Positions 1-64,000 of a stretch of 64,000 nt of DNA are shown in pieces. Position 1 is the first letter of the stretch. Each line of letters starts with the position of its first letter. A model generated the notes under the pieces. The model ran no database searches. It was not told the DNA's origin and was given only the letters and a program-made list of their open reading frames with translations. The stretch comes from Desulfitobacterium dichloroeliminans LMG P-21439. Lineage in GTDB: Bacteria > Bacillota > Desulfitobacteriia > Desulfitobacteriales > Desulfitobacteriaceae. Where the stretch lies: positions 2,704,001 through 2,768,000 of the forward strand of contig NC_019903.1 in the NCBI RefSeq assembly GCF_000243135.2. The letters are read 5' to 3'. The translations under genes were made by a program, and so were the position numbers.

Positions 1-45
1 GAGTACACATGGAGGTTATTTGAGCAAAAGAAGGCGAATATTTAA
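1..45 (+). CDS. 3' end of an unidentified ORF (partial)
   Basis: An open frame enters the window and ends at TAA 43-45, reading EYTWRLFEQKKANI. It lies 31 bp before the first attC-like site and points toward it, the usual arrangement of a cassette gene and its attC. Too short to identify; the call rests on frame and position only. Confidence 0.3.
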   Translation, partial: EYTWRLFEQKKANI

Positions 46-76
46 TTCCTGAAATTCTATGGGGACATGGTACGGC

Positions 77-152
77 GTATAACAGAGGAGTCCCGCAACT
101 TGAGGATGATGAATGTGGTTGGGACGCTGCGGGACTCCCCAGAACGTTAGGC
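77..152 (+). repeat. attC-like recombination site 1
   Basis: A 76-bp imperfect inverted repeat. The left end is GTATAAC (77-83) and the right end GTTAGGC (146-152), a perfect match to the integron R' core GTTRRRY. An inner perfect 11-bp stem pairs GGAGTCCCGCA (87-97) with TGCGGGACTCC (128-138). Between the outer TAAC/GTTA pairing and the inner stem lies an unequal unpaired segment, as in the central spacer of attC hairpins, and about 30 nt form the terminal loop. Two more sites of exactly the same length occur at 1769 and 2542. No integrase gene is in the window. Confidence 0.65.
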
Positions 153-260
153 GAAATGTCCATTCCCAAGCATTGTTTTCCGTCTTACTTGTGCATGCAT
201 TTTTTTGTGCCTATGGTGTATGAGGATTATGAATGATAAAAGGCCCCCTAATTAGAGGAC

Positions 261-638
261 CTAGTCATTTCTTCCATATATTAATTCAAGTTCACTTACT
301 AAGTAATTAAAGCTGTTTTCATCCATCTTTATAATGTAATCGTCTGGTTTAACTACACTCACTAGATACTCATTAGAATATCTCAATAAAAATAGACCTT
401 TTACCCACGATGGCTTAGTAAAACCATTATTGCGCCAATTCAAAATTGGGATCTTGAATTGATCATGATAGGAGGGGGGATTGCTTGGAGGTTGAGAAGT
501 TGTTGATACTAAAATAAATAATTCATCTGCGTTACCACCAACAATTATTGCTGGTCTTCTTTTGCTACTATCTGGATCATCTTCAAATTCAACATCTAAC
601 CAAAAAATATCTCCAACATTAAAGTCCATTCTTATCAA
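261..638 (-). CDS. MazF/PemK-like type II toxin
   Basis: A 125-residue protein with the PemK/MazF N-terminal pattern: VGDIFWLDVEF near residues 8-18, then KRRPAIIV, the conserved beta-barrel segment of these mRNA interferases, which cleave cellular RNA when freed from antitoxin. The TTG at 638 is favoured by a GAGG 5 nt upstream and by direct abutment to the antitoxin stop; an ATG at 629 is an alternative. The pair forms a two-gene unit inside the first attC-bounded cassette, on the strand opposite to the cassette direction. The family call is by motif; target specificity cannot be told. Confidence 0.7.
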   Translation of the reverse strand: MIRMDFNVGDIFWLDVEFEDDPDSSKRRPAIIVGGNADELFILVSTTSQPPSNPPSYHDQFKIPILNWRNNGFTKPSWVKGLFLLRYSNEYLVSVVKPDDYIIKMDENSFNYLVSELELIYGRND

Positions 639-833
639 TCAATCCTCATAGATATAACGATGAGCGGGATTATTTTTGTCTAACAGTATTTTACCATCTT
701 TAATTTTAGGGCTTATAGTTATTTCCTTCAGTTTTTTGTCAGATAAAGACAAGCCTTTGTATGTTGTGTTTGCTTCTTTTTTTGCTAATGAAGGCATTTG
801 TCCACCCGCCTCTTGAGGATTATTCTTGTCCAT
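639..833 (-). CDS. Probable antitoxin partner of the MazF-like toxin
   Basis: A 64-residue, charged and lysine-rich protein immediately upstream of the PemK/MazF-like gene; its stop abuts the toxin start. The start has a strong GGAGGTGG 6 nt upstream. I do not recognise a DNA-binding fold: the N-terminal half is polar and probably disordered, and the C-terminal half (KLKEITISPKIKDGKILLD) is the likely toxin-binding part. Antitoxin identity is inferred from size, order and coupling, not from homology. Confidence 0.5.
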   Translation of the reverse strand: MDKNNPQEAGGQMPSLAKKEANTTYKGLSLSDKKLKEITISPKIKDGKILLDKNNPAHRYIYED

Positions 834-1009
834 ATCTTACCACCTCCATAGTTCGGTTACAAGACTCTATGTCTAGTTTTGCCAATTTAGAAGGGGATAA
901 TCGTTCGTGTGGATAATAATGTATATACTTGTGGAGAATTACCTGCAAGTTTATCCTTCGAAGCTGGACACTTCCCCTAACTAATTAGAGATTCATGATG
1001 TTCCTAGAC

Positions 1010-1489
1010 ACAGAAAAAGCCATTGATCAAAAATCAGCTTTCTCCTTGATGACGCCGTAATTTCGGCCGTTTTAAGGATTTTGATCAATTCATCCAAGCA
1101 TAAAAACGATACGGTATACCCTTTCTGAAGGGCTAGATAACCGAGGGCACTGGCCAAATGCGACTTCCCAACGCTTGGTGGTCCAAAAACATAATGTTAT
1201 AAGCCTGTTCAACCCATGTAAAGTCGGATAACCTGAGCATTTGTTCCTTGATTATACTTTGTTGAAAGCCAAAGTCGAATTCTTCTAGGGTCTTAAGTTG
1301 TGGCATACCTGATCGCTTGATTCTGCTCTCAGTAGCCTTTTGATCTTTAAGCCGAATCTGCTCGGACAGGAAAAGGCTTAGGCTTTCCAGCGGACTGTGT
1401 TCTCCTTGGAAAAGATTCTCGAATTCTACTTTTTCAAGATGGAGTGCTGTCAGCATTGATTCAATAGATTCCTTGGTTTTTGTCCTCAT
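1010..1489 (-). pseudogene. istB: IstB-like IS21 helper ATPase, frameshifted remnant
   Basis: The first 100 codons read like the start of IS21-family IstB, the AAA+ transposition helper (LEFDFGFQQSIIKEQMLRLSDF region). The frame then breaks at about 1188; in the adjacent frame the Walker A region continues as FGPPSVGKSHLASALGYLA. The product would stop after roughly 50 further residues, near 1010, so both the frameshift and the loss of the C-terminal half kill it. It overlaps the preceding istA stop by ATGA, the normal IS21 coupling. Its position inside an attC-bounded cassette suggests the IS landed in the cassette and decayed. Confidence 0.75.
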
Positions 1490-1585
1490 GATAGCCCACC
1501 AACCCGTTCATACTCCTTAATTGACCGCTTTTGAGTGATTACAGCTGCAGCCTTTGGATTGGTCAGGGTGTATTTTTTCAAGATG
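1486..1585 (-). pseudogene. istA: IstA C-terminal fragment (IS21 transposase)
   Basis: About 32 codons in frame before the istB ATGA overlap, ending in RSIKEYERVGGLS, resemble the C-terminus of IS21 IstA. The catalytic core is absent. Upstream, the sequence runs straight into short repeats of the type found at IS21 ends, suggesting an internal deletion that joined the left end to the tail of istA. Confidence 0.55.
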
Positions 1586-1587
1586 AT

Positions 1588-1646
1588 ACCGATCAATTTG
1601 TGGCCAAATTCCGATCAGTTTTGATGTCTGAAAACCGATCAATTTA
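1588..1646. repeat. Three short repeats, probable IS21-type end
   Basis: CCGATCA(A/G)TTT occurs at 1589, 1611 and 1635, spaced 22-24 bp. Spaced repeats of this kind are transposase-binding sites near IS21-family ends. Together with the istA tail and istB fragment they mark a decayed IS. Confidence 0.45.
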
Positions 1647-1768
1647 TTTTACCACTCACAACTTGTAAATTACGTCGCATTCATCCTATTTTATGATGCA
1701 GAAGTCTTAGCTTATGTTTAAGGCAGCGCCGTCCATGGCGCTGTCTGAATCTGGGGGCACAATACGTC

Positions 1769-1844
1769 ACATAACACGTCCATTCCCGCAACTTAGAAAA
1801 TATGAATGTAATATGACGCTGCGGGATTTCTCAGGACGTTATAT
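1769..1844 (+). repeat. attC-like recombination site 2
   Basis: 76 bp, the same length as sites 1 and 3. Left end ACATAAC; right end GTTATAT (1838-1844). The outer arms pair as ATAAC(A)CGTCC with GGACGTTAT (one bulged A); the inner arms pair CCCGC with GCGGG; an unpaired spacer separates them. It shares the GACGCTGCGGGA block with site 1. The right core deviates from strict GTTRRRY at the fifth base. Confidence 0.6.
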
Positions 1845-1878
1845 GAAAGTCGGCGAACAAAAAAGTAGCCAGTTAAGG

Positions 1879-2157
1879 CTACTTTGGTGGGAATACATCA
1901 TCGTGAGTACCGATGATATATAGTGTATTGATTTGATCGCTCGCTTCTATAGTTATTTCAATGATAATGCGTATCGACATATTGACACTGATCTCATAGA
2001 AGTTATCTGTCCCTTGAATTTTTTTGTATCGCAGCGATGGATGAGTTGGGTCAGACATGAATATCTCAATGGTTTTTTGAGCTTGCTTAAATGTTTTCGA
2101 GGTAAGTTGCTTAAATTGCTTATCAAACTTTCGAGTAGATCTAAAGCGCCTAGTCAT
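1879..2157 (-). CDS. RelE/ParE-superfamily toxin
   Basis: A 92-residue basic protein starting MTRRFRSTRKFDKQF, typical of RelE/StbE-type ribosome-dependent mRNA interferases; the middle LRYKKIQGTDNFYEISVN and the C-terminal YIIGTHDDVF are the usual RelE beta-sheet segments. The start overlaps the upstream antitoxin stop by 4 bp, so translation is coupled. It is the toxin of the pair in the second attC-bounded cassette and ends 35 bp from site 2. Family is clear by pattern; the subgroup is not. Confidence 0.8.
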   Translation of the reverse strand: MTRRFRSTRKFDKQFKQLTSKTFKQAQKTIEIFMSDPTHPSLRYKKIQGTDNFYEISVNMSIRIIIEITIEASDQINTLYIIGTHDDVFPPK

Positions 2158-2438
2158 TGCTCGATACCGTCAAGAAATTCGCGAATTGCACTAAACTCAC
2201 GAACATTACCTGATTCAACGTCATTTTTGGCTTCGAGCATATCTTTTTGGACTCTGTCAGACCAAAAGTATGCTTGATCGGAGGGGACTAGTTTCATAGG
2301 TTCAATGATAATTTTATTGTCATCCATCCTAATGTCGAGAACATCACCTTCAGAAATATTGAGTTTCTCTCTTATATCCCTTGGTAGGCTTATAAGGTTT
2401 CGTTTTTGAACGAAGACTCTACGGGAGATAGCGGCCAT
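2154..2438 (-). CDS. AbrB/MazE-type antitoxin
   Basis: About 94 residues. The N-terminal 45 form a SpoVT-AbrB swapped-hairpin DNA-binding domain (RNLISLPRDIREKLNISEGDVLDIRMDD); the acidic C-terminus would cap the RelE-like toxin. The ATG at 2438 is chosen because AAAGG lies 9 nt upstream; a GTG at 2447 is possible. Upstream, GTAATTAC and related palindromic sequence near 2476-2490 could be the autoregulatory operator. The gene sits 100 bp from attC-like site 3. Confidence 0.8.
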   Translation of the reverse strand: MAAISRRVFVQKRNLISLPRDIREKLNISEGDVLDIRMDDNKIIIEPMKLVPSDQAYFWSDRVQKDMLEAKNDVESGNVREFSAIREFLDGIEQ

Positions 2439-2541
2439 GAATATCACCCTTTCGGCTCTTTCTAATTACAGTATATGCGTAATTACGTAGTAATGCAAAT
2501 TAGCGAAATTAATCGGGTATTCCTATGGGGCGCCGACCACC

Positions 2542-2617
2542 AGATAACAGAGGAGTCTAGCAACTAGAGGATGATGCATGCGGTTGTGACGCTGCTGGAC
2601 TCCTCAGGACGTTATAT
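2542..2617 (+). repeat. attC-like recombination site 3
   Basis: 76 bp again. Left end AGATAAC (2542-2548), right end GTTATAT (2611-2617). The inner stem pairs GAGGAGTC-AGCA with TGCT-GACTCCTC with one mismatch. It closes the second cassette (about 1839-2611), whose only content is the RelE/AbrB pair. No further site of this type was found downstream. Confidence 0.65.
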
Positions 2618-2777
2618 GCAATGCCACAAAATTACCGCGCGTCCTGCGCGGATTTCATAGAAATAGCTTTAAAGTTACTTTCTTGGTTGAATTATGCTAA
2701 TATAGATTGTATTATAGGCCGTATGTTTTAGACCATTAATATGAGTAAACTGAATCTGTTCAAGAAGGGAATAAACA

Positions 2778-2963
2778 ATGATGTTTGGTAAAAAATTAAA
2801 TTTCAAAAAAATAATTGAGACTGCTCTTTTGGTTGCTCTTATGTTCCCTGTTTTCTTTCTTAAATATATTGGCACTTTGAACATTTCTGTAGAAGCAAAA
2901 ACTATAATACGGAAAATCTATGCAACCCTGCAACACCCCAAAAAGAATAGACGCCATAATTGA
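2778..2963 (+). CDS. Small hypothetical protein, one membrane segment
   Basis: 61 codons preceded by AAGGGAATAAAC (spacing about 8). A lysine-rich start is followed by one hydrophobic helix (TALLVALMFPVFFLKYIG) and a basic tail. The last codons overlap an imperfect hairpin (CCCCAA 2936 with TTGGGG 2974, inner AGACG/CGTCT) that may be its terminator. It follows attC-like site 3, so it could be a cassette passenger. No family recognised; it may not be a gene. Confidence 0.35.
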   Translation: MMFGKKLNFKKIIETALLVALMFPVFFLKYIGTLNISVEAKTIIRKIYATLQHPKKNRRHN

Positions 2964-3135
2964 CGTCTTTCGCTTGGGGCTAAGTTTCGTTACAGCCCCC
3001 CATTTTAATCAATTTCTATAGTATATTTTACTACTTGACAGCGTTTGTATTTCCCTTTGTTCAACCCTTTACTCCGTTAGAAGCGGCCTGATATTGTTTC
3101 GGATAATTAGTCTTATAACAGGTTAATTAATTCAA

Positions 3136-3483
3136 TTAAATGTAGACGAAAGCCAATGTCAAACCTACAGCGGCAATTAAAATAAATAACCCCCAATAAA
3201 GTTTATTGAATCGGTTCTTTGTGAGTTGGATCATCACCCAAAAGAGTGCGAAACCTCCAATGCTCTTGATTAACAATGGAAGGCTAAAATCAACAAGTGT
3301 CCAAACATAGCATCCTGTTAATACTGCGAAGCCAAAGACAACATACATGATTTTACGGAGTTTTGTTTTTAGGTTTTGGTCATCACTAAAAGTAGCGATA
3401 AAAAATAAGACCAGGAGCACACATGCAGCCAGAAAATGCCAGGGAGTATGATTCATTATTTCTATAGGACCTAAAGCTATCAA
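3136..3483 (-). CDS. DUF1516/YisL-like four-helix membrane protein
   Basis: 115 residues with four hydrophobic helices (about 10-30, 43-65, 68-86, 95-114), acidic and basic loops between them, and the pattern VLTGCYVW and KSIGGFALFWVMI in helices 2-3 that resembles the YisL/UPF0344 family of unknown function. The start is TTG at 3483, set by a strong AGGAGG 8 nt upstream. It is monocistronic, between the small ORF and the CRP/FNR gene. Confidence 0.6.
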   Translation of the reverse strand: MIALGPIEIMNHTPWHFLAACVLLVLFFIATFSDDQNLKTKLRKIMYVVFGFAVLTGCYVWTLVDFSLPLLIKSIGGFALFWVMIQLTKNRFNKLYWGLFILIAAVGLTLAFVYI

Positions 3484-3627
3484 AGAAAATCCCTCCTAGA
3501 ATATAATTATGATTTATTATAAGGTGATTTATGTTTCTAATACTGTTAAGTATTTAACAATTAATAAAAAAATTTGAAAAGTTGAATTTCCATACCTAAA
3601 AATCAGAGAAGTAGCTGCTTGACCCTA

Positions 3628-4311
3628 TTATTTAAATATGTGCGTACTAAGACAAGGGTCATCTTTTAATATGTAATATCTGTTAGTGCGGTCGACTATT
3701 TTGGCTTCTTTTAACTCATTAAGGGCCTGAATGACCATTACCCGTGAAGAACCAATCATATCAGCTAATTCCTGCTGCGTAATTATTAAATCGATCATTG
3801 TCGCGTTTGGCAGCTTTTTCCCATATTGGTTGGCAAGGTTATAAAATAGACCTAATAATCTTTCTTTTACAGTTCGTCTAGTTTCCTTATCTGAATTCAT
3901 ATTGGCATAACGCTTTTGCCCAAGGTAATCAATTATCCTTAAGGCAAAAGAAGGATCTTTCTTAATTAACATTTCAAATTGCATTTTACTAAAGCAACAG
4001 ATGCAAGCCTCTTCCATGGCTAACGCGCTAGAACATTCCTTTTGTTCTTGATATAGCGACAACTCACCTAGTACCTCACCGGGACCACAGATATCCAGAA
4101 TTGTTTCATGTCCATCTTCAGCACTTTGCACAAGTTTAAGTTTTCCTGATTTCACAAGAAATATAGTACTTGTAATATCCCCTTGATAAAAAAGATAGTG
4201 TCCTTTGGACAGCCGTTTTTTATTTGTACATTGACACAAGTTTGTAATCTGTTCTTTTTCCAGACCCCGAAACAGATCCAATTCTTCTAGGCAGATGAGG
4301 CAACGTTTCAT
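3628..4311 (-). CDS. CRP/FNR-family regulator with N-terminal cysteines
   Basis: About 227 residues: cyclic-nucleotide-like effector domain (residues 10-125), dimerisation helix, and winged HTH (160-225) with ELADMIGSSRVMVIQAL as helix-turn-helix. The ATG at 4311 is chosen for AGGGGG 6 nt upstream; an upstream frame exists but lacks a site. Cysteines at 4, 7, 26 and 28 (CxxC, CxC) plus a CICC near 110 suggest an Fe-S cluster or redox/thiol sensing. In the recognition helix the Glu that follows Ser-Arg in FNR/CRP is Val here, as I recall for CprK, so the target is probably not plain TTGAT. Target genes cannot be assigned from this window. Confidence 0.8.
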   Translation of the reverse strand: MKRCLICLEELDLFRGLEKEQITNLCQCTNKKRLSKGHYLFYQGDITSTIFLVKSGKLKLVQSAEDGHETILDICGPGEVLGELSLYQEQKECSSALAMEEACICCFSKMQFEMLIKKDPSFALRIIDYLGQKRYANMNSDKETRRTVKERLLGLFYNLANQYGKKLPNATMIDLIITQQELADMIGSSRVMVIQALNELKEAKIVDRTNRYYILKDDPCLSTHIFK

Positions 4312-4413
4312 GCAATTCCCCCTATGTTTATAAAGAAAACCTAAATTCCACGTGTGTTTTTTATTAGCTTCAAAAATCACTATTTCACGAAGAATTTAGA
4401 CTGCTTCTCACAC

Positions 4414-4443
4414 ATTGTAACATTATTTACAACCACCTTTCAA
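4414..4443 (-). promoter_or_regulatory. Sigma-A-type promoter of the CRP/FNR gene
   Basis: On the minus strand, -35 TTGAAA (4438-4443), an 18-bp spacer and -10 TACAAT (4414-4419) lie about 100 bp before the CRP/FNR start. Confidence 0.5.
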
Positions 4444-4545
4444 TCATTTTGATAAATCATTGATTTCATCTTTGCTGCAATGATACTTAATAAACTCTGC
4501 AAGTTATCCACAGAGCAACACTCAATTTTATTGATGATATTCTTA

Positions 4546-5808
4546 TTATACCAGACATTTTTCATACACTCCCTTGTACGGATAGTTTTCCGACAACTTC
4601 ATGATTACATATCTTGCGGTTTTGATTATTTTTGCTGCAAGAAATACATACTTCAAACGAAAGGTCTTTATTTGCTGTCTGTATTCTGAAGAGTCCAAGG
4701 AATCAAACTTGAACAACAAAAATAGGTTATATGAAAGCATCATCATTTGAAACACGGCTTCATTCGCCCAAAATGACTTTAGCAAGAGATGACCCACCGC
4801 CATGTCGTATTTGGCTTCTTTGATATAGTTTTCAGCATTACCACGCTTTTCATAGTATATAACTACTTTTTCAGAAAGCAAGGTAGTATTTGTTACAAAG
4901 AAAAAGTAGTCGTATTCGGAACCTTCTAAAAGTGATAATTGTGCTCTTTCTTTTTCTGGTTTCAGTACGCGAGATACGACAAATCTTCTGTCTTTTTCCC
5001 ATTTAACTAATTTTGTATACAGTTCTGTAGTTTCTCTACCTTCTTCTCCTTTAACGAATACAATTGATGAATTCGTTGCTTGTGAGGTGAGTGTAGAATA
5101 ACTTTTGGCTTTAATTAAATATTTGCATCCAAGAGATTCTATCGTTTCGATAATTTTTTCATCAAAGTAGCCACTATCCATTCGAAATAAAATTTCTAAA
5201 TCGTCTGATTTGATGTTAGCAACAATTTCTTTGATCATTTCCGCAGCACCGTTTGCAGTGTAAGTATTGCCACTTCTTACAAATCCGGTAACATATGCTT
5301 TTAATTCGTCGCAAAATGCAAATTGGATATTGTAGCATCGGTTTCCCAGTTTCTTAGGATTATATCCTTTTGACGCACCTTCTTGATGACCTTCTACGTT
5401 AATTACACTACTATCAATATCAATCGTAATGGATGTCAATTTACTTTTAGTGAGCAGTTTTTTAAAGACTTTAAAATTAATGTCTCTAAACATTTGGGTT
5501 GTCTTGAAGTTGAAGTTTCCTAGAAACCGTGACACTGTTTCAGGTTCTTTTACGGAAATATCAAACTCGTTGACGAGGGGATCATTTTGAAGTAGCTTTA
5601 GACGTTCTAACTTATCAATGCCAATGAAGTGACCGCAGAGCATGGTCTTTATATGATTCATCTTGATTTTATTTGTTGAGTCATTATCAAATACGAGGTC
5701 ATTTTCAATAAAATCAAAAATCCCATTGCTTTTTGCATTCTCAAGGAGCAGAAAAAGACCTGCATTTGATGTTAGATTCTTAGCTTTGAAATCAATTTTA
5801 TTAATCAT
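4546..5808 (-). CDS. IS1380-family transposase
   Basis: 420 residues, intact. DDE transposase features of the IS1380 group are visible: TSITIDIDSSVINVEGHQEG (first Asp, residues about 130-150) with the KGYNPKK pattern, FRMDSGYFDEK (second Asp, about 210), and the YEKRGNAENYIKEAKYDM motif carrying the Glu (about 320). It catalyses cut-and-paste transposition of its own element. I could not find convincing terminal inverted repeats; the element probably spans about 4.45-5.95 kb. It sits between the CRP/FNR promoter and a truncated membrane gene. Confidence 0.85.
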   Translation of the reverse strand: MINKIDFKAKNLTSNAGLFLLLENAKSNGIFDFIENDLVFDNDSTNKIKMNHIKTMLCGHFIGIDKLERLKLLQNDPLVNEFDISVKEPETVSRFLGNFNFKTTQMFRDINFKVFKKLLTKSKLTSITIDIDSSVINVEGHQEGASKGYNPKKLGNRCYNIQFAFCDELKAYVTGFVRSGNTYTANGAAEMIKEIVANIKSDDLEILFRMDSGYFDEKIIETIESLGCKYLIKAKSYSTLTSQATNSSIVFVKGEEGRETTELYTKLVKWEKDRRFVVSRVLKPEKERAQLSLLEGSEYDYFFFVTNTTLLSEKVVIYYEKRGNAENYIKEAKYDMAVGHLLLKSFWANEAVFQMMMLSYNLFLLFKFDSLDSSEYRQQIKTFRLKYVFLAAKIIKTARYVIMKLSENYPYKGVYEKCLV

Positions 5809-5993
5809 AATTAGAACCCCTTTTTACTACTTTTCTTACTATTATTTTACCATATATCGAGTCATAAAAGCTGATAATTTAACATATTTTTGAGCACTTT
5901 TCTTTCACCCAATGGGTGAAAGCTGAATTTCGAAGGAACGCATATTTATCAAGGCTTTGATTATGCTTTTTGAAGTACTGACGTAGAATCTAG

Positions 5994-6341
5994 GTAATAG
6001 TAATATCTATCTGTTTTCTTGGAGTTGCAATCCTAACAATCGATTTATTTAGGGTAATATCGAAAAATGAGTATACTAACTCCTGGTTTATTGTACTTGC
6101 GAATGTTATGTGTATCATATCCTTAGTTTTATTTTCTTGGTTCTCGTATAAGGCGTTTGGTGAATCCAATCTTGAAGTGCTCGATAATAATAGCCAATAT
6201 GTTTCGGTGATGCAAACTTTGTTTTTTATAGGCTTAATAGGTAGAGAAATTATTAAAGGGCATATTTGTAAAAGGAAAGATGAGATTGGGAAACAACAAG
6301 TGAAACAACAAGTGAAACAACAAGCGAAAAAACGCAAATAG
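5994..6341 (+). pseudogene. Truncated small membrane protein with KQQV repeats
   Basis: An open frame runs from just after a stop at 5991 to TAG 6339-6341 with two or three hydrophobic helices (SICFLGVAILTI; FIVLANVMCIISLVLFSWF; QTLFFIGLIG) and a basic tail with three KQQV/KQQA repeats coded by tandem GTGAAACAACAA units (6289-6330). The first possible ATG, 6108, is inside the second helix, so the true start is missing. It looks like the 3' part of a two- or three-helix protein cut off on the side facing the IS1380 element. Family unknown. Confidence 0.4.
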
Positions 6342-6366
6342 TTGATTTCTAGGTTGTGTGAAAAAC

Positions 6367-6397
6367 AAAGGATACCTCCCTAAAAGAGGTATCCTTT
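6367..6397. terminator. Bidirectional terminator downstream of smc
   Basis: Perfect 12-bp stem AAAGGATACCTC/GAGGTATCCTTT with a 7-nt loop; A- and T-tracts on both sides. It lies about 60 bp past the smc stop and just after the truncated plus-strand frame. Confidence 0.75.
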
Positions 6398-6453
6398 TCT
6401 AATTCATCTATTCATTAGGCTATTTAAGACCCATCCAAACTTACGTAAATCCA

Positions 6454-9400
6454 TCACGCCGTTTGGATATCCTTATCTTGTTCTGCTAATTTTACAGAAA
6501 GAAGCTTGGATACACCGGACTCCTCCATGGAAATACCATAGAGCACATCGGCTGCTTCCATGGTTCCCTTACGGTGGGAGATGACCAAGAATTGAGTCGA
6601 ATTAGCTAAACGATGGACATATTGAGCGAAGCGGGTTACGTTGGCATCATCCAAGGAAGCTTCAATCTCATCAAGAATACAGAAGGGGCTAGGCTTCACT
6701 TTGAGCAAGGCAAAGAGCAAGCCAATAGCTGTGAGAGCCCGTTCTCCCCCGGACAACAGGGAAAGAAGCTGGGCTTTTTTACCGGGTGGCTGTGCGATAA
6801 TCTCTACCCCGGTCTCCAAAAGATTGTCTGGATCGACTAACCGTAGTTCGGCAAAGCCGCCGTTGAACAACTCCTTAAAGACCACTTGAAAGGCCTCATT
6901 GACTGCCGTAAACCCTTCTTGAAAGCGCTCGGACATGGTTTTATCCAATTCACCAATCAAGTCGTGGAGAGAGTCATTCGCCTCTTCGAGATCTTGTTTT
7001 TGCACAGATAAAAATACGAAGCGTTCTTGCAGCTTGGGGAACTCTTCGATGGCCGCCTGGTTCACAGGACCCAGCGATTCGAGCCGCTGTTTGATTTCTT
7101 GAACCCTGGCAGTCATCCCCCCTTGGCTTCGTTCAGTCTCGTAGGCTTGGGCTTCTTCCCAAGTTAAAGCAAATTCCTCTTGTAAGCGCTTATAACCGGT
7201 TTCCCACTCTGCATCCCAGCGTGCCAGCCGCACCTCTAAATTATGGAGCTTTTGCTCCAAGCCTTGCTGTTCTTGCCTTTGGTTTTGAGCTAGGCGTTCC
7301 TGTTCCATGAGCTCCTTGGATAGAATCTCACGCTCTTGACGCAAGGCAACCAGCCTTTCCTGAGCTTGCCGCTGCCTCTCTGCCGTTTCTTGGCGTTGGG
7401 CATCCCATTCCCTTTGCTCTTGGACTATACGGGCTTTCCCTACTTCTAATTCCATGAGATCCTGGCGTTTTTGCTCGAGGAGAAGGTTGTTCTCCAAGAG
7501 AAGGGCTTGTACTTCTTCGATGCGCTCTGTGGCTTGCTTAAGCTCTTGCTCCCACTTGGCCGCTTGAACCTTCGCTTGGGTTAAACTCTCTTGAAGCACC
7601 TCTAGCTCGCGACTTGCCTTTTGATTCTGCTCCTCTTGAAGGCTTAAGGCCCCTTGTGCTTCATGCAGGCGTGCTTTAAGTTGAAGCTGCTCCTCTTCTC
7701 TCCTTGTTTTCCGTCGGAGCAGTTCCTCACCCTCTTGATTCATTCCATCCAGACGATGGTTAAGGTCCGCGATTTCAGCCTTAAGGCGCTGAATTTGTTC
7801 ATGAAGATTAAGCTGGTGGGTTCTTAATACAGCTAAGCCGGATTTTAATTCTTGCTCTTCAGCGGCAAGGGCTTTGAGGCCTTCCTCTTGCTTCTGGATC
7901 TGGGTATTGAGTAGATTAATTTTCTCTTCAAGTTCTCGCAGCTGCCGACGTCGAGCTTCGCATTCCTGCTGTAGCTCCTGGAGCTCTCGAGATCGTCCCA
8001 AAATATTGGCACCTTTTCTCTGGTAACTACCACCGGTCAAAGAGCCACCCGGATGAACCTGATCACCTTCTAAGGTGACGATCCGAGCCCGATACCCAGA
8101 AGCGCGTGCCACGCGGGTCGCTGCCTCCATATCGCTAACAATGACGATTCTCCCCAGTTGGGATTCGAAAGCCTTACGATATTTCTCCTGAAATGTGATG
8201 AGATTTACTGCTAACCCGATAAATCCAGGATCGTTAGCAACCTCTTTCGCTACGTTCGTTTGCCCGCCTTGAATGACATCGAGGGGCAAAAACGTCGCAC
8301 GACCCAAATTATGGGTTTTTAGATAGTGAACAGCTTCTTTAGCACCTTTTTCCGTTTCGGTGACAATGTTCTGGATTCCCCCACCTAAGGCGACCTCAAT
8401 AGCCACCTCGTGTTGTTCTTCCACCTGTAGCAAATCGGCCAAGGTCCCACAAAGCTGTTGACAGGCTGCCACCCCTTTCTTCTTTGCTTGCATGAGCTCT
8501 CGAACGCCCCGTTGATACCCTTCCAAGGAATCTTCAAGATTCTTCAGAGCATGGTAGCGGGCCGATTTCTTTTCTAACTCGCCACTCCACTGGCGAAGCT
8601 CAATTTGCTTTACCCTGTTCTGCTCACGGAGTTGTGCCAAATCCCGCTGGATTTTCTCTAGCTCTTGTTGACTGGCTCGGTGCCGATCCTCTTGGACCTT
8701 GATCTGACCTAGGATAACCTCTTCCTCTTGCTCATAAGTAGCTTGACTTGATTCTTTATCCCTTTTTTCTCCAACCCATTGATTTTGACTTACGGTGAGA
8801 GCCTCAAATTGGTGCGTTACCCGGCTTAATTCTGCTGCTGATTCCGCAAGCTCTTTCTGAACTAAGGCTAGATTTTCCCTTAAAGTTTCCAACTCATCTA
8901 GCCCATTCTTCGCTTTCGCCTCGGCATACCGCTGCTCATCCTCTTGTAAAGTCTGATTGGACTCTTGGATGGTCTTGATGAGAAGGGATTTTCTACCCTC
9001 TACAGATCTTAGTTGTTCTGAGCTGCTATGAACCTTCTCTTCGTTATCCTTAACTTCCGTTGTAACACGGGAAATCTGCTCACCGAGATAACCTTCTCGT
9101 TCCTGACGAAGGCGTATCTCCTGGATGATTTCATTTATGGACTGATCGATGGCATAGGTATTTTCCTGTTGCTTTTGAATTTTCTCATCAGCTTGATTGA
9201 GATTAACCTTGCTATAGAGGATTTCGCTTTCCTTTTGGCTCAAGGCAGCCACCGTTGCAGCAATCGCCGCCTGGAGCTCCTCTGTCTCTTGGGCTGAAGA
9301 GGTGAGCCTGGTCCGCACCTCTTTAAGATCATGCGTAACGATCTCAATCTCGAGAGCTTTCTGTTCTGTAGTTAATTCAACTGCTTCTTTAGCGATGGCC

Positions 9401-10050
9401 GCTTGTTCTTCTAAGGGGCCTAGTTGTCCTTCGATTTCTACTAAGATATCCCTGATCCGTTCCAAGTTACGTTCTGTTTCATCCAAACGTTTAAGTGCTT
9501 CCCGTTTGCGCATTCTGTATTTGGTGATTCCTGAGGCTTCTTCTAGCATGGTTCGTCGATCTTCGGACTTTTGGTTTAGCAACTCCTCTACACGGCCTTG
9601 ACCAATGATGGAGAAGCCTTCTTTTCCAGCACCCGTATCCATAAAAAGCTCATGGATATCTTTTAGCCGGCAAGAGGAGCGATTAATAAAATACTGTCCT
9701 TCGCCATCACGATAGACTCTTCGCGTAATGACGACTTCCTGGTAATCCAGAGGAAATATTCCTGTGGTATTATCAAAAACCAAAGACACTTCCGCCATAC
9801 CGACGGGACGTCTCGCGTTGCTTCCCGCAAAAATGACATCTTCCATCTTGCTGCCGCGCAGGTTCTTGGCGCTCTGTTCCCCGAGCACCCAGCGAATCGC
9901 ATCCGCTACATTGCTCTTGCCGCTTCCATTGGGTCCGACGACGACACTCAAACCATGACCTAATTCTAACTTCACTCTGTCCGCAAAGGACTTAAACCCT
10001 TGGATCGTAATGGATTTCAAGAAAACAGGGAGAGCTGCGGCCTTAGCCAT
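6454..10050 (-). CDS. smc: Chromosome partition protein SMC
   Basis: About 1198 residues, normal for bacterial SMC, the ATP-driven DNA-loop-forming subunit that works with ScpA/ScpB in chromosome condensation and segregation. Order: N-terminal ATPase with Walker A GPNGSGKS (39-46), long coiled coil, hinge (about 510-680), return coiled coil rich in Gln/Glu/Lys/Arg, and C-terminal ATPase with signature LSGGERALTAI and Walker B CILDEIEASLDD. The start at 10050 is chosen for GGAGGAGA upstream; an ATG 21 nt earlier lacks a good site. It overlaps the 3' end of rnc by 8 bp, so the two are cotranscribed. Confidence 0.97.
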   Translation of the reverse strand: MAKAAALPVFLKSITIQGFKSFADRVKLELGHGLSVVVGPNGSGKSNVADAIRWVLGEQSAKNLRGSKMEDVIFAGSNARRPVGMAEVSLVFDNTTGIFPLDYQEVVITRRVYRDGEGQYFINRSSCRLKDIHELFMDTGAGKEGFSIIGQGRVEELLNQKSEDRRTMLEEASGITKYRMRKREALKRLDETERNLERIRDILVEIEGQLGPLEEQAAIAKEAVELTTEQKALEIEIVTHDLKEVRTRLTSSAQETEELQAAIAATVAALSQKESEILYSKVNLNQADEKIQKQQENTYAIDQSINEIIQEIRLRQEREGYLGEQISRVTTEVKDNEEKVHSSSEQLRSVEGRKSLLIKTIQESNQTLQEDEQRYAEAKAKNGLDELETLRENLALVQKELAESAAELSRVTHQFEALTVSQNQWVGEKRDKESSQATYEQEEEVILGQIKVQEDRHRASQQELEKIQRDLAQLREQNRVKQIELRQWSGELEKKSARYHALKNLEDSLEGYQRGVRELMQAKKKGVAACQQLCGTLADLLQVEEQHEVAIEVALGGGIQNIVTETEKGAKEAVHYLKTHNLGRATFLPLDVIQGGQTNVAKEVANDPGFIGLAVNLITFQEKYRKAFESQLGRIVIVSDMEAATRVARASGYRARIVTLEGDQVHPGGSLTGGSYQRKGANILGRSRELQELQQECEARRRQLRELEEKINLLNTQIQKQEEGLKALAAEEQELKSGLAVLRTHQLNLHEQIQRLKAEIADLNHRLDGMNQEGEELLRRKTRREEEQLQLKARLHEAQGALSLQEEQNQKASRELEVLQESLTQAKVQAAKWEQELKQATERIEEVQALLLENNLLLEQKRQDLMELEVGKARIVQEQREWDAQRQETAERQRQAQERLVALRQEREILSKELMEQERLAQNQRQEQQGLEQKLHNLEVRLARWDAEWETGYKRLQEEFALTWEEAQAYETERSQGGMTARVQEIKQRLESLGPVNQAAIEEFPKLQERFVFLSVQKQDLEEANDSLHDLIGELDKTMSERFQEGFTAVNEAFQVVFKELFNGGFAELRLVDPDNLLETGVEIIAQPPGKKAQLLSLLSGGERALTAIGLLFALLKVKPSPFCILDEIEASLDDANVTRFAQYVHRLANSTQFLVISHRKGTMEAADVLYGISMEESGVSKLLSVKLAEQDKDIQTA

Positions 10051-10831
10051 TATTCTCTCCTCCCATTTCATCTAGCACTTGTTGAGCAGCACGTTGCTCC
10101 GCTTCCTTTTTGGTGCGTCCGCTACCTTTTCCGCGCAGGCTCCCTTGCAGGTAGACTCCTGCTGTAAAGCGTTTATTATGGTCGGGACCTTCTTCGGCTA
10201 GGATGCGATAACTGACTTCTGTTTCTTCCCGTTGGGCCTTTTCCTGAAGCATGGTCTTATAATCTCCATAATTCCCTTGTGCCACTTCAGTGATTTCATC
10301 CTTCAACTGCGTCAGGATGACCCGTCTTGCTTCCTGAAAACCATATTGTAGATAAATAGCTCCTACCACTGCCTCCCACGCATCTGCTAAGATGGAAGGT
10401 CTTTCCCTACCGCCTGAGACTTGTTCACCTTTACCTAAAAGCAGTTCTTTTCCAAGCTGGATCTTTTTAGCCGTGCGGGCTAAAGTGCTCTCATTGACCA
10501 CCGCAGCCCGCATCTTGGTTAACTCCCCTTCGGGTCGTTCCGGATAACTCAGGTAAAGATACTCTGCTACCACAAAATCTAGGATCGCATCACCCAGAAA
10601 CTCCAGCCTTTGATTATTGTCCAGACCGGATTGTGGATTTTCAAACAAGTACGAAGGATGGGTCAAAGCGGTAGTTAACAAACGGTTAGGAGGTGTATCC
10701 AACTCCAACCGTTTTGCCAAATCAACGCCAGTGGGAATACGCTTCACGGAATCTGCATGATACTTATGGCGTATATTCCCATGGAGATTGTGCATTGACA
10801 CTTTTCCCGTGCCGTGTTGTTTCTTATCCAC
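10043..10831 (-). CDS. rnc: Ribonuclease III
   Basis: 262 residues. The RNase III catalytic domain (about 35-165) carries the signature RLEFLGDAILD, with the metal-binding Glu/Asp residues, and a later DAWEAVVGAIY; the C-terminal double-stranded RNA binding domain (about 190-258) ends in KKEAEQRAAQQVLDEM. It processes rRNA precursors and other duplex RNA. The first 30 residues are polar and longer than usual, so an internal start is possible. It lies between fabF and smc, the normal Firmicute order. Confidence 0.96.
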   Translation of the reverse strand: MDKKQHGTGKVSMHNLHGNIRHKYHADSVKRIPTGVDLAKRLELDTPPNRLLTTALTHPSYLFENPQSGLDNNQRLEFLGDAILDFVVAEYLYLSYPERPEGELTKMRAAVVNESTLARTAKKIQLGKELLLGKGEQVSGGRERPSILADAWEAVVGAIYLQYGFQEARRVILTQLKDEITEVAQGNYGDYKTMLQEKAQREETEVSYRILAEEGPDHNKRFTAGVYLQGSLRGKGSGRTKKEAEQRAAQQVLDEMGGENNG

Positions 10832-10852
10832 CGCTCATAACTCCTTACTCAC

Positions 10853-12091
10853 CTAGAACTTCTTCACTACAATTGTAGCATTATGTCCACCAAAACCAAA
10901 GGTATTTGATAAAGCTACTTTAACATCTTTCTGCCTTGCTTTATTCGGGACATAATCCAAATCGCATTCAGGGTCCGGCTCTCCATAGCTCATGGTCGGT
11001 GGAATCACCCCATTTTGAATTGTTAAAACGCAGGCGATAGCCTCGATAGCTCCTGCAGCACCAAGTAGATGCCCCGTCATCGATTTAGTGGAGCTAATCG
11101 CAACCTTTTGAGCGGCTTCTCCGAAAAGGGTCTTAATGGCCGCAGTTTCTGCCGCATCATTAGCGTTGGTACCTGTTCCATGGGCATTAATATAATCAAC
11201 AGCTTCCGGAAGGACTTGAGCCCCTTCCATGGCCACCTTCATGGACTGAATGGCTCCGATTCCACCCGGCGCCGGGGAGGTAATATGGTATGCATCACAG
11301 GTGCTGCCATAGCCGGAAAGCTCAGCATAAATCCTAGCTTGGCGCTTTTGCGCATGCTCTTCGGATTCCAGAACGAGAATACCGGCCCCTTCACCCATGA
11401 CGAATCCTGACCGTCTGGCATCAAAGGGGCGACAGGCCTCTTGAGGAAGGTCCTTCTCTGTAGACATGGCCTTCATGGCACAGAAGCCAGCAAAAGCCAG
11501 CGGAATGATCGGTGCTTCAGTTCCACCACAAACCACTAAATCCGCATAGCCATTTTCAATCAGCCGCATCCCTTCGCCAATGGCGTTCGTCGCCGAAGCG
11601 CAGGCCGTAGCCACGCTTAAGCTGGAGCCTTGGAAGCCAAACTCGATAGAAATATGACCCGCCGCCATGTTGGAAATCAGCATGGGGATAAAGAAGGGAC
11701 TAATTCTTCCTGGGCCTTTGGCCATAAGGACTTCCTTCTGTTGCTCAAGAGTAGTCACCCCGCCGACACCCGTTCCAACAATGACACTTGCTCTTGCCTT
11801 ATCCAGCTGATCTAAGTCAAGATCTGAATCTTTAACGGCCATTTTCGCTGCTGCCATTGCTAGTTGGGTGAAGCGGTCCATATGCCGGCTTTCTTTACGA
11901 TCCAACCAATCGGTAGGTTCAAAGTCTTTGACTTCGGCTGCTACTTTAGTAGGCATCTCACTGACATCAAATCGAGTCACTAAATCAATTCCAGATTGTC
12001 CCTTAATCAAACTTTCCCAGAACTTTTCTAAAGTACTGCCCACAGGGGAAACGACTCCCATTCCCGTTATTACCGCTCGCTTCTTATTCAT
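10853..12091 (-). CDS. fabF: 3-oxoacyl-ACP synthase II (KAS II)
   Basis: 412 residues, full length. Condenses malonyl-ACP with acyl-ACP in chain elongation. The Cys-His-His triad is visible: C164 in ATACASATN, H304 in INAHGTGT and H341 in MTGHLLGAAG; a GFGGHN motif lies near the end. The start has AAGGAGG upstream. Second gene of the fabK2-fabF-rnc-smc segment on the minus strand, 29 bp after the FabK-like gene. Confidence 0.97.
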   Translation of the reverse strand: MNKKRAVITGMGVVSPVGSTLEKFWESLIKGQSGIDLVTRFDVSEMPTKVAAEVKDFEPTDWLDRKESRHMDRFTQLAMAAAKMAVKDSDLDLDQLDKARASVIVGTGVGGVTTLEQQKEVLMAKGPGRISPFFIPMLISNMAAGHISIEFGFQGSSLSVATACASATNAIGEGMRLIENGYADLVVCGGTEAPIIPLAFAGFCAMKAMSTEKDLPQEACRPFDARRSGFVMGEGAGILVLESEEHAQKRQARIYAELSGYGSTCDAYHITSPAPGGIGAIQSMKVAMEGAQVLPEAVDYINAHGTGTNANDAAETAAIKTLFGEAAQKVAISSTKSMTGHLLGAAGAIEAIACVLTIQNGVIPPTMSYGEPDPECDLDYVPNKARQKDVKVALSNTFGFGGHNATIVVKKF

Positions 12092-12120
12092 TTTTGTCCT
12101 CCTTTTTACTCTATCTACGA

Positions 12121-13065
12121 TTAAGCCCTGAGGATCTCTTCACGAATATTTTCAAATATTTCATGGACAGATAGAACCTCTTTAACTCGAGTGAAATGAG
12201 CCCCCGAGAACACCAGACCTTCTTTTATATCTCCTTGTTGAGCCTTGATTAAACGATCCATAATGCAAAAATTACGTTCACAATGCTTAAGACATTGGTC
12301 GCATCCGATCCGCCTCATGTCTTTGCCTTCGGTTAAAGCATCGGTAAAAGGATTACGAACTCCCCGTCCCGGTAACCCGACCGGGCTATGAACAATGACC
12401 ATATCCTCATCCTGAGCCTGAATCAAATGCTGCTTCCACTCCGGTGCAGCACTGCTCTCCGTACTTAGGGCAAATCGAGTGCCCATCTGCACTCCGTCAG
12501 CTCCTAAACGAAGCACGTCTGCAACATCCTTGCCATCCATGACCCCGCCGGCACCAATGACTGGGATTTTAACGGCTTCTTTAACCTCCGGAAGAATCTC
12601 CCGCATGGATCGGTCTGTGCCTAGGTGTCCGCCAGCTTCTGCTCCTTCTACAATGATAGCAGCAGCCCCCAGCTTTTCCGATAAATGCGCAAGCTTCGCC
12701 GAAGATACAATGGGTAGTACAGGAATTCCCGCTTCTTTTCCCCAGGTAAACATATCTCGAGAAAAGCCTGCTCCGGAGATGAGCAGATCAATCTTCTCAT
12801 CGAAAGCTGCTTTAACGAGCTGGGCGAATTCTCGAACGGCAAACATAACATTGACCCCGATAATTCCCGACGTGCGTTTTCTCGCTTCACGAATTTCTTG
12901 TTTTAATTCCTCAACAGTTAAACCACTCCCGGCAATGATGCCGATGCCACCTTCCTCTGCAACAGCTGCTGCTAAGGGAGCCATCGATATGCGTACAGCC
13001 ATACCCCCTTGGATAACAGGCATTTTGGCAACATGATGGGCTAGGTGGAGTTCTGGTATTTTCAC
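12121..13065 (-). CDS. FabK-like FMN enoyl-ACP reductase / nitronate monooxygenase family
   Basis: 314 residues of the FMN-dependent TIM-barrel family shared by FabK and nitronate monooxygenase. Visible: N-terminal VIQGGMAV, the phosphate-binding region VIGAGGVMDG and LGADGVQMGTRF. Unlike the paralogue at 16053, it has a C-terminal cysteine cluster, C255, C258, C262 and C267 (CDQCLKHCERNFC), which could bind a metal or Fe-S centre. It sits after the acpP terminator and before fabF, so a role in lipid metabolism is likely but the reaction is uncertain. Confidence 0.75.
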   Translation of the reverse strand: MKIPELHLAHHVAKMPVIQGGMAVRISMAPLAAAVAEEGGIGIIAGSGLTVEELKQEIREARKRTSGIIGVNVMFAVREFAQLVKAAFDEKIDLLISGAGFSRDMFTWGKEAGIPVLPIVSSAKLAHLSEKLGAAAIIVEGAEAGGHLGTDRSMREILPEVKEAVKIPVIGAGGVMDGKDVADVLRLGADGVQMGTRFALSTESSAAPEWKQHLIQAQDEDMVIVHSPVGLPGRGVRNPFTDALTEGKDMRRIGCDQCLKHCERNFCIMDRLIKAQQGDIKEGLVFSGAHFTRVKEVLSVHEIFENIREEILRA

Positions 13066-13317
13066 TTAAGTTCCTCCATTCAAATCAAAAAGGTTGATAC
13101 GATATTTTTCACTTTGATTTCTTACTTAACTTTTTTCATTCCTTGATACGAATCTATATGAATCTTTCAGTTCCAATCACTTAATAATCCATCCTCATCA
13201 GGATAAAACTAAGACCTGCTCCTAAATTTAGCTTAGAAACTACCTCGGAACTCAAAGAAAAAACGCTTTACAAGAAAGCCCCGCAGCATTCTACGGGACT
13301 CTCTATGTGCTTCTAGG
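13066..13317. other. Intergenic gap between acpP and the FabK-like gene
   Basis: About 250 bp, AT-rich on the FabK-like side. It holds the acpP terminator (13277-13300) and presumably the promoter of the fabK2-fabF-rnc-smc unit. I see no FapR-type box or small gene in it. Confidence 0.5.
13277..13300 (-). terminator. Hairpin terminator/attenuator after acpP
   Basis: A 10-bp stem with two G-U pairs (AGTCCCGTAG with CTGCGGGGCT on the minus strand), a 4-nt loop and then TTTCTTG. It lies 18 bp after acpP and splits the fab genes into two transcription units or attenuates downstream expression. Confidence 0.55.
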
Positions 13318-13545
13318 TTACTTATTTTCCTTGATGTAGTTTACAGCATCCCCCACAGTGCGGATTTTCTCTGCATCCTCATCTGGAATATCGAGATCAA
13401 ATTCCTCTTCAAGAGCCATAATAAGTTCAACGATATCCAAGGAATCCGCATTCAGATCTGCGAAGGTTGTTTCTAATGAAATTTCATCTTCTTCTACCCC
13501 AAGTTGATCCACCACGATCGATTTCACTTTGTCAAATGCGCTCAT
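13318..13545 (-). CDS. acpP: Acyl carrier protein
   Basis: 75 residues, acidic. Ser35 in the NADSLDIVE motif accepts the 4'-phosphopantetheine arm; carries growing acyl chains between Fab enzymes. AGGAGGTGAACAGGA precedes the ATG. It follows fabG by 40 bp and ends the fapR-to-acpP run. Confidence 0.97.
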
Positions 13546-13585
13546 TCTTCCTGTTCACCTCCTCTCAATACTGGATGGGGATGGT

Positions 13586-14329
13586 CTACATAGCCATTCC
13601 GCCATCGACGGAAAGAATTTGTCCGGTCACATAGGATGCTAAGGGTGAGGACAAAAAGACCACGGCTTGGGCCACGTCCTCGGGTTTACCCATTCTGTTT
13701 AAGGGGATTTGCCCCAGCACTTGATCCTTGACTCCTTCTGCTAAGGATTCCGTCATATCCGTAGAAATATACCCCGGAGCAACTGCATTCACTCGAATTC
13801 CTCGGGATGCCAGCTCCTTAGCCACGGACTTTGTAAAGCCGATAATTCCTGCTTTAGCTGCCGAGTAATTAGCTTGCCCGGCATTACCGCTAATTCCCAC
13901 TACAGAAGTGATATTGACGATAACTCCTGAACGCTGCTTCATCATTGATTTGCTGACAGCCTTGGTGCATAAGAATACTCCTTTGAGATTCGTATCCAAT
14001 ACAGCATCCCAATCCACTTCCTTCATGCGGAGCAATAATGTATCGCGTGTGATACCCGCATTATTGATTAGGATATCTATCTTACCAAAAGTTTTAAGTG
14101 TGGTCTCAATCAATCGTTCCACATCTTCACTTTGGCTGACATCTGCCTGAACTGCGCAAGCGTCTCCACCCAACTCCTGAATGAAGCGCACGGTTTCCTC
14201 GGCTTTTTCCGCATGTCCTGCATAATTCACCACGACCTTAGCTCCCGCACGAGCCAGCTCCAAGGCGATGGCACGTCCGATACCACGCCCTCCACCAGTC
14301 ACGATGGCTACGCTATTATCAAGCAACAT
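13586..14329 (-). CDS. fabG: 3-oxoacyl-ACP reductase
   Basis: 247-residue short-chain dehydrogenase reducing 3-oxoacyl-ACP with NADPH. Glycine motif TGGGRGIGRA (11-20), NNAGIT, catalytic Ser in NITSV, Tyr/Lys in YSAAKAG, and VAPGYISTDM near 190. Length and context (one base after fabD, before acpP) settle FabG over other SDRs. Confidence 0.96.
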   Translation of the reverse strand: MLLDNSVAIVTGGGRGIGRAIALELARAGAKVVVNYAGHAEKAEETVRFIQELGGDACAVQADVSQSEDVERLIETTLKTFGKIDILINNAGITRDTLLLRMKEVDWDAVLDTNLKGVFLCTKAVSKSMMKQRSGVIVNITSVVGISGNAGQANYSAAKAGIIGFTKSVAKELASRGIRVNAVAPGYISTDMTESLAEGVKDQVLGQIPLNRMGKPEDVAQAVVFLSSPLASYVTGQILSVDGGMAM

Positions 14330-14330
14330 T

Positions 14331-15275
14331 TTATCTACTCTCCTTTAAATATGCAAGTAGCTTTTCAAGAGAAGTTAAATCCTCTGCATTCAGCAGCGTT
14401 ACTCCGGGGAGAATTTTCTTAACTAAACCTGTTAAAACCTTCCCCGGCCCCAGCTCAATAAAGGTATCCACCCCTTGCTCTCCAAGGTAGCGGATGGTTT
14501 GCTCCCAGAGCACCGCTCCACTCACTTGGCCAACTAAGCTTTCCACAATAACTCCCTGATCGGTAACTTCAGCCGCATCGATATTGGAGATAACCGGGGC
14601 ACTGGGCTGTTGCCATTGTATAGATTCGAGCACTGGGCGCAAATCCCTTCCTACTCCCTTCATTAAAGGTGAGTGAAAGGGGCCACTGACAGCTAGGGGT
14701 ATGGCTCGTTTCGCCCCTAGTTCTTTGGCATATTGACATGCTATTTGAACCGCGTCTGTCTCTCCGGAGATAACAATCTGACCGGGCGAATTATAATTGG
14801 CCGGTCCCACAACTCCATCGGCTTCCGACCCGGCCCTTTGGCAGGCTTCTTCCACCTTAAGGCCCTCTAAGCCAAGGATAGCCGCCATAGCCCCCTGACC
14901 CTCGGGAACAGCCGCTTGCATCAATTCACCCCGTCGACGCACTACCCTTAAGGCATCCGCCAAGGAAATACTTCCGGCTGCCACATAAGCAGAATACTCC
15001 CCAAGACTATGACCGGCAAAATAATCAGGTCTCAGCCCTGACTCTTGAATCCCCCGCCAGGCTGCCACACTGGCCAGCAAGATTGCCGGCTGGGTATTCG
15101 CGGTTTTTTTCAATTCCTCATCGGGCCCTTCAAAGAGAACCCGTATAAATTCTTCCCCAAGAATTCGCTTGCCAGTCTCTAACACTTCATTTCCCCAAGA
15201 GGTAGCGAAGAGATCTTTGCCCATCCCTACATATTGGGAGCCCTGACCGGGGAAGATACAGGCTATTTTCGTCAA
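14331..15275 (-). CDS. fabD: Malonyl-CoA:ACP transacylase
   Basis: 314 residues. Transfers malonyl from CoA to ACP. FPGQGSQYVGMG at the start, the nucleophile Ser in GHSLGEYSA (near 90), and the catalytic His in GPFHSPLMKG (near 200). The start is TTG at 15275, supported by AAAGGAG 8 nt upstream and by normal family length; a longer frame upstream reads into the repeat region and is rejected. The 780-bp gap before it is unusual for this operon. Confidence 0.94.
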   Translation of the reverse strand: MTKIACIFPGQGSQYVGMGKDLFATSWGNEVLETGKRILGEEFIRVLFEGPDEELKKTANTQPAILLASVAAWRGIQESGLRPDYFAGHSLGEYSAYVAAGSISLADALRVVRRRGELMQAAVPEGQGAMAAILGLEGLKVEEACQRAGSEADGVVGPANYNSPGQIVISGETDAVQIACQYAKELGAKRAIPLAVSGPFHSPLMKGVGRDLRPVLESIQWQQPSAPVISNIDAAEVTDQGVIVESLVGQVSGAVLWEQTIRYLGEQGVDTFIELGPGKVLTGLVKKILPGVTLLNAEDLTSLEKLLAYLKESR

Positions 15276-15345
15276 ATCGGTTGCTCCTTTCGGCTCTTTT
15301 TTGGGGTCATATATCAGGTCGTATTTTCGAGTCATTGCTCGGGTC

Positions 15346-15643
15346 GTGTAGCTTTTCGCACATCGGACCTTCGGGCGTGAGCCCCTGAAACCCTCCACCG
15401 GAGGCTTTCTTCATCGGATCTCACGTACTCAGTAGCTCCGGGGCTGGCGCTCTCGCTTTCGGGGGAGCTATGCCAAACCCTTCTGCTTACAGCATGTGAA
15501 CCAGTGGCGCCGCTACCCCCCCGAAAGCATCGTTCGCCTGAACACCCCTCCGCTAAAATCGCTACCTTCGGGCGTGAACTCCTGAAACCCTCCACTGGAG
15601 GCTTTCTTTTTCGGAGCTCACGACTCCTGTGCGAAAAGCTACG
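15346..15643. repeat. Structured repeat element A between fabK and fabD
   Basis: A 298-bp unit bounded by inverted copies of GTAGCTTTTCGCACA (from 15348) and TGTGCGAAAAGCTAC (to 15643). Inside are two 59-bp direct copies (15367-15425 and 15564-15622; about 9 in 10 bases equal), each containing two small hairpins: GGGC-GTGA-GCCC in copy 1 and CCTCC-ac-(C/T)GGAGG in both. The core carries an 11-bp inverted repeat, GCTTTCGGGGG/CCCCCGAAAGC. No believable protein. It may be a non-autonomous mobile element or a structured RNA. Confidence 0.6.
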
Positions 15644-15717
15644 CTTGCAGGTCTTTTGAAACAAAAAAATAGGCACTCTCTGACCCGAGAGAATACTAAT
15701 TCTGAAGAAGCGGCCCA

Positions 15718-15991
15718 AGGACTTTGCTTTACAGCAGAGAACGGCTTCTAAGCGAGCAGCTACCCGTTCTTCGCGAAAAGCTTGCAGCGGAGTCGGGTTG
15801 GAAACAGGACGTTTCTAACCCGCTAGAGAGCCAAGGATGGCGATTTAGCGGGACGAAAGCCGGATGAGGCTTTCGCCCAAGCCACAGCACCACAGACGAA
15901 AACATAGTGGCGCAGGTCCCGACGGAGCGGTAAGCTTGAGCGTTAGAACGGGTGCGCGCAACTTACAGAGTGAACGCGTAAAACAAAGTCC
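15718..15991. repeat. Structured repeat element B between fabK and fabD
   Basis: About 274 bp bounded by the inverted pair GGACTTTGCTTTAC (from 15719) and GTAAAACAAAGTCC (to 15989). Nested inside are ACCCGTTCT/AGAACGGGT and GTCGGG/CCCGAC inverted pairs, giving a long imperfect hairpin. It shares the GCGAAAAGCT core with the ends of element A, and has loosely similar segments (GCGATTTAGCGG) in the opposite orientation, so the two may be diverged, inverted relatives. Confidence 0.45.
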
Positions 15992-16052
15992 TAGAGAACC
16001 TTACTCAAATACAGCAAAGTCCCAAAAAAATCTACTCGAACCGAAGGCCAAG

Positions 16053-17000
16053 CTACTTCCCAAACCGCTCTCGAAGCCGCGCCAGCTCCCGCTCAGCCCC
16101 CTCCATCACATCTCGAACGATCTCAGCCGCCGACTCAATCTTCTCAACCGCCCCGGCAATCTGCCCGGACATCACCGACCCATTCTGGGTATCTCCTTCA
16201 ACCATGGCCAAGCGCAGTTTTCCGGCCCCCATCTTTTCCAGCTCTTCCGGCGGAGTTCCCGCCTTTTCCAGCTGATCAAATTCACGGGTTAATTTATTGC
16301 CTAGGCAACGAACGGGATGACCTGTGGAACGTCCGGTTACGACAGTATCCCGATCCTTAGCTTTGATCACCATCTCTTTAACCTTCGGGGAAATGGTGCA
16401 CTCGGTCGCACACATAAAGCGAGTCCCCATCTGGACCCCCTCAGCCCCTAGAGCTAAGGCAGCAATCATCCCTCGTCCATCATAGATTCCACCCGCAGCA
16501 ATGACAGGGATACTTACCGCATCAACAACCTGTGGAACAAGGGGTAAAGTGCAAATTTCACCGATATGACCACCGGATTCCATGCCTTCGGCAATCAGCG
16601 CATCGACCCCTGCCTTTTCTAAACGCTTGGCTAAGGCCACCGAAGCTACCACCGGAATTATTTTGGTGCCGATTTCTTTAAGCATCGGGATATATTTACC
16701 GGGGTTCCCTGCTCCTGTCGTGATGACCGGAACGCGTTCCTCGACAATGACTTGCATGACGTCCTCAACAAAAGGAGACATAAGCATCACATTGACCCCA
16801 TAGGGTTTGCTTGTAATTTTTTTGATCTTATGAATTTCTTGTCTCAGCCAATCGGCAGGGGCCTGCCCAGCACCGATAATTCCTAAGCCTCCCGCTTCGG
16901 ATACCGCGGCAGCGAGTTCTCCAGTAGCGGTCCAAGCCATACCCCCCTGAAAAATCGGATGCTCAATACCTATGAGATCACAAATCTTTGTTTTTATCAC
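16053..17000 (-). CDS. fabK: Enoyl-ACP reductase II (FMN-dependent)
   Basis: 315 residues. FabK reduces trans-2-enoyl-ACP with NAD(P)H through FMN, replacing FabI in many Firmicutes. Motifs: HPIFQGGMAW (14-23), GVNVMLMSP, AEGMESGGHIGE, PVIAAGGIYDGRG and GAEGVQMGTRF. No FabI/FabL is in the window, so this is the likely essential reductase. It follows fabH by 3 bp and is separated from fabD by the repeat elements. Confidence 0.92.
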   Translation of the reverse strand: MIKTKICDLIGIEHPIFQGGMAWTATGELAAAVSEAGGLGIIGAGQAPADWLRQEIHKIKKITSKPYGVNVMLMSPFVEDVMQVIVEERVPVITTGAGNPGKYIPMLKEIGTKIIPVVASVALAKRLEKAGVDALIAEGMESGGHIGEICTLPLVPQVVDAVSIPVIAAGGIYDGRGMIAALALGAEGVQMGTRFMCATECTISPKVKEMVIKAKDRDTVVTGRSTGHPVRCLGNKLTREFDQLEKAGTPPEELEKMGAGKLRLAMVEGDTQNGSVMSGQIAGAVEKIESAAEIVRDVMEGAERELARLRERFGK

Positions 17001-17003
17001 TGA

Positions 17004-17999
17004 TTAAACCCCTCTCTTGGACCACTTTACTACGGCGGCTCCCCATGTTAATCCTCCGCCAAACCCTACCATAACCATGATGTCCCCATACTTTAAGCGA
17101 CCACTACGTGAGGCCTCATCTAAAGCCACCGGAATCGAAGCCGCTGACATATTCCCATAGCGATCAAGATTGACAATCACTTTCTCAGGATCAATGCCCA
17201 AGCGTTTAACAGCTGAATCAACAATGCGCGTATTGGCCTGATGAGGTACAAGACAGTCGATATCCTCTTTATTTAAACCTGCTTTGGCTAGAGCCTTTAA
17301 TGCCGTCTCTCCCATGATGCGAACTGCAAATTTGAAAACTTCACTACCCGCCATATGAATGGTGTGCATCTTCTTCTCTACGGTTTCAGCGGTAGCCGGA
17401 TACATGGATCCACCCGCTGGCACATGCAATAGATGTCCGCCTGAGCCATCCATACCCAGGTCAAAGCTTAAAAATCCATAGCCATCTTCGACCTGCTGTA
17501 AAACTGCCGCCCCTGCTCCGTCCCCAAATAAAATGCAGGTCCCTCGATCTTCCCAATTTAAGAGCTTGCTTAAGGTTTCGCCACCGATTACTAAAGCATT
17601 TTTATACATGCCGGTCGCAATAAACTGGGATGCTGTTGCAACCCCATATAGAAAACCGGTACAGGCAGCTTGGAGATCGAAGCCCGCGGCCTTTCTAGCC
17701 CCTAGTCTTTCGGCTATCAAACAAGCTGTGGCCGGAAAAACAAAATCAGGGGTAAGGGTAGCCACAATAATCAGATCCAGCTCTTCCGGCGCAAGGTTAG
17801 CATCCTCTAAAGCTCGCAAAGCAGCCTGATAGCATAGTTCTGAGACAGGTGTCTCTGCATCAGCGATATGCCGTTCCCTAATTCCTGTTCTGGAGACAAT
17901 CCACTCATCATTTGTGTCGACAATTTTCTCCATATCAAAATTCGTTAACACCTTCTCCGGTACATATGAGCCGGTGCCCACGATTCCTACACTTACCAT
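17004..17999 (-). CDS. fabH: 3-oxoacyl-ACP synthase III (KAS III)
   Basis: 331 residues. Starts fatty-acid synthesis by condensing an acyl-CoA with malonyl-ACP. Triad C113 (LQAACTGF), H253 (VPHQANTR) and N283 (YGNMSAAS). Preceded by plsX by 46 bp and followed directly by fabK. Confidence 0.97.
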   Translation of the reverse strand: MVSVGIVGTGSYVPEKVLTNFDMEKIVDTNDEWIVSRTGIRERHIADAETPVSELCYQAALRALEDANLAPEELDLIIVATLTPDFVFPATACLIAERLGARKAAGFDLQAACTGFLYGVATASQFIATGMYKNALVIGGETLSKLLNWEDRGTCILFGDGAGAAVLQQVEDGYGFLSFDLGMDGSGGHLLHVPAGGSMYPATAETVEKKMHTIHMAGSEVFKFAVRIMGETALKALAKAGLNKEDIDCLVPHQANTRIVDSAVKRLGIDPEKVIVNLDRYGNMSAASIPVALDEASRSGRLKYGDIMVMVGFGGGLTWGAAVVKWSKRGV

Positions 18000-18045
18000 G
18001 ATGTATCCTTCTTTCTCGCGTACAATTATGTTCTATCTGTCTCGT

Positions 18046-19050
18046 TCACTCTTGTGCGGACGCAAATCGTGGAAGTTCCTGCTTAATCTCCTCAATAAAA
18101 CCGCTCTCTACACATTCCTTGGCCACTCGGATGGCATTAAAGATAGCCTTTTCATTGGAACTTCCATGAGAAATAATACTGATCCCGTTAACTCCCAGCA
18201 AGGGAGCCCCTCCATACTCTGCATAGTCCAGCATCTTCGCGATTTCCTTTAAGCCCGGTTTAATAGCAAGGGCTCCTAGCTTGCGAACTGTTGTGGAGGT
18301 AATCTTCTCCTTAATCAACTGAAACAGTGCCCCAGCCAATCCCTCTGTGGTCTTCAAAACCACATTGCCCACAAAGCCATCACAGACCACCACATCCGCA
18401 TCGTGTCCATAAGGAACAGCTCGGCCTTCCACGTTTCCGATGAAATTCAAGGGAGACTTTTGGAGAAGTGGATAGGTAGCTATCGTCAATTCATTCCCTT
18501 TCGTTTCCTCAGTCCCGATATTGAGAAGCCCTACTTTGGGGTTCTCAATCCCGAGGATGCTCTCGGCATAGATACTACCCATCATGGCATATTGAACAAG
18601 ATGTTCCGGCTTGGCATCCGGATTTGCCCCCACATCAAGGATGAGCTTTCCTCCCTCTAAGGTAGGAAGCACAGTAACGATAGCCGGGCGGTCAATCCCT
18701 TTGATACGGCCTAAACCTAGCAAGGACGCTGCCATCTGCGCTCCAGTGCTTCCCGCACTTACCAAGGCATCCGCCGTTCCTTCCTTGACCATGCGTGTAG
18801 CCACCACAATAGATGAGTCTTTTTTCTTGCGAACGGCTTGCGCAGGATGCTCATCCATCTCTATGATCTCAGAGGCCTCCTGAATGTGTATTCTTTTCGG
18901 CAATTCACCCTGTGGCAAGCATTCCTTGATACGTTCAGTCTGTCCAACGAGAACAACTTCAATGTCAAAATGTTCTACGCTTCGGAGTGCGCCTTTGACA
19001 ATCTCGACCGGGGCATGATCCCCTCCCATAGCATCCACAGCGATTCTCAT
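18046..19050 (-). CDS. plsX: Phosphate acyltransferase PlsX
   Basis: 334 residues. Makes acyl-phosphate from acyl-ACP for PlsY in phospholipid synthesis. N-terminal RIAVDAMGGDHAP, then VSAGSTGAQMA and the GVNGISIISHGSS region near the end are hallmark PlsX segments. It lies 17 bp after fapR, as in Bacillus. Confidence 0.97.
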   Translation of the reverse strand: MRIAVDAMGGDHAPVEIVKGALRSVEHFDIEVVLVGQTERIKECLPQGELPKRIHIQEASEIIEMDEHPAQAVRKKKDSSIVVATRMVKEGTADALVSAGSTGAQMAASLLGLGRIKGIDRPAIVTVLPTLEGGKLILDVGANPDAKPEHLVQYAMMGSIYAESILGIENPKVGLLNIGTEETKGNELTIATYPLLQKSPLNFIGNVEGRAVPYGHDADVVVCDGFVGNVVLKTTEGLAGALFQLIKEKITSTTVRKLGALAIKPGLKEIAKMLDYAEYGGAPLLGVNGISIISHGSSNEKAIFNAIRVAKECVESGFIEEIKQELPRFASAQE

Positions 19051-19067
19051 TTCGCTACTCTCCCTTC

Positions 19068-19637
19068 TTACTCTTCCAAGGGCTTTTCAATAGAGAAGAC
19101 AACCCAAGTCCCGAATAATACCACCTCTTGGTCAACGTAAGACTTAATTTCAACCTGGTACTTATTGTCTTTACGGCTCAATACTTTCCCTTCTGCTAAT
19201 ACCACTTCTCCATAACGGGCAGGGCGCAAAAACTTCATATCGACGCTCCCCGTGACGACCATCTCCGCATCCACAAGGGCGATGGCTAAGGAATTAGCTT
19301 GGGCAAATAGATGATGTCCTCGCGTCACTCGGGCCTTGCTTAAAACCATTGTCTCATCGATTTTTAGCAGGGTCGATCCCGAATCGCCAACGCGCAGCTC
19401 GCGCAACTCACCGACAAGCTCCGCTTCCCCTAGGGACTTAAGAGCATCATAAGCTCCATGGGCAACAGCTCGGGTGCGTTCCCGAAGCTCTGGGATACAT
19501 AATTCAGTCCGGTCTAGGCGAATGGTTGAGACGCTTACCCCGAAATGCTTCGCAAGCTCTTCATCTGTAGAAAACGGATTATTTTCGATTTCCTCTCGTA
19601 ACGCTTGATGGCGTTCATGTTTATGATGTCTTGTCAT
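19068..19637 (-). CDS. fapR: Fatty acid/phospholipid regulator FapR
   Basis: 189 residues: N-terminal helix-turn-helix (DEELAKHFGVSVSTIRLDR, 23-41), a linker helix, and a C-terminal hot-dog domain that binds malonyl-CoA. FapR represses fab/pls genes until malonyl-CoA accumulates. A good operator overlaps its own promoter (19659-19675), so the whole fapR-plsX-fabH-fabK-fabD-fabG-acpP run is probably autoregulated. Confidence 0.95.
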   Translation of the reverse strand: MTRHHKHERHQALREEIENNPFSTDEELAKHFGVSVSTIRLDRTELCIPELRERTRAVAHGAYDALKSLGEAELVGELRELRVGDSGSTLLKIDETMVLSKARVTRGHHLFAQANSLAIALVDAEMVVTGSVDMKFLRPARYGEVVLAEGKVLSRKDNKYQVEIKSYVDQEVVLFGTWVVFSIEKPLEE

Positions 19638-19658
19638 AATACCACCACTCTTATCATT

Positions 19659-19705
19659 TTACGACCTGGTACTAATATTATAACTTAGGATGTTTCGGCT
19701 GACAA
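19659..19705 (-). promoter_or_regulatory. fapR promoter with FapR operator
   Basis: Minus strand: -35 TTGTCA (19700-19705), exactly 17 bp, -10 TATAAT (19677-19682), then TTAGTACCAGGTCGTAA (19659-19675), which matches the known FapR inverted repeat (TTAGTAC...GTACTAA) at all but one position of the arms. Placement just downstream of -10 fits repression by blocking polymerase. Confidence 0.85.
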
Positions 19706-19748
19706 GCAACAAAGCAACGATAGGTTAGAATACCTCAAAATACAACAA

Positions 19749-19778
19749 TCTCCAACCACATATTCAGGTGATTGGAGA
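19749..19778 (-). terminator. Probable ligD terminator
   Basis: Minus strand TCTCCAA...TTGGAGA stem with a 16-nt loop, then TTGTTGTATTTT. It lies 20-50 bp past the ligD stop. Confidence 0.5.
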
Positions 19779-19796
19779 GATAAAGATTTACAAGAA

Positions 19797-22244
19797 TCAT
19801 TTTAGCTTCTGCTGAGCTCGAAAGAAATCTTGCCAAGGGTCAGCGCCGGCCATCCTCGCGAGCGCCTCCGCCATATCGATACCGTCTGGGGCAATCGTGT
19901 CAAGTTCATCCCAGTCGATAGGCATCGATACCTTAGCTCCTTTTCTTGTTCTTAAGGAATAGGGGGCAATGCTGGTAGCCCCTCTGCCGTTGCGAATCCA
20001 GTCGATAAATATTTTGCCTGCTCGCTTTGCCTTTCTAACATTGCTTGTATATCGGTCAGGCCATTTTTGCTCCATCACCTCGGCAACACCCCGAGCAAAG
20101 CTATAAAACACTTCCCAGGAAACGGAGGGTTCTAAAGGAACAACCACATGATAACCTTTGCCGCCGCTGGTCTTAAGATAGGCGTTCAGGGAAAGCTCAC
20201 TAAGAATACTTTTAACATCCCGCACCCCCTGACGCACCCTGCTTAGATCCATTCCTTCATCCGGATCTAGATCGAATACCATCAGATCAGGTTTTTCCAG
20301 TACCTCGATACGGCTTCCCCATGTATGAAATTCTAGCGTCCCCATCTGTGCTTCTGAAATAAGTCCCAGTTTGTTCTCAATATAGAAATAATCTTCAATT
20401 TCCCCACTGCCGGTGGTGATCGGAAGAGTGATGATTCCCTTGCTGTCCGGACCGGGATGCTTTTTATAGAAGCAAGTCTGCGAGATGCCCTTGGGACAGC
20501 GTACAATACTAAGGACTCGGTAACTTACATGGGGCAGCATACGTTCCGACACCATTTCGTAATAGCGGACCACATCCGCTTTTGAAATTTTAGGTTCTTC
20601 AAACATCACCTTATCCGGATTGGTAATTTTTATTCCAGCGATGACGATACTGTTGTCCTTTGTTACCATTTTGCTCTCCAATTCTTTTGGATTCTCCGCT
20701 TCTTGGGGACTATCTAATTCATTGATGGTCGTTTCTTTTTGGATATCCCGAGGATGCTTATCTGCCTGCAAGCCTTTAAAGCTTGCTTGCCTCAACCGCT
20801 GATCTTCTGTCCATTCAGCAAATTTAATTTCCGCGACCAGTTGAGGTTCAAGCCAAGTAATTCTTTCATTAGATCTTGCCTGGGGTGCTTCTTTGAAAGA
20901 CGGCTCCGCCTTGTGTAGGCTTCTGAAATGTTCCGCCAGCTTCTTTCTTTCACGTTCACTGAACCCCGTTCCGGCGCGTCCGCAATAGATGAAATCCTCG
21001 CCTTCATAGATTCCAAGCAGAAGCGAGCTTACTCCGCTGGTTTTTTTGTCGGATAGCGTATATCCCCCAATGACAAAATTCCGCCTTTGCTCACATTTCA
21101 GTTTGATCCAGTCCCCGTTTCTCGTTGACCTGTATAAGGAATCCATTCTTTTACCGATGATTCCCTCCAGACCTGCCTCACAGGCAGCAAGAAAGCTCTC
21201 CTTTCCCTTGCCGATAACATGTCGGCTGTAGTAAATGCTTCCGGGCGCATCCTTTAGCAAAGCTTCAAGGGCAGCTTTTCTGTCGATAAGGGGCCGTCCT
21301 CGCAGATCCATACCATCTAACGCCAGAAGATCAAAGACGATATAGGTTAAGCTTTGCTCCTGGGGGTTCTTCAGATAGTTTTGCAGCGCCTGGAAATCTG
21401 TCTTGCCCTCAGGATTCGTGATGGTCATTTCCCCATCGAGAATCATTGCCCTTCCGGCAGCCATAGTGATGAGGGCAGTAGCCACCCCTGAAAACCGTCT
21501 AGTATAATCATTGTCGTTCCTAGTCATCAACCGGACGCTATTGCCTTCCACAAACGCCAAAATCCGATAGCCGTCATACTTCAACTCATAAAGCCAATCC
21601 TCACCCACAGGAACCTTGGTTATCAGCTTGGCCAGTTGTACATCCGCTCTGTCAAAGGGGTTCCTTGTGATTTTTGTCTCGGCACCGGCTGCGATTTCTG
21701 ACATGGAGCGGTCGGTCCGGATGCTGGTGGTAAATGTGGCAATCCCTACTTCGTTTTTGGCATGTTCATCTTTTTCTTTCAACAAAAGCCAGTTATCCCT
21801 CGTCTCTCCGTCCTTCGATTTCAGCCGGACCAAGGCCCATTTTCCCTTAAGCCGTCTTCCGTGCAGAACGAACTTCAGGCTACCTTCAATCAGCCCTTCA
21901 TCCACATTGCCACGAGGCTCCCATAAGCCCTCATCCCAGAGCATGACCACGCCGCCACCATATTCGCCCTTGGGAATCATCCCCTCAAAGTTCCTGTATT
22001 CAAGAGGGTGATCCTCCACTTGGACAGCAAGCCTCTTGTCATGTGTATTATAGGAAGGACCCTTAGGTACAGCCCAACTCAAAAGAGCCCCCTGCCATTC
22101 CAAGCGCAAATCATAGTGGTCATTGCGGGCTAGATGGTGTTGGACAACAAATCTTAACTGCTCATCAGAATCTATTTTCCCTTCAGGCTCCAGCGTTTTA
22201 GTAAAATTTCTTTTTTCGTTGTATTCACTTAGCCGCCCCGTCAT
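19797..22244 (-). CDS. ligD: NHEJ DNA ligase LigD (phosphoesterase-ligase-polymerase)
   Basis: 815 residues, three domains in the order PE (about 20-165; HYDLRLEW and MIPKGEYGGG), ATP-dependent ligase (about 205-500; the adenylated Lys is K222 in YELKYDGYR), and archaeal-type primase/polymerase (about 535-810; VFDLDPDEGMD metal-binding Asp pair). It repairs double-strand breaks with Ku. This domain order matches the Pseudomonas type rather than the Bacillus LIG-POL type. It follows ku by 4 bp, so the two are one operon. Confidence 0.95.
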   Translation of the reverse strand: MTGRLSEYNEKRNFTKTLEPEGKIDSDEQLRFVVQHHLARNDHYDLRLEWQGALLSWAVPKGPSYNTHDKRLAVQVEDHPLEYRNFEGMIPKGEYGGGVVMLWDEGLWEPRGNVDEGLIEGSLKFVLHGRRLKGKWALVRLKSKDGETRDNWLLLKEKDEHAKNEVGIATFTTSIRTDRSMSEIAAGAETKITRNPFDRADVQLAKLITKVPVGEDWLYELKYDGYRILAFVEGNSVRLMTRNDNDYTRRFSGVATALITMAAGRAMILDGEMTITNPEGKTDFQALQNYLKNPQEQSLTYIVFDLLALDGMDLRGRPLIDRKAALEALLKDAPGSIYYSRHVIGKGKESFLAACEAGLEGIIGKRMDSLYRSTRNGDWIKLKCEQRRNFVIGGYTLSDKKTSGVSSLLLGIYEGEDFIYCGRAGTGFSERERKKLAEHFRSLHKAEPSFKEAPQARSNERITWLEPQLVAEIKFAEWTEDQRLRQASFKGLQADKHPRDIQKETTINELDSPQEAENPKELESKMVTKDNSIVIAGIKITNPDKVMFEEPKISKADVVRYYEMVSERMLPHVSYRVLSIVRCPKGISQTCFYKKHPGPDSKGIITLPITTGSGEIEDYFYIENKLGLISEAQMGTLEFHTWGSRIEVLEKPDLMVFDLDPDEGMDLSRVRQGVRDVKSILSELSLNAYLKTSGGKGYHVVVPLEPSVSWEVFYSFARGVAEVMEQKWPDRYTSNVRKAKRAGKIFIDWIRNGRGATSIAPYSLRTRKGAKVSMPIDWDELDTIAPDGIDMAEALARMAGADPWQDFFRAQQKLK

Positions 22245-22248
22245 AAAC

Positions 22249-23022
22249 TTACGCTAATTCCTTGACTTTTTGGGCTTTATCGACGCTGGCCCTGAGGGCT
22301 TCCATCAGGTCGATGACTTTTCCGGTGTTGCCAGCCTCCGCTGCAACGACCTCCTTGCCGGAGATTTTTGACTCGATGAGCATGCGAAGTTTTTCTTGGT
22401 ATTCATCCTTATATTGGGTGGGGTCAAAGGGTGTGTCCATGGCATTGATCAGCATTTTTGCCATAGTGAGTTCCTGCTCCGATATATCCGGTTTCGAATA
22501 CTGTTTTTGCAACTCTTTAATATCTTCAGCATAGAACATCGTGGCAATGAGGATTCCATCTTCCCGGGGGATAATCGCCATCAAAGTATCCTTTGTGCCC
22601 ATGACAGTTTTCCCAATGGCAATTTTCTGTTCGTTCATCAGCGCGGCACGTAACAGCTCGAAGGCTTTTTCACCCCCTGCCTCAGGTGCAGCCTGATAGG
22701 TTTTATTATAATAGACGGGAGAAATCTGGTTCAATTCGGCAAAATGCAGAATCTGGATAGATTTTTCTTTTTCAGTCTTAATCTTTTCGATTTCTTCTTC
22801 GGTAACGACAACATACTTACCATCATCATACTCGTACCCTTTGACAATGTCTTTCGCGGTTATTTCCTTGTCGCAATGAGCGCAGGTTTTTTTATACCGT
22901 ATACGACTTTTGTCTTCCTTATGTAGTTGATTAAAATGAATATCATTGTCTTGGGTAGCTGTGTACATGGCGATGGGAATCGCGACCATGCCGAATGTGA
23001 TTACTGATTTACGCGAGATCAT
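22249..23022 (-). CDS. ku: Ku homodimer, NHEJ DNA end-binding protein
   Basis: 257 residues, normal for bacterial Ku. N-terminal beta-barrel starting RKSVITFGMVAIPI, with HFNQLHKEDKSRIRYKKTCAHCDKEI cut by the usual CxxC (AHC-K). The C-terminus is basic (KAQKVKELA) and recruits LigD. GGAGGTG lies 8 nt before the ATG. Coupled to ligD downstream. Confidence 0.96.
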   Translation of the reverse strand: MISRKSVITFGMVAIPIAMYTATQDNDIHFNQLHKEDKSRIRYKKTCAHCDKEITAKDIVKGYEYDDGKYVVVTEEEIEKIKTEKEKSIQILHFAELNQISPVYYNKTYQAAPEAGGEKAFELLRAALMNEQKIAIGKTVMGTKDTLMAIIPREDGILIATMFYAEDIKELQKQYSKPDISEQELTMAKMLINAMDTPFDPTQYKDEYQEKLRMLIESKISGKEVVAAEAGNTGKVIDLMEALRASVDKAQKVKELA

Positions 23023-23185
23023 GATGGATACACCTCCAGACCATGGACTCCCTCCATGGTTCTAACGCTCATACATGTTTGCCAATTCAGAGAATCCTCT
23101 GTCTTATCTATTTTTCCTATAAGGAGTAATGAGTATACTCATAATGTGCATAATTCTACGTAAATTTATAATTAAGCTTCAAACT
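23023..23185 (-). promoter_or_regulatory. ku leader: palindrome and hairpin
   Basis: ATGAGTATACTCAT (23129-23142) is a perfect 14-bp palindrome about 110 bp before ku, a candidate operator. An inverted repeat GACCATGGA/TCCATGGTT (23039-23062) forms a hairpin just upstream of the ku ribosome binding site. I found no clear sigma-G promoter, although ku-ligD is sporulation-controlled in Bacillus. Confidence 0.4.
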
Positions 23186-23241
23186 AAAAGCCGGCCCCCT
23201 TGGCTAGATCATAGTTCTAACTCATGAGGACCGGTGCTTTT
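23186..23241 (-). terminator. Terminator of the Ric-ATPase-CopZ operon
   Basis: AAAAGCACCGGTCC pairs imperfectly with GGGGGCCGGCTTTT on the minus strand over a long loop; it overlaps the stop codon of the CopZ-like gene. Confidence 0.5.
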
Positions 23242-23479
23242 ATATTGCTTTTACTTGTGATTTCTTAACTTCATATCCTAGTTTATCGATAGCATTTTCG
23301 ATATCCTTTATCGATATTTTCCCATCATCAAAGTTTAGCTTTACTTTGCTTGAGTTAAATAACACATTGACACTTTCTTTATCTACACCTTCTAAAGATC
23401 TTACTGCATTGTCAATTTTTTGTAAACATGATGGACAGGTTAGGGGCCCTAATTGAATGGTTGCTTTTTGCATTTTCAT
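23240..23479 (-). CDS. Stand-alone HMA metallochaperone (CopZ-like)
   Basis: 79 residues, one ferredoxin-fold heavy-metal-associated domain. The metal site is C15-x-x-C18 in LTCPSCLQKI, instead of the usual MxCxxC of copper chaperones (Leu replaces Met). It would hand a soft metal to the P1B ATPase encoded upstream, which lacks an N-terminal HMA domain. Last gene of a three-gene unit; 88 bp after the ATPase. Confidence 0.8.
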   Translation of the reverse strand: MKMQKATIQLGPLTCPSCLQKIDNAVRSLEGVDKESVNVLFNSSKVKLNFDDGKISIKDIENAIDKLGYEVKKSQVKAI

Positions 23480-23567
23480 CGCTCCCTTAAGTTTTCTATA
23501 ACTCTATTTTACATTAGTTATGGTTATTATAAATTGATTTACATCAAGTTTTGCAGCTTATTCTTTT

Positions 23568-25421
23568 TCAATATCTTAATTTGTAACGAAGTAGTCTCAT
23601 GCCGTTTAAAATTACGACTAATATACTTGCTTCGTGGACCAACATACCGATTGACATGCTCATCCATTCACTGAAAACGAGACTGGCTAGTAGAATTAAT
23701 ACAACTCCCACTGCGATAAGAATATTTTGGCGCATGTTATTCGCTGTTGCTTTGGTTAAGCCTAAGGCATGGGGCAAGCGACTAAAATCCGAATTCATCA
23801 AGACCACATCTGAAGTTTCAATCGCTACATCTGTGCCGCTTCCCATAGCAATTCCAATCTGGGCCAGAGCTAGGGAAGGACTATCGTTTACTCCATCACC
23901 GACGAAGGCGACAATTCGACCTTTTGCTTGTAACTCCCCAATATATCCTGATTTATCTTCCGGCAACATGTGTCCATGTGCTTCTGTAAGCCCAAGTTCA
24001 CGTGCTACTAAATCAACTGTCCCTTGGTTATCTCCGGAAAGCACGACGAGATTTTTGACCCCTAATCTTTTCAGCTTTTGCAGATTTTCTTTTACACCGG
24101 GACGAATTTGGTCGCGAATCCCCATCAGTGCTTTTAATTCACCATCCACTGCTGTCAGTACAAGTGAGTTTCCATTCTCTTCAAATCTTGCAATATCTGC
24201 ACGAGCTTTTCCCGTTATATCCACCTTCTCTTGTTCCATGAGGGCAACATTACCGACAGCAACACGATGTCCATCAACCTGAGCGACAATCCCGCCACCT
24301 TTTACAACATCTGTTTTTTCAACTGGATATGCTTTTGTATCGCCAATATATTCTACAACTGCTTTAGCTAAGGGATGATCTGATTCATTTTCCACACTGG
24401 CAAGGTAACCTAATACTTCATCGACGTTATCTGTATAAATTTGCTGCTCAGCTACTTTTGGATTCCCTATGGTTAAGGTACCCGTTTTGTCAAAAACTAC
24501 TGTATCAACCCTACTAAAATCATTAATTACTTCACTACCTTTGAGAAGAACACCGTGCCGTGCCCCATTACCAATCCCTGCAACATTGGATACAGGCACC
24601 CCGATGACCAAGGCTCCTGGGCATCCCAGAACTAATATGGTAATGGCCAGTTCAATATTTCGAGAAATTAACCATACGATAATCGAGAGAACTAAAACGG
24701 CCGGGGTGTAGTATTTGGAGAATCGATCAATGAACCGTTCCGCTTCTGATTTTGAATCCTGTGCTTCTTCAACTAACTCAATAATCCTACCAAAAGTAGT
24801 ATCTTCACCAACACGATCAGCGACAATTTGCAGGGTTCCATTCTCCAAAATCGTTCCGGCATAGACTTGGGTATCCTTCTTTTTACTCACCGGCACAGAT
24901 TCACCGGTAATACTTGCTTCATTGATATGCCCTTCTCCCGTTAACACTGTACCGTCGACAGGAACTTTGGCACCGGTTTTAACCAGTAATATATCGCCTA
25001 CGTCAACCTCATCTACCTCTACTTCTTCGAATTCGCCATTTTCCATTTGTTTCAAAGCACTTTCCGGTGCCATTTCAGTTAATTCTTTGATAGCCGAACG
25101 CGTTTTATTCAAGGTACGCTGCTCTAGAAAAGCACCAAATAAGAATAAAAAAGTGACGATAGCAGATTCTTCAAAGTTCTGAATTAAAAATGCTCCGAGA
25201 ACGGCGATAGTTACTAACACATCGATACTGACAACCTTCACCCTTAATGCTTGATAGGCTTGGATGGCAATGGGTGCAACCCCTAAAATCGAGGCGATAG
25301 CCAAGGACCCAATGAATATCTCTATATTTTCAAAAGCAAGTTTGCTCATAAAGGCAATGACAATTAAAACTGCGCTGATCCATGTTATATGATTTTTCTT
25401 ACCTAAGATAAACTTTTGCAT
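23568..25421 (-). CDS. P1B-type heavy-metal ATPase with a CPG motif
   Basis: 617 residues, no N-terminal metal-binding domain. Visible: TGES (172-175) actuator loop, membrane metal site C267-P268-G269 (GCPGALVIG), phosphorylation site D311 (DKTGT), a hinge GDGVND near 520, and a last helix starting VHEASILVVILNG. It pumps a metal across the membrane with ATP. CPG in place of CPC/CPH/SPC, together with HEAS in the last helix, leaves the metal undecided. It sits between the Ric-like gene and the CopZ-like gene under an FNR-type box, suggesting a role in anaerobic metal or nitrosative stress. Confidence 0.9.
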   Translation of the reverse strand: MQKFILGKKNHITWISAVLIVIAFMSKLAFENIEIFIGSLAIASILGVAPIAIQAYQALRVKVVSIDVLVTIAVLGAFLIQNFEESAIVTFLFLFGAFLEQRTLNKTRSAIKELTEMAPESALKQMENGEFEEVEVDEVDVGDILLVKTGAKVPVDGTVLTGEGHINEASITGESVPVSKKKDTQVYAGTILENGTLQIVADRVGEDTTFGRIIELVEEAQDSKSEAERFIDRFSKYYTPAVLVLSIIVWLISRNIELAITILVLGCPGALVIGVPVSNVAGIGNGARHGVLLKGSEVINDFSRVDTVVFDKTGTLTIGNPKVAEQQIYTDNVDEVLGYLASVENESDHPLAKAVVEYIGDTKAYPVEKTDVVKGGGIVAQVDGHRVAVGNVALMEQEKVDITGKARADIARFEENGNSLVLTAVDGELKALMGIRDQIRPGVKENLQKLKRLGVKNLVVLSGDNQGTVDLVARELGLTEAHGHMLPEDKSGYIGELQAKGRIVAFVGDGVNDSPSLALAQIGIAMGSGTDVAIETSDVVLMNSDFSRLPHALGLTKATANNMRQNILIAVGVVLILLASLVFSEWMSMSIGMLVHEASILVVILNGMRLLRYKLRY

Positions 25422-25492
25422 CTCAATTCTCCTCCCCGCGTATTTCCAGAAAGCATCTATTAAAAATGCTTTCTGGATTATAGCCCCTTCTG

Positions 25493-25801
25493 TTAAGCCT
25501 GATAGGCTTTATCTACTTCGGCTAACATGTTATACACAGCTTCATAGCTTTCGCAAACATCACCTGGCACGGTGAAGTTATTGGTAACTTCACGTAATTT
25601 GACTAATTCCTCATCCAAATTAGGTTTTTCTGTTCCCGCTGCCTTACTTTTTTTAATGAGTGCTTCAAAAAGTTCACGAACTTCATGAAACTCTGGGTGA
25701 CTACCGCCATGAACTCTGTCCACGATGGGTACATATTGTTCTAAGGTTTTAAAATGTTTTTCCTTTGCTTGATTAAAAGTTAATTGCTTTGACATATCCA
25801 T
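25493..25801 (-). CDS. Ric/ScdA-like small HHE protein
   Basis: 102 residues, alpha-helical. VDRVHGGSHPEFHEVRELF (residues 27-45) resembles the first helix of the ScdA/YtfE (Ric) di-iron domain that repairs Fe-S clusters after NO or oxidative damage; H16, H31, H35 and H39 are candidate ligands. It is half the length of the usual domain and lacks the second HxxxE, so it is a shortened relative. First gene of the operon with the P1B ATPase; a perfect FNR-type box sits at -41.5 of its likely promoter. Function is inferred. Confidence 0.55.
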   Translation of the reverse strand: MDMSKQLTFNQAKEKHFKTLEQYVPIVDRVHGGSHPEFHEVRELFEALIKKSKAAGTEKPNLDEELVKLREVTNNFTVPGDVCESYEAVYNMLAEVDKAYQA

Positions 25802-25856
25802 TCCTTCTTTCTTGTTGGTTATTATCTTTAAAATATTTTCCTTGAATTCTGATTTA

Positions 25857-25898
25857 ATTGTATCAACGATATAAGAAATAAAAATTGATTTTAATCAA
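25857..25898 (-). promoter_or_regulatory. FNR-type class II promoter of the Ric-ATPase-CopZ operon
   Basis: TTGATTTTAATCAA (25885-25898) is a perfect TTGAT-N4-ATCAA palindrome. On the minus strand a -10 TACAAT lies at 25857-25862; a start at about 25850 puts the box centre 41.5 bp upstream, the canonical activating position. There is no good -35, as expected for an activated promoter. Confidence 0.75.
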
Positions 25899-25921
25899 TT
25901 AAATTAATTTTCTCCAAAAAA

Positions 25922-25959
25922 TACCCTCGATATGTTCCCATGAACTAATATCGAGGGTA
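25922..25959 (-). terminator. Terminator of hydrolase 1
   Basis: 12-bp perfect stem (TACCCTCGATAT/ATATCGAGGGTA), 14-nt loop, T-run on the minus strand side. Lies 53 bp after the hydrolase 1 stop. Confidence 0.75.
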
Positions 25960-26011
25960 AATATGTTTTCCATCTTAAATTAAGAAGCCAAGAAACCTCT
26001 TTGAGCGTCCT

Positions 26012-28057
26012 TTATATCTCTTCTGTAAGAATTTGATGTACAGGAGATCCCTCAGACTGAGCCGGTAAGCGAACGCCGCTCAGAAAGGCCATTGTCGGCG
26101 CAATATCCACCTGACGAATAACCCGTTCAGTTTGATAACCCTTTTTAATCCCCGGTCCGGCCGCAACAAAAATTGGTGAAAGAGAGGAATCCGCATATCC
26201 ATTTTGGGTTGATAAAGAGTCCGCGTGAATAACATTGAAAGACTCTTCTTTAAAATAGATAATATCGCCACACTCAGGTCCACTAAGACCAATAATTACA
26301 GCATCCTTATTACGCATGGCCAGTGCCACAACTCGTTTGCCGGTTTTGTGATCACGGTATTGATATAAATCAGAGATAATCTGGGTTTCCAAATCGTATT
26401 GGTCTTTAGGGTCAACGATTCCGTGCTCATCCCGACCGATCAAATTGAGATAAATATGATTGCCACGACTGGCCACGGCTTTTGTATTCGCCCAATCAAA
26501 TTCGTGATTGCCGTTCTCATCCGTAATGATTTTGCTATAACCAAGTTCCTCCATTACCTGTGTAGTGATTCCACCTGCCTCACCCAATTCCACACCATGG
26601 TTTTCCTGACAACTCAAGCCATGATCCGAAGTGACAATAATGGTCCAACCTTCATCTAGATAGGGCAGGAATCTTCCGAGATAGTTATCCGTTTGAATAT
26701 ACATTCTCTCAATAAATGCCTTATAAGCTTCTTCATTATTTTGCCACGTCTCCTGGTGCTTAGCAAAATGCCAGAACAAATGGCCGCCATTATCAACATT
26801 ATGCAAATGAGAATAAATGACGTCGTACGTATTCTTCTTCATAAAATAGGTCAAACAATCGGCCTGCCACTGACTATAGTGGTCCCAAGTTGGAATAAAT
26901 ACTTTGTCTACAAGGATTTCGTTAGCGCCATTGACGACCGGCCTGTTGGGAACAAACCCGATATTATCGATAACTTCCTTATACAGACTCTTCGGGTGGA
27001 ATAAATCATCCCGGCTTATATCTAATGCCATGCCAATCAGCATCGTGACTTCTGAACCGTCAGGCTTAATCGTTAAAAGATGGTAGTTTCTGTTACAATG
27101 GATATTTTCCCCTTCATCATTCTTGATGGTATCCACTACGTCATAAACCGATTTTCCTACTTCAATGGTCGCAATAGGTTTTGAGTCTTTCTTTGATTTA
27201 TAAACTTCAACCGTATCATAAATACCTTGTTCGTTTTTCAAAAGCAACACTGGGCGGCGATCCAAGCCTTTTCCCAAGGTAATCGTAAATTCCTTAGCAC
27301 CCTCAGGTGCGTTTGCCCAACCTGTGGCTTCTTTGATTGGAGACTTTACTGTATCCGCAATCATTTTGGCCAAAACATTGATTTCATTTTCTCCTTCACA
27401 AGTAACAATATTTTTGATCACTTTTGCACCGCTTGATATGGCTGCTCTTAGATAGCTAACTTCCCCGTCATCTTCAAGTAATTCTTCCACATTCTCAATA
27501 ATACAACCGGCGCCAGGCGTAATCGTAGAAGTATTGGGCAAGAATTGTGCCTCAGCAAATTTATCTGAAGCAATTACTATTTTGGAAATATCTACCCCGG
27601 CAATTCCAGTATTAATGGTCTGGGGCTGAGTACCATCAACCACATGAAGATTGGGGCTATCTGAAGTGGCTGGCCATGAGCTCCCCGGCCAATGCCATAC
27701 TAATGTCTTTTTGTTCGCCTCTTCAGCGTAAATATTCCACAGGGGTTCGGCTTTGGATCGTCTAGAGTCCAAGTTATAGACCAAACTATCTAAATGGCCA
27801 TGATTGTGTCCAAAGAAGCAGGTAATACCATGAGTTCCTGGGTAGGCACCGGTAGCTAAGGTCGTCCATAGGGTTGGAGTCACAGTTGGCATTGCCCCCA
27901 ATAAAACCATATCTTCGCGGCTAGAACCCCTTTCTATGAACTTTTGCAGATTGGGCATTTTGCCTTGGTCCAAATATTTCTTCGCCAGCCTTGGCTCAAA
28001 ACCATCTACTCCAATAACTGCGATCTTTTCTGTTAAAGCTTTCCTCTTCATTTTCAT
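26012..28057 (-). CDS. Alkaline phosphatase-superfamily phosphodiesterase/hydrolase, paralogue 1
   Basis: 681 residues, no signal peptide or membrane helix, so cytoplasmic. Type I phosphodiesterase/nucleotide pyrophosphatase fold: VIGVDGF (first metal Asp), TVTPTLWTTLATG (nucleophile Thr region, near 60), later HLHNVDNGGHLFWHF and SDHGLSCQENHG (metal ligands). Substrate unknown: a phosphate/phosphonate mono- or diester or a sulfate ester is possible. Closely similar throughout to the 38075 protein. Its promoter has the same LysR-type site as the tct operon 5 kb away, linking it to that transporter. Start ATG has AAAGGATGAT upstream. Confidence 0.85.
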   Translation of the reverse strand: MKMKRKALTEKIAVIGVDGFEPRLAKKYLDQGKMPNLQKFIERGSSREDMVLLGAMPTVTPTLWTTLATGAYPGTHGITCFFGHNHGHLDSLVYNLDSRRSKAEPLWNIYAEEANKKTLVWHWPGSSWPATSDSPNLHVVDGTQPQTINTGIAGVDISKIVIASDKFAEAQFLPNTSTITPGAGCIIENVEELLEDDGEVSYLRAAISSGAKVIKNIVTCEGENEINVLAKMIADTVKSPIKEATGWANAPEGAKEFTITLGKGLDRRPVLLLKNEQGIYDTVEVYKSKKDSKPIATIEVGKSVYDVVDTIKNDEGENIHCNRNYHLLTIKPDGSEVTMLIGMALDISRDDLFHPKSLYKEVIDNIGFVPNRPVVNGANEILVDKVFIPTWDHYSQWQADCLTYFMKKNTYDVIYSHLHNVDNGGHLFWHFAKHQETWQNNEEAYKAFIERMYIQTDNYLGRFLPYLDEGWTIIVTSDHGLSCQENHGVELGEAGGITTQVMEELGYSKIITDENGNHEFDWANTKAVASRGNHIYLNLIGRDEHGIVDPKDQYDLETQIISDLYQYRDHKTGKRVVALAMRNKDAVIIGLSGPECGDIIYFKEESFNVIHADSLSTQNGYADSSLSPIFVAAGPGIKKGYQTERVIRQVDIAPTMAFLSGVRLPAQSEGSPVHQILTEEI

Positions 28058-28141
28058 ATCATCCTTTCGTCACATATACAATGCGAATTTCAACCTATCC
28101 AGAGTTCATAGCCCATGTCCTCGGAAGTTATCTCTAAAAAA

Positions 28142-28208
28142 ATTATACTATAGTTAATCTGGGGTGATAATTAACGATTAAGAACAACTGATAGGCTAAG
28201 GTTATCAA
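28142..28208 (-). promoter_or_regulatory. LysR-type promoter of hydrolase 1
   Basis: Minus strand: -10 TATAAT (28142-28147), 17 bp, -35 TTATCA (28165-28170), and a box CTGATAG-N7-TTATCAA (28188-28208, plus-strand reading) centred 63 bp before the predicted start. The bases and distances match the tctB promoter at 33338-33406, so LysR at 33422 probably controls both. Confidence 0.7.
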
Positions 28209-28248
28209 TTGAAAGCAAGCTGATAGAAATAATTTATGAACTAAACGA

Positions 28249-29982
28249 TTAAATCTTAAACTTCTCTACCAGGGTATTCAACCTCATAGCGTGTTCGGCC
28301 TGAATCTGGGCAACCTTGTCCACATGCTCCATGACCTTGGCCATCCGGTCCATATTTTCGGCGATTTCCTGGGAACTGCCGGTGGTTTCCTCAACTGAAG
28401 CCGAAACAGTTTGGATGGCGTTATTTACTTGTTCAATGGTAGTAAGCATCTGACCTGAAGTCACAGCAAAGTCATTCACCAGCGTTCCTACCCTATGGGC
28501 ACCCTCAGCATATTCTTCTTCCGCCTCCACAAGCATCTCATAATCAGGAATAACCTTATTTTCGATGAACTGTAAGACTTCGGAGGAGTTTTGCGAAAGA
28601 TCGCCAAATGCTTCCGTTACTTTCTTGATTACTTCATGAATACCAGCCACAGTCTCTGCTGATTGTTCAGCCAGCTTGCGTACCTCCTCAGCGACCACTG
28701 CAAAGCCTCTCCCCTGCTCTCCTGCCCGAGCTGCTTCAATAGCGGCGTTCAACGCCAATAAATTTGTTTGTTCAGCTATACCGTCGATGGTTTGAGCCAT
28801 GATCCCGATTTCCTGAACCACTTCACCGTTTTTAATCGCTGCGATAATTTTTTCTTGTTTTTGCAGATAGATAGTTTGGGTCTCTCCCCTTGAGGCCTCA
28901 GCTTTTACACGCATCATCTGAGCCTTCTCCTCGATTTCCTTGACAATCTTGCTGCCCACAGAAGCCTTTTTGGCCAGTTGCGCGGCACCATTGCTGATCT
29001 CCTCCCCCGAGGCCAGCATTTCTTCCGTGGAAGCCGCTGTCTCCTCCATTCCTGCTGCAATCTGTTCTGTTCCGGCATTAATGTTTTGACCCTGCTCGTT
29101 CAGTTCCTCAGCTGAAACAGATAGCTCTGCCCCCACTGTCTTCAGCGCTTCGGCAGCCGCTATAACATTTTCCAGAAGGCGGCTCATGTTGCTGTCTATT
29201 TCATCATAGGCTCGGGCTAATTGGCCGATTTCGTCCTTCCTCTTGATAGAACCTTTTTGCTGATCCGTAGAGAAATCACCCTGGGCGAATAGCTTGGCTT
29301 GCTCCACAGCAGCTAAAATCGGACGACTGATAATCCTGCCGATAAGCAAGCTCAGTAACAGGGCCAAGGCAAACCCACAAGCCGTCAGAATCATGATAAT
29401 CATTCTGGCCTTGGTAAATTCCTCTTCCGAAGCGAGCTGAAGCTCTTCGTTGTATGCTAAGGCACAACTAACCATGCTTTCGATTATTCCTTCTACTTTA
29501 GCCTGCTGCAAAGCGGCTTGCTGACTAAAGTCACCGGCTAAGTCATAGCTTTTCAATTCAACTGCTGTAATAGCCTTTTCTCTCAAGTCGCTGTAAACAG
29601 CCACCTCGCTTTTAAATTCTGCTAACAGCTCTTTTTCTTCTTCGGCCAAGTTGAGCATTTGATACTGCTGGATTAACAGGTCGTAATCCTCGATCGACTG
29701 GGCAATAACCCTCCGGGAATCGCCAATCAGGGTAGGATCTTCAGAAACCTGGCTCTTCCAGACTACGCCGACCATCTCAGCAGCTCCTTTTCCGAAACTC
29801 TTAGTCAAGTCTTCCAAAATGAGAATTGGCTGGATGCCATCTTGGTTAATCTTTTTGATGTTAGCATTGACCCGGCCCAGGTTAAGCAACCCGGTTATAC
29901 CAACCAGCAGGATTAATAAGGCCATTATTAAAAAACCTAGAAAGAGTTTTCTACTGGTTTTTAAATTAATAAACCATCCCAT
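28249..29982 (-). CDS. Methyl-accepting chemotaxis protein
   Basis: 577 residues. One membrane helix near the start ([21 protein letters not shown]), a four-helix-bundle sensor (about 35-185), a second membrane helix, HAMP (about 205-260) and the signalling coiled coil with the hairpin-tip [20 protein letters not shown]. It steers flagella through CheA/CheW. It is the last gene behind tctBAC, separated by a hairpin, so it may sense the substrate taken up by this transporter. ATG at 29982 is chosen over an upstream frame because of GGGAGGG upstream. Confidence 0.9.
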
Positions 29983-30034
29983 TTCTACTGATCCCTCCCT
30001 TTCTTTTTGAAATAGAGTATGGATATTAAAAGAA

Positions 30035-30066
30035 TGAGAATGGATTTTGCACAAAACCCATTCTCA
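30035..30066 (-). terminator. Intercistronic hairpin between tctC and the chemoreceptor gene
   Basis: 15-bp stem with one mismatch (TGAGAATGG-TTTTG with CAAAA-CCATTCTCA), then ATTCTTTTAAT on the minus strand. Probably a partial terminator or stabilising hairpin that sets the chemoreceptor level below the transporter. Confidence 0.55.
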
Positions 30067-30100
30067 CTGACAATTATGTCGTTGTAGGATCTACTAAGGA

Positions 30101-31114
30101 TTACTGGCGAACGCCGATTGAATCAAACAACTCAGTATAGTGTCCAACCTGTTCTTGAATTGTATTATTATAATCTGCTGTATTCATGTAGCTGATATTG
30201 GCATGAAGCTCTTTCATTTTGTCCATAAATTCTTGATCCTTTACCATTTCAGCCATGGCCTCATCCCATTTTTTTACAATATACTCTGGGGTACCTTTGG
30301 GTGCACTTATACCACCATACCAAGTAACGTCAATATCTATGCCCAGTTCTTGACAAGTAGGTACATCTGGAAATAATGGGCTTCTCTCTTTGGCGGCGAC
30401 AGCCAGAACTTTCAATTTACCGCCTGCAGCAAGAGGATAGGTTTCCTGTACGGATTGATCACCTAAAATGGCATGACCGCCAGCGATCATGGTAATTCCT
30501 TCACTCCCACTCTTAACCAGAACGGGTTGAGTTTTTGTGTAATCCACACCGATGGCTTTACACAATTCAGCTGCAGTTAGTGCATTCATACTTGTGGCAC
30601 TTAAAGAAGTATGGGTCAATTTATCTGGATTTTGCTTAATCCATTCGACGAGTTCATTCATATCCTTAAATTGAGAATCGGCTGCAACAGAAAAACACAT
30701 GGGGTTTTCCACAAATTTCGAGATAAAAACTCTATCCTCAAGCTTGATTGGTGGGTTTTTCATTCCGGCATTCATCAATACGGAAGCGGCAATATTATCC
30801 GCCACTACGGTATATCCGTCCGGTTTACCCTGCATTAAACCATATTGCAATCCAGTTACGTTACCAGCACCGGGTTTGTTAACGACTAGAATAGGCTGAC
30901 TCCACTTTTTGCTTAAGTAATCGGCTGCAGCACGAGCTGTCAGATCTGTGAGGCCCCCAGGACCGGCCGGAACCACCATCTCAATTTGCCGTGTCGGATA
31001 AGTCGCATCCTCCTGTTTAGCTTGTGATGGCCCCTGGGCAGATTGTGACGAGCACCCGGCAAGGATAGCTGTCAAAAGAACGATGCCAATGATCCAAACC
31101 ATTTTCTTTTTCAT
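30101..31114 (-). CDS. tctC: TctC-type solute-binding lipoprotein (TTT family)
   Basis: 337 residues. Lipoprotein signal MKKKMVWIIGIVLLTAILAG-C (lipobox LAGC, Cys near 21), then the Bug/TctC fold starting YPTRQIEMVVPAGPGGLTD, which binds carboxylates. Delivers substrate to TctAB. The ATG at 31114 has GGGGGA upstream. 24 bp after tctA. The specific carboxylate cannot be read. Confidence 0.92.
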   Translation of the reverse strand: MKKKMVWIIGIVLLTAILAGCSSQSAQGPSQAKQEDATYPTRQIEMVVPAGPGGLTDLTARAAADYLSKKWSQPILVVNKPGAGNVTGLQYGLMQGKPDGYTVVADNIAASVLMNAGMKNPPIKLEDRVFISKFVENPMCFSVAADSQFKDMNELVEWIKQNPDKLTHTSLSATSMNALTAAELCKAIGVDYTKTQPVLVKSGSEGITMIAGGHAILGDQSVQETYPLAAGGKLKVLAVAAKERSPLFPDVPTCQELGIDIDVTWYGGISAPKGTPEYIVKKWDEAMAEMVKDQEFMDKMKELHANISYMNTADYNNTIQEQVGHYTELFDSIGVRQ

Positions 31115-31138
31115 TGATAAATCCCCCATTACTATTTT

Positions 31139-32647
31139 TTAATTTACTTCAAAACCAGAGTTATCAATTCTGCTTTGAGTCCGCCGCCTGAGCTTAATGG
31201 AGACAAGCAAAAAGATACCGGTTGCAACAAGGAGCGTCAAGGAGATTGGGCGCTGAAAGAAGATGAAGGGGTTTTCAAACGCCATCCCGAAGGACTGTAA
31301 AAGGGACGTTTCCAACATAGGGCCAAGGATGAAACAGATGATGAACGGGATCACGGGCCAACCGAATTTGTTCATAAAATATCCCAAAACCCCAAAGATA
31401 AGAGCAACCAAAACATCGAACATATCGTTACGGACTGTATACGCTCCTACGATGGATATCAGTAAAATAATCGGAGCCAAGATACCATAGGGTATTTGGG
31501 TTAACTTTGCCCAAAGTCCAACCAGAGGGAGATTGAGAATCAGACACATCACATTCCCGATAAACATGCTGGCGATAACTGCCCAGACAAAATCACCATT
31601 CTGCTCGAACAGCAAAGGTCCGGGTGTAAGGCCGTAAATCATCAGTCCACCTAGAAGAACAGCTAGCGGTGGGGAAGCTGGAATACCGAGAGCAAACAAG
31701 GGAATAAAACCGGCTGAGCTTGTGGCATTATTGGCAGCCTCAGGGGCAGCTACACCCTCAATTGCCCCCTTGCCAAACCGTTCCGGTGTTTTCGAACACT
31801 TTTTTTCTAGATCATAAGCAAGAAAAGTGGTTACTGCCGGGGAGCACCCAGGTAATAATCCCATAAAGAACCCTAGTGCACCTCCGCGGAAGATCGCTTT
31901 GAAACTTTGCCGTAAATCTTTAAGCCCTGGGAAAACCGAACCGATATTACCCATCGAGATAGCGATTTTCTTCTCCTCGATCCCGTTTAATACTTCACTG
32001 ATAGCAAACAAGCCGATAACGACACTGATCACATCCAGGCCACCCCATAAGGGTGTATAGCCAAAGGTTAAGCGCGGCATATTTGTCATCGTTCCTAGGC
32101 CGATTAATGACAGTAGGTATCCGAAAAACCCCATAGCCAAAGCTTTGCTTATGGATGCTCCACCTAAACTTACGACGATGGTCAGTGCTAACAGCATTAG
32201 GGCAAAATACTCCGGAGGACCGAATTTAAGTGCTTGCTCGGCAAAAAGGGGAGCAAAAAAAGTCAAGGCTATGATCCCCATAATCCCGGCAATAAACGAG
32301 CCAATCGCAGCAATTCCCAGCGCCGGTCCCCCCCGTCCCTGCTGAGCCATGGGGTAACCATCGAGACAGGTAGGCACTGAAGCAACTTCTCCGGGGATGT
32401 TTAACAAGATCGCCGTCGAGGAGCCACCATACATCGCTCCATAGTAGATTCCTGCCAACATAATAATAGCCTGTGTCGGTGGTAAAATAGCAGTAAGAGG
32501 CAACAAAATGGCAATTGCCGAGGTTGGTCCTAAACCGGGCAAAACGCCGACCATCGTACCGACCAAAGCACCGAGGGCAGCCATTAGTATATTGGTGGGT
32601 TCCAGTGCTAATGCAAATCCGGAGAACAACATTTGTAATGCTTCCAT
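31139..32647 (-). CDS. tctA: TctA-type large permease (TTT family)
   Basis: 502 residues, about 11-12 hydrophobic segments. Family signature GALVGTMVGVLPGLGPTSAI near residue 25 and the second GLLPGCSPAVTTFLAY near 265, two inverted repeats that form the substrate path. Cotransports carboxylates with ions. 15 bp after tctB. Confidence 0.95.
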   Translation of the reverse strand: MEALQMLFSGFALALEPTNILMAALGALVGTMVGVLPGLGPTSAIAILLPLTAILPPTQAIIMLAGIYYGAMYGGSSTAILLNIPGEVASVPTCLDGYPMAQQGRGGPALGIAAIGSFIAGIMGIIALTFFAPLFAEQALKFGPPEYFALMLLALTIVVSLGGASISKALAMGFFGYLLSLIGLGTMTNMPRLTFGYTPLWGGLDVISVVIGLFAISEVLNGIEEKKIAISMGNIGSVFPGLKDLRQSFKAIFRGGALGFFMGLLPGCSPAVTTFLAYDLEKKCSKTPERFGKGAIEGVAAPEAANNATSSAGFIPLFALGIPASPPLAVLLGGLMIYGLTPGPLLFEQNGDFVWAVIASMFIGNVMCLILNLPLVGLWAKLTQIPYGILAPIILLISIVGAYTVRNDMFDVLVALIFGVLGYFMNKFGWPVIPFIICFILGPMLETSLLQSFGMAFENPFIFFQRPISLTLLVATGIFLLVSIKLRRRTQSRIDNSGFEVN

Positions 32648-32662
32648 TCTAATTTACCCCCG

Positions 32663-33127
32663 TTATAAAATTGTGAAGAGTGGCTGTGGAAATGGGGTCT
32701 TTAGCCACATTACAAATATTCCGTAAAAGACAATAATAAGTATGGCTGCAAACACTGTACATCGCAGCCACCCATAATCACCGATGGCTCGGAATAAACC
32801 CATCGCAATAATAAAGGTACTGACTGGGTAGCCTATGACATGCAATAACCCCCAATAAGCAAAAACTAAACCCATAACGAACAGCATCTTTTTACGCAAC
32901 GGACCGGTAGGGAACTCCGCCTGTTTGTCTTCTTTTGGCTTGAGCACAAAGATAAACAGTCCCCCGAGAATTATAAGTGCCACCCCTAAAAAACCAATAA
33001 ATGATTCGTCGCCGACTAGGGATCTTCCAATATGCATAGGATACAAACGTATCGCCTCAGAAATAGCCAACCCGCCAATAACAAGGAAGAACACACCGGC
33101 TATCCGATCCGCCTGCAAAGTCTTCAC
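32663..33127 (-). CDS. tctB: TctB-type small permease (TTT family)
   Basis: 154 residues, four hydrophobic segments (about 9-25, 38-60, 80-105, 115-145); little sequence conservation is normal in this subunit. The start is GTG at 33127 with GGAGGTG 7 nt upstream. First gene of tctB-tctA-tctC-chemoreceptor, divergent from lysR. Confidence 0.85.
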   Translation of the reverse strand: MKTLQADRIAGVFFLVIGGLAISEAIRLYPMHIGRSLVGDESFIGFLGVALIILGGLFIFVLKPKEDKQAEFPTGPLRKKMLFVMGLVFAYWGLLHVIGYPVSTFIIAMGLFRAIGDYGWLRCTVFAAILIIVFYGIFVMWLKTPFPQPLFTIL

Positions 33128-33337
33128 AGCTTCACACCTCCTCTGCGAGGTGTTGAGAAAATCTGTGCTACAGCTATATTACGAGTTTTTGAGTTCATAA
33201 ACTACCTCCTCAACATTTAGTAATTGCTCTGATCATTGGCTCAATACCAGCAGTCATATCACCTTCCCATGGTTTACTAAGCCTCATTAATCCAAAGGAT
33301 TACATTCACAAACATCTTTTCTGTTATCTTCATCTGA

Positions 33338-33406
33338 ATTATACTATAATTACCCTGTGGTGATAATTAACTAATATGAATGATTGATAGGTTATTTCTA
33401 TCAATC
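33338..33406 (-). promoter_or_regulatory. tctB promoter with LysR-type box
   Basis: Minus strand: -10 TATAAT (33338-33343), 17 bp, -35 TTATCA (33361-33366). Upstream, a perfect inverted repeat GATTGATAG-N7-CTATCAATC (33382-33406) is centred 63 bp before the predicted start, the classic LysR recognition position, and lies just before the lysR ribosome binding site, which fits autoregulation. Confidence 0.8.
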
Positions 33407-33421
33407 AAGCGAGGTGATTTG

Positions 33422-34324
33422 ATGGAAATGCGCCAGTTCCGCTATTTTGACTCTATAGTTAAGTATGGGACAATGAGAGAGGCAGCTGCAAAGCTTTTTA
33501 TAAGTGAACCTTCAATTAGCCAACAAATTCATGAATTGCAAAAAGAGATTGGATTACCATTATTTGAAAAGCAAGGAAGAAAAATCGTTTTAACTCCGGA
33601 AGGTAAGCAGCTTTTACCATTAGTCCAAGCAATTCTTGAAGCCGTCTCAGAGCTTGAAGTCGGCATTTCGGAGATACTTAATCCCGGATCTGGGCTAATA
33701 AAACTTGGGGTAATTCCGATCACGAGGCTTGACTTTGTTCCGAAAAAGCTAACGGAATTCGTAAAAATTTATCCTGATATTTGTGTTGAACTTATTGAAA
33801 GCGGAACCTTGGAAATTATCGAGAGGCTTCTTGACGATACCATGGATGTGGCTTTAATTGCGGCAAACAGCAGAATAAAATCACTAATGGAATTATCAGG
33901 TATTAAATATCAAGTATTATACAATGCTAATTCAGTGGCAATTGCATCCTATAATCATCCGTTGGCAAAATATGATAAAATTTCTTTCAGCCAACTAATG
34001 GATGTTAGAATAATTTTACGACGTCAAGGGATTTATCGAGAAGAAATTGATAGCTTTTTAGGAGATTTGGTAAAAAATGATGGGATTTATTCTACCGACA
34101 CCTATGAGACCTCTATAAAATTAGTAGAATCAAATCTTGGAATTGCCATAATGCCTGAAACTTTTATTAGTGCCTCTGGGTTAAAAGAAAGCTCTAAAAT
34201 CAAGGTAATTCCGTTGGACGATTTCCAAGTCTCATTAGATATATGCTTTATTCACAAAAAGCGAAATTATTATCCTCTATACCTCACAAACTTCATGCAG
34301 ATATTTACGGATATCACCGATTGA
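33422..34324 (+). CDS. LysR-family regulator of the tct/hydrolase 1 regulon
   Basis: 300 residues. N-terminal winged HTH (MEMRQFRYFDSIVKYGTMRE, AAAKLFISEPSISQQIHELQ) and a C-terminal periplasmic-binding-like effector domain. The ATG at 33422 is chosen for GAGGTGA 4-5 nt upstream; a frame 42 nt earlier overlaps the operator. Divergent from tctB. The same box and spacing recur in front of hydrolase 1, so it likely activates both with the imported acid or a product as inducer. Confidence 0.9.
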   Translation: MEMRQFRYFDSIVKYGTMREAAAKLFISEPSISQQIHELQKEIGLPLFEKQGRKIVLTPEGKQLLPLVQAILEAVSELEVGISEILNPGSGLIKLGVIPITRLDFVPKKLTEFVKIYPDICVELIESGTLEIIERLLDDTMDVALIAANSRIKSLMELSGIKYQVLYNANSVAIASYNHPLAKYDKISFSQLMDVRIILRRQGIYREEIDSFLGDLVKNDGIYSTDTYETSIKLVESNLGIAIMPETFISASGLKESSKIKVIPLDDFQVSLDICFIHKKRNYYPLYLTNFMQIFTDITD

Positions 34325-34360
34325 TATTGGACTTTCTGCAGTTAGAACAGGTGCAAATAA

Positions 34361-34390
34361 TTTGCCGGAAGCAAAAGTGCTTCCGGCAAA
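34361..34390. terminator. Bidirectional terminator between lysR and the TAXI gene
   Basis: Perfect 12-bp stem TTTGCCGGAAGC/GCTTCCGGCAAA, 6-nt loop. Serves two convergent genes. Confidence 0.85.
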
Positions 34391-34437
34391 TTTCATATTA
34401 TTCTTTATTGAGTTGTTTGAAATCTGAAAAGTAATTA

Positions 34438-35457
34438 TTATTTGACATATCCCTTTTCTTTGAGATACTTTTCTGCACCTGGATGTAAAGGAAATGGCAA
34501 CCCTTTGGTCGGATTGTCTATGTCTATTTCCTTCGCCAGTGGATGAATCTTTTCCAACTCAGCCAAGTTCTCCAGAACAAGTTTTGTTACATTATAGGCG
34601 ACCTCTTCATCTGTATTGGCACGCATGATGAAATACGTCGGAGTTGCAGGTACAGTCACATCTTCCGCTTGACCTTTATAGGTGCCTGCTTTAACTACTG
34701 CAGGATACACAGAGGGGTCAATCTCTTTTTTAATGCTTTCCATCGCCTTATCATTGACTGGCAATAAGCGGATTGGTACGTCAGCTTCGATGTTTTCACC
34801 TTGTGGACAGGGAGCTCCCGACCAGAATTGAATTACATCCACCGTCTTATCCTTGATTTGGTCAGCCATATCCGCATAGTTAGAAGAGATAAATACATAA
34901 TCCACGTTTTCTTGTTTACCGTAGGCGTCTAAAATCAATTTTGTGTACACTTGGGATGCTCCCATGAAGGTGGCCATCCGGGTTTTGTTACTAATGTCTT
35001 CGAATGATTTGATATTGGAATCTGCTCTGACTGCATATTGAGCTACAGCGGAGGGGCCAGCGAATAGAGCTCTCATATCCTTGAAGGCACCATCTTTTTC
35101 AAAGGTATACGTACCGTTGTAAAACATGGAGGCTACAAATACATTAGCCATGCCGATATCCGCTGTTTCCGCTTTTAATCTGCGGACTGCTTCGGCGTCA
35201 CCGGCTACTGTTTGATGCACTACTTTAATTGGCAAGCTGGAATCATCACTGATTTTACAAATTCCTGTGGTCAAGAAGTACTTGTCGCCACCGGATGTCG
35301 ACATGATCCGTAATTGTGTCTTGGCAACCGGTTTTTCCTTGTCCTGAGCCTGATCATTACCACCATTACTCTTACTTGCACTACTGCAACCGGAAACGAG
35401 CATTAACACCATTGCAAACATCACGAAAACAGACACTACCTTATTAAATTTTTTCAT
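34438..35457 (-). CDS. TRAP-TAXI solute-binding lipoprotein
   Basis: 339 residues. Lipoprotein signal ending LMLVSG-C (Cys24), then the TAXI fold: LRIMSTSGGDKYFLTTGICK and LKAETADIGMANVFVA, typical of TRAP-associated extracytoplasmic immunogenic proteins. Works with the fused TRAP permease encoded just upstream; ligand unknown (carboxylates and amino acids are known for the class). Last gene of the hydrolase 2 operon. Confidence 0.9.
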   Translation of the reverse strand: MKKFNKVVSVFVMFAMVLMLVSGCSSASKSNGGNDQAQDKEKPVAKTQLRIMSTSGGDKYFLTTGICKISDDSSLPIKVVHQTVAGDAEAVRRLKAETADIGMANVFVASMFYNGTYTFEKDGAFKDMRALFAGPSAVAQYAVRADSNIKSFEDISNKTRMATFMGASQVYTKLILDAYGKQENVDYVFISSNYADMADQIKDKTVDVIQFWSGAPCPQGENIEADVPIRLLPVNDKAMESIKKEIDPSVYPAVVKAGTYKGQAEDVTVPATPTYFIMRANTDEEVAYNVTKLVLENLAELEKIHPLAKEIDIDNPTKGLPFPLHPGAEKYLKEKGYVK

Positions 35458-35586
35458 TGGATAAGCCCTCCTAAATTAAATTTATTGGAGATTTTCCAAA
35501 TTGAGACCTAAGATAACATAGATAATCCTGAAAGATATCCTTGAAAAGATGAGATTTAAATGACATTGGACACTGCAAACCTTAAA

Positions 35587-37539
35587 TTATTCACTTAATG
35601 CAACCTGGACTCTTTTCTTAAACCTATAGTTTGTGATAACTATCAGCACAAAACATGTTATTCCAAATAGATCCGTATATATTCCGGGGTAAATTAGGCT
35701 TAAGCCTCCGACAAACAGGATTAACCTTATCAACCAATTTTTAATTGGAGTAAATATATACCCTTGGATGGCCATACAAATCGCGGTTATACCAATCACA
35801 GATGTAACGATAATGGGTAGTGTACCTAGACCTATGCCGTTAATCAAGATGAGCTCCGGATTGTATACGAACATGAATGGTAGCACAAACATAGATGTCG
35901 CAATTTTAGCAGCCGCCCAGCCTGTTTTCATAGCATTGGAATTGGCGATGGCTGCACCGGCATAGGCTGCCAAAGCCACCGGAGGGGTCACAAAGCTTAC
36001 TACCCCAAAATATAAGACGAAAAGGTGGGCGGCCATAGGCTCTACTCCCATGCTGACTAAAGCCGGGGCGATGAGAACAGCTAAAATCATGTAGCAAATC
36101 AAGGTCGGTAAAGCCATACCCAGAATGATGGAAGACACCATAGTCAATAGAAGTAACGCCAATTGATTACCTGAAGCTAAAGATACCAGAACACCTGAGA
36201 AATTGGGGCCAAGCCCGGTGAGATTAACACAGCCCATGATGATCCCAGCTGTAGCACAGGCCATGGCGATTAAAATACAACCCAGACTTCCTTCTTTTAA
36301 TAAATCAAGATATTGTTTGATTGATAAGCGGTTTTTCCAATTTAGAAGGTTGATGATAATGCTGGCAGCAATGGTAATGACCCCAGCTCTTTGGGGAGAA
36401 CTGCCCGTCATGATTAAATAAATCAAAATAACTAGGGGGATGATATAGAACCAACCTTCTTTTAGGGTCTTTTTCACCGGAACCAGGTTTTCTTTGGGAA
36501 TCCCGGTCAAACGGGTTTTGGCTGCTTCTAAATCTACCATGATCAACAAGGCGATATAGTAGAGAATAGCAGGCAGGGCAGCGGAAACACAAACTTTAGC
36601 ATAGGGTACCCCCAAGACCTCCGCCATGACAAAGGCCGCCGCACCCATGACGGGTGGCATGATTTGTCCTCCGGTTGAGGCTGCAGCTTCGACCGCACCT
36701 GCGAAATGAGGCTTATAGCCGAGTTTCTTCATCATCGGTATGGTCACAGCTCCGGTACTGAGTACATTGGCTACCGCACTGCCGGATATGCTGCCAAATA
36801 AGCCACTACTGATGATGGCGATCTTGGCCGGTCCTCCCCTCGCCCAGCCTATCAAGGAACTCGATAGATCCATAATAAATTGTCCAGTCCCTGTGCCCAC
36901 TAAAAACTGGGCAACTACAATAAATATCAGAAGCAGATTGGCGGAAACACCCAAGGCTACCCCGAAAATACCCTCTAGGGAAATGAGCAAGGTACTTGTA
37001 AGCATCTTTACGTCCACACCCGGATGAGCGAGAAACGATGGTAAGTGTTTGCCAAATAAGGCATAAACTAAGAACACAGTAGCCACGATGGTCATGGATT
37101 TTCCGACAACCCGTCTGGTTAATTCTAAAATCAGCACCACGGCAATGGCCCCAAAGATAAAGTCTGCTTGATTGGGAATTCCAATCCGATCCGCAAAACT
37201 ACTTGCGCTATTTAGGACATAAATACCTAAAGATACACTGGTCAGTGCCAATACGATGTCGATGGCATATGCCACCTTATTACTTGCAAGCTTTTTTGCT
37301 GGCGGAAATAATATAAAGCCTAGTGCCAGTGCGAAGGTCAAATGAATTCCACGGTAAACCAGTACATTCAGCACGCCAAAAATTGTGGAATAAATGGTGT
37401 ATAGGGTCCAGATGACTGCCAGGGCACTGACAAATAAGGCCACTCCGCCAGTCAACGGTCTGCGTTTACCACCATCTTCAGATAGAGATTCTAGTTCTTC
37501 CTCATTGATAGATTCTACGTTTTTTTCATCCCTACCCAT
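35587..37539 (-). CDS. TRAP transporter, fused small and large permease
   Basis: 650 residues, about 16-17 membrane segments. The first about 150 residues are the DctQ-like small part; the rest is the DctM-like elevator with GTGTGQFIMDLSSSLIG, GLFGSISGSAVANVLSTGAVTIP and the second-half ILGMALPTLICYMILA. Fused QM forms are usual partners of TAXI proteins. Cation-coupled uptake. 51 bp after the thioredoxin-like gene. Confidence 0.93.
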   Translation of the reverse strand: MGRDEKNVESINEEELESLSEDGGKRRPLTGGVALFVSALAVIWTLYTIYSTIFGVLNVLVYRGIHLTFALALGFILFPPAKKLASNKVAYAIDIVLALTSVSLGIYVLNSASSFADRIGIPNQADFIFGAIAVVLILELTRRVVGKSMTIVATVFLVYALFGKHLPSFLAHPGVDVKMLTSTLLISLEGIFGVALGVSANLLLIFIVVAQFLVGTGTGQFIMDLSSSLIGWARGGPAKIAIISSGLFGSISGSAVANVLSTGAVTIPMMKKLGYKPHFAGAVEAAASTGGQIMPPVMGAAAFVMAEVLGVPYAKVCVSAALPAILYYIALLIMVDLEAAKTRLTGIPKENLVPVKKTLKEGWFYIIPLVILIYLIMTGSSPQRAGVITIAASIIINLLNWKNRLSIKQYLDLLKEGSLGCILIAMACATAGIIMGCVNLTGLGPNFSGVLVSLASGNQLALLLLTMVSSIILGMALPTLICYMILAVLIAPALVSMGVEPMAAHLFVLYFGVVSFVTPPVALAAYAGAAIANSNAMKTGWAAAKIATSMFVLPFMFVYNPELILINGIGLGTLPIIVTSVIGITAICMAIQGYIFTPIKNWLIRLILFVGGLSLIYPGIYTDLFGITCFVLIVITNYRFKKRVQVALSE

Positions 37540-37590
37540 GCGCTTTGATTCCCTCCTTTAAAATAAGATTTTAGCAATCTCTTACTACAG

Positions 37591-37926
37591 TTAGAGTGGA
37601 TTTGCTTCCAGGATCGTTGCGATTTTTTCCTCGATTAGTTCCTCATCAACAAGACCGGTTTGCTTCCCTCGATATTCGCCTTCACTAAAATAGAGGATTT
37701 GGGGCACACCTTTTAAAGAGAATCGTTGAAAAAGGGCGGTGTTTTCTTCAGAATCAACATAACTAAAAGCAAATTTGCCTTCGTATTTCTGCTGCAATTC
37801 TTCCAGGACGGGGACGACCTTTTGACAAACATGACAGGTTTTTCTTGAGAAAATAACCAAACAGGCTTGACCTTTATTATAAATCATTTCGTCGAAAGAA
37901 GTAGAATTCAATTGATTTAATGGCAT
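37591..37926 (-). CDS. Thioredoxin-like protein with CHVC site
   Basis: 111 residues, thioredoxin fold: F26-S-R-K-T-C31-H-V-C34, cis-Pro in KGVPQILYF (near 75). No signal peptide, so cytoplasmic. CHVC in place of CGPC suggests a different redox potential or partner. It lies between hydrolase 2 and the TRAP permease in one operon; why a reductase travels with this transporter is unclear. Confidence 0.85.
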   Translation of the reverse strand: MPLNQLNSTSFDEMIYNKGQACLVIFSRKTCHVCQKVVPVLEELQQKYEGKFAFSYVDSEENTALFQRFSLKGVPQILYFSEGEYRGKQTGLVDEELIEEKIATILEANPL

Positions 37927-38002
37927 TTTTCTGACTCCTTCATGGTGTTGAATTCATTATTTTCCTCAGGGACATTTGTAAACTTATATCCATGTTTCAG
38001 CA

Positions 38003-38039
38003 ATATATAGCCGTGCTTTACTTAACACTGGCTATATAT
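38003..38039. other. Intergenic hairpin after hydrolase 2
   Basis: 10-bp perfect arms ATATATAGCC/GGCTATATAT around 17 nt; no T-run, so more likely an mRNA-stabilising or processing hairpin than a terminator between hydrolase 2 and the thioredoxin-like gene. Confidence 0.4.
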
Positions 38040-38074
38040 CACTGAGACATGACTTTTTGATCAATTCTTTTAGC

Positions 38075-40129
38075 TTATTCGGAAATGATTTGGTAGATCG
38101 GTGCACCTTCACACTGAGCCGGTACTCTCACGCCGGTGAGCAGGGCAATGGTGGGGGCCACATCAGCCTGTCTGATCACACGTTCCGTGACACAATTTTC
38201 TTTGATGCCGCGGCCGGCAGCCACAAAGATTGGGGAAACGGAAGTATCGGCATATCCCCATTGGGTGGAAAGTGAATCAGCGTGAATTTTATTGAAGCCT
38301 TCTTCCGTGAAATAAACGATATCGCCGCATTGTTCACCACCCATGCCAAAGTGTACTGCATCTTTATTGCGTACTGCTACCGAGATAACCCGGCGGCCAC
38401 TATGGGGATCGCGGTAGTTATACAGATCTGAAATAATCTGAGTTTCCAGTTCATACTTGTCGGCGGGGTCCACAATACCATGAGGGTTTCTTCCCTTGAG
38501 GTTGATATAGATATGATCGCCGCGGATCGCGATGGCTCTGGTTTTGGTCCAGTCAATTTCTTTGGTATCGTTACCGTTTTCATCCTTAACCATGACGGTA
38601 TACCCTAATTCAGCCATTACAGGAACATTAACCCCGTGAATCTCACCGAGAATTACCCCGTGATATTCTTGGGTAAGCAAACCATGATCGGAGGTAATGA
38701 TAATGGTCCAGCCCTGATCAAGGAAGGGCAAAAATTGGCTTAGATAGCGATCTGTCTGGCAGTATGCTTCTTCCTGGAATTGCTGGTAAGCAAGCTCATT
38801 ATTGTCCTTCCATTCTTCCTGCTTACAAGCGTAATGCCAGAAATAATGTCCTACTCCGTCCAGGTTATGAAGGTGAGAGAAGATAATATCATACTTGTCA
38901 TGCTTCATAAAATAGGTCAGACACGCTGCCTGCCAAGCACAGTAATTGTCCCAAGAGGGGAGCATGGTCTCACGCACCAGTACTTCGTTGGAACCGTTGA
39001 CCCGGAAATTCACCGGAACATTGCCGATGTTCTCCACGACTTCCTTATATAAGCTTTTGGGATGGAAGTAATCATCACGCCCAACCTGAGAAGCATTATT
39101 GATAATGATATTGAATTTTGAACCGTCCTCGGCTAGATCCAGCAACTGATAATTACGGTTGCAGGGAACATCAGCTCCCTCATCATTTTTGACCGTGTCG
39201 CTGACATCAAAGCAGATCTCTCCTTTTTTCAGGGTCAGGTAAGAAGCACTTGCCTTTTTGGATTTATAGAGTTGAATCGTATCATAGACTCCTAGCTCGT
39301 TTGGCACGATTAGGCCAGGGCGTCGTTCTAAACCATTAGATACAAAGAAAGTAAATTCCTTGGCCTGTGCCGGTGCCTGAGCCCAGCCTTCGGCAGGTTT
39401 AATCGCCGCTTTAATGGTATCGCAAATCATATTACCCAGGGCTTCAATTTCGCATTCGTCTTGCTCCGTAATACTAAATTGAAAACCTTTGGCATTATTA
39501 CCGGCCGCAATTACTTTACGAAATACAGATGTCTCTGCCTGTGCTCCTTCTTCCATCAAGTCTGCAGCATTGTCAATAATGCAGCCTTGGCCCGGGGCGA
39601 CATGGGAGGTATTGGGCAGGTATTGGCTGGAAGCAATTTTCTCAGAGCCGGTGATTACTTTCAGGATATCCAAAAAGGGGATTCCATTGTTGATCCCTGA
39701 AGGCTGGGTGCCGTCAACGACATGAAGGTTCGGGCTATCTGAGGTCGGAGGCCAAGAAGATCCAGGCCAGTGCCAGACTAAGGTCTTCTTCCCAGCTTCT
39801 TCAGCAAAGACATTCCACAAAGGCTCAGCTTTTGATTTACGGGAATCTAAATTATAGTACATTGTGTCAATATTCACAGGATCGGATGCAAAGAAACAAG
39901 TAATGCCATGGGTTCCGGGATTCGCACCCGTGGCCAAAGTTGTCCAGAGGGGTGGAGTTACTGTTGGCATTGCTCCTAAGAGTACTAAATCTTCTCTGGC
40001 TGACCCTTTGCGTGTGAATTCTTTCAAGGCAGGCATTTTTCCCTGATCCATGAATTTCTTGGCTAATCTAGGGTCAAAGCCATCGACACCGAGAACAATT
40101 ACTTTCTCAGTTAATGCTTTTTGTTTCAT
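38075..40129 (-). CDS. Alkaline phosphatase-superfamily phosphodiesterase/hydrolase, paralogue 2
   Basis: 684 residues, cytoplasmic (no signal). Same motifs as paralogue 1: VLGVDGF, TVTPPLWTTLATG, FSHLHNLDGVGHYFWHY and SDHGLLTQEYHG. Nearly colinear with it, differing mainly in the 105-115 and 190-230 regions. It leads an operon with the thioredoxin-like gene, the TRAP permease and the TAXI protein, and is divergent from its own LysR gene. A parallel hydrolase-transporter module with probably a related but different substrate. Confidence 0.85.
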   Translation of the reverse strand: MKQKALTEKVIVLGVDGFDPRLAKKFMDQGKMPALKEFTRKGSAREDLVLLGAMPTVTPPLWTTLATGANPGTHGITCFFASDPVNIDTMYYNLDSRKSKAEPLWNVFAEEAGKKTLVWHWPGSSWPPTSDSPNLHVVDGTQPSGINNGIPFLDILKVITGSEKIASSQYLPNTSHVAPGQGCIIDNAADLMEEGAQAETSVFRKVIAAGNNAKGFQFSITEQDECEIEALGNMICDTIKAAIKPAEGWAQAPAQAKEFTFFVSNGLERRPGLIVPNELGVYDTIQLYKSKKASASYLTLKKGEICFDVSDTVKNDEGADVPCNRNYQLLDLAEDGSKFNIIINNASQVGRDDYFHPKSLYKEVVENIGNVPVNFRVNGSNEVLVRETMLPSWDNYCAWQAACLTYFMKHDKYDIIFSHLHNLDGVGHYFWHYACKQEEWKDNNELAYQQFQEEAYCQTDRYLSQFLPFLDQGWTIIITSDHGLLTQEYHGVILGEIHGVNVPVMAELGYTVMVKDENGNDTKEIDWTKTRAIAIRGDHIYINLKGRNPHGIVDPADKYELETQIISDLYNYRDPHSGRRVISVAVRNKDAVHFGMGGEQCGDIVYFTEEGFNKIHADSLSTQWGYADTSVSPIFVAAGRGIKENCVTERVIRQADVAPTIALLTGVRVPAQCEGAPIYQIISE

Positions 40130-40332
40130 GATAAACCTCCTTAGCTTATGGTTGAATATTATGATTCGTCCCTTTAAGGTAACTATATTACACAGCTTGC
40201 TTGACGTGTAGACATGAATATGTTGTGAAAATTGGTTTTGTTATATTTAAATTGTTATAACGAGCACATTCTGATAGAATAAGGGTAGAAGGCGGAAAGC
40301 ACCATCTATTTGGCGTAATTGGAGGTCTTTAG
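40130..40332. promoter_or_regulatory. Divergent control region of hydrolase 2 and LysR 2
   Basis: 203 bp. An inverted repeat GTTATA-N10-TATAAC (40240-40261) is the best LysR-type candidate site. The site seen at 28188 and 33382 is absent here, so the second LysR has its own target. AAGGAGG lies before the hydrolase 2 ATG. Confidence 0.4.
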
Positions 40333-41244
40333 ATGAGAGTTGAATACTTGAAGTATTTCGTCGAGGTCGCTCGCTGTCAGTCGATCAACAAGGCCAGTAA
40401 AAACCTTCACCTTACCCAAGCAAATTTGAGCAAGATGATGGCAACAACTGAACGGTATTTTGACACGGAGCTATTTATAAGGACTAATCGTGGTATTACC
40501 CTAACCGAACATGGGAAACAAGTATTGGCATGGGCTCAAAACGCCATGAATGAACAAAAGAAGATGATCCGAGCTTTTGCCGATGACAATAAAACACGGC
40601 CATACAGGCAAGGAAATCTAACCATTCTTTGTCCGGCCAATATTGCCGGCGATAGCAATTCCACTGTCATTAATAAATTTACCAGCGAATATCCAAACAT
40701 TAAGCTCAGTTATCAAGAAATGGGTGTGCCGGAAATAATCCATCAGGTCCATGAAAGCAAAGACTATGTAGGAATTATCATGTTGATTGATGATTTATAT
40801 AATGAGTTAATCACAGATGAGCTGTGCTATTACCCCATGCGCAATATCAAATTCGTGGTCTATTCTCATAAGGACAGTCGCTTTGCCCAGCAAGGCTTTA
40901 AAAGCATCTCCCTTAAAGCCTTAAGCAAGGAACAGTTGATCGTCTATAAACCGACAAGCCATTCCCCTTCCCCTTTTGAAGACCTATTTGCCAAGTATGG
41001 TTTAGACAATATCAAGTTCTCTGTCAGCAACTTATTTACTTTTTATGATATCTTACAGAAAGGCCAGCACATCACCCTCGGTGCTGCCAGACAGGCGAAG
41101 TTCTTCCCGAAGGTTTTAGACGGCATGATTACGACCCCCATTCGGGATAAAATCAACTGCCGAATCGGCATCTTGATTCATAAGGAAAATAAAGATAATC
41201 CGATGATTCAACAATTTATCAAGTTTTATAATGAGTCTAAGTAG
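40333..41244 (+). CDS. LysR-family regulator of the hydrolase 2 operon
   Basis: 303 residues. HTH: VEYLKYFVEVARCQSINKASK then LHLTQANLSKMMATTE; the substrate-binding domain follows from about 90. GGAGG lies before ATG. Only distantly like the LysR at 33422. Divergent from hydrolase 2, which it likely activates. Confidence 0.9.
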   Translation: MRVEYLKYFVEVARCQSINKASKNLHLTQANLSKMMATTERYFDTELFIRTNRGITLTEHGKQVLAWAQNAMNEQKKMIRAFADDNKTRPYRQGNLTILCPANIAGDSNSTVINKFTSEYPNIKLSYQEMGVPEIIHQVHESKDYVGIIMLIDDLYNELITDELCYYPMRNIKFVVYSHKDSRFAQQGFKSISLKALSKEQLIVYKPTSHSPSPFEDLFAKYGLDNIKFSVSNLFTFYDILQKGQHITLGAARQAKFFPKVLDGMITTPIRDKINCRIGILIHKENKDNPMIQQFIKFYNESK

Positions 41245-41350
41245 AGCACCACTATATTAACTTAAAGAAAACGTGGCTTGCGCCCGAAGACATTTTTTCC
41301 ATTCATCAGTGATGGCTCATAGAGGCAAGAATATCTGACACGTATGAAAA

Positions 41351-41382
41351 AAACTAGCCCCGCGGTTGCGCGGGGCTAGTTT
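41351..41382. terminator. Strong bidirectional terminator
   Basis: Perfect 14-bp GC-rich stem AAACTAGCCCCGCG/CGCGGGGCTAGTTT, GTTG loop, T-run on both strands. Ends LysR 2 (+) and the ABC operon (-). Confidence 0.9.
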
Positions 41383-41397
41383 TTTGCTTTGTAATTA

Positions 41398-42402
41398 CTA
41401 GTTTAAGGTCACACACTCTGGGACAGTGGAGCTATCATATAATAAACAAGCTGTCAGACTATCTTTAGAGGTTCGAATGAGCGTCGGATCAGTTTCCTTA
41501 CATTTTTCCATGGCCACCGGACAGCGTGTATGGAAACGACAGCCTGTAGGAGGGTTTGCCGGGCTTGGTAGATCTCCTTTTAAGATAATCCGTTCGCGAT
41601 CCCGAAGCTTGGGATCAGGTAAGGGGACGGCCGCTAATAAGGCCTTGGTATAAGGATGATGAGGGTTGGCAAACAGCTCCTCTTTCTCGGCGAATTCGGA
41701 TATTTTACCTAAATACATGACGGCGATTTTATCACTGATGTGCTTCACCACTTGAATACCGTGAGCGATAAACAGATAGGACAGCCCCATATCTCTTTGG
41801 ATTTCTTTCAAGAGATTGAGGATTTGGGCTTGAATGGACACATCTAACGCTGAAACAGGCTCATCACAGACAATCAGTTTGGGCTGTAAGGCCAGGGCTC
41901 GGGCAATTCCTATTCTTTGTCTTTGTCCTCCTGAAAATTCAATGGGATACCTGCTGCCATGATAGGTAGCCAGCCCTACTCTTTCCAGTAGTTCATCCAC
42001 TCTTTTTCTACGCTCTTTACTGGTCCCCACTTTATGCAGAACCAGAGGTTCAGCAATAATGTCGGCAACGGACATTCTGGGATTTAGGGAAGAATAGGAA
42101 TCCTGGAAGATCATCTGGAGATTCTTGCCCATTTCTTTTTTGCTCTTGTATTCAGAGAGCTTTTTTCCTTCGAAGTAGATTTCCCCAGCGGTGGGGTTGG
42201 TAAGCCCCACCACCATTCTGCCTATGGTTGACTTTCCGCAGCCGGACTCCCCGACCAGACCCATGGTTTGACCGGGATAAATATCCAGACTGACACCATC
42301 CACAGCTTTGACAAAATTATTCTTTTTACCGAAAAGTCCACTTCCCACCGGAAAGTATTTCTTTACCCCTTTAAGTGACAATAGCGGTTGATTCTCTGTC
42401 AT
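41398..42402 (-). CDS. Dipeptide/oligopeptide ABC ATPase, DppF/OppF type
   Basis: About 334 residues. Walker A GESGCGKST, signature SGGQRQRIGIARAL, Walker B LIVCDEPVSALD, and the C-terminal oligopeptide-family region with HTRCP and CKE cysteines. The H-loop reads IAHG where AHD is usual. The ATG at 42402 overlaps the 3' end of the previous ATPase by about 30 bp. Last gene of the five-gene transporter. Confidence 0.9.
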   Translation of the reverse strand: MTENQPLLSLKGVKKYFPVGSGLFGKKNNFVKAVDGVSLDIYPGQTMGLVGESGCGKSTIGRMVVGLTNPTAGEIYFEGKKLSEYKSKKEMGKNLQMIFQDSYSSLNPRMSVADIIAEPLVLHKVGTSKERRKRVDELLERVGLATYHGSRYPIEFSGGQRQRIGIARALALQPKLIVCDEPVSALDVSIQAQILNLLKEIQRDMGLSYLFIAHGIQVVKHISDKIAVMYLGKISEFAEKEELFANPHHPYTKALLAAVPLPDPKLRDRERIILKGDLPSPANPPTGCRFHTRCPVAMEKCKETDPTLIRTSKDSLTACLLYDSSTVPECVTLN

Positions 42403-43399
42403 CTTCCTCATACCCCTTCCCTGATGAGTGGATCCAGCAGGACACACGATTTCCTGAGGGTTGTTGCGCCAATTCAGGAGCGACCTCGTGACATTTATCC
42501 ATGCCGAAGCTACAGCGTGTCACGAAATTACAGCCCTTGGGCAATTCAAGGGGATTGGGTACTACCCCTGGAATCGCGTCCAAAGTTTCCTTTGAAGGTC
42601 CGGCTAATGAGGGAATACTATCCATCAGCCCCTTAGTATAAGGATGTTGAGGGTTGGCAAAGATCCCTTCCACATTGCCTTCTTCGACGATTTTTCCGCA
42701 ATACATAACAAGGACGCGGTCTGCCGTCTCTGCGACAACGCCGAGGTCATGGGTGATCAAGAGGATAGATATACCAAACTTCTTCTGCAAATCGCGCAAG
42801 AGATATAAGATCTGAGACTGAATGGTAACATCAAGGGCAGTTGTGGGTTCATCCGCAATCAGCAGCTTCGGATTACAGGCCAGGGCTATGGCAATCATCG
42901 CTCTTTGCCTCATCCCGCCGGATAATTGATGGGGGTAATCACTAAGACGCCTTTGGGCGTCAGGAATGCCGACTTTATTCAGCAAATCCAGGGCAGTTTG
43001 CTGCGCTTCCTTGTAGCTGACCTTTTTATGAAGCAGGATTGCTTCGGCGATTTGCCTGCCAATGGGATGGACCGGGTTTAGCGCTGACATGGGATCCTGG
43101 AAAATCATCGCAATATCATTGCCTCGAATTTTCCTTAATTCCTTTTCCTTTAGTTTTAATAAGTCGCGTCCTTCAAACAGGATGGAGCTATCCGGGCGAT
43201 ATTTGATGGCGCTTGCGTTCAATCTCATGATGGAAAGAGAAGAAACACTTTTCCCACTTCCTGATTCGCCGACTAATGCTACAATCTCACCTTTCTGAAT
43301 TGAAAATGAAATATCATCCACAGGCTTAATCTCACCTTTGGGGGTCGGGATGTAGGTTTTTAAATGATTGACTTCCAGTATGGGTGTTTCTGTATGCAA
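42371..43399 (-). CDS. Dipeptide/oligopeptide ABC ATPase, DppD/OppD type
   Basis: 342 residues. Walker [10 protein letters not shown]-loop [12 protein letters not shown], signature [15 protein letters not shown], Walker [14 protein letters not shown]-loop LLITHDLGV, and C-terminal cysteines ([12 protein letters not shown]) that may bind Fe-S as in family members. Pairs with the downstream ATPase. Confidence 0.93.
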
Positions 43400-43413
43400 G
43401 TATCTCCCCCCTT

Positions 43414-44256
43414 TTACAGTATCTTTTGTTGTTTAGGATCAAGCGCGACCCTCAGACCATCACCCAGAAAGTTCCCGGCCAGAATGGTCAGCATAATGGC
43501 AATACCGGGATAGACGATCATCCAGGGATTAATATAGATCAAACTGTATCCTTGCTGGATCAAGTTCCCCCAGCTGACATCAGGAGGCTGGGCACCCATC
43601 CCCAGAAAGCTAAGGGTAGTTTCCGTTAGGATGGCAATACTGAGATTAAAGGAAGCCTGAACAACGATGGGCGGCGAGATATTGGGAAGGATATGTCTGA
43701 TCATAATCCAAAGAAAACCCGCTCCGGAAATTTTCGAAGCCTCGACATAAGGTTCTAAGCGTACTTGCAGAGTTTGACCTCTGGCCAAACGGGCAAATTT
43801 GGGGGTAAAGACTATTCCAATAGCCATCATGGCATTCCAGAGGTTAACGCCTAAAGCGCTGGTGATTCCTAAGGCCAGAATGAGGGCGGGAATGGCAATG
43901 ATGGCATCGACGATGCGCATAAAAATATCATCGATAACGCCGCCCAAATAACCGCTCAAAACCCCTAATGGCACCCCGATAAAGAGTGGAATCATAATAG
44001 CAAACAAGGATGATTTAATGGCAGTCTGTGATCCCATAAGCATTTTGCTCAAAACATCACAACCTAACCCATCTGTACCCAGCCAATGTTCGGCACTGGG
44101 GAGCTGCATGACCTTTGTTAAATCTTGCTTGAATGGGTCATAAGGTTGAATATGAGGAGCAAGTAGGGCAATTATGACGAGAATGGCGAGAAAAATAAAG
44201 CTGATAAAGGCGAGTCTTTCCGCCATTAAGCGTTTGAAGATTGTTTTAAAACTCAT
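43414..44256 (-). CDS. ABC permease, DppC type
   Basis: 280 residues, six helices; the first follows MSFKTIFKRLMAERLAFISF. LGTDGLGCDVLSKMLMGSQ and the EAA loop (AARL...RGQTLQVRLEPYVEASKISGAG) fit DppC/NikC. 15 bp after the DppB gene. Confidence 0.92.
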   Translation of the reverse strand: MSFKTIFKRLMAERLAFISFIFLAILVIIALLAPHIQPYDPFKQDLTKVMQLPSAEHWLGTDGLGCDVLSKMLMGSQTAIKSSLFAIMIPLFIGVPLGVLSGYLGGVIDDIFMRIVDAIIAIPALILALGITSALGVNLWNAMMAIGIVFTPKFARLARGQTLQVRLEPYVEASKISGAGFLWIMIRHILPNISPPIVVQASFNLSIAILTETTLSFLGMGAQPPDVSWGNLIQQGYSLIYINPWMIVYPGIAIMLTILAGNFLGDGLRVALDPKQQKIL

Positions 44257-44271
44257 TCTCCCGGCTCCCCT

Positions 44272-45216
44272 CTAATACTCGATTCGTGGATCCAATAAGG
44301 CATACACAATGTCTGTAATGAAGTTAATCACAACGACCATCAGAATCATCACCAGTACCACACCCTGCACCACAGTGAAATCACGCTGGCCAATGGCGTT
44401 AATCACCAGTTGTCCCATACCCGGAATGGCAAAAATATTTTCCACAACGACCGTGGCCCCTAACATGGTTCCCATTAAGAGACCAATAGTCGTGACAACA
44501 GGCAGCATAGCGTTTTGGAGGCCATGCTTAAAAATAGCTCGGTAGCGACCTGCACCCTTGGCATAGGCTGTACGTATATACTCCGCATCCATGGTTTCCA
44601 TTAATGAGGAGCGCAACTGGCGTGTAATGACGGCTATTCCGGCTAAACTCAAGGAAAAGCCCGGCAACAAAATAAATTTCGCAAAAGATCCGGCTCCATC
44701 GGTAATGCTTATAAATCCGGTCGCTGGAAGCCAATTCAGCTTTAAACTAAAAATGATAATCAGGATCATGGCACACAAGAAATTCGGGATGGCTGTGCCT
44801 AAAGTTCCTAAAAAGCGGGCAACATAATCCATCCAGCTCTTAGGATAGTAAATGGAGGTAATGGCAAAAAACATTCCACCGACAATCGAAAAAGTCATCC
44901 CCACCACCACCAGCTGGATCGTGACCGAAAGGTGCTGCCCTATGGCTTGCCCGACAAGCTGCCCGGTAAAGATCGATCTCCCTAAATCGCCGTGAAGAGC
45001 ATTATTTAACCAATGGATATATTGCATAAGCACAGATTGATCAAGGCCTAATTGGTGACGTAATTCGGCAACTTTTTCATAGGTAGCATTTTCACCGAGA
45101 ATGGCCAGGACAGGATCACCCGGGATGAGTAGTATTAAAGAAAAGACGACGAGGGTTGTAATGAACAGCATGGGGATGACGTATACTAAGCGTCGCAGCA
45201 TGAATTTCAAAAACAT
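44272..45216 (-). CDS. ABC permease, DppB type
   Basis: 314 residues, six helices; MLRRLVYVIPMLFITTLVVF start, LIPGDPVLAILGENA near 40, GDLGRSIFTGQ and the EAA loop MDAEYIRTAYAKGAG. Typical DppB/OppB. 81 bp after the binding-protein gene. Confidence 0.93.
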   Translation of the reverse strand: MFLKFMLRRLVYVIPMLFITTLVVFSLILLIPGDPVLAILGENATYEKVAELRHQLGLDQSVLMQYIHWLNNALHGDLGRSIFTGQLVGQAIGQHLSVTIQLVVVGMTFSIVGGMFFAITSIYYPKSWMDYVARFLGTLGTAIPNFLCAMILIIIFSLKLNWLPATGFISITDGAGSFAKFILLPGFSLSLAGIAVITRQLRSSLMETMDAEYIRTAYAKGAGRYRAIFKHGLQNAMLPVVTTIGLLMGTMLGATVVVENIFAIPGMGQLVINAIGQRDFTVVQGVVLVMILMVVVINFITDIVYALLDPRIEY

Positions 45217-45297
45217 TATTACCCTCCTTTAAAATTGAGTGAAGCAGGATCGAAATCCCACTTCACTTTTTTCCGAAGCAGATATAGCCAGAACAAT

Positions 45298-46875
45298 TTA
45301 TTTTTGTTCTACCCAAAGAGATGAAAAGATCGCCTTTCCTAACATGTTTGGCTCAAAACCTTGGACCTTCTTGTTCATAGCTGCCGTCATCGGTTGGGAG
45401 AAGGTGGGAATGGAGAAGGCATTTTCGACTACTGACGTATTCACTATTTTCTTATACAGTTCGGCACGTTGATTCTGATCCGTGGTAGCAGCAGCCTCTT
45501 TGATCAGTGCCTCAAGTTCTTCAGTAGTAGCTCTTCCCGGATTATAATAACTGTCTTTTCCATAAAGACTGTTAATGGTCATCTGGGGATCAGGCCGTCC
45601 AGACCAATTGCCTGTCAGGGCATTGGTCTCTTTATCACCAAGAAAGCTCTTAACCGCTGCATTGGGTTCTAAAGTTTCAATATTTACGGTGATTCCTACC
45701 TCTTCAAGCTGTCCTTTAATTCCATTAGCCAGCCTTGTCCACCACTCAATAGGATAGGTTGTTAAGGTGAAAGAAACATTACTCAGACCGGCATCCTTCA
45801 GCAACTGCTTGGATTTTTCGGGGTCATAGGGTACGTCGATACTATCGTCATGTGCCCAGTAATCTTTAGGGAAGGGTTGAACAGCCACTGTCCCTTGACC
45901 AAAGTTAATGGCCTCAATCAATTGCTGACGATTAATTCCATATAATACTGCTAACCTTGCAGCCTTATTATTGAAGGGCGATGCATCCGTTCTCAGATAA
46001 AGCATATTTAAAGCTAAGGTGTTCGTAGGCTTTAAGACAATATTAGGATCAGCCTTTAATGTAGCAACCATCTGCGGTTGAACATTAGCAAGAAAATCAA
46101 CTTGGCTGGTTTTGAGGGCATTGATTTGGGAATTGGCATCAGGAATCACTTTGACAATCAGTTTATCAAGATAGGGCAAGCCCTTTTGCCAATAATCTTT
46201 ATTGGCTTCATAGCCAATCTCTCCATTAGGGATATGATTGCTCACTATGAAGGGACCGGCACCTACAGGATGTTGCGAATAATCTGCGCCAAGGGTGTTG
46301 ATTGCCGTAGGCGAAACCATCATGCCCCCGCGATCAGATAAGGCTAAGATGATTGAAGAATCAGGCTGGGACAAAAGAAGCTTCACCGTTTTGTCGTCAA
46401 CAACTTCTACACTTTGAATATTTTTTAGATCACTAATCTGCGAATCCTTGGAATTAACACGATCGAGGTTGAATTTCACGGCTTCAGCATTGAAGGGGGT
46501 ACCATCGGAGAACTTTACACCCTCGCGAAGATGGAGCACGATGGTCTTGCTATCCGTAAATTCCCAGGATTCGGCTAAACCTGGTTCTGGTTTCATATCC
46601 GTTGTAAATTTAACCAAGGTATCATAAATGGGCCATAGCAAGGCATGATCATTACCTGTCGTACCTTTTATTGGATCAAAATTAGTTACATCGGCCACAT
46701 AAGCCACCGTCAAGGATCCACCCTGTTGGGGGGTCCCCGGTGACTGGCTGGCTTGATTCGTATCTGGAGTATTTTGTTTGTCTGCTGAACTAGATTGTGA
46801 ACCACATCCCGATAGGACCATCATCAAAACAACTAAAAACGTTAGGATAGCTACACTTTTTTTTGGTTTTGACAT
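45298..46875 (-). CDS. Family 5 extracellular solute-binding lipoprotein (DppA/OppA-like)
   Basis: 525 residues. Lipoprotein signal ending VLMMVLSG-C (Cys24), then GGSLTVAYVADVTNFDP and the family segment ESWEFTDSKTIVLHLREGVKFSDGTPF. Binds peptides, nickel chelates, opines or other small molecules. First gene of the transporter operon. The neighbouring carboxylesterase, same strand, hints at an ester- or peptide-like substrate, but this is inference. Confidence 0.92.
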   Translation of the reverse strand: MSKPKKSVAILTFLVVLMMVLSGCGSQSSSADKQNTPDTNQASQSPGTPQQGGSLTVAYVADVTNFDPIKGTTGNDHALLWPIYDTLVKFTTDMKPEPGLAESWEFTDSKTIVLHLREGVKFSDGTPFNAEAVKFNLDRVNSKDSQISDLKNIQSVEVVDDKTVKLLLSQPDSSIILALSDRGGMMVSPTAINTLGADYSQHPVGAGPFIVSNHIPNGEIGYEANKDYWQKGLPYLDKLIVKVIPDANSQINALKTSQVDFLANVQPQMVATLKADPNIVLKPTNTLALNMLYLRTDASPFNNKAARLAVLYGINRQQLIEAINFGQGTVAVQPFPKDYWAHDDSIDVPYDPEKSKQLLKDAGLSNVSFTLTTYPIEWWTRLANGIKGQLEEVGITVNIETLEPNAAVKSFLGDKETNALTGNWSGRPDPQMTINSLYGKDSYYNPGRATTEELEALIKEAAATTDQNQRAELYKKIVNTSVVENAFSIPTFSQPMTAAMNKKVQGFEPNMLGKAIFSSLWVEQK

Positions 46876-46957
46876 TTCTTTTCCTCCTTCTTGTTAGCAG
46901 AGATTATCAAAGACTTGTTCCCAATTCATGTCTCGGCAATCCATCCCTCCTCTTTTA

Positions 46958-48439
46958 CTAAGCAAAGATTTCTTTCCAACTCAAACGTTTCTGACCATTA
47001 GGATCATTTATAACTTCATTGTTAGTGTTGAAAAGCATTGTGGCCCTGTTCTCCTCATCGTATAGCGGCCAATTAGGTAATGTCGTGTTGTTCGGATCAC
47101 CCTGATGAGCAAAAGCGATCCAGGCTCGATGCATCAGTTCGGCTAAGCGGTAACGATCGGCATCCTTCCCTGTTATCTTTTCCGTAGCCGGATTGAGTAG
47201 GGTATTCCATACAAAAGGAATTTCCAGGCCATGAAAAGCCTTTAATTCCCCTCCTAAGGCCCTACTTCCATAGTCAAACCGGTACATCCACACCGGGGCG
47301 CCGTGCCTTGCTTGACCTTCGCTAAAGTAAATGGCCGGATAGGTAAAGACATAATGAGTCATGGCATCTTCATAGCTGGCTTTGGTTAAGGCTTCTTCCT
47401 GGGCAAAATATTGGGAAATATTCGTCCAGCTTGAGCCAAATGTTTGCTCAAAAAACAGCTTTATCTTATGTTCATCCATCTGTTTCCAGGCCGGATCGAA
47501 ATAAGAGAAAAGTGCATTTTCATCGGCGTTCGTGCCAACTAGTACCGGAATATCTTTGGCAAAACCTTCATATAGAACTTTTTCCGGTTGTTCCGAAATG
47601 ATAATTCCATCCCCAACCGGACCCAAAGCCCGACGGGGGAAAATCTCGATGGCCTTTAAGATTTTCTCGGCCGGAATGGTTTGTAATGCCGTTAAATTTT
47701 GCTTATCAGCCTGGAGCTCGCTAAGGAGTTGTTCTGTCATTTTCGTTGCTGTCGCAAGGGCTACTTTACAGCGGGCCGTTCCGCTTTGCAGAATTGCTTT
47801 CTGAAAAAGACCTTTGGCCATGGGCATAGATAATAAATTGCCCACACTGACAGCTCCTGCTGATTCACCAAAAATCGTGATATTATTCGGATCTCCACCA
47901 AATCCCTCAATATTTTCCTTAACCCATTTTAAGGCTGCTACTTGATCCAGGAGTCCGCAATTGCCTGAACCTCGATATTCCTCATCTCCAATATCACTTA
48001 AATGAAGAAAACCAAAAACACCCAAGCGATAGTTGAGCGTTACAATAACCACATCTCCTTGTTCCGCAAAGGATTTCCCGTCATATAAATGGCTTGAACC
48101 CGAGCCATACATGAAGGAACCCCCATGAATCCAAACCATCACCGGTCGTCGTTTATCATCGGCACCTGGGGACCAAATGTTGAGATATAAGCAATCTTCA
48201 TTTTTATGTACTGGCGAGTCACTCAAAAATATCATGGAAGGGCTTTCCCCTTGAAGTGAAGCCGGCCCAAACTCTTTGGCTTCTCTCACCCCTGCCCATG
48301 ATTCTGGTTCTTGTGGTGGACGAAAGCGGCGAGAGTTAAGGGGAGGTGCTGCATAAGGTATGCCCCGCCAAATGCTAACCCTTCCTTCTCTTCTACCTTC
48401 CACCATACCGAAGCGGGTTTTTACCAAGGTAGTCGACAT
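46958..48439 (-). CDS. Type B carboxylesterase
   Basis: 493 residues. Oxyanion WIHGGSF, EDCLYLNIW, nucleophile S193 in FGESAGAVSVG, acid in the ADENALF region and His in AFHGLEIPFVW. Alpha/beta hydrolase acting on carboxylic esters; no signal peptide. The ATG at 48439 is chosen (AAAGGA 12 nt upstream); an ATG 12 nt earlier sits on the ribosome site. Precedes the ABC operon by 82 bp on the same strand. Confidence 0.92.
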   Translation of the reverse strand: MSTTLVKTRFGMVEGRREGRVSIWRGIPYAAPPLNSRRFRPPQEPESWAGVREAKEFGPASLQGESPSMIFLSDSPVHKNEDCLYLNIWSPGADDKRRPVMVWIHGGSFMYGSGSSHLYDGKSFAEQGDVVIVTLNYRLGVFGFLHLSDIGDEEYRGSGNCGLLDQVAALKWVKENIEGFGGDPNNITIFGESAGAVSVGNLLSMPMAKGLFQKAILQSGTARCKVALATATKMTEQLLSELQADKQNLTALQTIPAEKILKAIEIFPRRALGPVGDGIIISEQPEKVLYEGFAKDIPVLVGTNADENALFSYFDPAWKQMDEHKIKLFFEQTFGSSWTNISQYFAQEEALTKASYEDAMTHYVFTYPAIYFSEGQARHGAPVWMYRFDYGSRALGGELKAFHGLEIPFVWNTLLNPATEKITGKDADRYRLAELMHRAWIAFAHQGDPNNTTLPNWPLYDEENRATMLFNTNNEVINDPNGQKRLSWKEIFA

Positions 48440-48596
48440 CTTAAGTATCATTCCTTTCCCTGTACTGAAGGTACTTAAATGGATGAAACTCTAAGGAGAT
48501 AAACTGCGTCTAATCTACACTGGTTGAACTGAGGTGACTATAGAACTTTTAAGTAAGCGATATCTATCTATAGTAAACGAAGTGGTTAAAAAATAA

Positions 48597-48647
48597 GCAG
48601 CTTCGCTATTTTGAATCTGCACAAGTAAGAACAAAATGCGAAGCTGC
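48597..48647 (-). terminator. Terminator of the thiolase/SDR unit
   Basis: GCAGCTTCGCATTTTG pairs with CAAAATAGCGAAGCTGC (one bulge) over a loop of about 18 nt, then TTATTTTTT on the minus strand. Confidence 0.7.
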
Positions 48648-48669
48648 CGAATGGGGAGCTCCTCAAGGG

Positions 48670-49848
48670 TTAGCGCTCAACGACAAGAGCGATACCCTGC
48701 CCGCCGCCGATACAAAGGGTGGCCAGGCCGAGTTTATCATTTCTTTTCTCCATTTCATGAAGTAGTGTCACAAGGATCCGTGTGCCGCTGGCACCGATGG
48801 GATGTCCCAGGGCAATGGCCCCTCCATTGACGTTCACCTTGTCCGTGGGAAAATCCAATTCCTTGGCCACGGCTAGGGTTTGGGAGGCAAAGGCTTCATT
48901 GGCTTCGATGAGATCAAGCTCAGCCAACGCAATTTTTGCCTTCTTTAAGGCTTTTTTTACCGCAGTGACCGGCCCGACACCCATGATCGCCGGGTCCACT
49001 CCTGCCATGGCATAGCCTTTAATCTTCGCCAGATAAGTTAGCCCCAAGGAATCAGCCTTCTCTTTAAGCATCAGCACACAAGCTGCAGCAGCATCATTAA
49101 TGCCGGAAGCATTACCGGCGGTTACTGTACCGTCCGGTTTAAAGGCGGATCTTAGCTTCCCTAAGGTTTCCACGGTTGTACCAGCCCGAGGATATTCATC
49201 AGTATCGAAAATAAGCGGTTCTCCTTGTCTCTGTGGAATCACCACTGGAACGATCTCGTCTTTAAATCTACCTCTTTCGATGGCCGCTACTGCCTTTTCC
49301 TGGCTCCAAGCCGCAAACTCATCCTGCTCGGCGCGGCTGATTCCGAATTGTTCAGCCACATTTTCGGCGGTTATGCCCATATGATAATCGTTGAGGGCGC
49401 ACCAAAGACCATCCTTAATCATGCTGTCGACGATGGCTCCATTGCCCATGCGTTGGCCCCATCTCGCCTGCTCCAAGAGAAAGGGCGCATCAGACATGCT
49501 TTCCATACCACCTGCTACAACAATTTCGGCATCTCCAGCCATAATAGCCTGTGCTGCTAAAGCAATGGATTTAAGTCCCGAACCACAAACCACATTGATG
49601 GTTTGCGCTGTCGTTTCTACAGGTAACCCTGCTTTCAAGGCTGCCTGGCGGGCAGGATTCTGCCCCAGTCCGGCTTGCAGAACATTGCCCATGATGACTT
49701 CATCCACTTGCTCTCCCTGAATACCTGCTCTATGCACCGCTTCCTTGATAACCAGTGCTCCTAAATCGATGGCCCCGTACCCTTTCAAGGCGCCTCCGAA
49801 GGAGGCGATGGGCGTACGAACCGCACTGACGATGACTACGTCCTGCAA
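48670..49848 (-). CDS. Acetyl-CoA C-acetyltransferase (thiolase 1)
   Basis: 392 residues. Nucleophile C88 ([10 protein letters not shown]), H in GHPIGASG (about 348) and C in CIGGGQG (about 378). Makes or cleaves acetoacetyl-CoA. Classical short-chain thiolase of AtoB/ThlA type. Transcribed after the SDR gene from the sigma-54 promoter at 50741. Confidence 0.94.
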
Positions 49849-49902
49849 ATCTATCCCTCCCTGCTGTTCCTATATTAATGTTTGCCCTCCCAGATTTTCG
49901 TA

Positions 49903-50646
49903 TTATCTGTATATATAGCCCCCGGCTACCAAAATTTCCTCACCGGTAACAAAGGAAGACTCTTCACTGCACAAATATGCGATAACGTCAGCTACTTCGG
50001 ATGGTTGCCCCATGCGCTTAAATGCGGTCTTATCAATGTAATCTTCCAGTGCCTTCTCCGGTACAGCGCGCATCATCTCCGTATCAATCACCCCAGGGCG
50101 TACACAATTGACATTGATATTATATCTTCCTCCTTCTCTGGCCAGACTCTTGGTAAATCCGATGGTACCCGCTTTGGTGAAAGAATAATTAGCCTGCCCG
50201 GCTTCGCCGCTAGAATTTGTGGAAGACAAGTTGCAAATTTTACCGTATTTCTTCTCCCTCATGATTAGCCAGGCTTCCTGAGTGCAGTTAAACAAGCCTT
50301 TGCCATTCACGGCCATCACAGCATCCCATTGCTCTTCCGTCATTTTGTGGAAAATCACGTCCCGTGTAATCCCTGCATTATTAACAAGGATATCCACCGT
50401 TCCAAACTTCTTCATAATCGCTGCAAAAGCAGCCTTTACATCATCACGCTTGACGACATTACAGCCAACACCCATAACCTTTTCGCCGCTGGGATCAAGA
50501 TTCTCGGCCAATTGCTGGGCTCCTACAGCATCCACATCCAGAATCGCAACCTTCGCTCCCTCTGCATAAAACTTTCTGACTATCGCTTCCCCGATCCCTT
50601 TGGCTCCACCGGTTATTACTGCAATTCTTCCATCAAACTTTGCCAT
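49903..50646 (-). CDS. Short-chain dehydrogenase, acyl-CoA reductase-like
   Basis: 247 residues. TGGAKGIGEA, NNAGIT, catalytic Ser in NLSSTN (about 140), YSFTK. Close in layout to FabG/PhaB; paired with thiolase, it would reduce acetoacetyl-CoA or oxidise 3-hydroxyacyl-CoA. The ATG at 50646 has AGGAAGGTG upstream. First gene after the sigma-54 promoter. Confidence 0.85.
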   Translation of the reverse strand: MAKFDGRIAVITGGAKGIGEAIVRKFYAEGAKVAILDVDAVGAQQLAENLDPSGEKVMGVGCNVVKRDDVKAAFAAIMKKFGTVDILVNNAGITRDVIFHKMTEEQWDAVMAVNGKGLFNCTQEAWLIMREKKYGKICNLSSTNSSGEAGQANYSFTKAGTIGFTKSLAREGGRYNINVNCVRPGVIDTEMMRAVPEKALEDYIDKTAFKRMGQPSEVADVIAYLCSEESSFVTGEEILVAGGYIYR

Positions 50647-50740
50647 AAATAACACCTTCCTCTTCTACTTTTTGTCTTTGAGAATACCTCTCGGAAAATT
50701 CGAGCAGGATCTCATAAAATCTAGAGTCATATTAAATACA

Positions 50741-50756
50741 AGCAAGAAGCATGCCA
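50741..50756 (-). promoter_or_regulatory. Sigma-54 promoter of the SDR-thiolase operon
   Basis: Minus strand TGGCATGCTTCTTGCT: -24 TGG and -12 TTGCT with the exact sigma-54 spacing, 95 bp before the SDR start. A twin lies at 52678. Confidence 0.85.
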
Positions 50757-50891
50757 GATTAAAAACTTCTTTTTACCAAACTGATTTATCAGGGGTTTTT
50801 TGGGAATTCCCTAATTTCACTCGTGAATTACCGGCCTAGTCTGTGGTAAATATGCAACAAGGCGTGTAGTTTGTTTACAACATATCTTATT

Positions 50892-50909
50892 ATTACCACG
50901 AATGGTAAT
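50892..50909. promoter_or_regulatory. Candidate enhancer (activator) site, left operon
   Basis: ATTACCACGAATGGTAAT, arms of 7 bp, 4-bp spacer, about 140 bp upstream of the left sigma-54 promoter, where an activator site is expected. A looser ATTACC...GGTAAAT pair is nearby at about 50826-50852. Confidence 0.4.
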
Positions 50910-50940
50910 GACGAATGGAAACGACGTAAGCACAAGAGTA

Positions 50941-50976
50941 AAAGAAAGCCTCTCCAGCATTGGAGAGACTTTCTTT
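50941..50976 (-). terminator. Terminator of the sigma-54 activator gene
   Basis: 16-bp stem with one mismatch (AAAGAAAG-CTCTCCA with TGGAGAG-CTTTCTTT), 4-nt loop. Isolates the activator gene from the SDR-thiolase operon. Confidence 0.8.
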
Positions 50977-50995
50977 CATATTTATTAATACGTTA

Positions 50996-52429
50996 TTATT
51001 CCCGCTCCCTCACTTTGACGACCTGAACCTTTCGGTAGATCGCTGAACGGTCAACATCTAAAATTCTTGCAGCTTCACTAACGCATCCATTACATTCCTG
51101 TAAGATATTCCGAATATATTCCTGCTCGATTTGATTCATGACCTTCTTGAGCGGAGCTTTAGAACTTACCGTGATGCGAAAGGTATCCATTTGATCATGC
51201 TTCAGACCTGATACACGATTTCCCGGCAGATTGGAAATTTCCTCAACTTGATAATCTATCACCCTATCCCTGGTTGTGATAGCCAAGCGTTCAATTAAAT
51301 TGCGCAGTTCGCGAACATTCCCGGGCCAACTATAGTTCAGAAATCCCTTAAGGGTTTCGGTTGAAAAAACCTTGTTATAGCCGTTTTTCTTATTTAATTC
51401 CTTCAAAAAGATGTTGCTCATCGCTATGATATCCTCTGGTCGGTCGCGTAGAGGAGCCAGCTGAAGAGGGACAACATTAATGCGATAAAAAAGATCCTCT
51501 CGAAAAGCCTTATTCTCAACCATCTTTTTTAAATCGCGGTTTGTGGCACAAATCAGTCGAAAGTCAACTTTTTTAGAACTTACCCCTCCTATTCTTCTCA
51601 CGTCGCCATTCTCCAAGACTCGCAATAATTTCGCCTGGAGGACAAGCGGCATCTCACCTATCTCATCCAGGAAGATTGTTCCCTTATCTGCCAGCTCAAA
51701 TAATCCGGGTTTTCCTTTGGCATCCGCACCGGTAAACGATCCTTTTTCATAACCAAACAGTTCAGCTTCAATCAGGTTTTCAGGAATGGCCGAACAATTC
51801 ACGGTAATGAAGGCTTCCTTGGCCCGGCGGCTGATGCTATAGATATACTTGGCCAGTACTTCTTTTCCCGTACCGGATTCGCCATACAAAAGAACCGATG
51901 ACTCAGTCGGTCCTACCCAATTAACTTCCATCAGTAAATTCTTCATAGCTGCACTTTCAGCAACCAGCTGTTGGTTCTTAACCCCTTGCTCTCTTAAGTA
52001 CTGGACCTCCTCTTTATAACGCTGCACGAGCTCCCGCTCTTTATCTAAACTCTGTGCCAATTTTACAAGGGTGTCCTTTTCCCGGCTATTGCTGATGACC
52101 ATGGTAATATTGCCTTGGGAATCGAATAAGGGCCGACTGGTGCACATCAGATTGACTCCATCCCTGGTTTTGATTGTGCCGGTCACGCTAGCTCTCTTTT
52201 CTATAGCTTCCAAAGCTATTGATTTATCCCAATAGCCCTCTTCCACAAGTTCCTGAATATTTTTACCGACCATTTGCCCTATCGACAAATTCAATAACCG
52301 TTCGGCCGTAGGATTCGCCATTATGATATTCCCCTCAGCATCGGTAACAAAAATAGAATCATAAGAATTATCCATGACTTCTTCAAGGGAATAAGCGTTG
52401 ATTTGTATAGAATTATTCGGCTCAATCAT
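50996..52429 (-). CDS. PAS-domain sigma-54-dependent activator
   Basis: 477 residues: PAS sensor (about 18-125), AAA+ domain (about 165-395) with Walker A GESGTGKE, the sigma-54 contact loop GSFTGA, Walker B GTIFLDEIGEM, arginine-finger region, and a Fis-type HTH at the end (CVSEAARILDVDRSAIYRK). The ATG at 52429 has AAGGGGTGA upstream. Sigma-54 promoters on both sides point to it as activator of both operons; the PAS domain probably binds a small acid or acyl-CoA. No receiver domain. Confidence 0.93.
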   Translation of the reverse strand: MIEPNNSIQINAYSLEEVMDNSYDSIFVTDAEGNIIMANPTAERLLNLSIGQMVGKNIQELVEEGYWDKSIALEAIEKRASVTGTIKTRDGVNLMCTSRPLFDSQGNITMVISNSREKDTLVKLAQSLDKERELVQRYKEEVQYLREQGVKNQQLVAESAAMKNLLMEVNWVGPTESSVLLYGESGTGKEVLAKYIYSISRRAKEAFITVNCSAIPENLIEAELFGYEKGSFTGADAKGKPGLFELADKGTIFLDEIGEMPLVLQAKLLRVLENGDVRRIGGVSSKKVDFRLICATNRDLKKMVENKAFREDLFYRINVVPLQLAPLRDRPEDIIAMSNIFLKELNKKNGYNKVFSTETLKGFLNYSWPGNVRELRNLIERLAITTRDRVIDYQVEEISNLPGNRVSGLKHDQMDTFRITVSSKAPLKKVMNQIEQEYIRNILQECNGCVSEAARILDVDRSAIYRKVQVVKVRERE

Positions 52430-52531
52430 TGATGATTCACCCCTTCTGGTAATTCTCATGACTGCGTTTAAGAATTTAGATATAAATCATTAAAATAATT
52501 ATAGATCTATAAAACTCTGTTTACAAGCTCA

Positions 52532-52553
52532 ATGTGTCGTATTTATCACACAT
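52532..52553. promoter_or_regulatory. Candidate enhancer site, right operon
   Basis: ATGTGT-N10-ACACAT, 6-bp arms, 130 bp before the right sigma-54 promoter. It does not resemble the 50892 palindrome, so only one of these, or neither, may be the activator site. Confidence 0.3.
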
Positions 52554-52677
52554 GTCGCTAAATTTCAACATCGTCCGTTGTAGTAATACAATATGTTTCA
52601 CTGACCGCACAGCCGACGCCCTTTGCTAATCGCCGGAAATCCCCCTCTGCCGTGTTTGTTTTTGGTATCGAGGTGGA

Positions 52678-52693
52678 TGGCATGGTTCTTGCT
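52678..52693 (+). promoter_or_regulatory. Sigma-54 promoter of the CoA-transferase operon
   Basis: TGGCATGGTTCTTGCT, 51 bp before the ATG; differs from the left promoter at one base of 16. Confidence 0.88.
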
Positions 52694-52743
52694 ATAAATA
52701 AAAACGTTCAAATAATTTATAGCTGGAAAGGAGCGTCTTCCTA

Positions 52744-54048
52744 ATGGATTGGAGAGAAACGTACAAGAGCCGCTTAACAACCGCTGATGAAGCTGTAAAA
52801 GTTGTAAAATCAGGCGACTTTGTTATACCCGGCCATGCTGCAAGTGAATCGGAACTACTTGTCAATGCTCTCGCCAAACGTTACAACGAATTGGAGAATG
52901 TCACCATTATTCAAGGGGTGTCCCTTGGCAGTTCGCCTTACTGCAAACCTGAAATGGAAGGTCATTTTATCTTGAAATCCATGTTCCTCGGTGCCAATAC
53001 CAGAAAATCAGTGTGGGATAACCGTGGGACTTTTTTCACGTTGATGTTCAATGAGTTCCCACGAGCTTTTCGAGAGGGTCATTTAGGCTCCGATGTCTTT
53101 ATTACAATGGTTAGCCCGCCGGATGAGCATGGGTACTGTAGTCTGGGCATGTCGGTCGATCACTCCAAGGAACTGGTGAATTGTGCTAAGATTGTCATCG
53201 CTGAGGTTAATCCCAATGTTCCTCGAACCTATGGCGATACACTCGTTCATGTCAATGATCTCGATTATATAGTTGAAAACGATGGTCCGATTCTCGAGCT
53301 TACCCGTTTTGCCGCTATGGATGAAGTTACACAAGCCATCGGCCGCCACGTAGCGGCGCTGATTAAAGACGGCGACACACTCCAAATGGGTGCTGGGACG
53401 ATTCCTGATGCCATTCTTAATTACCTTAAGGATAAAAATGATCTAGGCATTCACACGGAAATGTTCTCTGATGGCTTAATTGAATTGATTGAAGCCGGAA
53501 TCGTGAATGGCTCGAAGAAAACTATCAACCCTGGAAAAATTGTGGTCGCCTTTGCCCAAGGAACAAAGAAAGTTTATGAATACATCCACAATAACCCTCT
53601 CTTTGAGTTTCGCCCGGTCGATTATGTTAATAATCCTTGCATCATCGCCCAACACGATAATATGGTCGCCATCAATTCTGCCTTGGAAATTGACTTAGGC
53701 GGTCAAGTTTGCGCTGAAGCCATCGGTACAAAGCAGTACAGCGGCATCGGCGGACAGTTGGATTTTATCCGCGGAGCTGGGGCTGCCAAGAATGGTCGAG
53801 CAATTATCGTTCTCCAATCCTCAGCTAAAAACGGAACAATCTCCCGAATTTCCTGTCAGTTAAAGCCCGGAACTCCTGTAACCACAACGCGAAACGATGT
53901 TCGTTGGGTTGTGACAGAGTATGGTGCTGTCAATCTATACTGCAAATCGGAAAGCGAACGAGCCGCGGCGCTAATCAGTATCGCCCATCCCAATTTCCGA
54001 GAGCAGCTCCGACAGGAGTATCGTGAAATCTATGGCCGAACACTATAA
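52744..54048 (+). CDS. Acetyl-CoA hydrolase/CoA-transferase family enzyme
   Basis: 434 residues, family I-type CoA-transferase like 4-hydroxybutyrate or butyrate:acetate CoA-transferases. GAGTIPDAIL (216-225), E239 in HTEMFSDG (at the position of the catalytic Glu as I recall it), and IGTKQYSGIGGQLDFIRGA near 340. Moves CoA between acetyl-CoA and a carboxylate, activating the imported acid. AAAGGAG precedes the ATG. Specific acid unknown. Confidence 0.9.
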   Translation: MDWRETYKSRLTTADEAVKVVKSGDFVIPGHAASESELLVNALAKRYNELENVTIIQGVSLGSSPYCKPEMEGHFILKSMFLGANTRKSVWDNRGTFFTLMFNEFPRAFREGHLGSDVFITMVSPPDEHGYCSLGMSVDHSKELVNCAKIVIAEVNPNVPRTYGDTLVHVNDLDYIVENDGPILELTRFAAMDEVTQAIGRHVAALIKDGDTLQMGAGTIPDAILNYLKDKNDLGIHTEMFSDGLIELIEAGIVNGSKKTINPGKIVVAFAQGTKKVYEYIHNNPLFEFRPVDYVNNPCIIAQHDNMVAINSALEIDLGGQVCAEAIGTKQYSGIGGQLDFIRGAGAAKNGRAIIVLQSSAKNGTISRISCQLKPGTPVTTTRNDVRWVVTEYGAVNLYCKSESERAAALISIAHPNFREQLRQEYREIYGRTL

Positions 54049-54068
54049 ATAAACGAGGTGATGTGATT

Positions 54069-55376
54069 ATGAGTTTCCGCAAAAGTGAAGATGATATTGT
54101 TTGTATTAGTGCAACCAGAACGCCCTTTGGTAAATTCGGTGGTTCGTTGAAAGACATCGATATCTACGAACTTGGTGCTATTGCCATGAGAAATGCGATG
54201 GCCAAAATTGACCTTGACCCGGCTCTCATCGATGAAGTATGGTGGGGCAATGGGGATACTAGCAGCACGAAGGATCCGTTCACACCCGTTGTAGCTCGCC
54301 AAACCATGCTTAAAGCCGGGATTCCACCCGAAACCCCGTCGGTTGCTTTCGACCAAGCCTGCACCTCCGCCTTAAGTACCATAAAATATGGTGCTCGGAG
54401 CATTAAACTAGGGGAAGCAAAAATCGTTATGACTGGAGGGGCGACCAGTTTTAGCACTATTCCCTTTTTACTCCGGGATATTCGATGGGAAGGAAAAAAA
54501 CATTCTTCCTTTATGGTTGAAGACCCAATTATCCCTCTGGGATACAAAGATTATGCCCCTGTAGCAGTAGATTCAGGTAATGTCGCCATAGAGTACGGAG
54601 TATTACGTGAAGAACAGGATGAATTGGCCCTGGCCAGTCACCTTAAATACGGCCAGGCCCGGGAACGCGGATTTTTCAACAATGAACTGCAGCCCCTTGA
54701 GATCATGCAAAAAGATCGCAAAGGAAAAACCCTCACTTCCAAACTTTTAGATATCGATGAGCAATTTCGTCCGAATATTACTATAGAGAGTCTGGCAAAA
54801 CTGAAACCGATTTTCGACAACCCGACTTGTACAGCCGGCAATGCTCCAGGAATGAATGATGGTGCCACCGCTCAAATCATCACCACCAGAAAAAATGCTG
54901 AGCAATTGGGTTTGCCTATTCTTTATACCCTGGTCAGTATTTCCGCCATCGCCCTGCAGCCAAGGATTATGCCGGTTTCCCCAGCTTTCGCCATTAAGAA
55001 ATGCCTGGATGAAGCAGAATTGACCATGGCTGACATACAAACGATTGAAATTAATGAAGCCTTTGCTTGTGTTCCGTTGGTTTCCTTGAAACTCTTAGCT
55101 AATGAACGCTTCTTAAACAGTGACTATCAGGTGATGGTCAAAGAGGCCTCAACTCAACCCATCTTGGATTATGATCCTGCCAGCTATCAAAAGCTTAAGG
55201 AAAAACTTAACCCAAATGGAAGCGCAATTGCTGTCGGACATCCTAACACCGCAAGTGGAGCACGCATTATGATGACGGCTGCCTATCATCTCAAAGAAAC
55301 CGGCGGCGGGTATGCAGCTTGTGCGATTTGCGGCGGTCTGACACAGGGTGCAGGAGCTATCATTTGGGTCGAGTAA
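54069..55376 (+). CDS. Thiolase-family protein (thiolase 2)
   Basis: 435 residues, longer than thiolase 1. C98 in DQACTSALS, H in GHPNTASGARI and C in CAICGGLTQGAG are kept, so it should be active. It carries an extra segment of about 30 residues before the GHP motif (ASTQPILDYDPASYQK). Chain-length or branched-substrate specificity is possible. ATG at 54069 with GAGGTGA upstream; 20 bp after the CoA-transferase. Confidence 0.85.
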   Translation: MSFRKSEDDIVCISATRTPFGKFGGSLKDIDIYELGAIAMRNAMAKIDLDPALIDEVWWGNGDTSSTKDPFTPVVARQTMLKAGIPPETPSVAFDQACTSALSTIKYGARSIKLGEAKIVMTGGATSFSTIPFLLRDIRWEGKKHSSFMVEDPIIPLGYKDYAPVAVDSGNVAIEYGVLREEQDELALASHLKYGQARERGFFNNELQPLEIMQKDRKGKTLTSKLLDIDEQFRPNITIESLAKLKPIFDNPTCTAGNAPGMNDGATAQIITTRKNAEQLGLPILYTLVSISAIALQPRIMPVSPAFAIKKCLDEAELTMADIQTIEINEAFACVPLVSLKLLANERFLNSDYQVMVKEASTQPILDYDPASYQKLKEKLNPNGSAIAVGHPNTASGARIMMTAAYHLKETGGGYAACAICGGLTQGAGAIIWVE

Positions 55377-55456
55377 GCACTAGATAAACGAGACTTGCGT
55401 CAGACGAAGTTATACTCATCGCCGACTCTTGTCTTCTCCTAATTATTAAAATTAAA

Positions 55457-55498
55457 GCAACGTATTAGCCTCAACAATGGTTAATACGTTGCTTTTTT
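55457..55498 (+). terminator. Terminator of the CoA-transferase-thiolase operon
   Basis: 14-bp stem beginning GCAACGTATTA and ending TAATACGTTGC, 8-nt loop, then TTTTTT. Confidence 0.9.
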
Positions 55499-55554
55499 GA
55501 GCGCATTTAGTTGACGCATCCACGAAGTGGATAAAGCTTATATTCGGATACGCA

Positions 55555-55579
55555 CAAAAAAAGAAGCCTTGCGGCTTCT
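55555..55579 (-). terminator. rpmF terminator
   Basis: Minus strand AGAAGCC-GCAA-GGCTTCT then TTTTTTT; 13 bp after the rpmF stop. Ends the ackA-side operon at the edge of the accessory block. Confidence 0.85.
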
Positions 55580-55591
55580 CTCTCTTTGCGA

Positions 55592-55771
55592 TTACTCACC
55601 CATCGATACTACTTCCTTGGCTTTATAAAAGCCGCAGCTTGGGCAAATATGATGTGGCAATGTAGGCTTATGACATTGGGGGCATTCAATGTGGTTTGGA
55701 GCTGTTAACTTCCACATTGCCCGACGTTTACGAACTCTGGATTTGGATTGGCGATGTTGACCAACACCCAT
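55592..55771 (-). CDS. rpmF: 50S ribosomal protein L32
   Basis: 59 residues translated from the sequence: MGVGQHRQSKSRVRKRRAMW start, then zinc-binding CPQC and CPSC pairs, the C+ form of L32. AAGGGGGTG precedes the ATG. DUF177 (YceD) lies directly upstream, as in most bacteria. In many Firmicutes fapR/plsX follows; here it is 36 kb away. Confidence 0.97.
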   Translation of the reverse strand: MGVGQHRQSKSRVRKRRAMWKLTAPNHIECPQCHKPTLPHHICPSCGFYKAKEVVSMGE

Positions 55772-55801
55772 GGATTACACCCCCTTTAAACTTTCGAATA
55801 A

Positions 55802-56311
55802 TTAATCTTCACGAGGCCAGTTGGCTAACGCTGCAAGACGGGGATCCACTTGATCTTGGACACAGTCACAAGATTCAACATTGTGATTCACACCGCAAAC
55901 AGGGCACAACCCTTTACACTCAGAAGAACAGATAAACCTCATCGGTAAGGCCAACACGATTTGCTCAAGAATGCGGTCACTGAGTTCAATTTCATCCTTT
56001 TCGAACACCAGCACAGTCTCTATTTGTTCTTCCGTTGCTTGGGGAGCATATACCCACTCATCTTCATAATCCTGATGAATTGTATAATGAAAAGGTTCTA
56101 GGCAACGACCACATTGAGTTTTAATCTCAGCATCGATCGTACCCTGGACAAGCAAGGAATCCCCCGTATTGTTCACCTGAAGTTGAACGTGTACAGGAGC
56201 GACAAAAGTAATCCCCTCAAGTTCTGATTCAAAGGCGGAAAAGTCGTCTTTTAAATCAAAATGAGCAGTACCAATTTCATCGCGGCGAATTTGAGCGACA
56301 TTAATTATCAC
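55802..56311 (-). CDS. DUF177/YceD protein
   Basis: About 169 residues. INVAQIRRDEIGTAHFDL start, then QCGRCLEPF and the C-terminal CKGLCPVCG with NHNVESCDC, the conserved cysteines of the YceD family linked with rRNA/L32 expression. The GTG at 56311 (GGAG 8 nt upstream) is preferred to the longer frame. 30 bp before rpmF. Confidence 0.92.
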   Translation of the reverse strand: MIINVAQIRRDEIGTAHFDLKDDFSAFESELEGITFVAPVHVQLQVNNTGDSLLVQGTIDAEIKTQCGRCLEPFHYTIHQDYEDEWVYAPQATEEQIETVLVFEKDEIELSDRILEQIVLALPMRFICSSECKGLCPVCGVNHNVESCDCVQDQVDPRLAALANWPRED

Positions 56312-56376
56312 AATGACCACTCCAATACACAACCATTATTATAGTTGGCTAGATTTTCTTTGTCAAGGAAAACTCC

Positions 56377-57576
56377 TTAACCCTTACTTACAATATCTAA
56401 AGTATCCAAAGCAATCATCAATTCTTCATTAGTAGGAATAACGAGAACTCGACAGGTCGCTTCAGGAACCGAAATGTCAATCTCTTGACCGCGTGTTTTG
56501 TTCTTTTCCAGATCAAGTTTAGTACCAAGGTAATCCAGTCCCTGCACAACAGTCTCCCGCATTTCGGCAGAGTTTTCGCCTAAGCCAGCTGTAAAGATAA
56601 TGGCATCTGCGCCGTCTAAAACCGCAGCATAGGAGCCAATGTATTTCTTTACATCATGGGCAAACACTTGTAGCGCTAGACCGGCACGGTAATTTCCTTG
56701 ATCACGAGCTTGCTCAATATCACGGAAATCGCTGCTCACCCCGGAAAGTCCTAAGACTCCGCTCTTTTTATTAAGGAAGTCATTCACTTCATCGGAGGTC
56801 AGATTTTCCTTCTGTTGAATGAACGATACGATTGAAGGGTCTAAGTCACCTGAGCGAGTCCCCATCATAAGTCCTTCTAAGGGAGTAAAACCCATGGAGG
56901 TTTCGAGGGATTTTCCATCTTTAATAGCTGTGATGGAAGAGCCATTGCCTAAATGGCAGCTAATCAGCTTCAAGCCTTCTACAGGGCGACCCAAGAGCTC
57001 CGCAGCACGTTGACTTACATATTTATGAGAAGTCCCATGAAAACCATATTTCCTGATTTTATATTTTTCATAAAGTTCATAGGGCAATCCATAGAGATAG
57101 GCATGGGCAGGCATGGTTTGATGAAAGGCTGTATCAAAAACAGCGACTTGAGGTACACCAGGCATGAGTTTTTGACACGCTTCAATGCCTGCGATATTAG
57201 GAGGATTATGAAGAGGTGCTAATTCAATGCACTCCTCAATGGCTTGCATAACTTCATCGTCAATCAGGACGGAACTAGCAAATTTCTCGCCTCCATGGAC
57301 CACACGATGACCCACAGCACCGATTTCTTCAAGGCCTTTTAGTACTCCATATTCAGGATTAACTAAAGCATCTAATACCAATTGAATGGCTACAGTATGA
57401 TTGGGTATTTCCGCAGTAATAATCTCCTTTTCTCCGGCAGCCGGACGATGGGTTAGGACTGCACCAGGAAGACCAATCCGTTCTACTAAACCTTTGGCGA
57501 TAGGAGTCTTGGTATTCATATCAAGCAATTGATACTTCAGCGAGGAACTCCCACAGTTAATCACAAGAACCTTCAC
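56377..57576 (-). CDS. ackA: Acetate kinase
   Basis: 399 residues. [17 protein letters not shown] start, [68 protein letters not shown] and [13 protein letters not shown]: full set of family motifs. Makes ATP from acetyl phosphate; fits acetate production from the acyl-CoA island. pta is not in the window. Confidence 0.98.
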
Positions 57577-57923
57577 AATAAATTACCCCCTATTTTTCTT
57601 TTCCACCCATTTTTCTTTTTTTCTTATTTCTAGTTTCTTCTCTAAGAACGCAAAAGATGATCTCTTATCATTTTGCCCAGAATGAGACATTCTCTTACCT
57701 CTTTTAAAGATATCTATAAAGAAATAACACAAATACGTGTGAATTTATCTCTCTCTTCACACGATAAAGGGTACCTACTTCAGTGGAGCTTCACTTCCCC
57801 TGAAGATGGACTTAGCCTCGCTGAGCACAAGCCAACTAAAACTTGCAAAGCAATCTAGTTTCTGATGTCCACAGCGTGGAAAACACTTTTTTAGTTTAAC
57901 ACAAATCATTTACATTTCAAGTG
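57577..57923. other. 347-bp gap between ackA and the patatin-like gene
   Basis: Holds the ackA leader. An imperfect hairpin CTTCAG...CTGAAG lies at 57778-57805. I see no credible gene and no RNA family I can name; a 61-codon plus-strand frame here lacks a ribosome site. Confidence 0.4.
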
Positions 57924-58682
57924 TTAACCAAAAATGCGAACAATGTCGGAAAGTTTAGAATTTGCTGCGGTTCTTCCCAAGGCAATGGCTTCTTCAGCCT
58001 GATCAAATTGTAAAATACCAATATGACCCACCTCAGGCTGAATGAGCACATCAGCTTTATCCTTTTGGGTCTGAAAGACTTCTTCTTCCAGTATCCCTAG
58101 CGATTGCATCATCACATCCATGGCCGTGTTGAGCTTGGCTGACAATCCCTTTTTTACATCTACTGCTAAAATTCTATCCGCGCCCAATTCCTTGGCTACC
58201 ATGATAGGCAAACGATTCTTCACAGCCCCATCCACCAGGAGATGACCTTGATAACTATAGGGCTTAAATACCCCGGGAATGGAAACGCTGGCACGAACTG
58301 CGTGGGCCACGCTGCCTTCTCGGAAAACAACCCTATTTCCTGTTTCAATATCTGTTGCCACGATAGCTAAGGGGATCCGTAGTTCAGCAAAGGTTAAATC
58401 CTTAGTGAGAAGTCGCATAGCTTCTAAGAACTTTTCCCCTTTGACAAAGCCGTCTCTAGAAACGGAGAGATCGATGAGCCTCTTGCTAAATCCTTGGTAG
58501 GTAATCAATCGTTCTAAACGATAGAGATCTACTCCCGCTGCCCAGAGTGCACCAAAGACGGCCCCGATGCTACAACCGACGATACAATCGACCTCAATCT
58601 TCTCTTCTTCGAGCACCTGCAAAAAACCCAAATGAGCCAAACCCCGCGCTCCGCCCGACCCCAGAACTAATCCTTTTTTCAT
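57924..58682 (-). CDS. ylbK: Patatin-like phospholipase (YlbK/RssA type)
   Basis: 252 residues. GSGGARGLAHLG (oxyanion), nucleophile Ser in GCSIG, catalytic Asp in VDGAVKNRLP. A Ser-Asp dyad lipid hydrolase. The ATG at 58682 follows CAGGAGGTCG; the longer frame reading has no site. Divergent from ylbJ by 80 bp, the conserved neighbour pair. Confidence 0.92.
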   Translation of the reverse strand: MKKGLVLGSGGARGLAHLGFLQVLEEEKIEVDCIVGCSIGAVFGALWAAGVDLYRLERLITYQGFSKRLIDLSVSRDGFVKGEKFLEAMRLLTKDLTFAELRIPLAIVATDIETGNRVVFREGSVAHAVRASVSIPGVFKPYSYQGHLLVDGAVKNRLPIMVAKELGADRILAVDVKKGLSAKLNTAMDVMMQSLGILEEEVFQTQKDKADVLIQPEVGHIGILQFDQAEEAIALGRTAANSKLSDIVRIFG

Positions 58683-58762
58683 AATTCGACCTCCTGACGA
58701 CCAAAACTCTTCTAGCCAGCCCTCTTTCTCCATATATATTTATGTGGAAGGACGGGTGAGAT

Positions 58763-59920
58763 ATGGCTGCAATTTTTCGCATCATCCCATTTTTTCTTTT
58801 AGGTTTAGTCATGTTTTATTTTCCCCAAGAGGTTGTTCGGTCGGCTGCAGATGGCCTTTCCCTATGGTGGCGTTATGTACTTCCGGCGCTCCTGCCATTT
58901 TTCATACTTTCCGAACTCTTACTTGCCTCAGGCTTTGTTCACTTTATGGGAGTATTAGTAGAACCCTTAATGCGCCCCATCTTCCGTCTCCCGGGGCAAG
59001 CTTCCTTTGTGGTGGCGATGAGCTATACCTCAGGTATCCCGATTGGTGCTGTACTGACCACCAAGCTACGTCAAAATAAAGTTCTTACTCGTGTAGAAGG
59101 AGAACGACTCTTAGCCTTTACCTGCAATCCCAGCCCGGGGTTCATGTTCGGAGCAGTCGCTTCCAGCATGCTATTAAGGCCTGAGCTTGGCATTGTCCTT
59201 GTCGGATCCGTTTATCTGGGGAATCTCTTAGTCGGAATCCTTTTCCGCTTTTATCGGGCTAGTGAATCTACAAAGTATCCTCCTTCCCCGCCTTCTTTAC
59301 GTAAAGCCTTCCAAGAGCTACAGAATGCCCAGAGAGTAGACCCCAGGCCATTTGCCCAACAGCTTGGCGATGCTATTCGACAGGGTATCAATACCCTTCT
59401 CTTAGTGGGTGGCTTCATCGTTTTTTTCTCCGTATTAGTCAATTTACTGGAGTCAATCCATGTCACCCAGGCCATGGGTAGTCTTTTATCCAGACTTACC
59501 GGCGGGCTGATTACCACTCAAGCCGTCGATGCTCTAATGACCGCTTTCCTTGAGACAACCTTAGGCTGTCGGTCGGTTATTGACACCTTTTCTAGCCTTC
59601 ATCTCCAGATTGGGCTCCTGGCTGCCGTCTTAGGTTGGGGAGGGCTTTCCTCTTTTGCCCAAGTTGCCACTTTCACCAGTACGACAGATTTGCGTTTTCT
59701 GCCCTTTGTCGTGGGAAGAGGACTTCACATGATTTTCGCCTTAGTCCTCAGCCAGATCTTTCTGAGCCTTATGAAATTCCCCGTCTTCGCTCTCCGGCTT
59801 ACCCCAGGCCCCTTTAGTTTCATGGAAACTTGGCGTCTAAGTTCATGGTTCTTCTGTTCTACAATGCTTATTTTCCTAGGAATCAGCTTCGGAATGCGTG
59901 TTTTCTACTCCCGTAAATAA
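58763..59920 (+). CDS. ylbJ: Sporulation integral membrane protein YlbJ
   Basis: 385 residues, about eight helices. Nucleoside-transporter gate (NupC-like Gate) repeats: LPFFILSELLLASGFVHFMGVL and AVLGWGGLSSFAQVATF. Needed for spore cortex formation in Bacillus; sigma-E controlled there. GGGTGAG precedes the ATG. Supports an endospore former. Confidence 0.93.
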   Translation: MAAIFRIIPFFLLGLVMFYFPQEVVRSAADGLSLWWRYVLPALLPFFILSELLLASGFVHFMGVLVEPLMRPIFRLPGQASFVVAMSYTSGIPIGAVLTTKLRQNKVLTRVEGERLLAFTCNPSPGFMFGAVASSMLLRPELGIVLVGSVYLGNLLVGILFRFYRASESTKYPPSPPSLRKAFQELQNAQRVDPRPFAQQLGDAIRQGINTLLLVGGFIVFFSVLVNLLESIHVTQAMGSLLSRLTGGLITTQAVDALMTAFLETTLGCRSVIDTFSSLHLQIGLLAAVLGWGGLSSFAQVATFTSTTDLRFLPFVVGRGLHMIFALVLSQIFLSLMKFPVFALRLTPGPFSFMETWRLSSWFFCSTMLIFLGISFGMRVFYSRK

Positions 59921-59974
59921 TCGCTTAGGGAAGCATAATAATTTGTAATAAAAATCACAATAGACTATAGTCTT

Positions 59975-60008
59975 AAGGGCTACCCGGAGGTATCCCTTAT
60001 TCTTTTAC
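59975..60008 (+). terminator. ylbJ terminator
   Basis: AAGGGCTACC-CGGA-GGTATCCCTT (one mismatch), then ATTCTTTT. Confidence 0.75.
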
Positions 60009-60038
60009 AGCGCTTGCTTTGTCCATTGCTAACCGCCT

Positions 60039-60563
60039 CTAAGACTCCTGCTGCTGCGAATTTCCTTTATCACTAGGCTTTTCTCTCTGATCCCGTTTGG
60101 CCAAGTTTCGCAAATCCTCACGGTTGCGGCGTACCGACTGCAAGGTTTCCGCCACACTTTGCTCTACTTGGAGCAGCATCTCATCTGTGTACTGGATCGC
60201 TCCCAATTTAACCTCTTTGGCATAAGCCTGAGCTTGGCGAGCAATATCTTCAGCATAGCCCTGAGCCTGCTTCACAACCTCGCTCTCTTCGGCCATCTTT
60301 TCGATGTAGCTTTTGCCCCGCTCAACCAATCGTCCGGCTTCCGCTTGCGCTTCATCCATAATCTTTTGTCTTTCCGCTAGTACCCATTTTGCATTTTGAA
60401 GTTCCTCTGGAAGTGCTGTTCTCACCCGATCGAGCAAGTCAAAAATAACATTATCATCCACTAAAACTTTCCCCGTCATCGGGATCTTGGTTCCGCGATC
60501 CACAATTTCTTCTAATTCATCAAGTAATGCTAATACTTCGTTTTCCAATAGGATCCTCTCCAA
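60039..60563 (-). CDS. Conserved coiled-coil protein, ATP synthase b-like
   Basis: 174 residues, nearly all helical, with Ala/Glu/Gln heptads (about 60-155) like DivIVA or F-type ATPase b-subunits; no membrane helix. Found next to rsmD in related Firmicutes; role unknown. Start follows rsmD by 4 bp, so cotranscribed. coaD, which often takes this place after rsmD, is absent here. Confidence 0.7.
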   Translation of the reverse strand: MERILLENEVLALLDELEEIVDRGTKIPMTGKVLVDDNVIFDLLDRVRTALPEELQNAKWVLAERQKIMDEAQAEAGRLVERGKSYIEKMAEESEVVKQAQGYAEDIARQAQAYAKEVKLGAIQYTDEMLLQVEQSVAETLQSVRRNREDLRNLAKRDQREKPSDKGNSQQQES

Positions 60564-60567
60564 TCTT

Positions 60568-61113
60568 TTAATCGATTCTTTGCAGATACCAAATCTTTGT
60601 ATCCCCGTATTCTCCCGTTTTTCTTATTTCAAAGGGAGCTACATTCGTAAGGTTTTCATCCTTCGCTGTTTCCACAATAATGACTCCGGAATATGTAAGG
60701 CGACATGGATCCAGCAAATACTTTAGGGACTTTTCGGCTAGGCCCAAATGATAGGGCGGGTCAATAAATATAAGATCAAAAATCTCTTCCTGATGCCGCG
60801 CAAGATAGTCAAAGGCATCCATCTCCATAAGCTTGGCATTCTGTACCCCCAAATGTTCAAGATTCTCTTGAATCACCCGTTGTGCTATTCGGCTTTTTTC
60901 AATAAGTATTGCTTCTTTTGCTCCTCGCGACAGGGCCTCAAGAGCTAAATTTCCCGTACCTGAGAACATATCCAATACTTTAGCGTCAACGACTTTTTCT
61001 CGCAGTACATTGAATATGGCTCCTTTAATCTTATCCGCGGTAGGACGAGTGTTTATCCCTGGTACAGCTTTTAGACGCTGTCCGCGATAATCTCCAGCAA
61101 TAATTCGCATCAA
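60568..61113 (-). CDS. rsmD: 16S rRNA (guanine966-N2)-methyltransferase RsmD
   Basis: 181 residues. MRIIAGDYRGQRLKAVPG start, RPTADKIKGAIFNVL, SAM motif VLDMFSGTGNLALEAL and catalytic DPPYHLG. Methylates 16S rRNA. Start close to 61113 with upstream GAAATTTGATG; no strong SD. Confidence 0.95.
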   Translation of the reverse strand: MMRIIAGDYRGQRLKAVPGINTRPTADKIKGAIFNVLREKVVDAKVLDMFSGTGNLALEALSRGAKEAILIEKSRIAQRVIQENLEHLGVQNAKLMEMDAFDYLARHQEEIFDLIFIDPPYHLGLAEKSLKYLLDPCRLTYSGVIIVETAKDENLTNVAPFEIRKTGEYGDTKIWYLQRID

Positions 61114-61396
61114 ATTTCACGACCTTCGAGTGGGCTAGTGCTGATACCATCTATTTTACTTCAGCAAATCTCTATTTTATATCAGCATAAGTATAACACA
61201 ATCTTCAAAATTCTTCCCTAAAATTCTTGAATAAAAGTATTTTCTCAGAGAATACTAAAATAGGTCATCGAAAATTTCTCATCGAAGACCTTTCCCCCAT
61301 CCAGTTCTTCCTTTCGTTTTTCACTTGGTCACTGGTCGCGAGGGCCAGTGATTTTTTTTAATTATCTAAAACTGGCATTTTAAGGAGGTCTATCCC
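61114..61396. other. Divergent rsmD/gpr gap with plus-strand leader hairpins
   Basis: Contains AGGTC...GACCT (about 61262-61293) and an intrinsic-terminator-like hairpin TCACTGG...CCAGTGA followed by TTTTTTTT (61329-61359), all upstream of gpr on its strand. Either gpr has an attenuated leader or a short plus-strand RNA ends here. The start of such a transcript was not found. Confidence 0.5.
61329..61359 (+). terminator. Intrinsic terminator upstream of gpr
   Basis: 7-bp stem, 9-nt loop, eight Ts; 38 bp before the gpr ATG. Confidence 0.6.
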
Positions 61397-62383
61397 TTGA
61401 AAAAAACAGATTTGTTGCGCGCCTTTAATGTGAATATTGATCTGGCAGTCGAAGCCCATGAATTATTAAGGGGAGATGCAGACACCGAAGTCCCCGGGGT
61501 GAGTATGGAGGTAGATAACCTCGATCATGCCACAGTGACGACGATTAAAATCTTAAATGAACAAGGCGTTCAGGAGATGGGACGCCCCCAAGGGACCTAT
61601 ATCACCATCGATGTTCCAGAAGTACATGATAACAATTACTTGACCCACCAAGATATCACTAAAACCTTATCCGATGAGCTGACTGAGTTGATGAGTTTAT
61701 CCGAAGACGCCAGCATTCTCCTTGTGGGATTGGGCAACTGGAATGCGACTCCTGATGCTCTGGGTCCCCAGGTCATTGATAAAAGCTTAGTAACTCGCCA
61801 TTTATTCAACTATACTCCCGTCGAACTACAAGGTAAGCTGCGCAAAGTCAGCGCCATAGCACCCGGCGTTCTAGGTATAACCGGTATCGAAACTGCAGAA
61901 ATCATCCGTGGCATCGTTGAGCATGTGAAGCCGGATCTGGTCATAGCAATCGATGCCTTAGCAGCCGGTTCGCTCGAACGCATCGGCACAAGCATTCAAA
62001 TCTCCGATACGGGAATCTCTCCGGGATCGGGTGTGGGCAATCGGCGCACAGGAATCAATGAGGAAACACTGGGTTGCCGAGTCATCGCCATCGGTCTGCC
62101 CACAGTTATGAATGCCGCCATTATTGCCAATAACTGTCTCGATTCCTTATTGGATGAGCTAAAGACCAGTCCAGCCCTTTTCCGTCTTTACAAGGAGTTC
62201 AGCCCCAAAGTCTTTGAACAGATTTTAGAAAAGGCCTTGTATCCTTATCACAACAATCTCATGGTCACCCCTAAAGAGGTCGATTCTCTAATTCAGACCA
62301 CCGCTCGCATCATCGCCGGGGCTTTAGGTATGAGTCTCCATCCCGGCATCAGTACAGAAGAATATCAGATGTATATGCAATAA
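61397..62383 (+). CDS. gpr: Spore germination protease GPR
   Basis: 328 residues. Starts LRAFNVNIDLAVEAHELL, with propeptide and GLGNWNATPDALGPQV, GIETAEIIRGIVEHVKPDLVIAIDALAA, and SPGSGVGNRRTGINEETLG, the A25 peptidase core. Cleaves alpha/beta SASPs in germinating spores. AAGGAGG precedes the start. A small SASP-like gene lies convergent downstream. Confidence 0.97.
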   Translation: MKKTDLLRAFNVNIDLAVEAHELLRGDADTEVPGVSMEVDNLDHATVTTIKILNEQGVQEMGRPQGTYITIDVPEVHDNNYLTHQDITKTLSDELTELMSLSEDASILLVGLGNWNATPDALGPQVIDKSLVTRHLFNYTPVELQGKLRKVSAIAPGVLGITGIETAEIIRGIVEHVKPDLVIAIDALAAGSLERIGTSIQISDTGISPGSGVGNRRTGINEETLGCRVIAIGLPTVMNAAIIANNCLDSLLDELKTSPALFRLYKEFSPKVFEQILEKALYPYHNNLMVTPKEVDSLIQTTARIIAGALGMSLHPGISTEEYQMYMQ

Positions 62384-62384
62384 T

Positions 62385-62413
62385 AAAAAGAGAGCGGCTT
62401 TCGCTCTCTTTTT
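62385..62413. terminator. Bidirectional terminator after gpr
   Basis: 12-bp perfect stem AAAAAGAGAGCG/CGCTCTCTTTTT, 5-nt loop. Serves gpr and the convergent SASP-like gene. Confidence 0.85.
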
Positions 62414-62430
62414 ATGGATTGAATTGTAGA

Positions 62431-62553
62431 TTAGGTATTAGGGGTCTTTTTGTGCTTACGATTTGCGATGCCGATTTCCTGCGCGACTTCATACTTGAAT
62501 TGCTCTAACGCAGCATTTAAAACGGGTTGATTCGTTTGTTTGGTATCTGCCAT
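62431..62553 (-). CDS. Tiny SASP-like spore protein (half-length alpha/beta type)
   Basis: 40 codons that I translated by hand: start MADTKQTNQPV, core ALEQFKYEVAQEIGI, tail NRKHKKTPNT. The core equals the first conserved helix of alpha/beta small acid-soluble spore proteins, including the site region (YEVA) that GPR cuts; the second helix with the GG(E/X)ITK motif is missing. AGGAGGG lies 6 nt before ATG, an excellent site. Sits convergent to gpr. Possibly a shortened SASP or a different small spore protein. Confidence 0.6.
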   Translation of the reverse strand: MADTKQTNQPVLNAALEQFKYEVAQEIGIANRKHKKTPNT

Positions 62554-62696
62554 ACGTAAGCCCTCCTCTTTCTTTTGCAAATCTTTCGGCAGACCTACAT
62601 CGCTGCTATAACGATTTATTACTTCATTTCACTTCGCTATTATTATCTTCTAAGACTGCCCTAATCATTCCCGACAATAGATGGTGAAGTTGGAAT

Positions 62697-64000
62697 TTAA
62701 TGAAGACCCACATTTTCTATGGAAAAAAATTGATCACATTCTTGCCACACTCTAACATAGTGCTCAGGGTGGGCGAGAACTTTTTGGGTGAATTGGTAGG
62801 CTTGTTCCACCAGTCGGCCATCCCGGGACAAATCTGCCAGACGCAATTCCATAAGACCATGTTGTCTTGTCCCTAATAGCTCTCCGGCTCCCCGAAGCTT
62901 TAAGTCCTCCTCAGCTATTTTAAAACCATCCTGGGTCTCACACAGAACATCGAGACGGCGACTATTTTTCGTATCGGATAAGAGGAAACAATAGGACTGC
63001 TCACTTCCCCTTCCCACTCGACCTCTGAGCTGATGCAGTTGAGCTAGACCAAAACGTTCTGCCCCTTCAATCACCATAACGGTCGCATTAGGAACGTCGA
63101 CCCCTACTTCAATGACTGTGGTAGAGACGAGAATATGGGTTTCACCTTTCTGAAAAGCTTCCATTACTTCTTCCTTTTGTGCCCCCTTCATGCGACCGTG
63201 AAGCAAACGGACCTGACGGTGGGGAAACCGTTCCTGCAAGGACTCAAAGCGCTCCGTTGCCGAAATTAAGTCCAAGCTTTCCGATTCCTCCACGAGAGGG
63301 CATACCACATAGACCTGCCTCCCCTTGTCCATCTGCTCATCCATAAACTTTTCCAGGCTCAGCCTGCCGCGTTCCGTGAGCTTACGGGTGATGATGGGCT
63401 TGCGACCGGCGGGCATTTCGTCGAGAGCTGAAAGTTGGAGATCCCCATAGAGGGTTAAGGCCAAGGTGCGGGGAATAGGAGTCGCTGTAAGGACCAGGAC
63501 GTGGGGGTTCTCCCCTTTAGTTTGGAGAGAAGTTCTCTGCTTGACACCAAAGCGATGCTGTTCGTCAGTTATGGCTAGCCCAAGGGAGTGAAATTGCACA
63601 CTTTCCTGGATCAAGGCATGGGTTCCGACGATGACCTGAGCTTTTCCGTAGGCGATTTCCGAGAGAATCTTATCCCGCTCACTCTTCGTCTGACTACCTA
63701 AAAGACATACAACATTTAATCCGAGGGGCCTAAAGGCCGCTTCTAAGGATTGATAATGCTGCAAGGCCAAGATTTCTGTGGGAGCCATCATGGCACCCTG
63801 ATACCCTGAGCCCACAGCCATCAACAATGCCGCCATAGCCACCGCTGTCTTTCCTGAACCCACATCCCCTTGAACCAAGCGAGCCATGCCTTTGGTCTCG
63901 GCCATATCACGAAAGATTTCCTGTATTACTCGTTTTTGCGCATGGGTTAGTTCAAAAGGTAGCTGGTCATAGAAGCGTTTGACCAGCTGTTCCCCGTCCT
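62697..64000 (-). CDS. recG: ATP-dependent DNA helicase RecG (partial)
   Basis: The C-terminal part of RecG; the frame stays open to the window end. LTHAQKRVIQEIFRDM (helicase Q region), Walker A GDVGSGKT, DEQHRFGVKQR (motif II), TATPIPRTLALT (motif III) and RGRVGRG (motif VI). Reverses stalled forks and branches Holliday junctions. The wedge domain would lie beyond 64000. Confidence 0.97.
   Translation of the reverse strand, partial: DGEQLVKRFYDQLPFELTHAQKRVIQEIFRDMAETKGMARLVQGDVGSGKTAVAMAALLMAVGSGYQGAMMAPTEILALQHYQSLEAAFRPLGLNVVCLLGSQTKSERDKILSEIAYGKAQVIVGTHALIQESVQFHSLGLAITDEQHRFGVKQRTSLQTKGENPHVLVLTATPIPRTLALTLYGDLQLSALDEMPAGRKPIITRKLTERGRLSLEKFMDEQMDKGRQVYVVCPLVEESESLDLISATERFESLQERFPHRQVRLLHGRMKGAQKEEVMEAFQKGETHILVSTTVIEVGVDVPNATVMVIEGAERFGLAQLHQLRGRVGRGSEQSYCFLLSDTKNSRRLDVLCETQDGFKIAEEDLKLRGAGELLGTRQHGLMELRLADLSRDGRLVEQAYQFTQKVLAHPEHYVRVWQECDQFFSIENVGLH

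Follow-up and report, generated by a model that had tools for sequence, protein, structure and literature searches.

Do the three 76-bp inverted repeats at the left end of a segment of the Desulfitobacterium dichloroeliminans chromosome belong to an integron and, if so, which recombinase served them? The window, i.e., the whole stretch of 64 kb analyzed here, comprises positions 2,704,001-2,768,000 of the single 3.62-Mb contig. An earlier note, made from the sequence alone, read the repeats as the end of an integron-type cassette array. Our analysis indicates that the window very probably contains the remaining end of a chromosomal integron that has decayed, the intact form of which would use a head recombinase other than IntI.

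attC sites and cassettes of the window

The positions, the length of 76 bp, the ends and the inner stem given for the three repeats in the earlier note were all confirmed by direct reading. The sites share TAAC...GTTA ends, the inner stem and the block GACGCTGC, and the stem contains an asymmetric inner loop. Site 1 ends in GTTAGGC, the perfect GTTRRRY reported before; the other two sites both terminate in GTTATAT. A simple scan for ungapped stems overlooked bulged sites, and covariance models were used instead. To keep the test non-circular, model R2 was built from 26 sites that came exclusively from other genera. In a search of both strands of the window it recovered exactly three sites, full length and on the plus strand, and no match beyond these was found up to E = 10 (Table 1). 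An Rfam scan of the window gave no family over threshold.

Table 1. Features of the array and of related loci (positions in the window unless a locus is named; R1 and R2, covariance models)
Feature	Position	Strand	Basis
HNH-endonuclease gene, 3' end	1..45	+	Frame crosses window edge, TAA at 43-45; HNH_2 PF13391 over cut-off
attC site 1	77..152	+	76 bp; predicted crossover G^TT at 146; R2 E 6.1e-16; R1 93.5 bits
Cassette between crossovers 1 and 2	147..1838	+	Crossover positions, gene families
PemK/MazF-like toxin gene	261..638	-	PF02452 20.8 bits, slightly below cut-off 23.1
Small gene upstream of toxin, presumed antitoxin	639..833	-	Open reading frame, position alone
istB (IS21 helper ATPase) fragment	1133..1489	-	Partial NF038214/PF01695 matches
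attC site 2	1769..1844	+	76 bp; predicted crossover at 1838; R2 E 5.2e-11; R1 74.9 bits
Cassette between crossovers 2 and 3	1839..2611	+	Crossover positions
Putative RelE/ParE-like toxin gene	1879..2157	-	Partner and sequence look; frame overlaps antitoxin gene
AbrB/MazE-family antitoxin gene	2154..2447	-	TIGR01439 42.4 bits vs cut-off 28.3; PF04014
attC site 3, last site of the array	2542..2617	+	76 bp; predicted crossover at 2611; R2 E 1.5e-14; R1 87.3 bits
IS110-family-like elements	L093:11097-12311, L094:5441-6655, L092:10511-11725, L091, L095, L088

Covariation was found in both sets of sites. Among 11 sites from the same genome, 22 cells carried a two-sided change with the pairing kept, compared to 9.1 after shuffling, and 10 of 19 stem pairs had compensated changes. 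The 26 sites of other genera had 69 compensated cells, compared to 21.9 after shuffling and 4-12 when the partner was slid, and compensation was seen at 14 of the 21 pairs. Judged from these counts the attC stem is under selection. In most sites the folding of the bottom strand equaled or surpassed that of the top strand. An A.C mismatch within the stem was kept in 36 of 37 attC sites (columns 22/52 of alignment A8 and 24/54 of alignment A1) and may, by analogy with the extrahelical bases of classical attC sites, act as a strand marker.

The repeats have the R''/R' boxes, the GTT core and the conservation of structure over sequence that are expected of attC sites, and several co-oriented copies each close a cassette of usually one or two genes. 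The array proposed in the earlier note is supported, since all three sites match R2 and their stems covary. The end of the array, which it placed in the window, was found at site 3.

The HNH-endonuclease gene is the last gene in the cassette closed by site 1 and lies mostly to the left of the window (L021:16360-18000). Both complete cassettes carry reversed toxin-antitoxin-like gene pairs. In the first of these, a PemK/MazF-like toxin gene and its small partner are accompanied by the istB fragment; in the second, an AbrB/MazE-type antitoxin gene has a RelE/ParE-like partner. The family search gave no match for the small partner of the PemK/MazF-like toxin, nor for the RelE/ParE-like gene.

The second of these cassettes has homologues in the arrays of two other species, with 90% identity in G004 (L085:5660-6499) and 77% in G021 (L103). 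Its homology is bounded by the crossovers, as expected if the cassette is the unit of exchange; it starts at the attC end and ends a few bases beyond the next G^TT. Across arrays from different species, 214 ends of homology were examined, and 36 of them lay no more than 8 nt from a predicted crossover, compared to a mean of 3.2 and a maximum of 12 in 500 randomisations. These comparisons indicate that cassettes are exchanged between species at the predicted crossovers.

Beyond the array, an IS1380-family transposase gene (4546-5808) is located between the array and smc. By their sequence look, neighboring genes at 19797-23022 resemble those for two proteins of non-homologous end joining, Ku and ATP-dependent DNA ligase D. 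Two similar genes of ~680 aa, at 26012-28057 (start KALTEKIAVIGVDGFEPRLAKK) and 38075-40129 (start KALTEKVIVLGVDGFDPRLAKK), represent a local duplication.

Other sites in the genome and the lost integrase

A covariance model search of the whole genome (G000) gave 17 attC sites at E up to 1. A second, main array with at least 12 sites was found from ~725.6 to 742 kb, 2 Mb from the window. It includes long variants of 124-167 nt in which ends and core are unchanged. Isolated single copies were located at G000:C1:392499, 766203 and 849074 (392.5, 766.2, and 849.1 kb), and these are perhaps off-target cassette insertions. Such single copies would also be expected if the 76-bp repeats were a dispersed element, MITE-like or terminator-like, and not recombination sites. 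We give this reading a negligible chance, as 14 of the 17 sites lie in two arrays, each in one direction, as site lengths span 75-167 nt with constant ends, and as homology breaks coincide with crossovers.

Whether the integrase lay left of position 1 or had been lost was left undecided in the earlier note. The loss was borne out. To the left of the window, at a distance of ~4.3 kb (L021:13601-13761, genome 2,699,601-2,699,761), we found a relic consisting of the 3' end of an integrase gene and an attI, with 78% identity to the corresponding region of the head recombinase gene of G004. The 5' flank of the gene is retained at L021:13434-13533, and nearly all in between is deleted. Since attI and a deletion scar are left, the window array once had an integrase of its own, which has since been lost. 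An IS21 copy (istA/istB, L021:14086-16397) is located between the relic attI and the HNH gene. A search of the genome with the IntI model gave no match over the cut-off, and no gene of the head type was left at E 1e-70. A 4-kb stretch with at least two attC sites, in a genome that lacks an integrase, corresponds to the clusters of attC sites lacking integron integrases (CALINs), and by its sequence the window array is such an integrase-less integron remnant. Because the integrase is deleted, the array would be mobile only with an integrase supplied in trans.

The main array contains an inserted element of the IS91 family (L019:4802-6305, G000 726.8-728.3 kb) that encodes a tyrosine recombinase of its own; flanked by an attC site on either side, it mimics an intI-attI arrangement. 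This recombinase (L019:5427-6305, minus strand, 79 bp from attC) was considered as the integrase, as the layout resembles intI-attI-array and the protein scores 177 bits on TIGR02249. Its gene, however, overlaps the IS91 transposase gene and is an insert between two attC sites, its close homologues are inconsistently found at array heads, and it belongs to a clade of its own with IS91-type enzymes (98/90). Plausible by layout, the candidate was ruled out by gene context and tree, and we consider it most unlikely to be the integrase. This recombinase was also seen near sites in other genomes of the family. Tyrosine recombinases other than the head type, IS91-associated ones among them, are located near some attC sites, which counts against the head recombinase as the integrase.

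Head recombinases in the class

Of the 46 genomes of the family, 39 contain attC sites; for the whole class the figure is 54 of 83. The largest set, with 63 sites, was found in G004. None of the nine genomes of family f4 had sites. The view in the earlier note that integrons are rare in Firmicutes does not hold for cassette arrays in this class, where they are common. As to a second G004 array at the smc locus, no match to smc or ftsY was present in the stretch examined.

In ten genomes (G001, G004, G015, G017, G049, G050, G052, G053, G055, and G057) a recombinase of ~365 aa (usually 360-384) is encoded immediately upstream of an array and in the same direction. The gene is intact in G055 (G055:C1:3325714-3326793) and G050. 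It carries a frameshift in G004, its G052 copy is truncated, and IS elements separate it from its array in G017. No co-directional attC site was found upstream of it in any of the ten loci. At E 1e-70 no integrase of this type was found in some genomes with big arrays, e.g., G021, and given this absence and the frameshift in G004, the link to every array is indirect. In most heads an attI is located at +72 to +112 from the integrase stop, and in one at +202. It consists of paired CCGCAAC-N-TGCGG-type motifs, followed in most by RACG^TTA, which holds the same ACGTTA core as attC; the strict core was unmatched in G004, G015, G050, and G057. The attI is thus found beside the integrase gene in the relatives, and as a relic in D. 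dichloroeliminans. A pattern search, which is a weak test, gave no LexA-type SOS box upstream of the integrase in the ten heads.

The catalytic residues R, K, H-x-x-R, H, and Y were invariant in an alignment of 12 sequences, and the core is that of a tyrosine recombinase as in IntI. The best PDB sequence match was IntI4 (2a3v, E 6.7e-41). The head integrases differ from IntI in scoring 207-224 bits on TIGR02249, below the cut-off of 265, compared to 410-523 for three true IntI, and in lacking an insertion of ~42 residues, as 24 residues are found where IntI4 has 66. By this alignment the head integrase is devoid of the additional (I2) domain specific to IntI. In a tree of 53 rows the Firmicute head integrases (100/99), IntI (98/90) and the IS91-associated recombinases (98/90) formed separate clades. 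On NF040815 (XerA_Arch, cut-off 220 bits) five of six head-type integrases scored 226-240 and the sixth, L158, 219.3; this XerA-type model covers neither the N-terminal domain nor attC arrays.

None of the 83 class genomes had an IntI over the TIGR02249 cut-off in a search that recovered IntI in three of three positive controls; if the cognate integrase is not IntI, such a search is unable to find it. A canonical IntI integron could have seeded the arrays and IntI then been lost everywhere, with the Xer-like head gene as a bystander. CALINs of such origin are known and few integrons are described in Firmicutes (PMC9024848), but the absence of IntI from all 83 genomes and the recurrence of the Xer-like gene at the array head, in line and with its own attI that carries the attC core, make this improbable. 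It is far less probable still that cassette movement at folded sites is the work of host XerC/XerD, in the manner of CTX phage and with no dedicated integrase. Xer enzymes are able to use a folded single-strand site (PMC4792948); against their acting here stand the dedicated divergent recombinase with conserved attI at array heads, and the f4 genomes, which surely have Xer and lack sites in all nine.

We also observed IS110-family-like elements with a 404-aa transposase repeatedly at ~240 bp before attC and in the same orientation, as if targeting the site (Table 1). IS1111-attC elements are known to target attC sites.

Relatives, proposed mechanism, and implications

Full-length relatives of the integrase, including its N-terminal domain, were found in Bacteroidota and a few other phyla. 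In a calibrated generic hairpin scan of the same strand there were 47 sites in 101.7 kb downstream of these relatives whereas the 156 kb upstream had 8. For control recombinases that lack the N-terminal domain, the two sides did not differ (32 sites in 212.6 kb and 33 in 231.8 kb). Many of the sites downstream of the non-Firmicute relatives were ~127-130 nt long. The Firmicute attC model matched Flavobacterium sites (E 7.6e-6 and 1.9e-5) and gave no site on three canonical integron loci. At L204 (Bacteroidetes GWF2_41_31), five hairpin sites of ~129 nt at 7687-11875 are located downstream of a recombinase that matches without the N-terminal domain and falls inside the Bacteroidota clade.

Modeled alone, the N-terminal domain adopted a beta-beta-alpha-beta-beta-alpha-beta fold (mean pLDDT 83). 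Its top match by profile and by Foldseek was the SMARCAL1 HARP domain (4o66, E 0.11 and 0.088, below significance). VIA-align gave UvsW as best (Z 7.4) and XPB at Z 5-6, also below significance, and no HARP was among the matches listed in the Pfam search. In SMARCAL1, UvsW, and XPB the domains concerned recognize substrate; the weak, top-ranked resemblance extends to sequence and fold, whereas no helicase is present here and the similarity stays below significance. Jointly, the resemblances are a lead toward recognition of branched or hairpin DNA.

As suggested by the relatives, the intact integron would consist of the recombinase gene, an attI ~70-110 bp past its stop and co-directional cassettes, each closed by an attC of ~76 nt, or longer in a few cases. 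The substrate of the Xer/XerA-like recombinase would most likely be single-stranded attC DNA folded into its hairpin, which the enzyme would join at G^TT to attI or to another attC. As in classical integrons, capture of cassettes would take place at the attI end, and cassettes could also be cut out or rearranged. The N-terminal domain may read the hairpin or its single-strand/double-strand junction and would then stand in for I2. In D. dichloroeliminans the integrase gene was deleted from this arrangement, leaving attI and the scar. Such elements may be termed a patchless integron class, with an integrase that lacks the I2 domain and presumably recombines these sites. We consider it slightly more probable than not that there is a second and phylogenetically separate class of integrons in Firmicutes and Bacteroidota, the I2-less integrase of which would read the folded attC through its HARP-like N-terminal domain.

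The arrangement shares with sedentary chromosomal integrons of the superintegron type, e.g., that of Vibrio, an attI with long one-direction arrays, cassettes of ~1 kb, structured attC sites with GTT cores, toxin-antitoxin cassettes and cassettes common to several species. It differs from these in its integrase, a non-IntI enzyme with an extra domain at its N-terminus and no additional (I2) domain; the integrase gene is transcribed along the array direction and has attI on its 3' side. The window and main arrays resemble CALINs in being attC clusters with no integrase, but attI and the integrase deletion scar remain here, and the integrase that is missing belongs to another class.

Integrons are described as nearly absent from Firmicutes; a survey from 2022 listed only a single complete integron for this phylum, that of Limnochorda pilosa (PMC9024848). 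Integron integrases are defined by the additional domain, which has been described as necessary, and Escudero et al. posed the chicken-and-egg paradox of which arose first, the I2 domain or the attC sites (PMC4792948). In open PMC text, as distinct from subscription papers and preprints, we found no description of integrases that lack the IntI domain and are associated with attC arrays.

Altogether, these observations indicate that most of a Firmicute class has cassette arrays, attI and a dedicated integrase without the domain described as necessary. Integron finders that require IntI would class such arrays as integrase-less clusters or overlook them. The finding bears on integron origins and makes the question of attC first or I2 first testable. 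If the second class of integrons considered above is real, structured single-strand sites would have been adopted without I2, either independently or before I2 arose.

What the first reader, a model, noticed from the sequence alone, without database searches (positions are those of the whole stretch)
15346..15643. Repeat element A: 298-bp inverted-repeat unit with internal 59-bp direct repeats inside the fab operon
Seen: 15-bp terminal inverted repeats, two 59-bp copies with two hairpins each, and an 11-bp inner inverted repeat; no protein. It separates fabK and fabD, which should be nearly contiguous. It may be a non-autonomous mobile element, or a transcribed structured RNA that affects fabD expression.
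Basis: partly seen in the sequence, partly recalled or inferred. Interest (0 to 1): 0.62.

Follow-up and report, generated by a model that had tools for sequence, protein, structure and literature searches.

The report
Mobile structured-RNA repeat inside fab operon
The odd 298-base block between two fatty-acid genes is one copy of a large, apparently undescribed family of scattered, intricately folded non-coding repeats that occurs throughout a whole class of bacteria and moves by an unidentified route.

Summary
Element A (15341-15654) is one arm of a larger insert (A plus a related element B, 15718-15992) between the fabK stop and the fabD ribosome site. The same junction is 3 nt long in a sister species. 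A is one of roughly 10 to 75 dispersed copies per genome in this genus. Its base unit is 196 nt; the two 59-bp repeats are optional hairpin arms added in steps of about 62 nt. A covariance model finds full-length relatives in 47 of 62 well-completed genomes of the class. Helices are kept by two-sided base changes (38 of 60 pairs in a plain alignment). Wobble pairs favour one strand, the fab operon's strand here, so that strand probably acts as RNA (or single-stranded DNA). One genome has at least 14 near-identical copies at unrelated sites, so the family is or was recently mobile. I found no flanking duplication, no gene inside, and no link to REP-associated Y1 transposases. Best reading: a new family of mobile structured-RNA repeats, BOX- or REP-like in behaviour but a member of neither.

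The parts
15341..15654 (-). Element A, from AGACC to GACCC on the minus (sense) strand: base unit of the family plus two H arms
15628..15642 (-). 5' arm of closing stem P1 (sense)
   Evidence: covarying stem
15348..15362 (-). 3' arm of closing stem P1 (sense)
15564..15622 (-). H arm 1 (59 nt, nested hairpin), optional module
15426..15563 (-). Core of A (model R1 positions 27-176 match 15420-15570, 118 bits)
15367..15425 (-). H arm 2 (59 nt), optional module
15718..15992 (+). Element B, related stem-closed repeat in divergent orientation to A
   Evidence: B-type copies match R1 on the opposite strand in sister loci; the window's own B does not score (4.4 bits)
15291..16052 (.). Whole insert between fabK stop and fabD ribosome site (762 nt; 3 nt in G001)
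16053..17000 (-). fabK-like gene (Pfam NMO)
14331..15276 (-). fabD-like gene (Pfam Acyl_transf_1), TTG start at 15276 after AAAGGAG at 15290

Best explanation
A is a copy of a non-autonomous interspersed repeat whose minus strand encodes a conserved fold of about 195 nt: a long closing stem, a chain of helices and a nearly invariant tip (GCCACnGGUUCACnUCAGGUAUUACCCnGAGGUUUGGC). Shown by sequence: multiple copies, modular H arms, divergent pairing with B, an insert between fabK and fabD shared by this genome and G002 and absent from G001, class-wide distribution, compensatory evolution, wobble asymmetry, recent dispersal in G041. Inferred: the folded single strand, most likely RNA, is what an unknown trans-acting machinery recognises when it copies the element into intergenic DNA; once inserted it is inherited vertically and partly homogenised with its sister copies. 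In the fab operon it would be co-transcribed as a folded spacer; fabD keeps its own ribosome site, so a mild polar or stability effect is possible but secondary.
For: Copies: own; genus. Discrete inner lengths 177-180, 228-247, about 292-306, 354-366 and 433 nt. Compensatory changes: 22 of 41 pairs in A1, a MAFFT alignment of 38 copies; 38 of 60 in A3, a MAFFT alignment of 25 copies, covariation 0.404 against 0.174 shuffled; 49 of 53 in model-fitted A4, 66 rows. Sense-strand wobble against the opposite mismatch: 39:9 in A1, 92:20 in A4. Class-wide: 47 of 62 genomes at E<=1e-5. Empty site: G001 has GATAG-GGG-AAAGGAG, own genome 762 nt, G002 about 610 nt. Recent mobility: 13 further loci of G041 share with L251 only 239-257 nt at 97.3-99.6% in place, flanks otherwise unrelated but for short repeat pieces. 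No inner gene: all 36 TIR pairs listed in G001 span at most 360 nt.
Against: No transcript was seen and no mobilising enzyme identified. A strand-specific single-stranded DNA would also give one-sided wobble. Many insertion sites are shared between sister species (flank matches for 14 G001/G002 pairs), so movement is rare in this genus. A3 and A4 rows were found with a structure model, which favours paired copies. The window's own B does not match R1. 15 of 62 genomes of the class have no match.
Confidence: 0.7

Rival explanations
1. REP/REPIN-like ssDNA element moved by a RAYT or IS200/IS605 (Y1) transposase.
For: Palindromic, intergenic, divergent pairs resemble BIMEs; P1 begins with GTAG in this genus; strand bias fits ssDNA.
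Against: Y1_Tnp is absent from the own genome and from 15 genomes that carry the element, out of 22 without Y1; Spearman between copy numbers -0.015, p 0.91, n 62. No R1 match at E<=0.1 in the stretches of 5.0-6.3 kb around 20 Y1/RAYT-like genes, chosen from the rows. GTAG is not conserved in other genera.
Confidence: 0.12
2. Classical MITE: internally deleted DDE insertion sequence, moved by a transposase acting on the terminal inverted repeats.
For: Terminal inverted repeats, no gene, many copies.
Against: The terminal stem sequence changes freely while pairing is kept, unlike a sequence-specific transposase site; no target duplication (5.0 against 4.9 permuted, 20 loci of G074); no TIR pair with room for a gene in G001.
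Confidence: 0.12
3. Cis-regulatory or processing RNA for fabD and other host operons.
For: Deep structural conservation; same-strand placement in the fab operon in own genome and G002.
Against: No orientation preference (sense co-directional 22, antisense 24, convergent 12, divergent 8 of 66); four of the five relatives examined have no insert at fabD; Rfam has no match.
Confidence: 0.06
4. Host-maintained structural or protein-binding RNA/DNA (for example a CsrA-type sponge or a chromosome architecture element) that spreads only by occasional duplication.
For: Repeated GGA-containing conserved motifs in the sense strand (by reading); orthologous copies kept in G076/G077; weak TwoAYGGAY similarity of B, 24 bits, below cut-off.
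Against: Near-identical dispersed copies in G041, tandem units in G022 and highly variable copy number including zero.
Confidence: 0.15

Closest known systems
BOX elements of Streptococcus pneumoniae (PMC3049150; passages read)
   Same: Modular intergenic repeat with inverted ends, optional inner module in variable number, predicted RNA fold.
   Different: BOX is reported to cause target duplications; none found here. Here a core fold of about 195 nt is kept across a whole class.
REP / REPIN / BIME with RAYT (PMC3116915, PMC3733652; passages read; PMC2817692 only the start of the abstract)
   Same: Extragenic palindromes, inverted pairs and tandem arrays, non-autonomous.
   Different: REPs are 20-40 bp with a GTAG foot and a RAYT; here 195 nt, no conserved GTAG, no RAYT link.
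bcr1 of the Bacillus cereus group (table rows and one reference seen in PMC2267715; otherwise recalled)
   Same: Repeat of about 150 bp with a conserved fold and mobile-element character.
   Different: Named as specific to one species group; not compared by sequence here.
TwoAYGGAY RNA (RF01731)
   Same: Weak resemblance of part of B.
   Different: 24.4 bits against a cut-off of 43; A itself gives no match.

Membership tests
REP/REPIN | Association with a RAYT (Y1) transposase gene | tested here: not met
   Own genome 0 Y1; no correlation over 62 genomes; 0 of 20 Y1/RAYT-like loci with an R1 match nearby
REP/REPIN | 20-40 bp palindrome with GTAG (or CGTC) at one end | tested here: not met
   196-nt unit; stem start GTAGC only in some genera
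BOX-type modular MITE | Inverted ends with optional inner modules | tested here: met
BOX-type modular MITE | Target site duplication | tested here: not met
   G074, 20 loci: mean longest flank repeat 5.0, permuted 4.9, 180 of 500 permutations at least as high (an earlier version with offset windows, agrees); G041 flanks are heptad repeats and cannot be judged
BOX-type modular MITE | Partner insertion sequence with the same ends | tested here: inconclusive
   None between the 36 TIR pairs of G001; other genomes not searched for this
Rfam RNA families | Score over a family's gathering cut-off | tested here: not met
   Window: no match among 4227 families; ten loci at E<=1 give no match on A
Structured RNA | Compensatory changes in several helices above controls | tested here: met
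Structured RNA | Transcription | not testable with these tools
   no expression data

The most novel reading that the evidence does not exclude
The element is a selfish mobile RNA of bacteria: the folded transcript itself is the moving form, copied back into DNA by a trans-acting reverse transcriptase or similar enzyme, a bacterial analogue of a SINE that has persisted across a whole class, with interchangeable hairpin arms and divergent pairing.
Probability: 0.25. Interest if true: 0.92.

Novelty: new variant of a known kind. Interest (0 to 1): 0.64.

Why it matters
Small bacterial repeats are usually confined to a species or genus and tied to a known kind of transposase. Here a fold of 50-60 base pairs is kept by compensatory change across a class while its stem sequences are largely rewritten, copies have moved recently in at least one lineage, and Y1 enzymes are not needed. 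That makes the questions of what moves it, and whether it moves as RNA, directly testable. It also accounts for many unannotated intergenic stretches in these genomes and corrects the annotation of an essential operon.

Tried and rejected
Rejected: RAYT/IS200 dependence. Rejected: presence in phage, plasmid or viral collections (all empty; two exact patterns and blastn of two copies only). Rejected: two Rhodobacteraceae hits of an H-module pattern in genome contigs show no surrounding element and were set aside as coincidental. Rejected: a known Rfam family. Rejected: GGGTC ends as target duplication; left and right variants often disagree within a copy (by reading). Considered: CsrA-type binding because of repeated GGA motifs; recalled, not tested. 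Literature searches aimed at this repeat listed nothing that describes it; only listings were seen for those, and most subscription papers are not held. Not done: a model search beyond the class (genome search exhausted), a leading/lagging strand test, any expression test, a search for a reverse transcriptase whose presence follows the element.

Limits: neighbour-gene calls are a crude longest-ORF heuristic on 66 of the 89 loci examined (the others had no clearly delimited element). The ortholog/paralog comparison covers 8 of 14 pairs; in 7 of 8 at least one side has a closer paralog, in 6 of 8 both, but the paralog is the best of many, so homogenisation is only suggested. R1 counts per genome are lower bounds because the number of candidates scored was capped. 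E-values of R1 are rough. In one search, 8 of 53 pairs were left out before counting.

Full report
The block is real. The repeat finder gives a 15-nt perfect inverted repeat at 15348-15362 / 15628-15642 and two 59-nt repeats at 15367-15425 and 15564-15622 with 90% identity. Both strands fold far better than shuffles, the minus strand most (z -5.6 and -7.5). The genes on either side are fabD-like (Acyl_transf_1) and fabK-like (Pfam NMO), both on the minus strand. fabD starts at a TTG at 15276 behind AAAGGAG at 15290.

It is a repeat. Blastn of 15330-15660 finds 11 separate places of at least 59 bits in the own genome, this one included. Of three other genomes of the genus, two have 52 and 66 matching pieces and one, 82% complete, none; the covariance model described below does find copies in that third genome (20 matches). 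A 16-nt end motif with up to 2 mismatches occurs 41+42 times in G001 and 75+78 times in G002, against reversed-pattern controls of 3+0 and 1+0, and 6+7 times in the own genome against 1+2. In G001 the 83 sites form 36 inward-facing pairs spanning 94-360 nt and 11 singles, so no pair encloses a gene.

The unit is modular. Inner lengths cluster at 177-180, 228-247, about 292-306, 354-366 and 433 nt, steps of about 62 nt, near the size of the 59-nt H arm. H copies (33 found, 20 distinct) share a nested hairpin with a few two-sided changes, though several pairs are broken in some copies. The base unit is 196 nt; this window's copy is the base unit with an H arm on each side of the core. At orthologous sites of G001 and G002 the length differs by about one arm, for example 255 against 196 nt.

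A is half of a pair. Flank comparison shows a second repeat, B, beside A in most G001 and G002 loci; here it is 15718-15992. B-type copies of sister loci match the A model on the opposite strand: L169 43.9 bits, L101 39.5, L121 37.8, L115 and L160 34.5, and in other genera inverted partners of 79-90 bits (L192, L204, L191/L195). The window's own B scores only 4.4 bits, so its kinship with A rests on the sister copies.

The insert has an empty site. In G001 the fabK stop is followed by GGG and the fabD ribosome site; the own genome has 762 nt there and G002 about 610 nt, with a base-unit A lacking H arms. G003, G006 and G035 also have short junctions. So the insert was present in a common ancestor of the own genome and G002, or entered each; it has gained or lost arms since.

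The fold is conserved. In A1 (38 base units gathered by blastn and end motif, aligned by MAFFT) 22 of 41 predicted pairs have two-sided changes. Model R1 was built from 30 of these units in sense orientation. It finds the element at E<=0.01 in 41 of 45 genomes of the family, at E<=1e-6 in 48 of 73 genomes of the order and at E<=1e-5 in 47 of 62 genomes of the class with at least 90% completeness, including 6 of 8 genomes of another family outside the order. In other genera the closing stem is rewritten (GTAGCTTTACGC becomes GGGCGGCTTCGA) yet pairs, and the tip is almost invariant. On the MAFFT alignment A3 of 25 copies 38 of 60 pairs change on both sides, covariation 0.404 against 0.174 for shuffles and at most 0.083 for slid structures. 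On A4, which is fitted to the model, the figures are 49 of 53 and 0.648 against 0.186. A3 and A4 rows were found with the model, so they lean towards it; A1 was not, except that its closing stem was required to pair in at least 12 of 15 positions.

One strand matters. If only the double strand mattered, G-U pairs and A-C mismatches should be about equally common on a given strand. On the sense (minus) strand wobble pairs outnumber the opposite mismatch 39 to 9 in A1, at 18 against 6 of 40 pair positions, and 92 to 20 in A4, at 31 against 13 of 45 positions, 8 of 53 pairs left out. Related rows are not independent, A4 was aligned with a sense-strand model, and single-stranded DNA would show the same.

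It moves. G041 has at least 14 copies; 13 of them share 239-257 nt with L251 at 97.3-99.6% identity, the flanks otherwise unrelated but for short repeat pieces, and are flanked by degenerate heptad repeats. G022 carries three tandem units with a period of about 212 nt at a contig end. In G074, which has no Y1 transposase gene, copies up to 93% identical end close to the unit borders. By contrast 14 G001/G002 pairs and several G076/G077 loci share sites, so in those lineages most insertions are old.

What moves it is not known. Y1 transposases were tested because REPs depend on them: copy numbers are uncorrelated over 62 genomes (Spearman -0.015, p 0.91), 15 of 22 genomes without Y1 have the element, 8 of 40 with Y1 lack it, and 0 of 20 Y1/RAYT-like loci have a model match in stretches of 5.0-6.3 kb. 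No direct repeats flank 20 G074 copies (5.0 against 4.9 permuted). Plasmid, phage and viral collections gave nothing.

Regulation of fabD is a weak reading: among 66 delimited copies the sense strand is co-directional with both neighbours in 22, antisense to both in 24, between convergent genes in 12 and between divergent genes in 8 (crude gene calling).

Against what is known: passages of PMC3049150 describe BOX as modular, with inverted ends, target duplications and extensive RNA folds; passages of PMC3116915 and PMC3733652 describe REPs as short, GTAG-tagged and RAYT-linked. PMC3733652 and PMC2267715 hold no mention of Desulfitobacterium or Heliobacterium in their main text. This family works like BOX and REPs but fails the target-duplication and RAYT tests. 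Names of genomes are not given by the tools; from contig lengths I recall G002 as Desulfitobacterium dehalogenans and G076 as Heliomicrobium modesticaldum, untested.

Noticed in passing
window 79-158, 1814-1848, 2544-2623: Another short hairpin-like repeat family (80 nt, 84% identity, plus a 35-nt piece), not compared with A.
   Followed up: no
window 19797-23022: Two adjacent genes that look like a LigD-type ligase and Ku (end joining); by reading the translations only.
   Followed up: no
L018:1503-1731: Own-genome hybrid: A-type ends around a B-type core, which suggests module exchange.
   Followed up: partly
L251-L263, L266 (G041): Degenerate heptad repeats (TGACTCC, TGAATTC and, upstream, reverse complements) beside each mobile copy, which could extend the closing stem.
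   Followed up: partly
L267 (G022:C253 end): Three tandem copies of the unit with a period of about 212 nt.
   Followed up: no
L188 (G003), 1013-1389: Three further model matches on the minus strand at 145-nt spacing, each about 86 nt, beside a full unit.
   Followed up: no
L208:1958-2049 (-): Glycine riboswitch (62.8 bits) in a flank of an element copy; probably coincidental.
   Followed up: no
L037:1501-1530 (own genome, 3181529-3181546 -): Minimal remnant: both ends of the element joined with no core.
   Followed up: no
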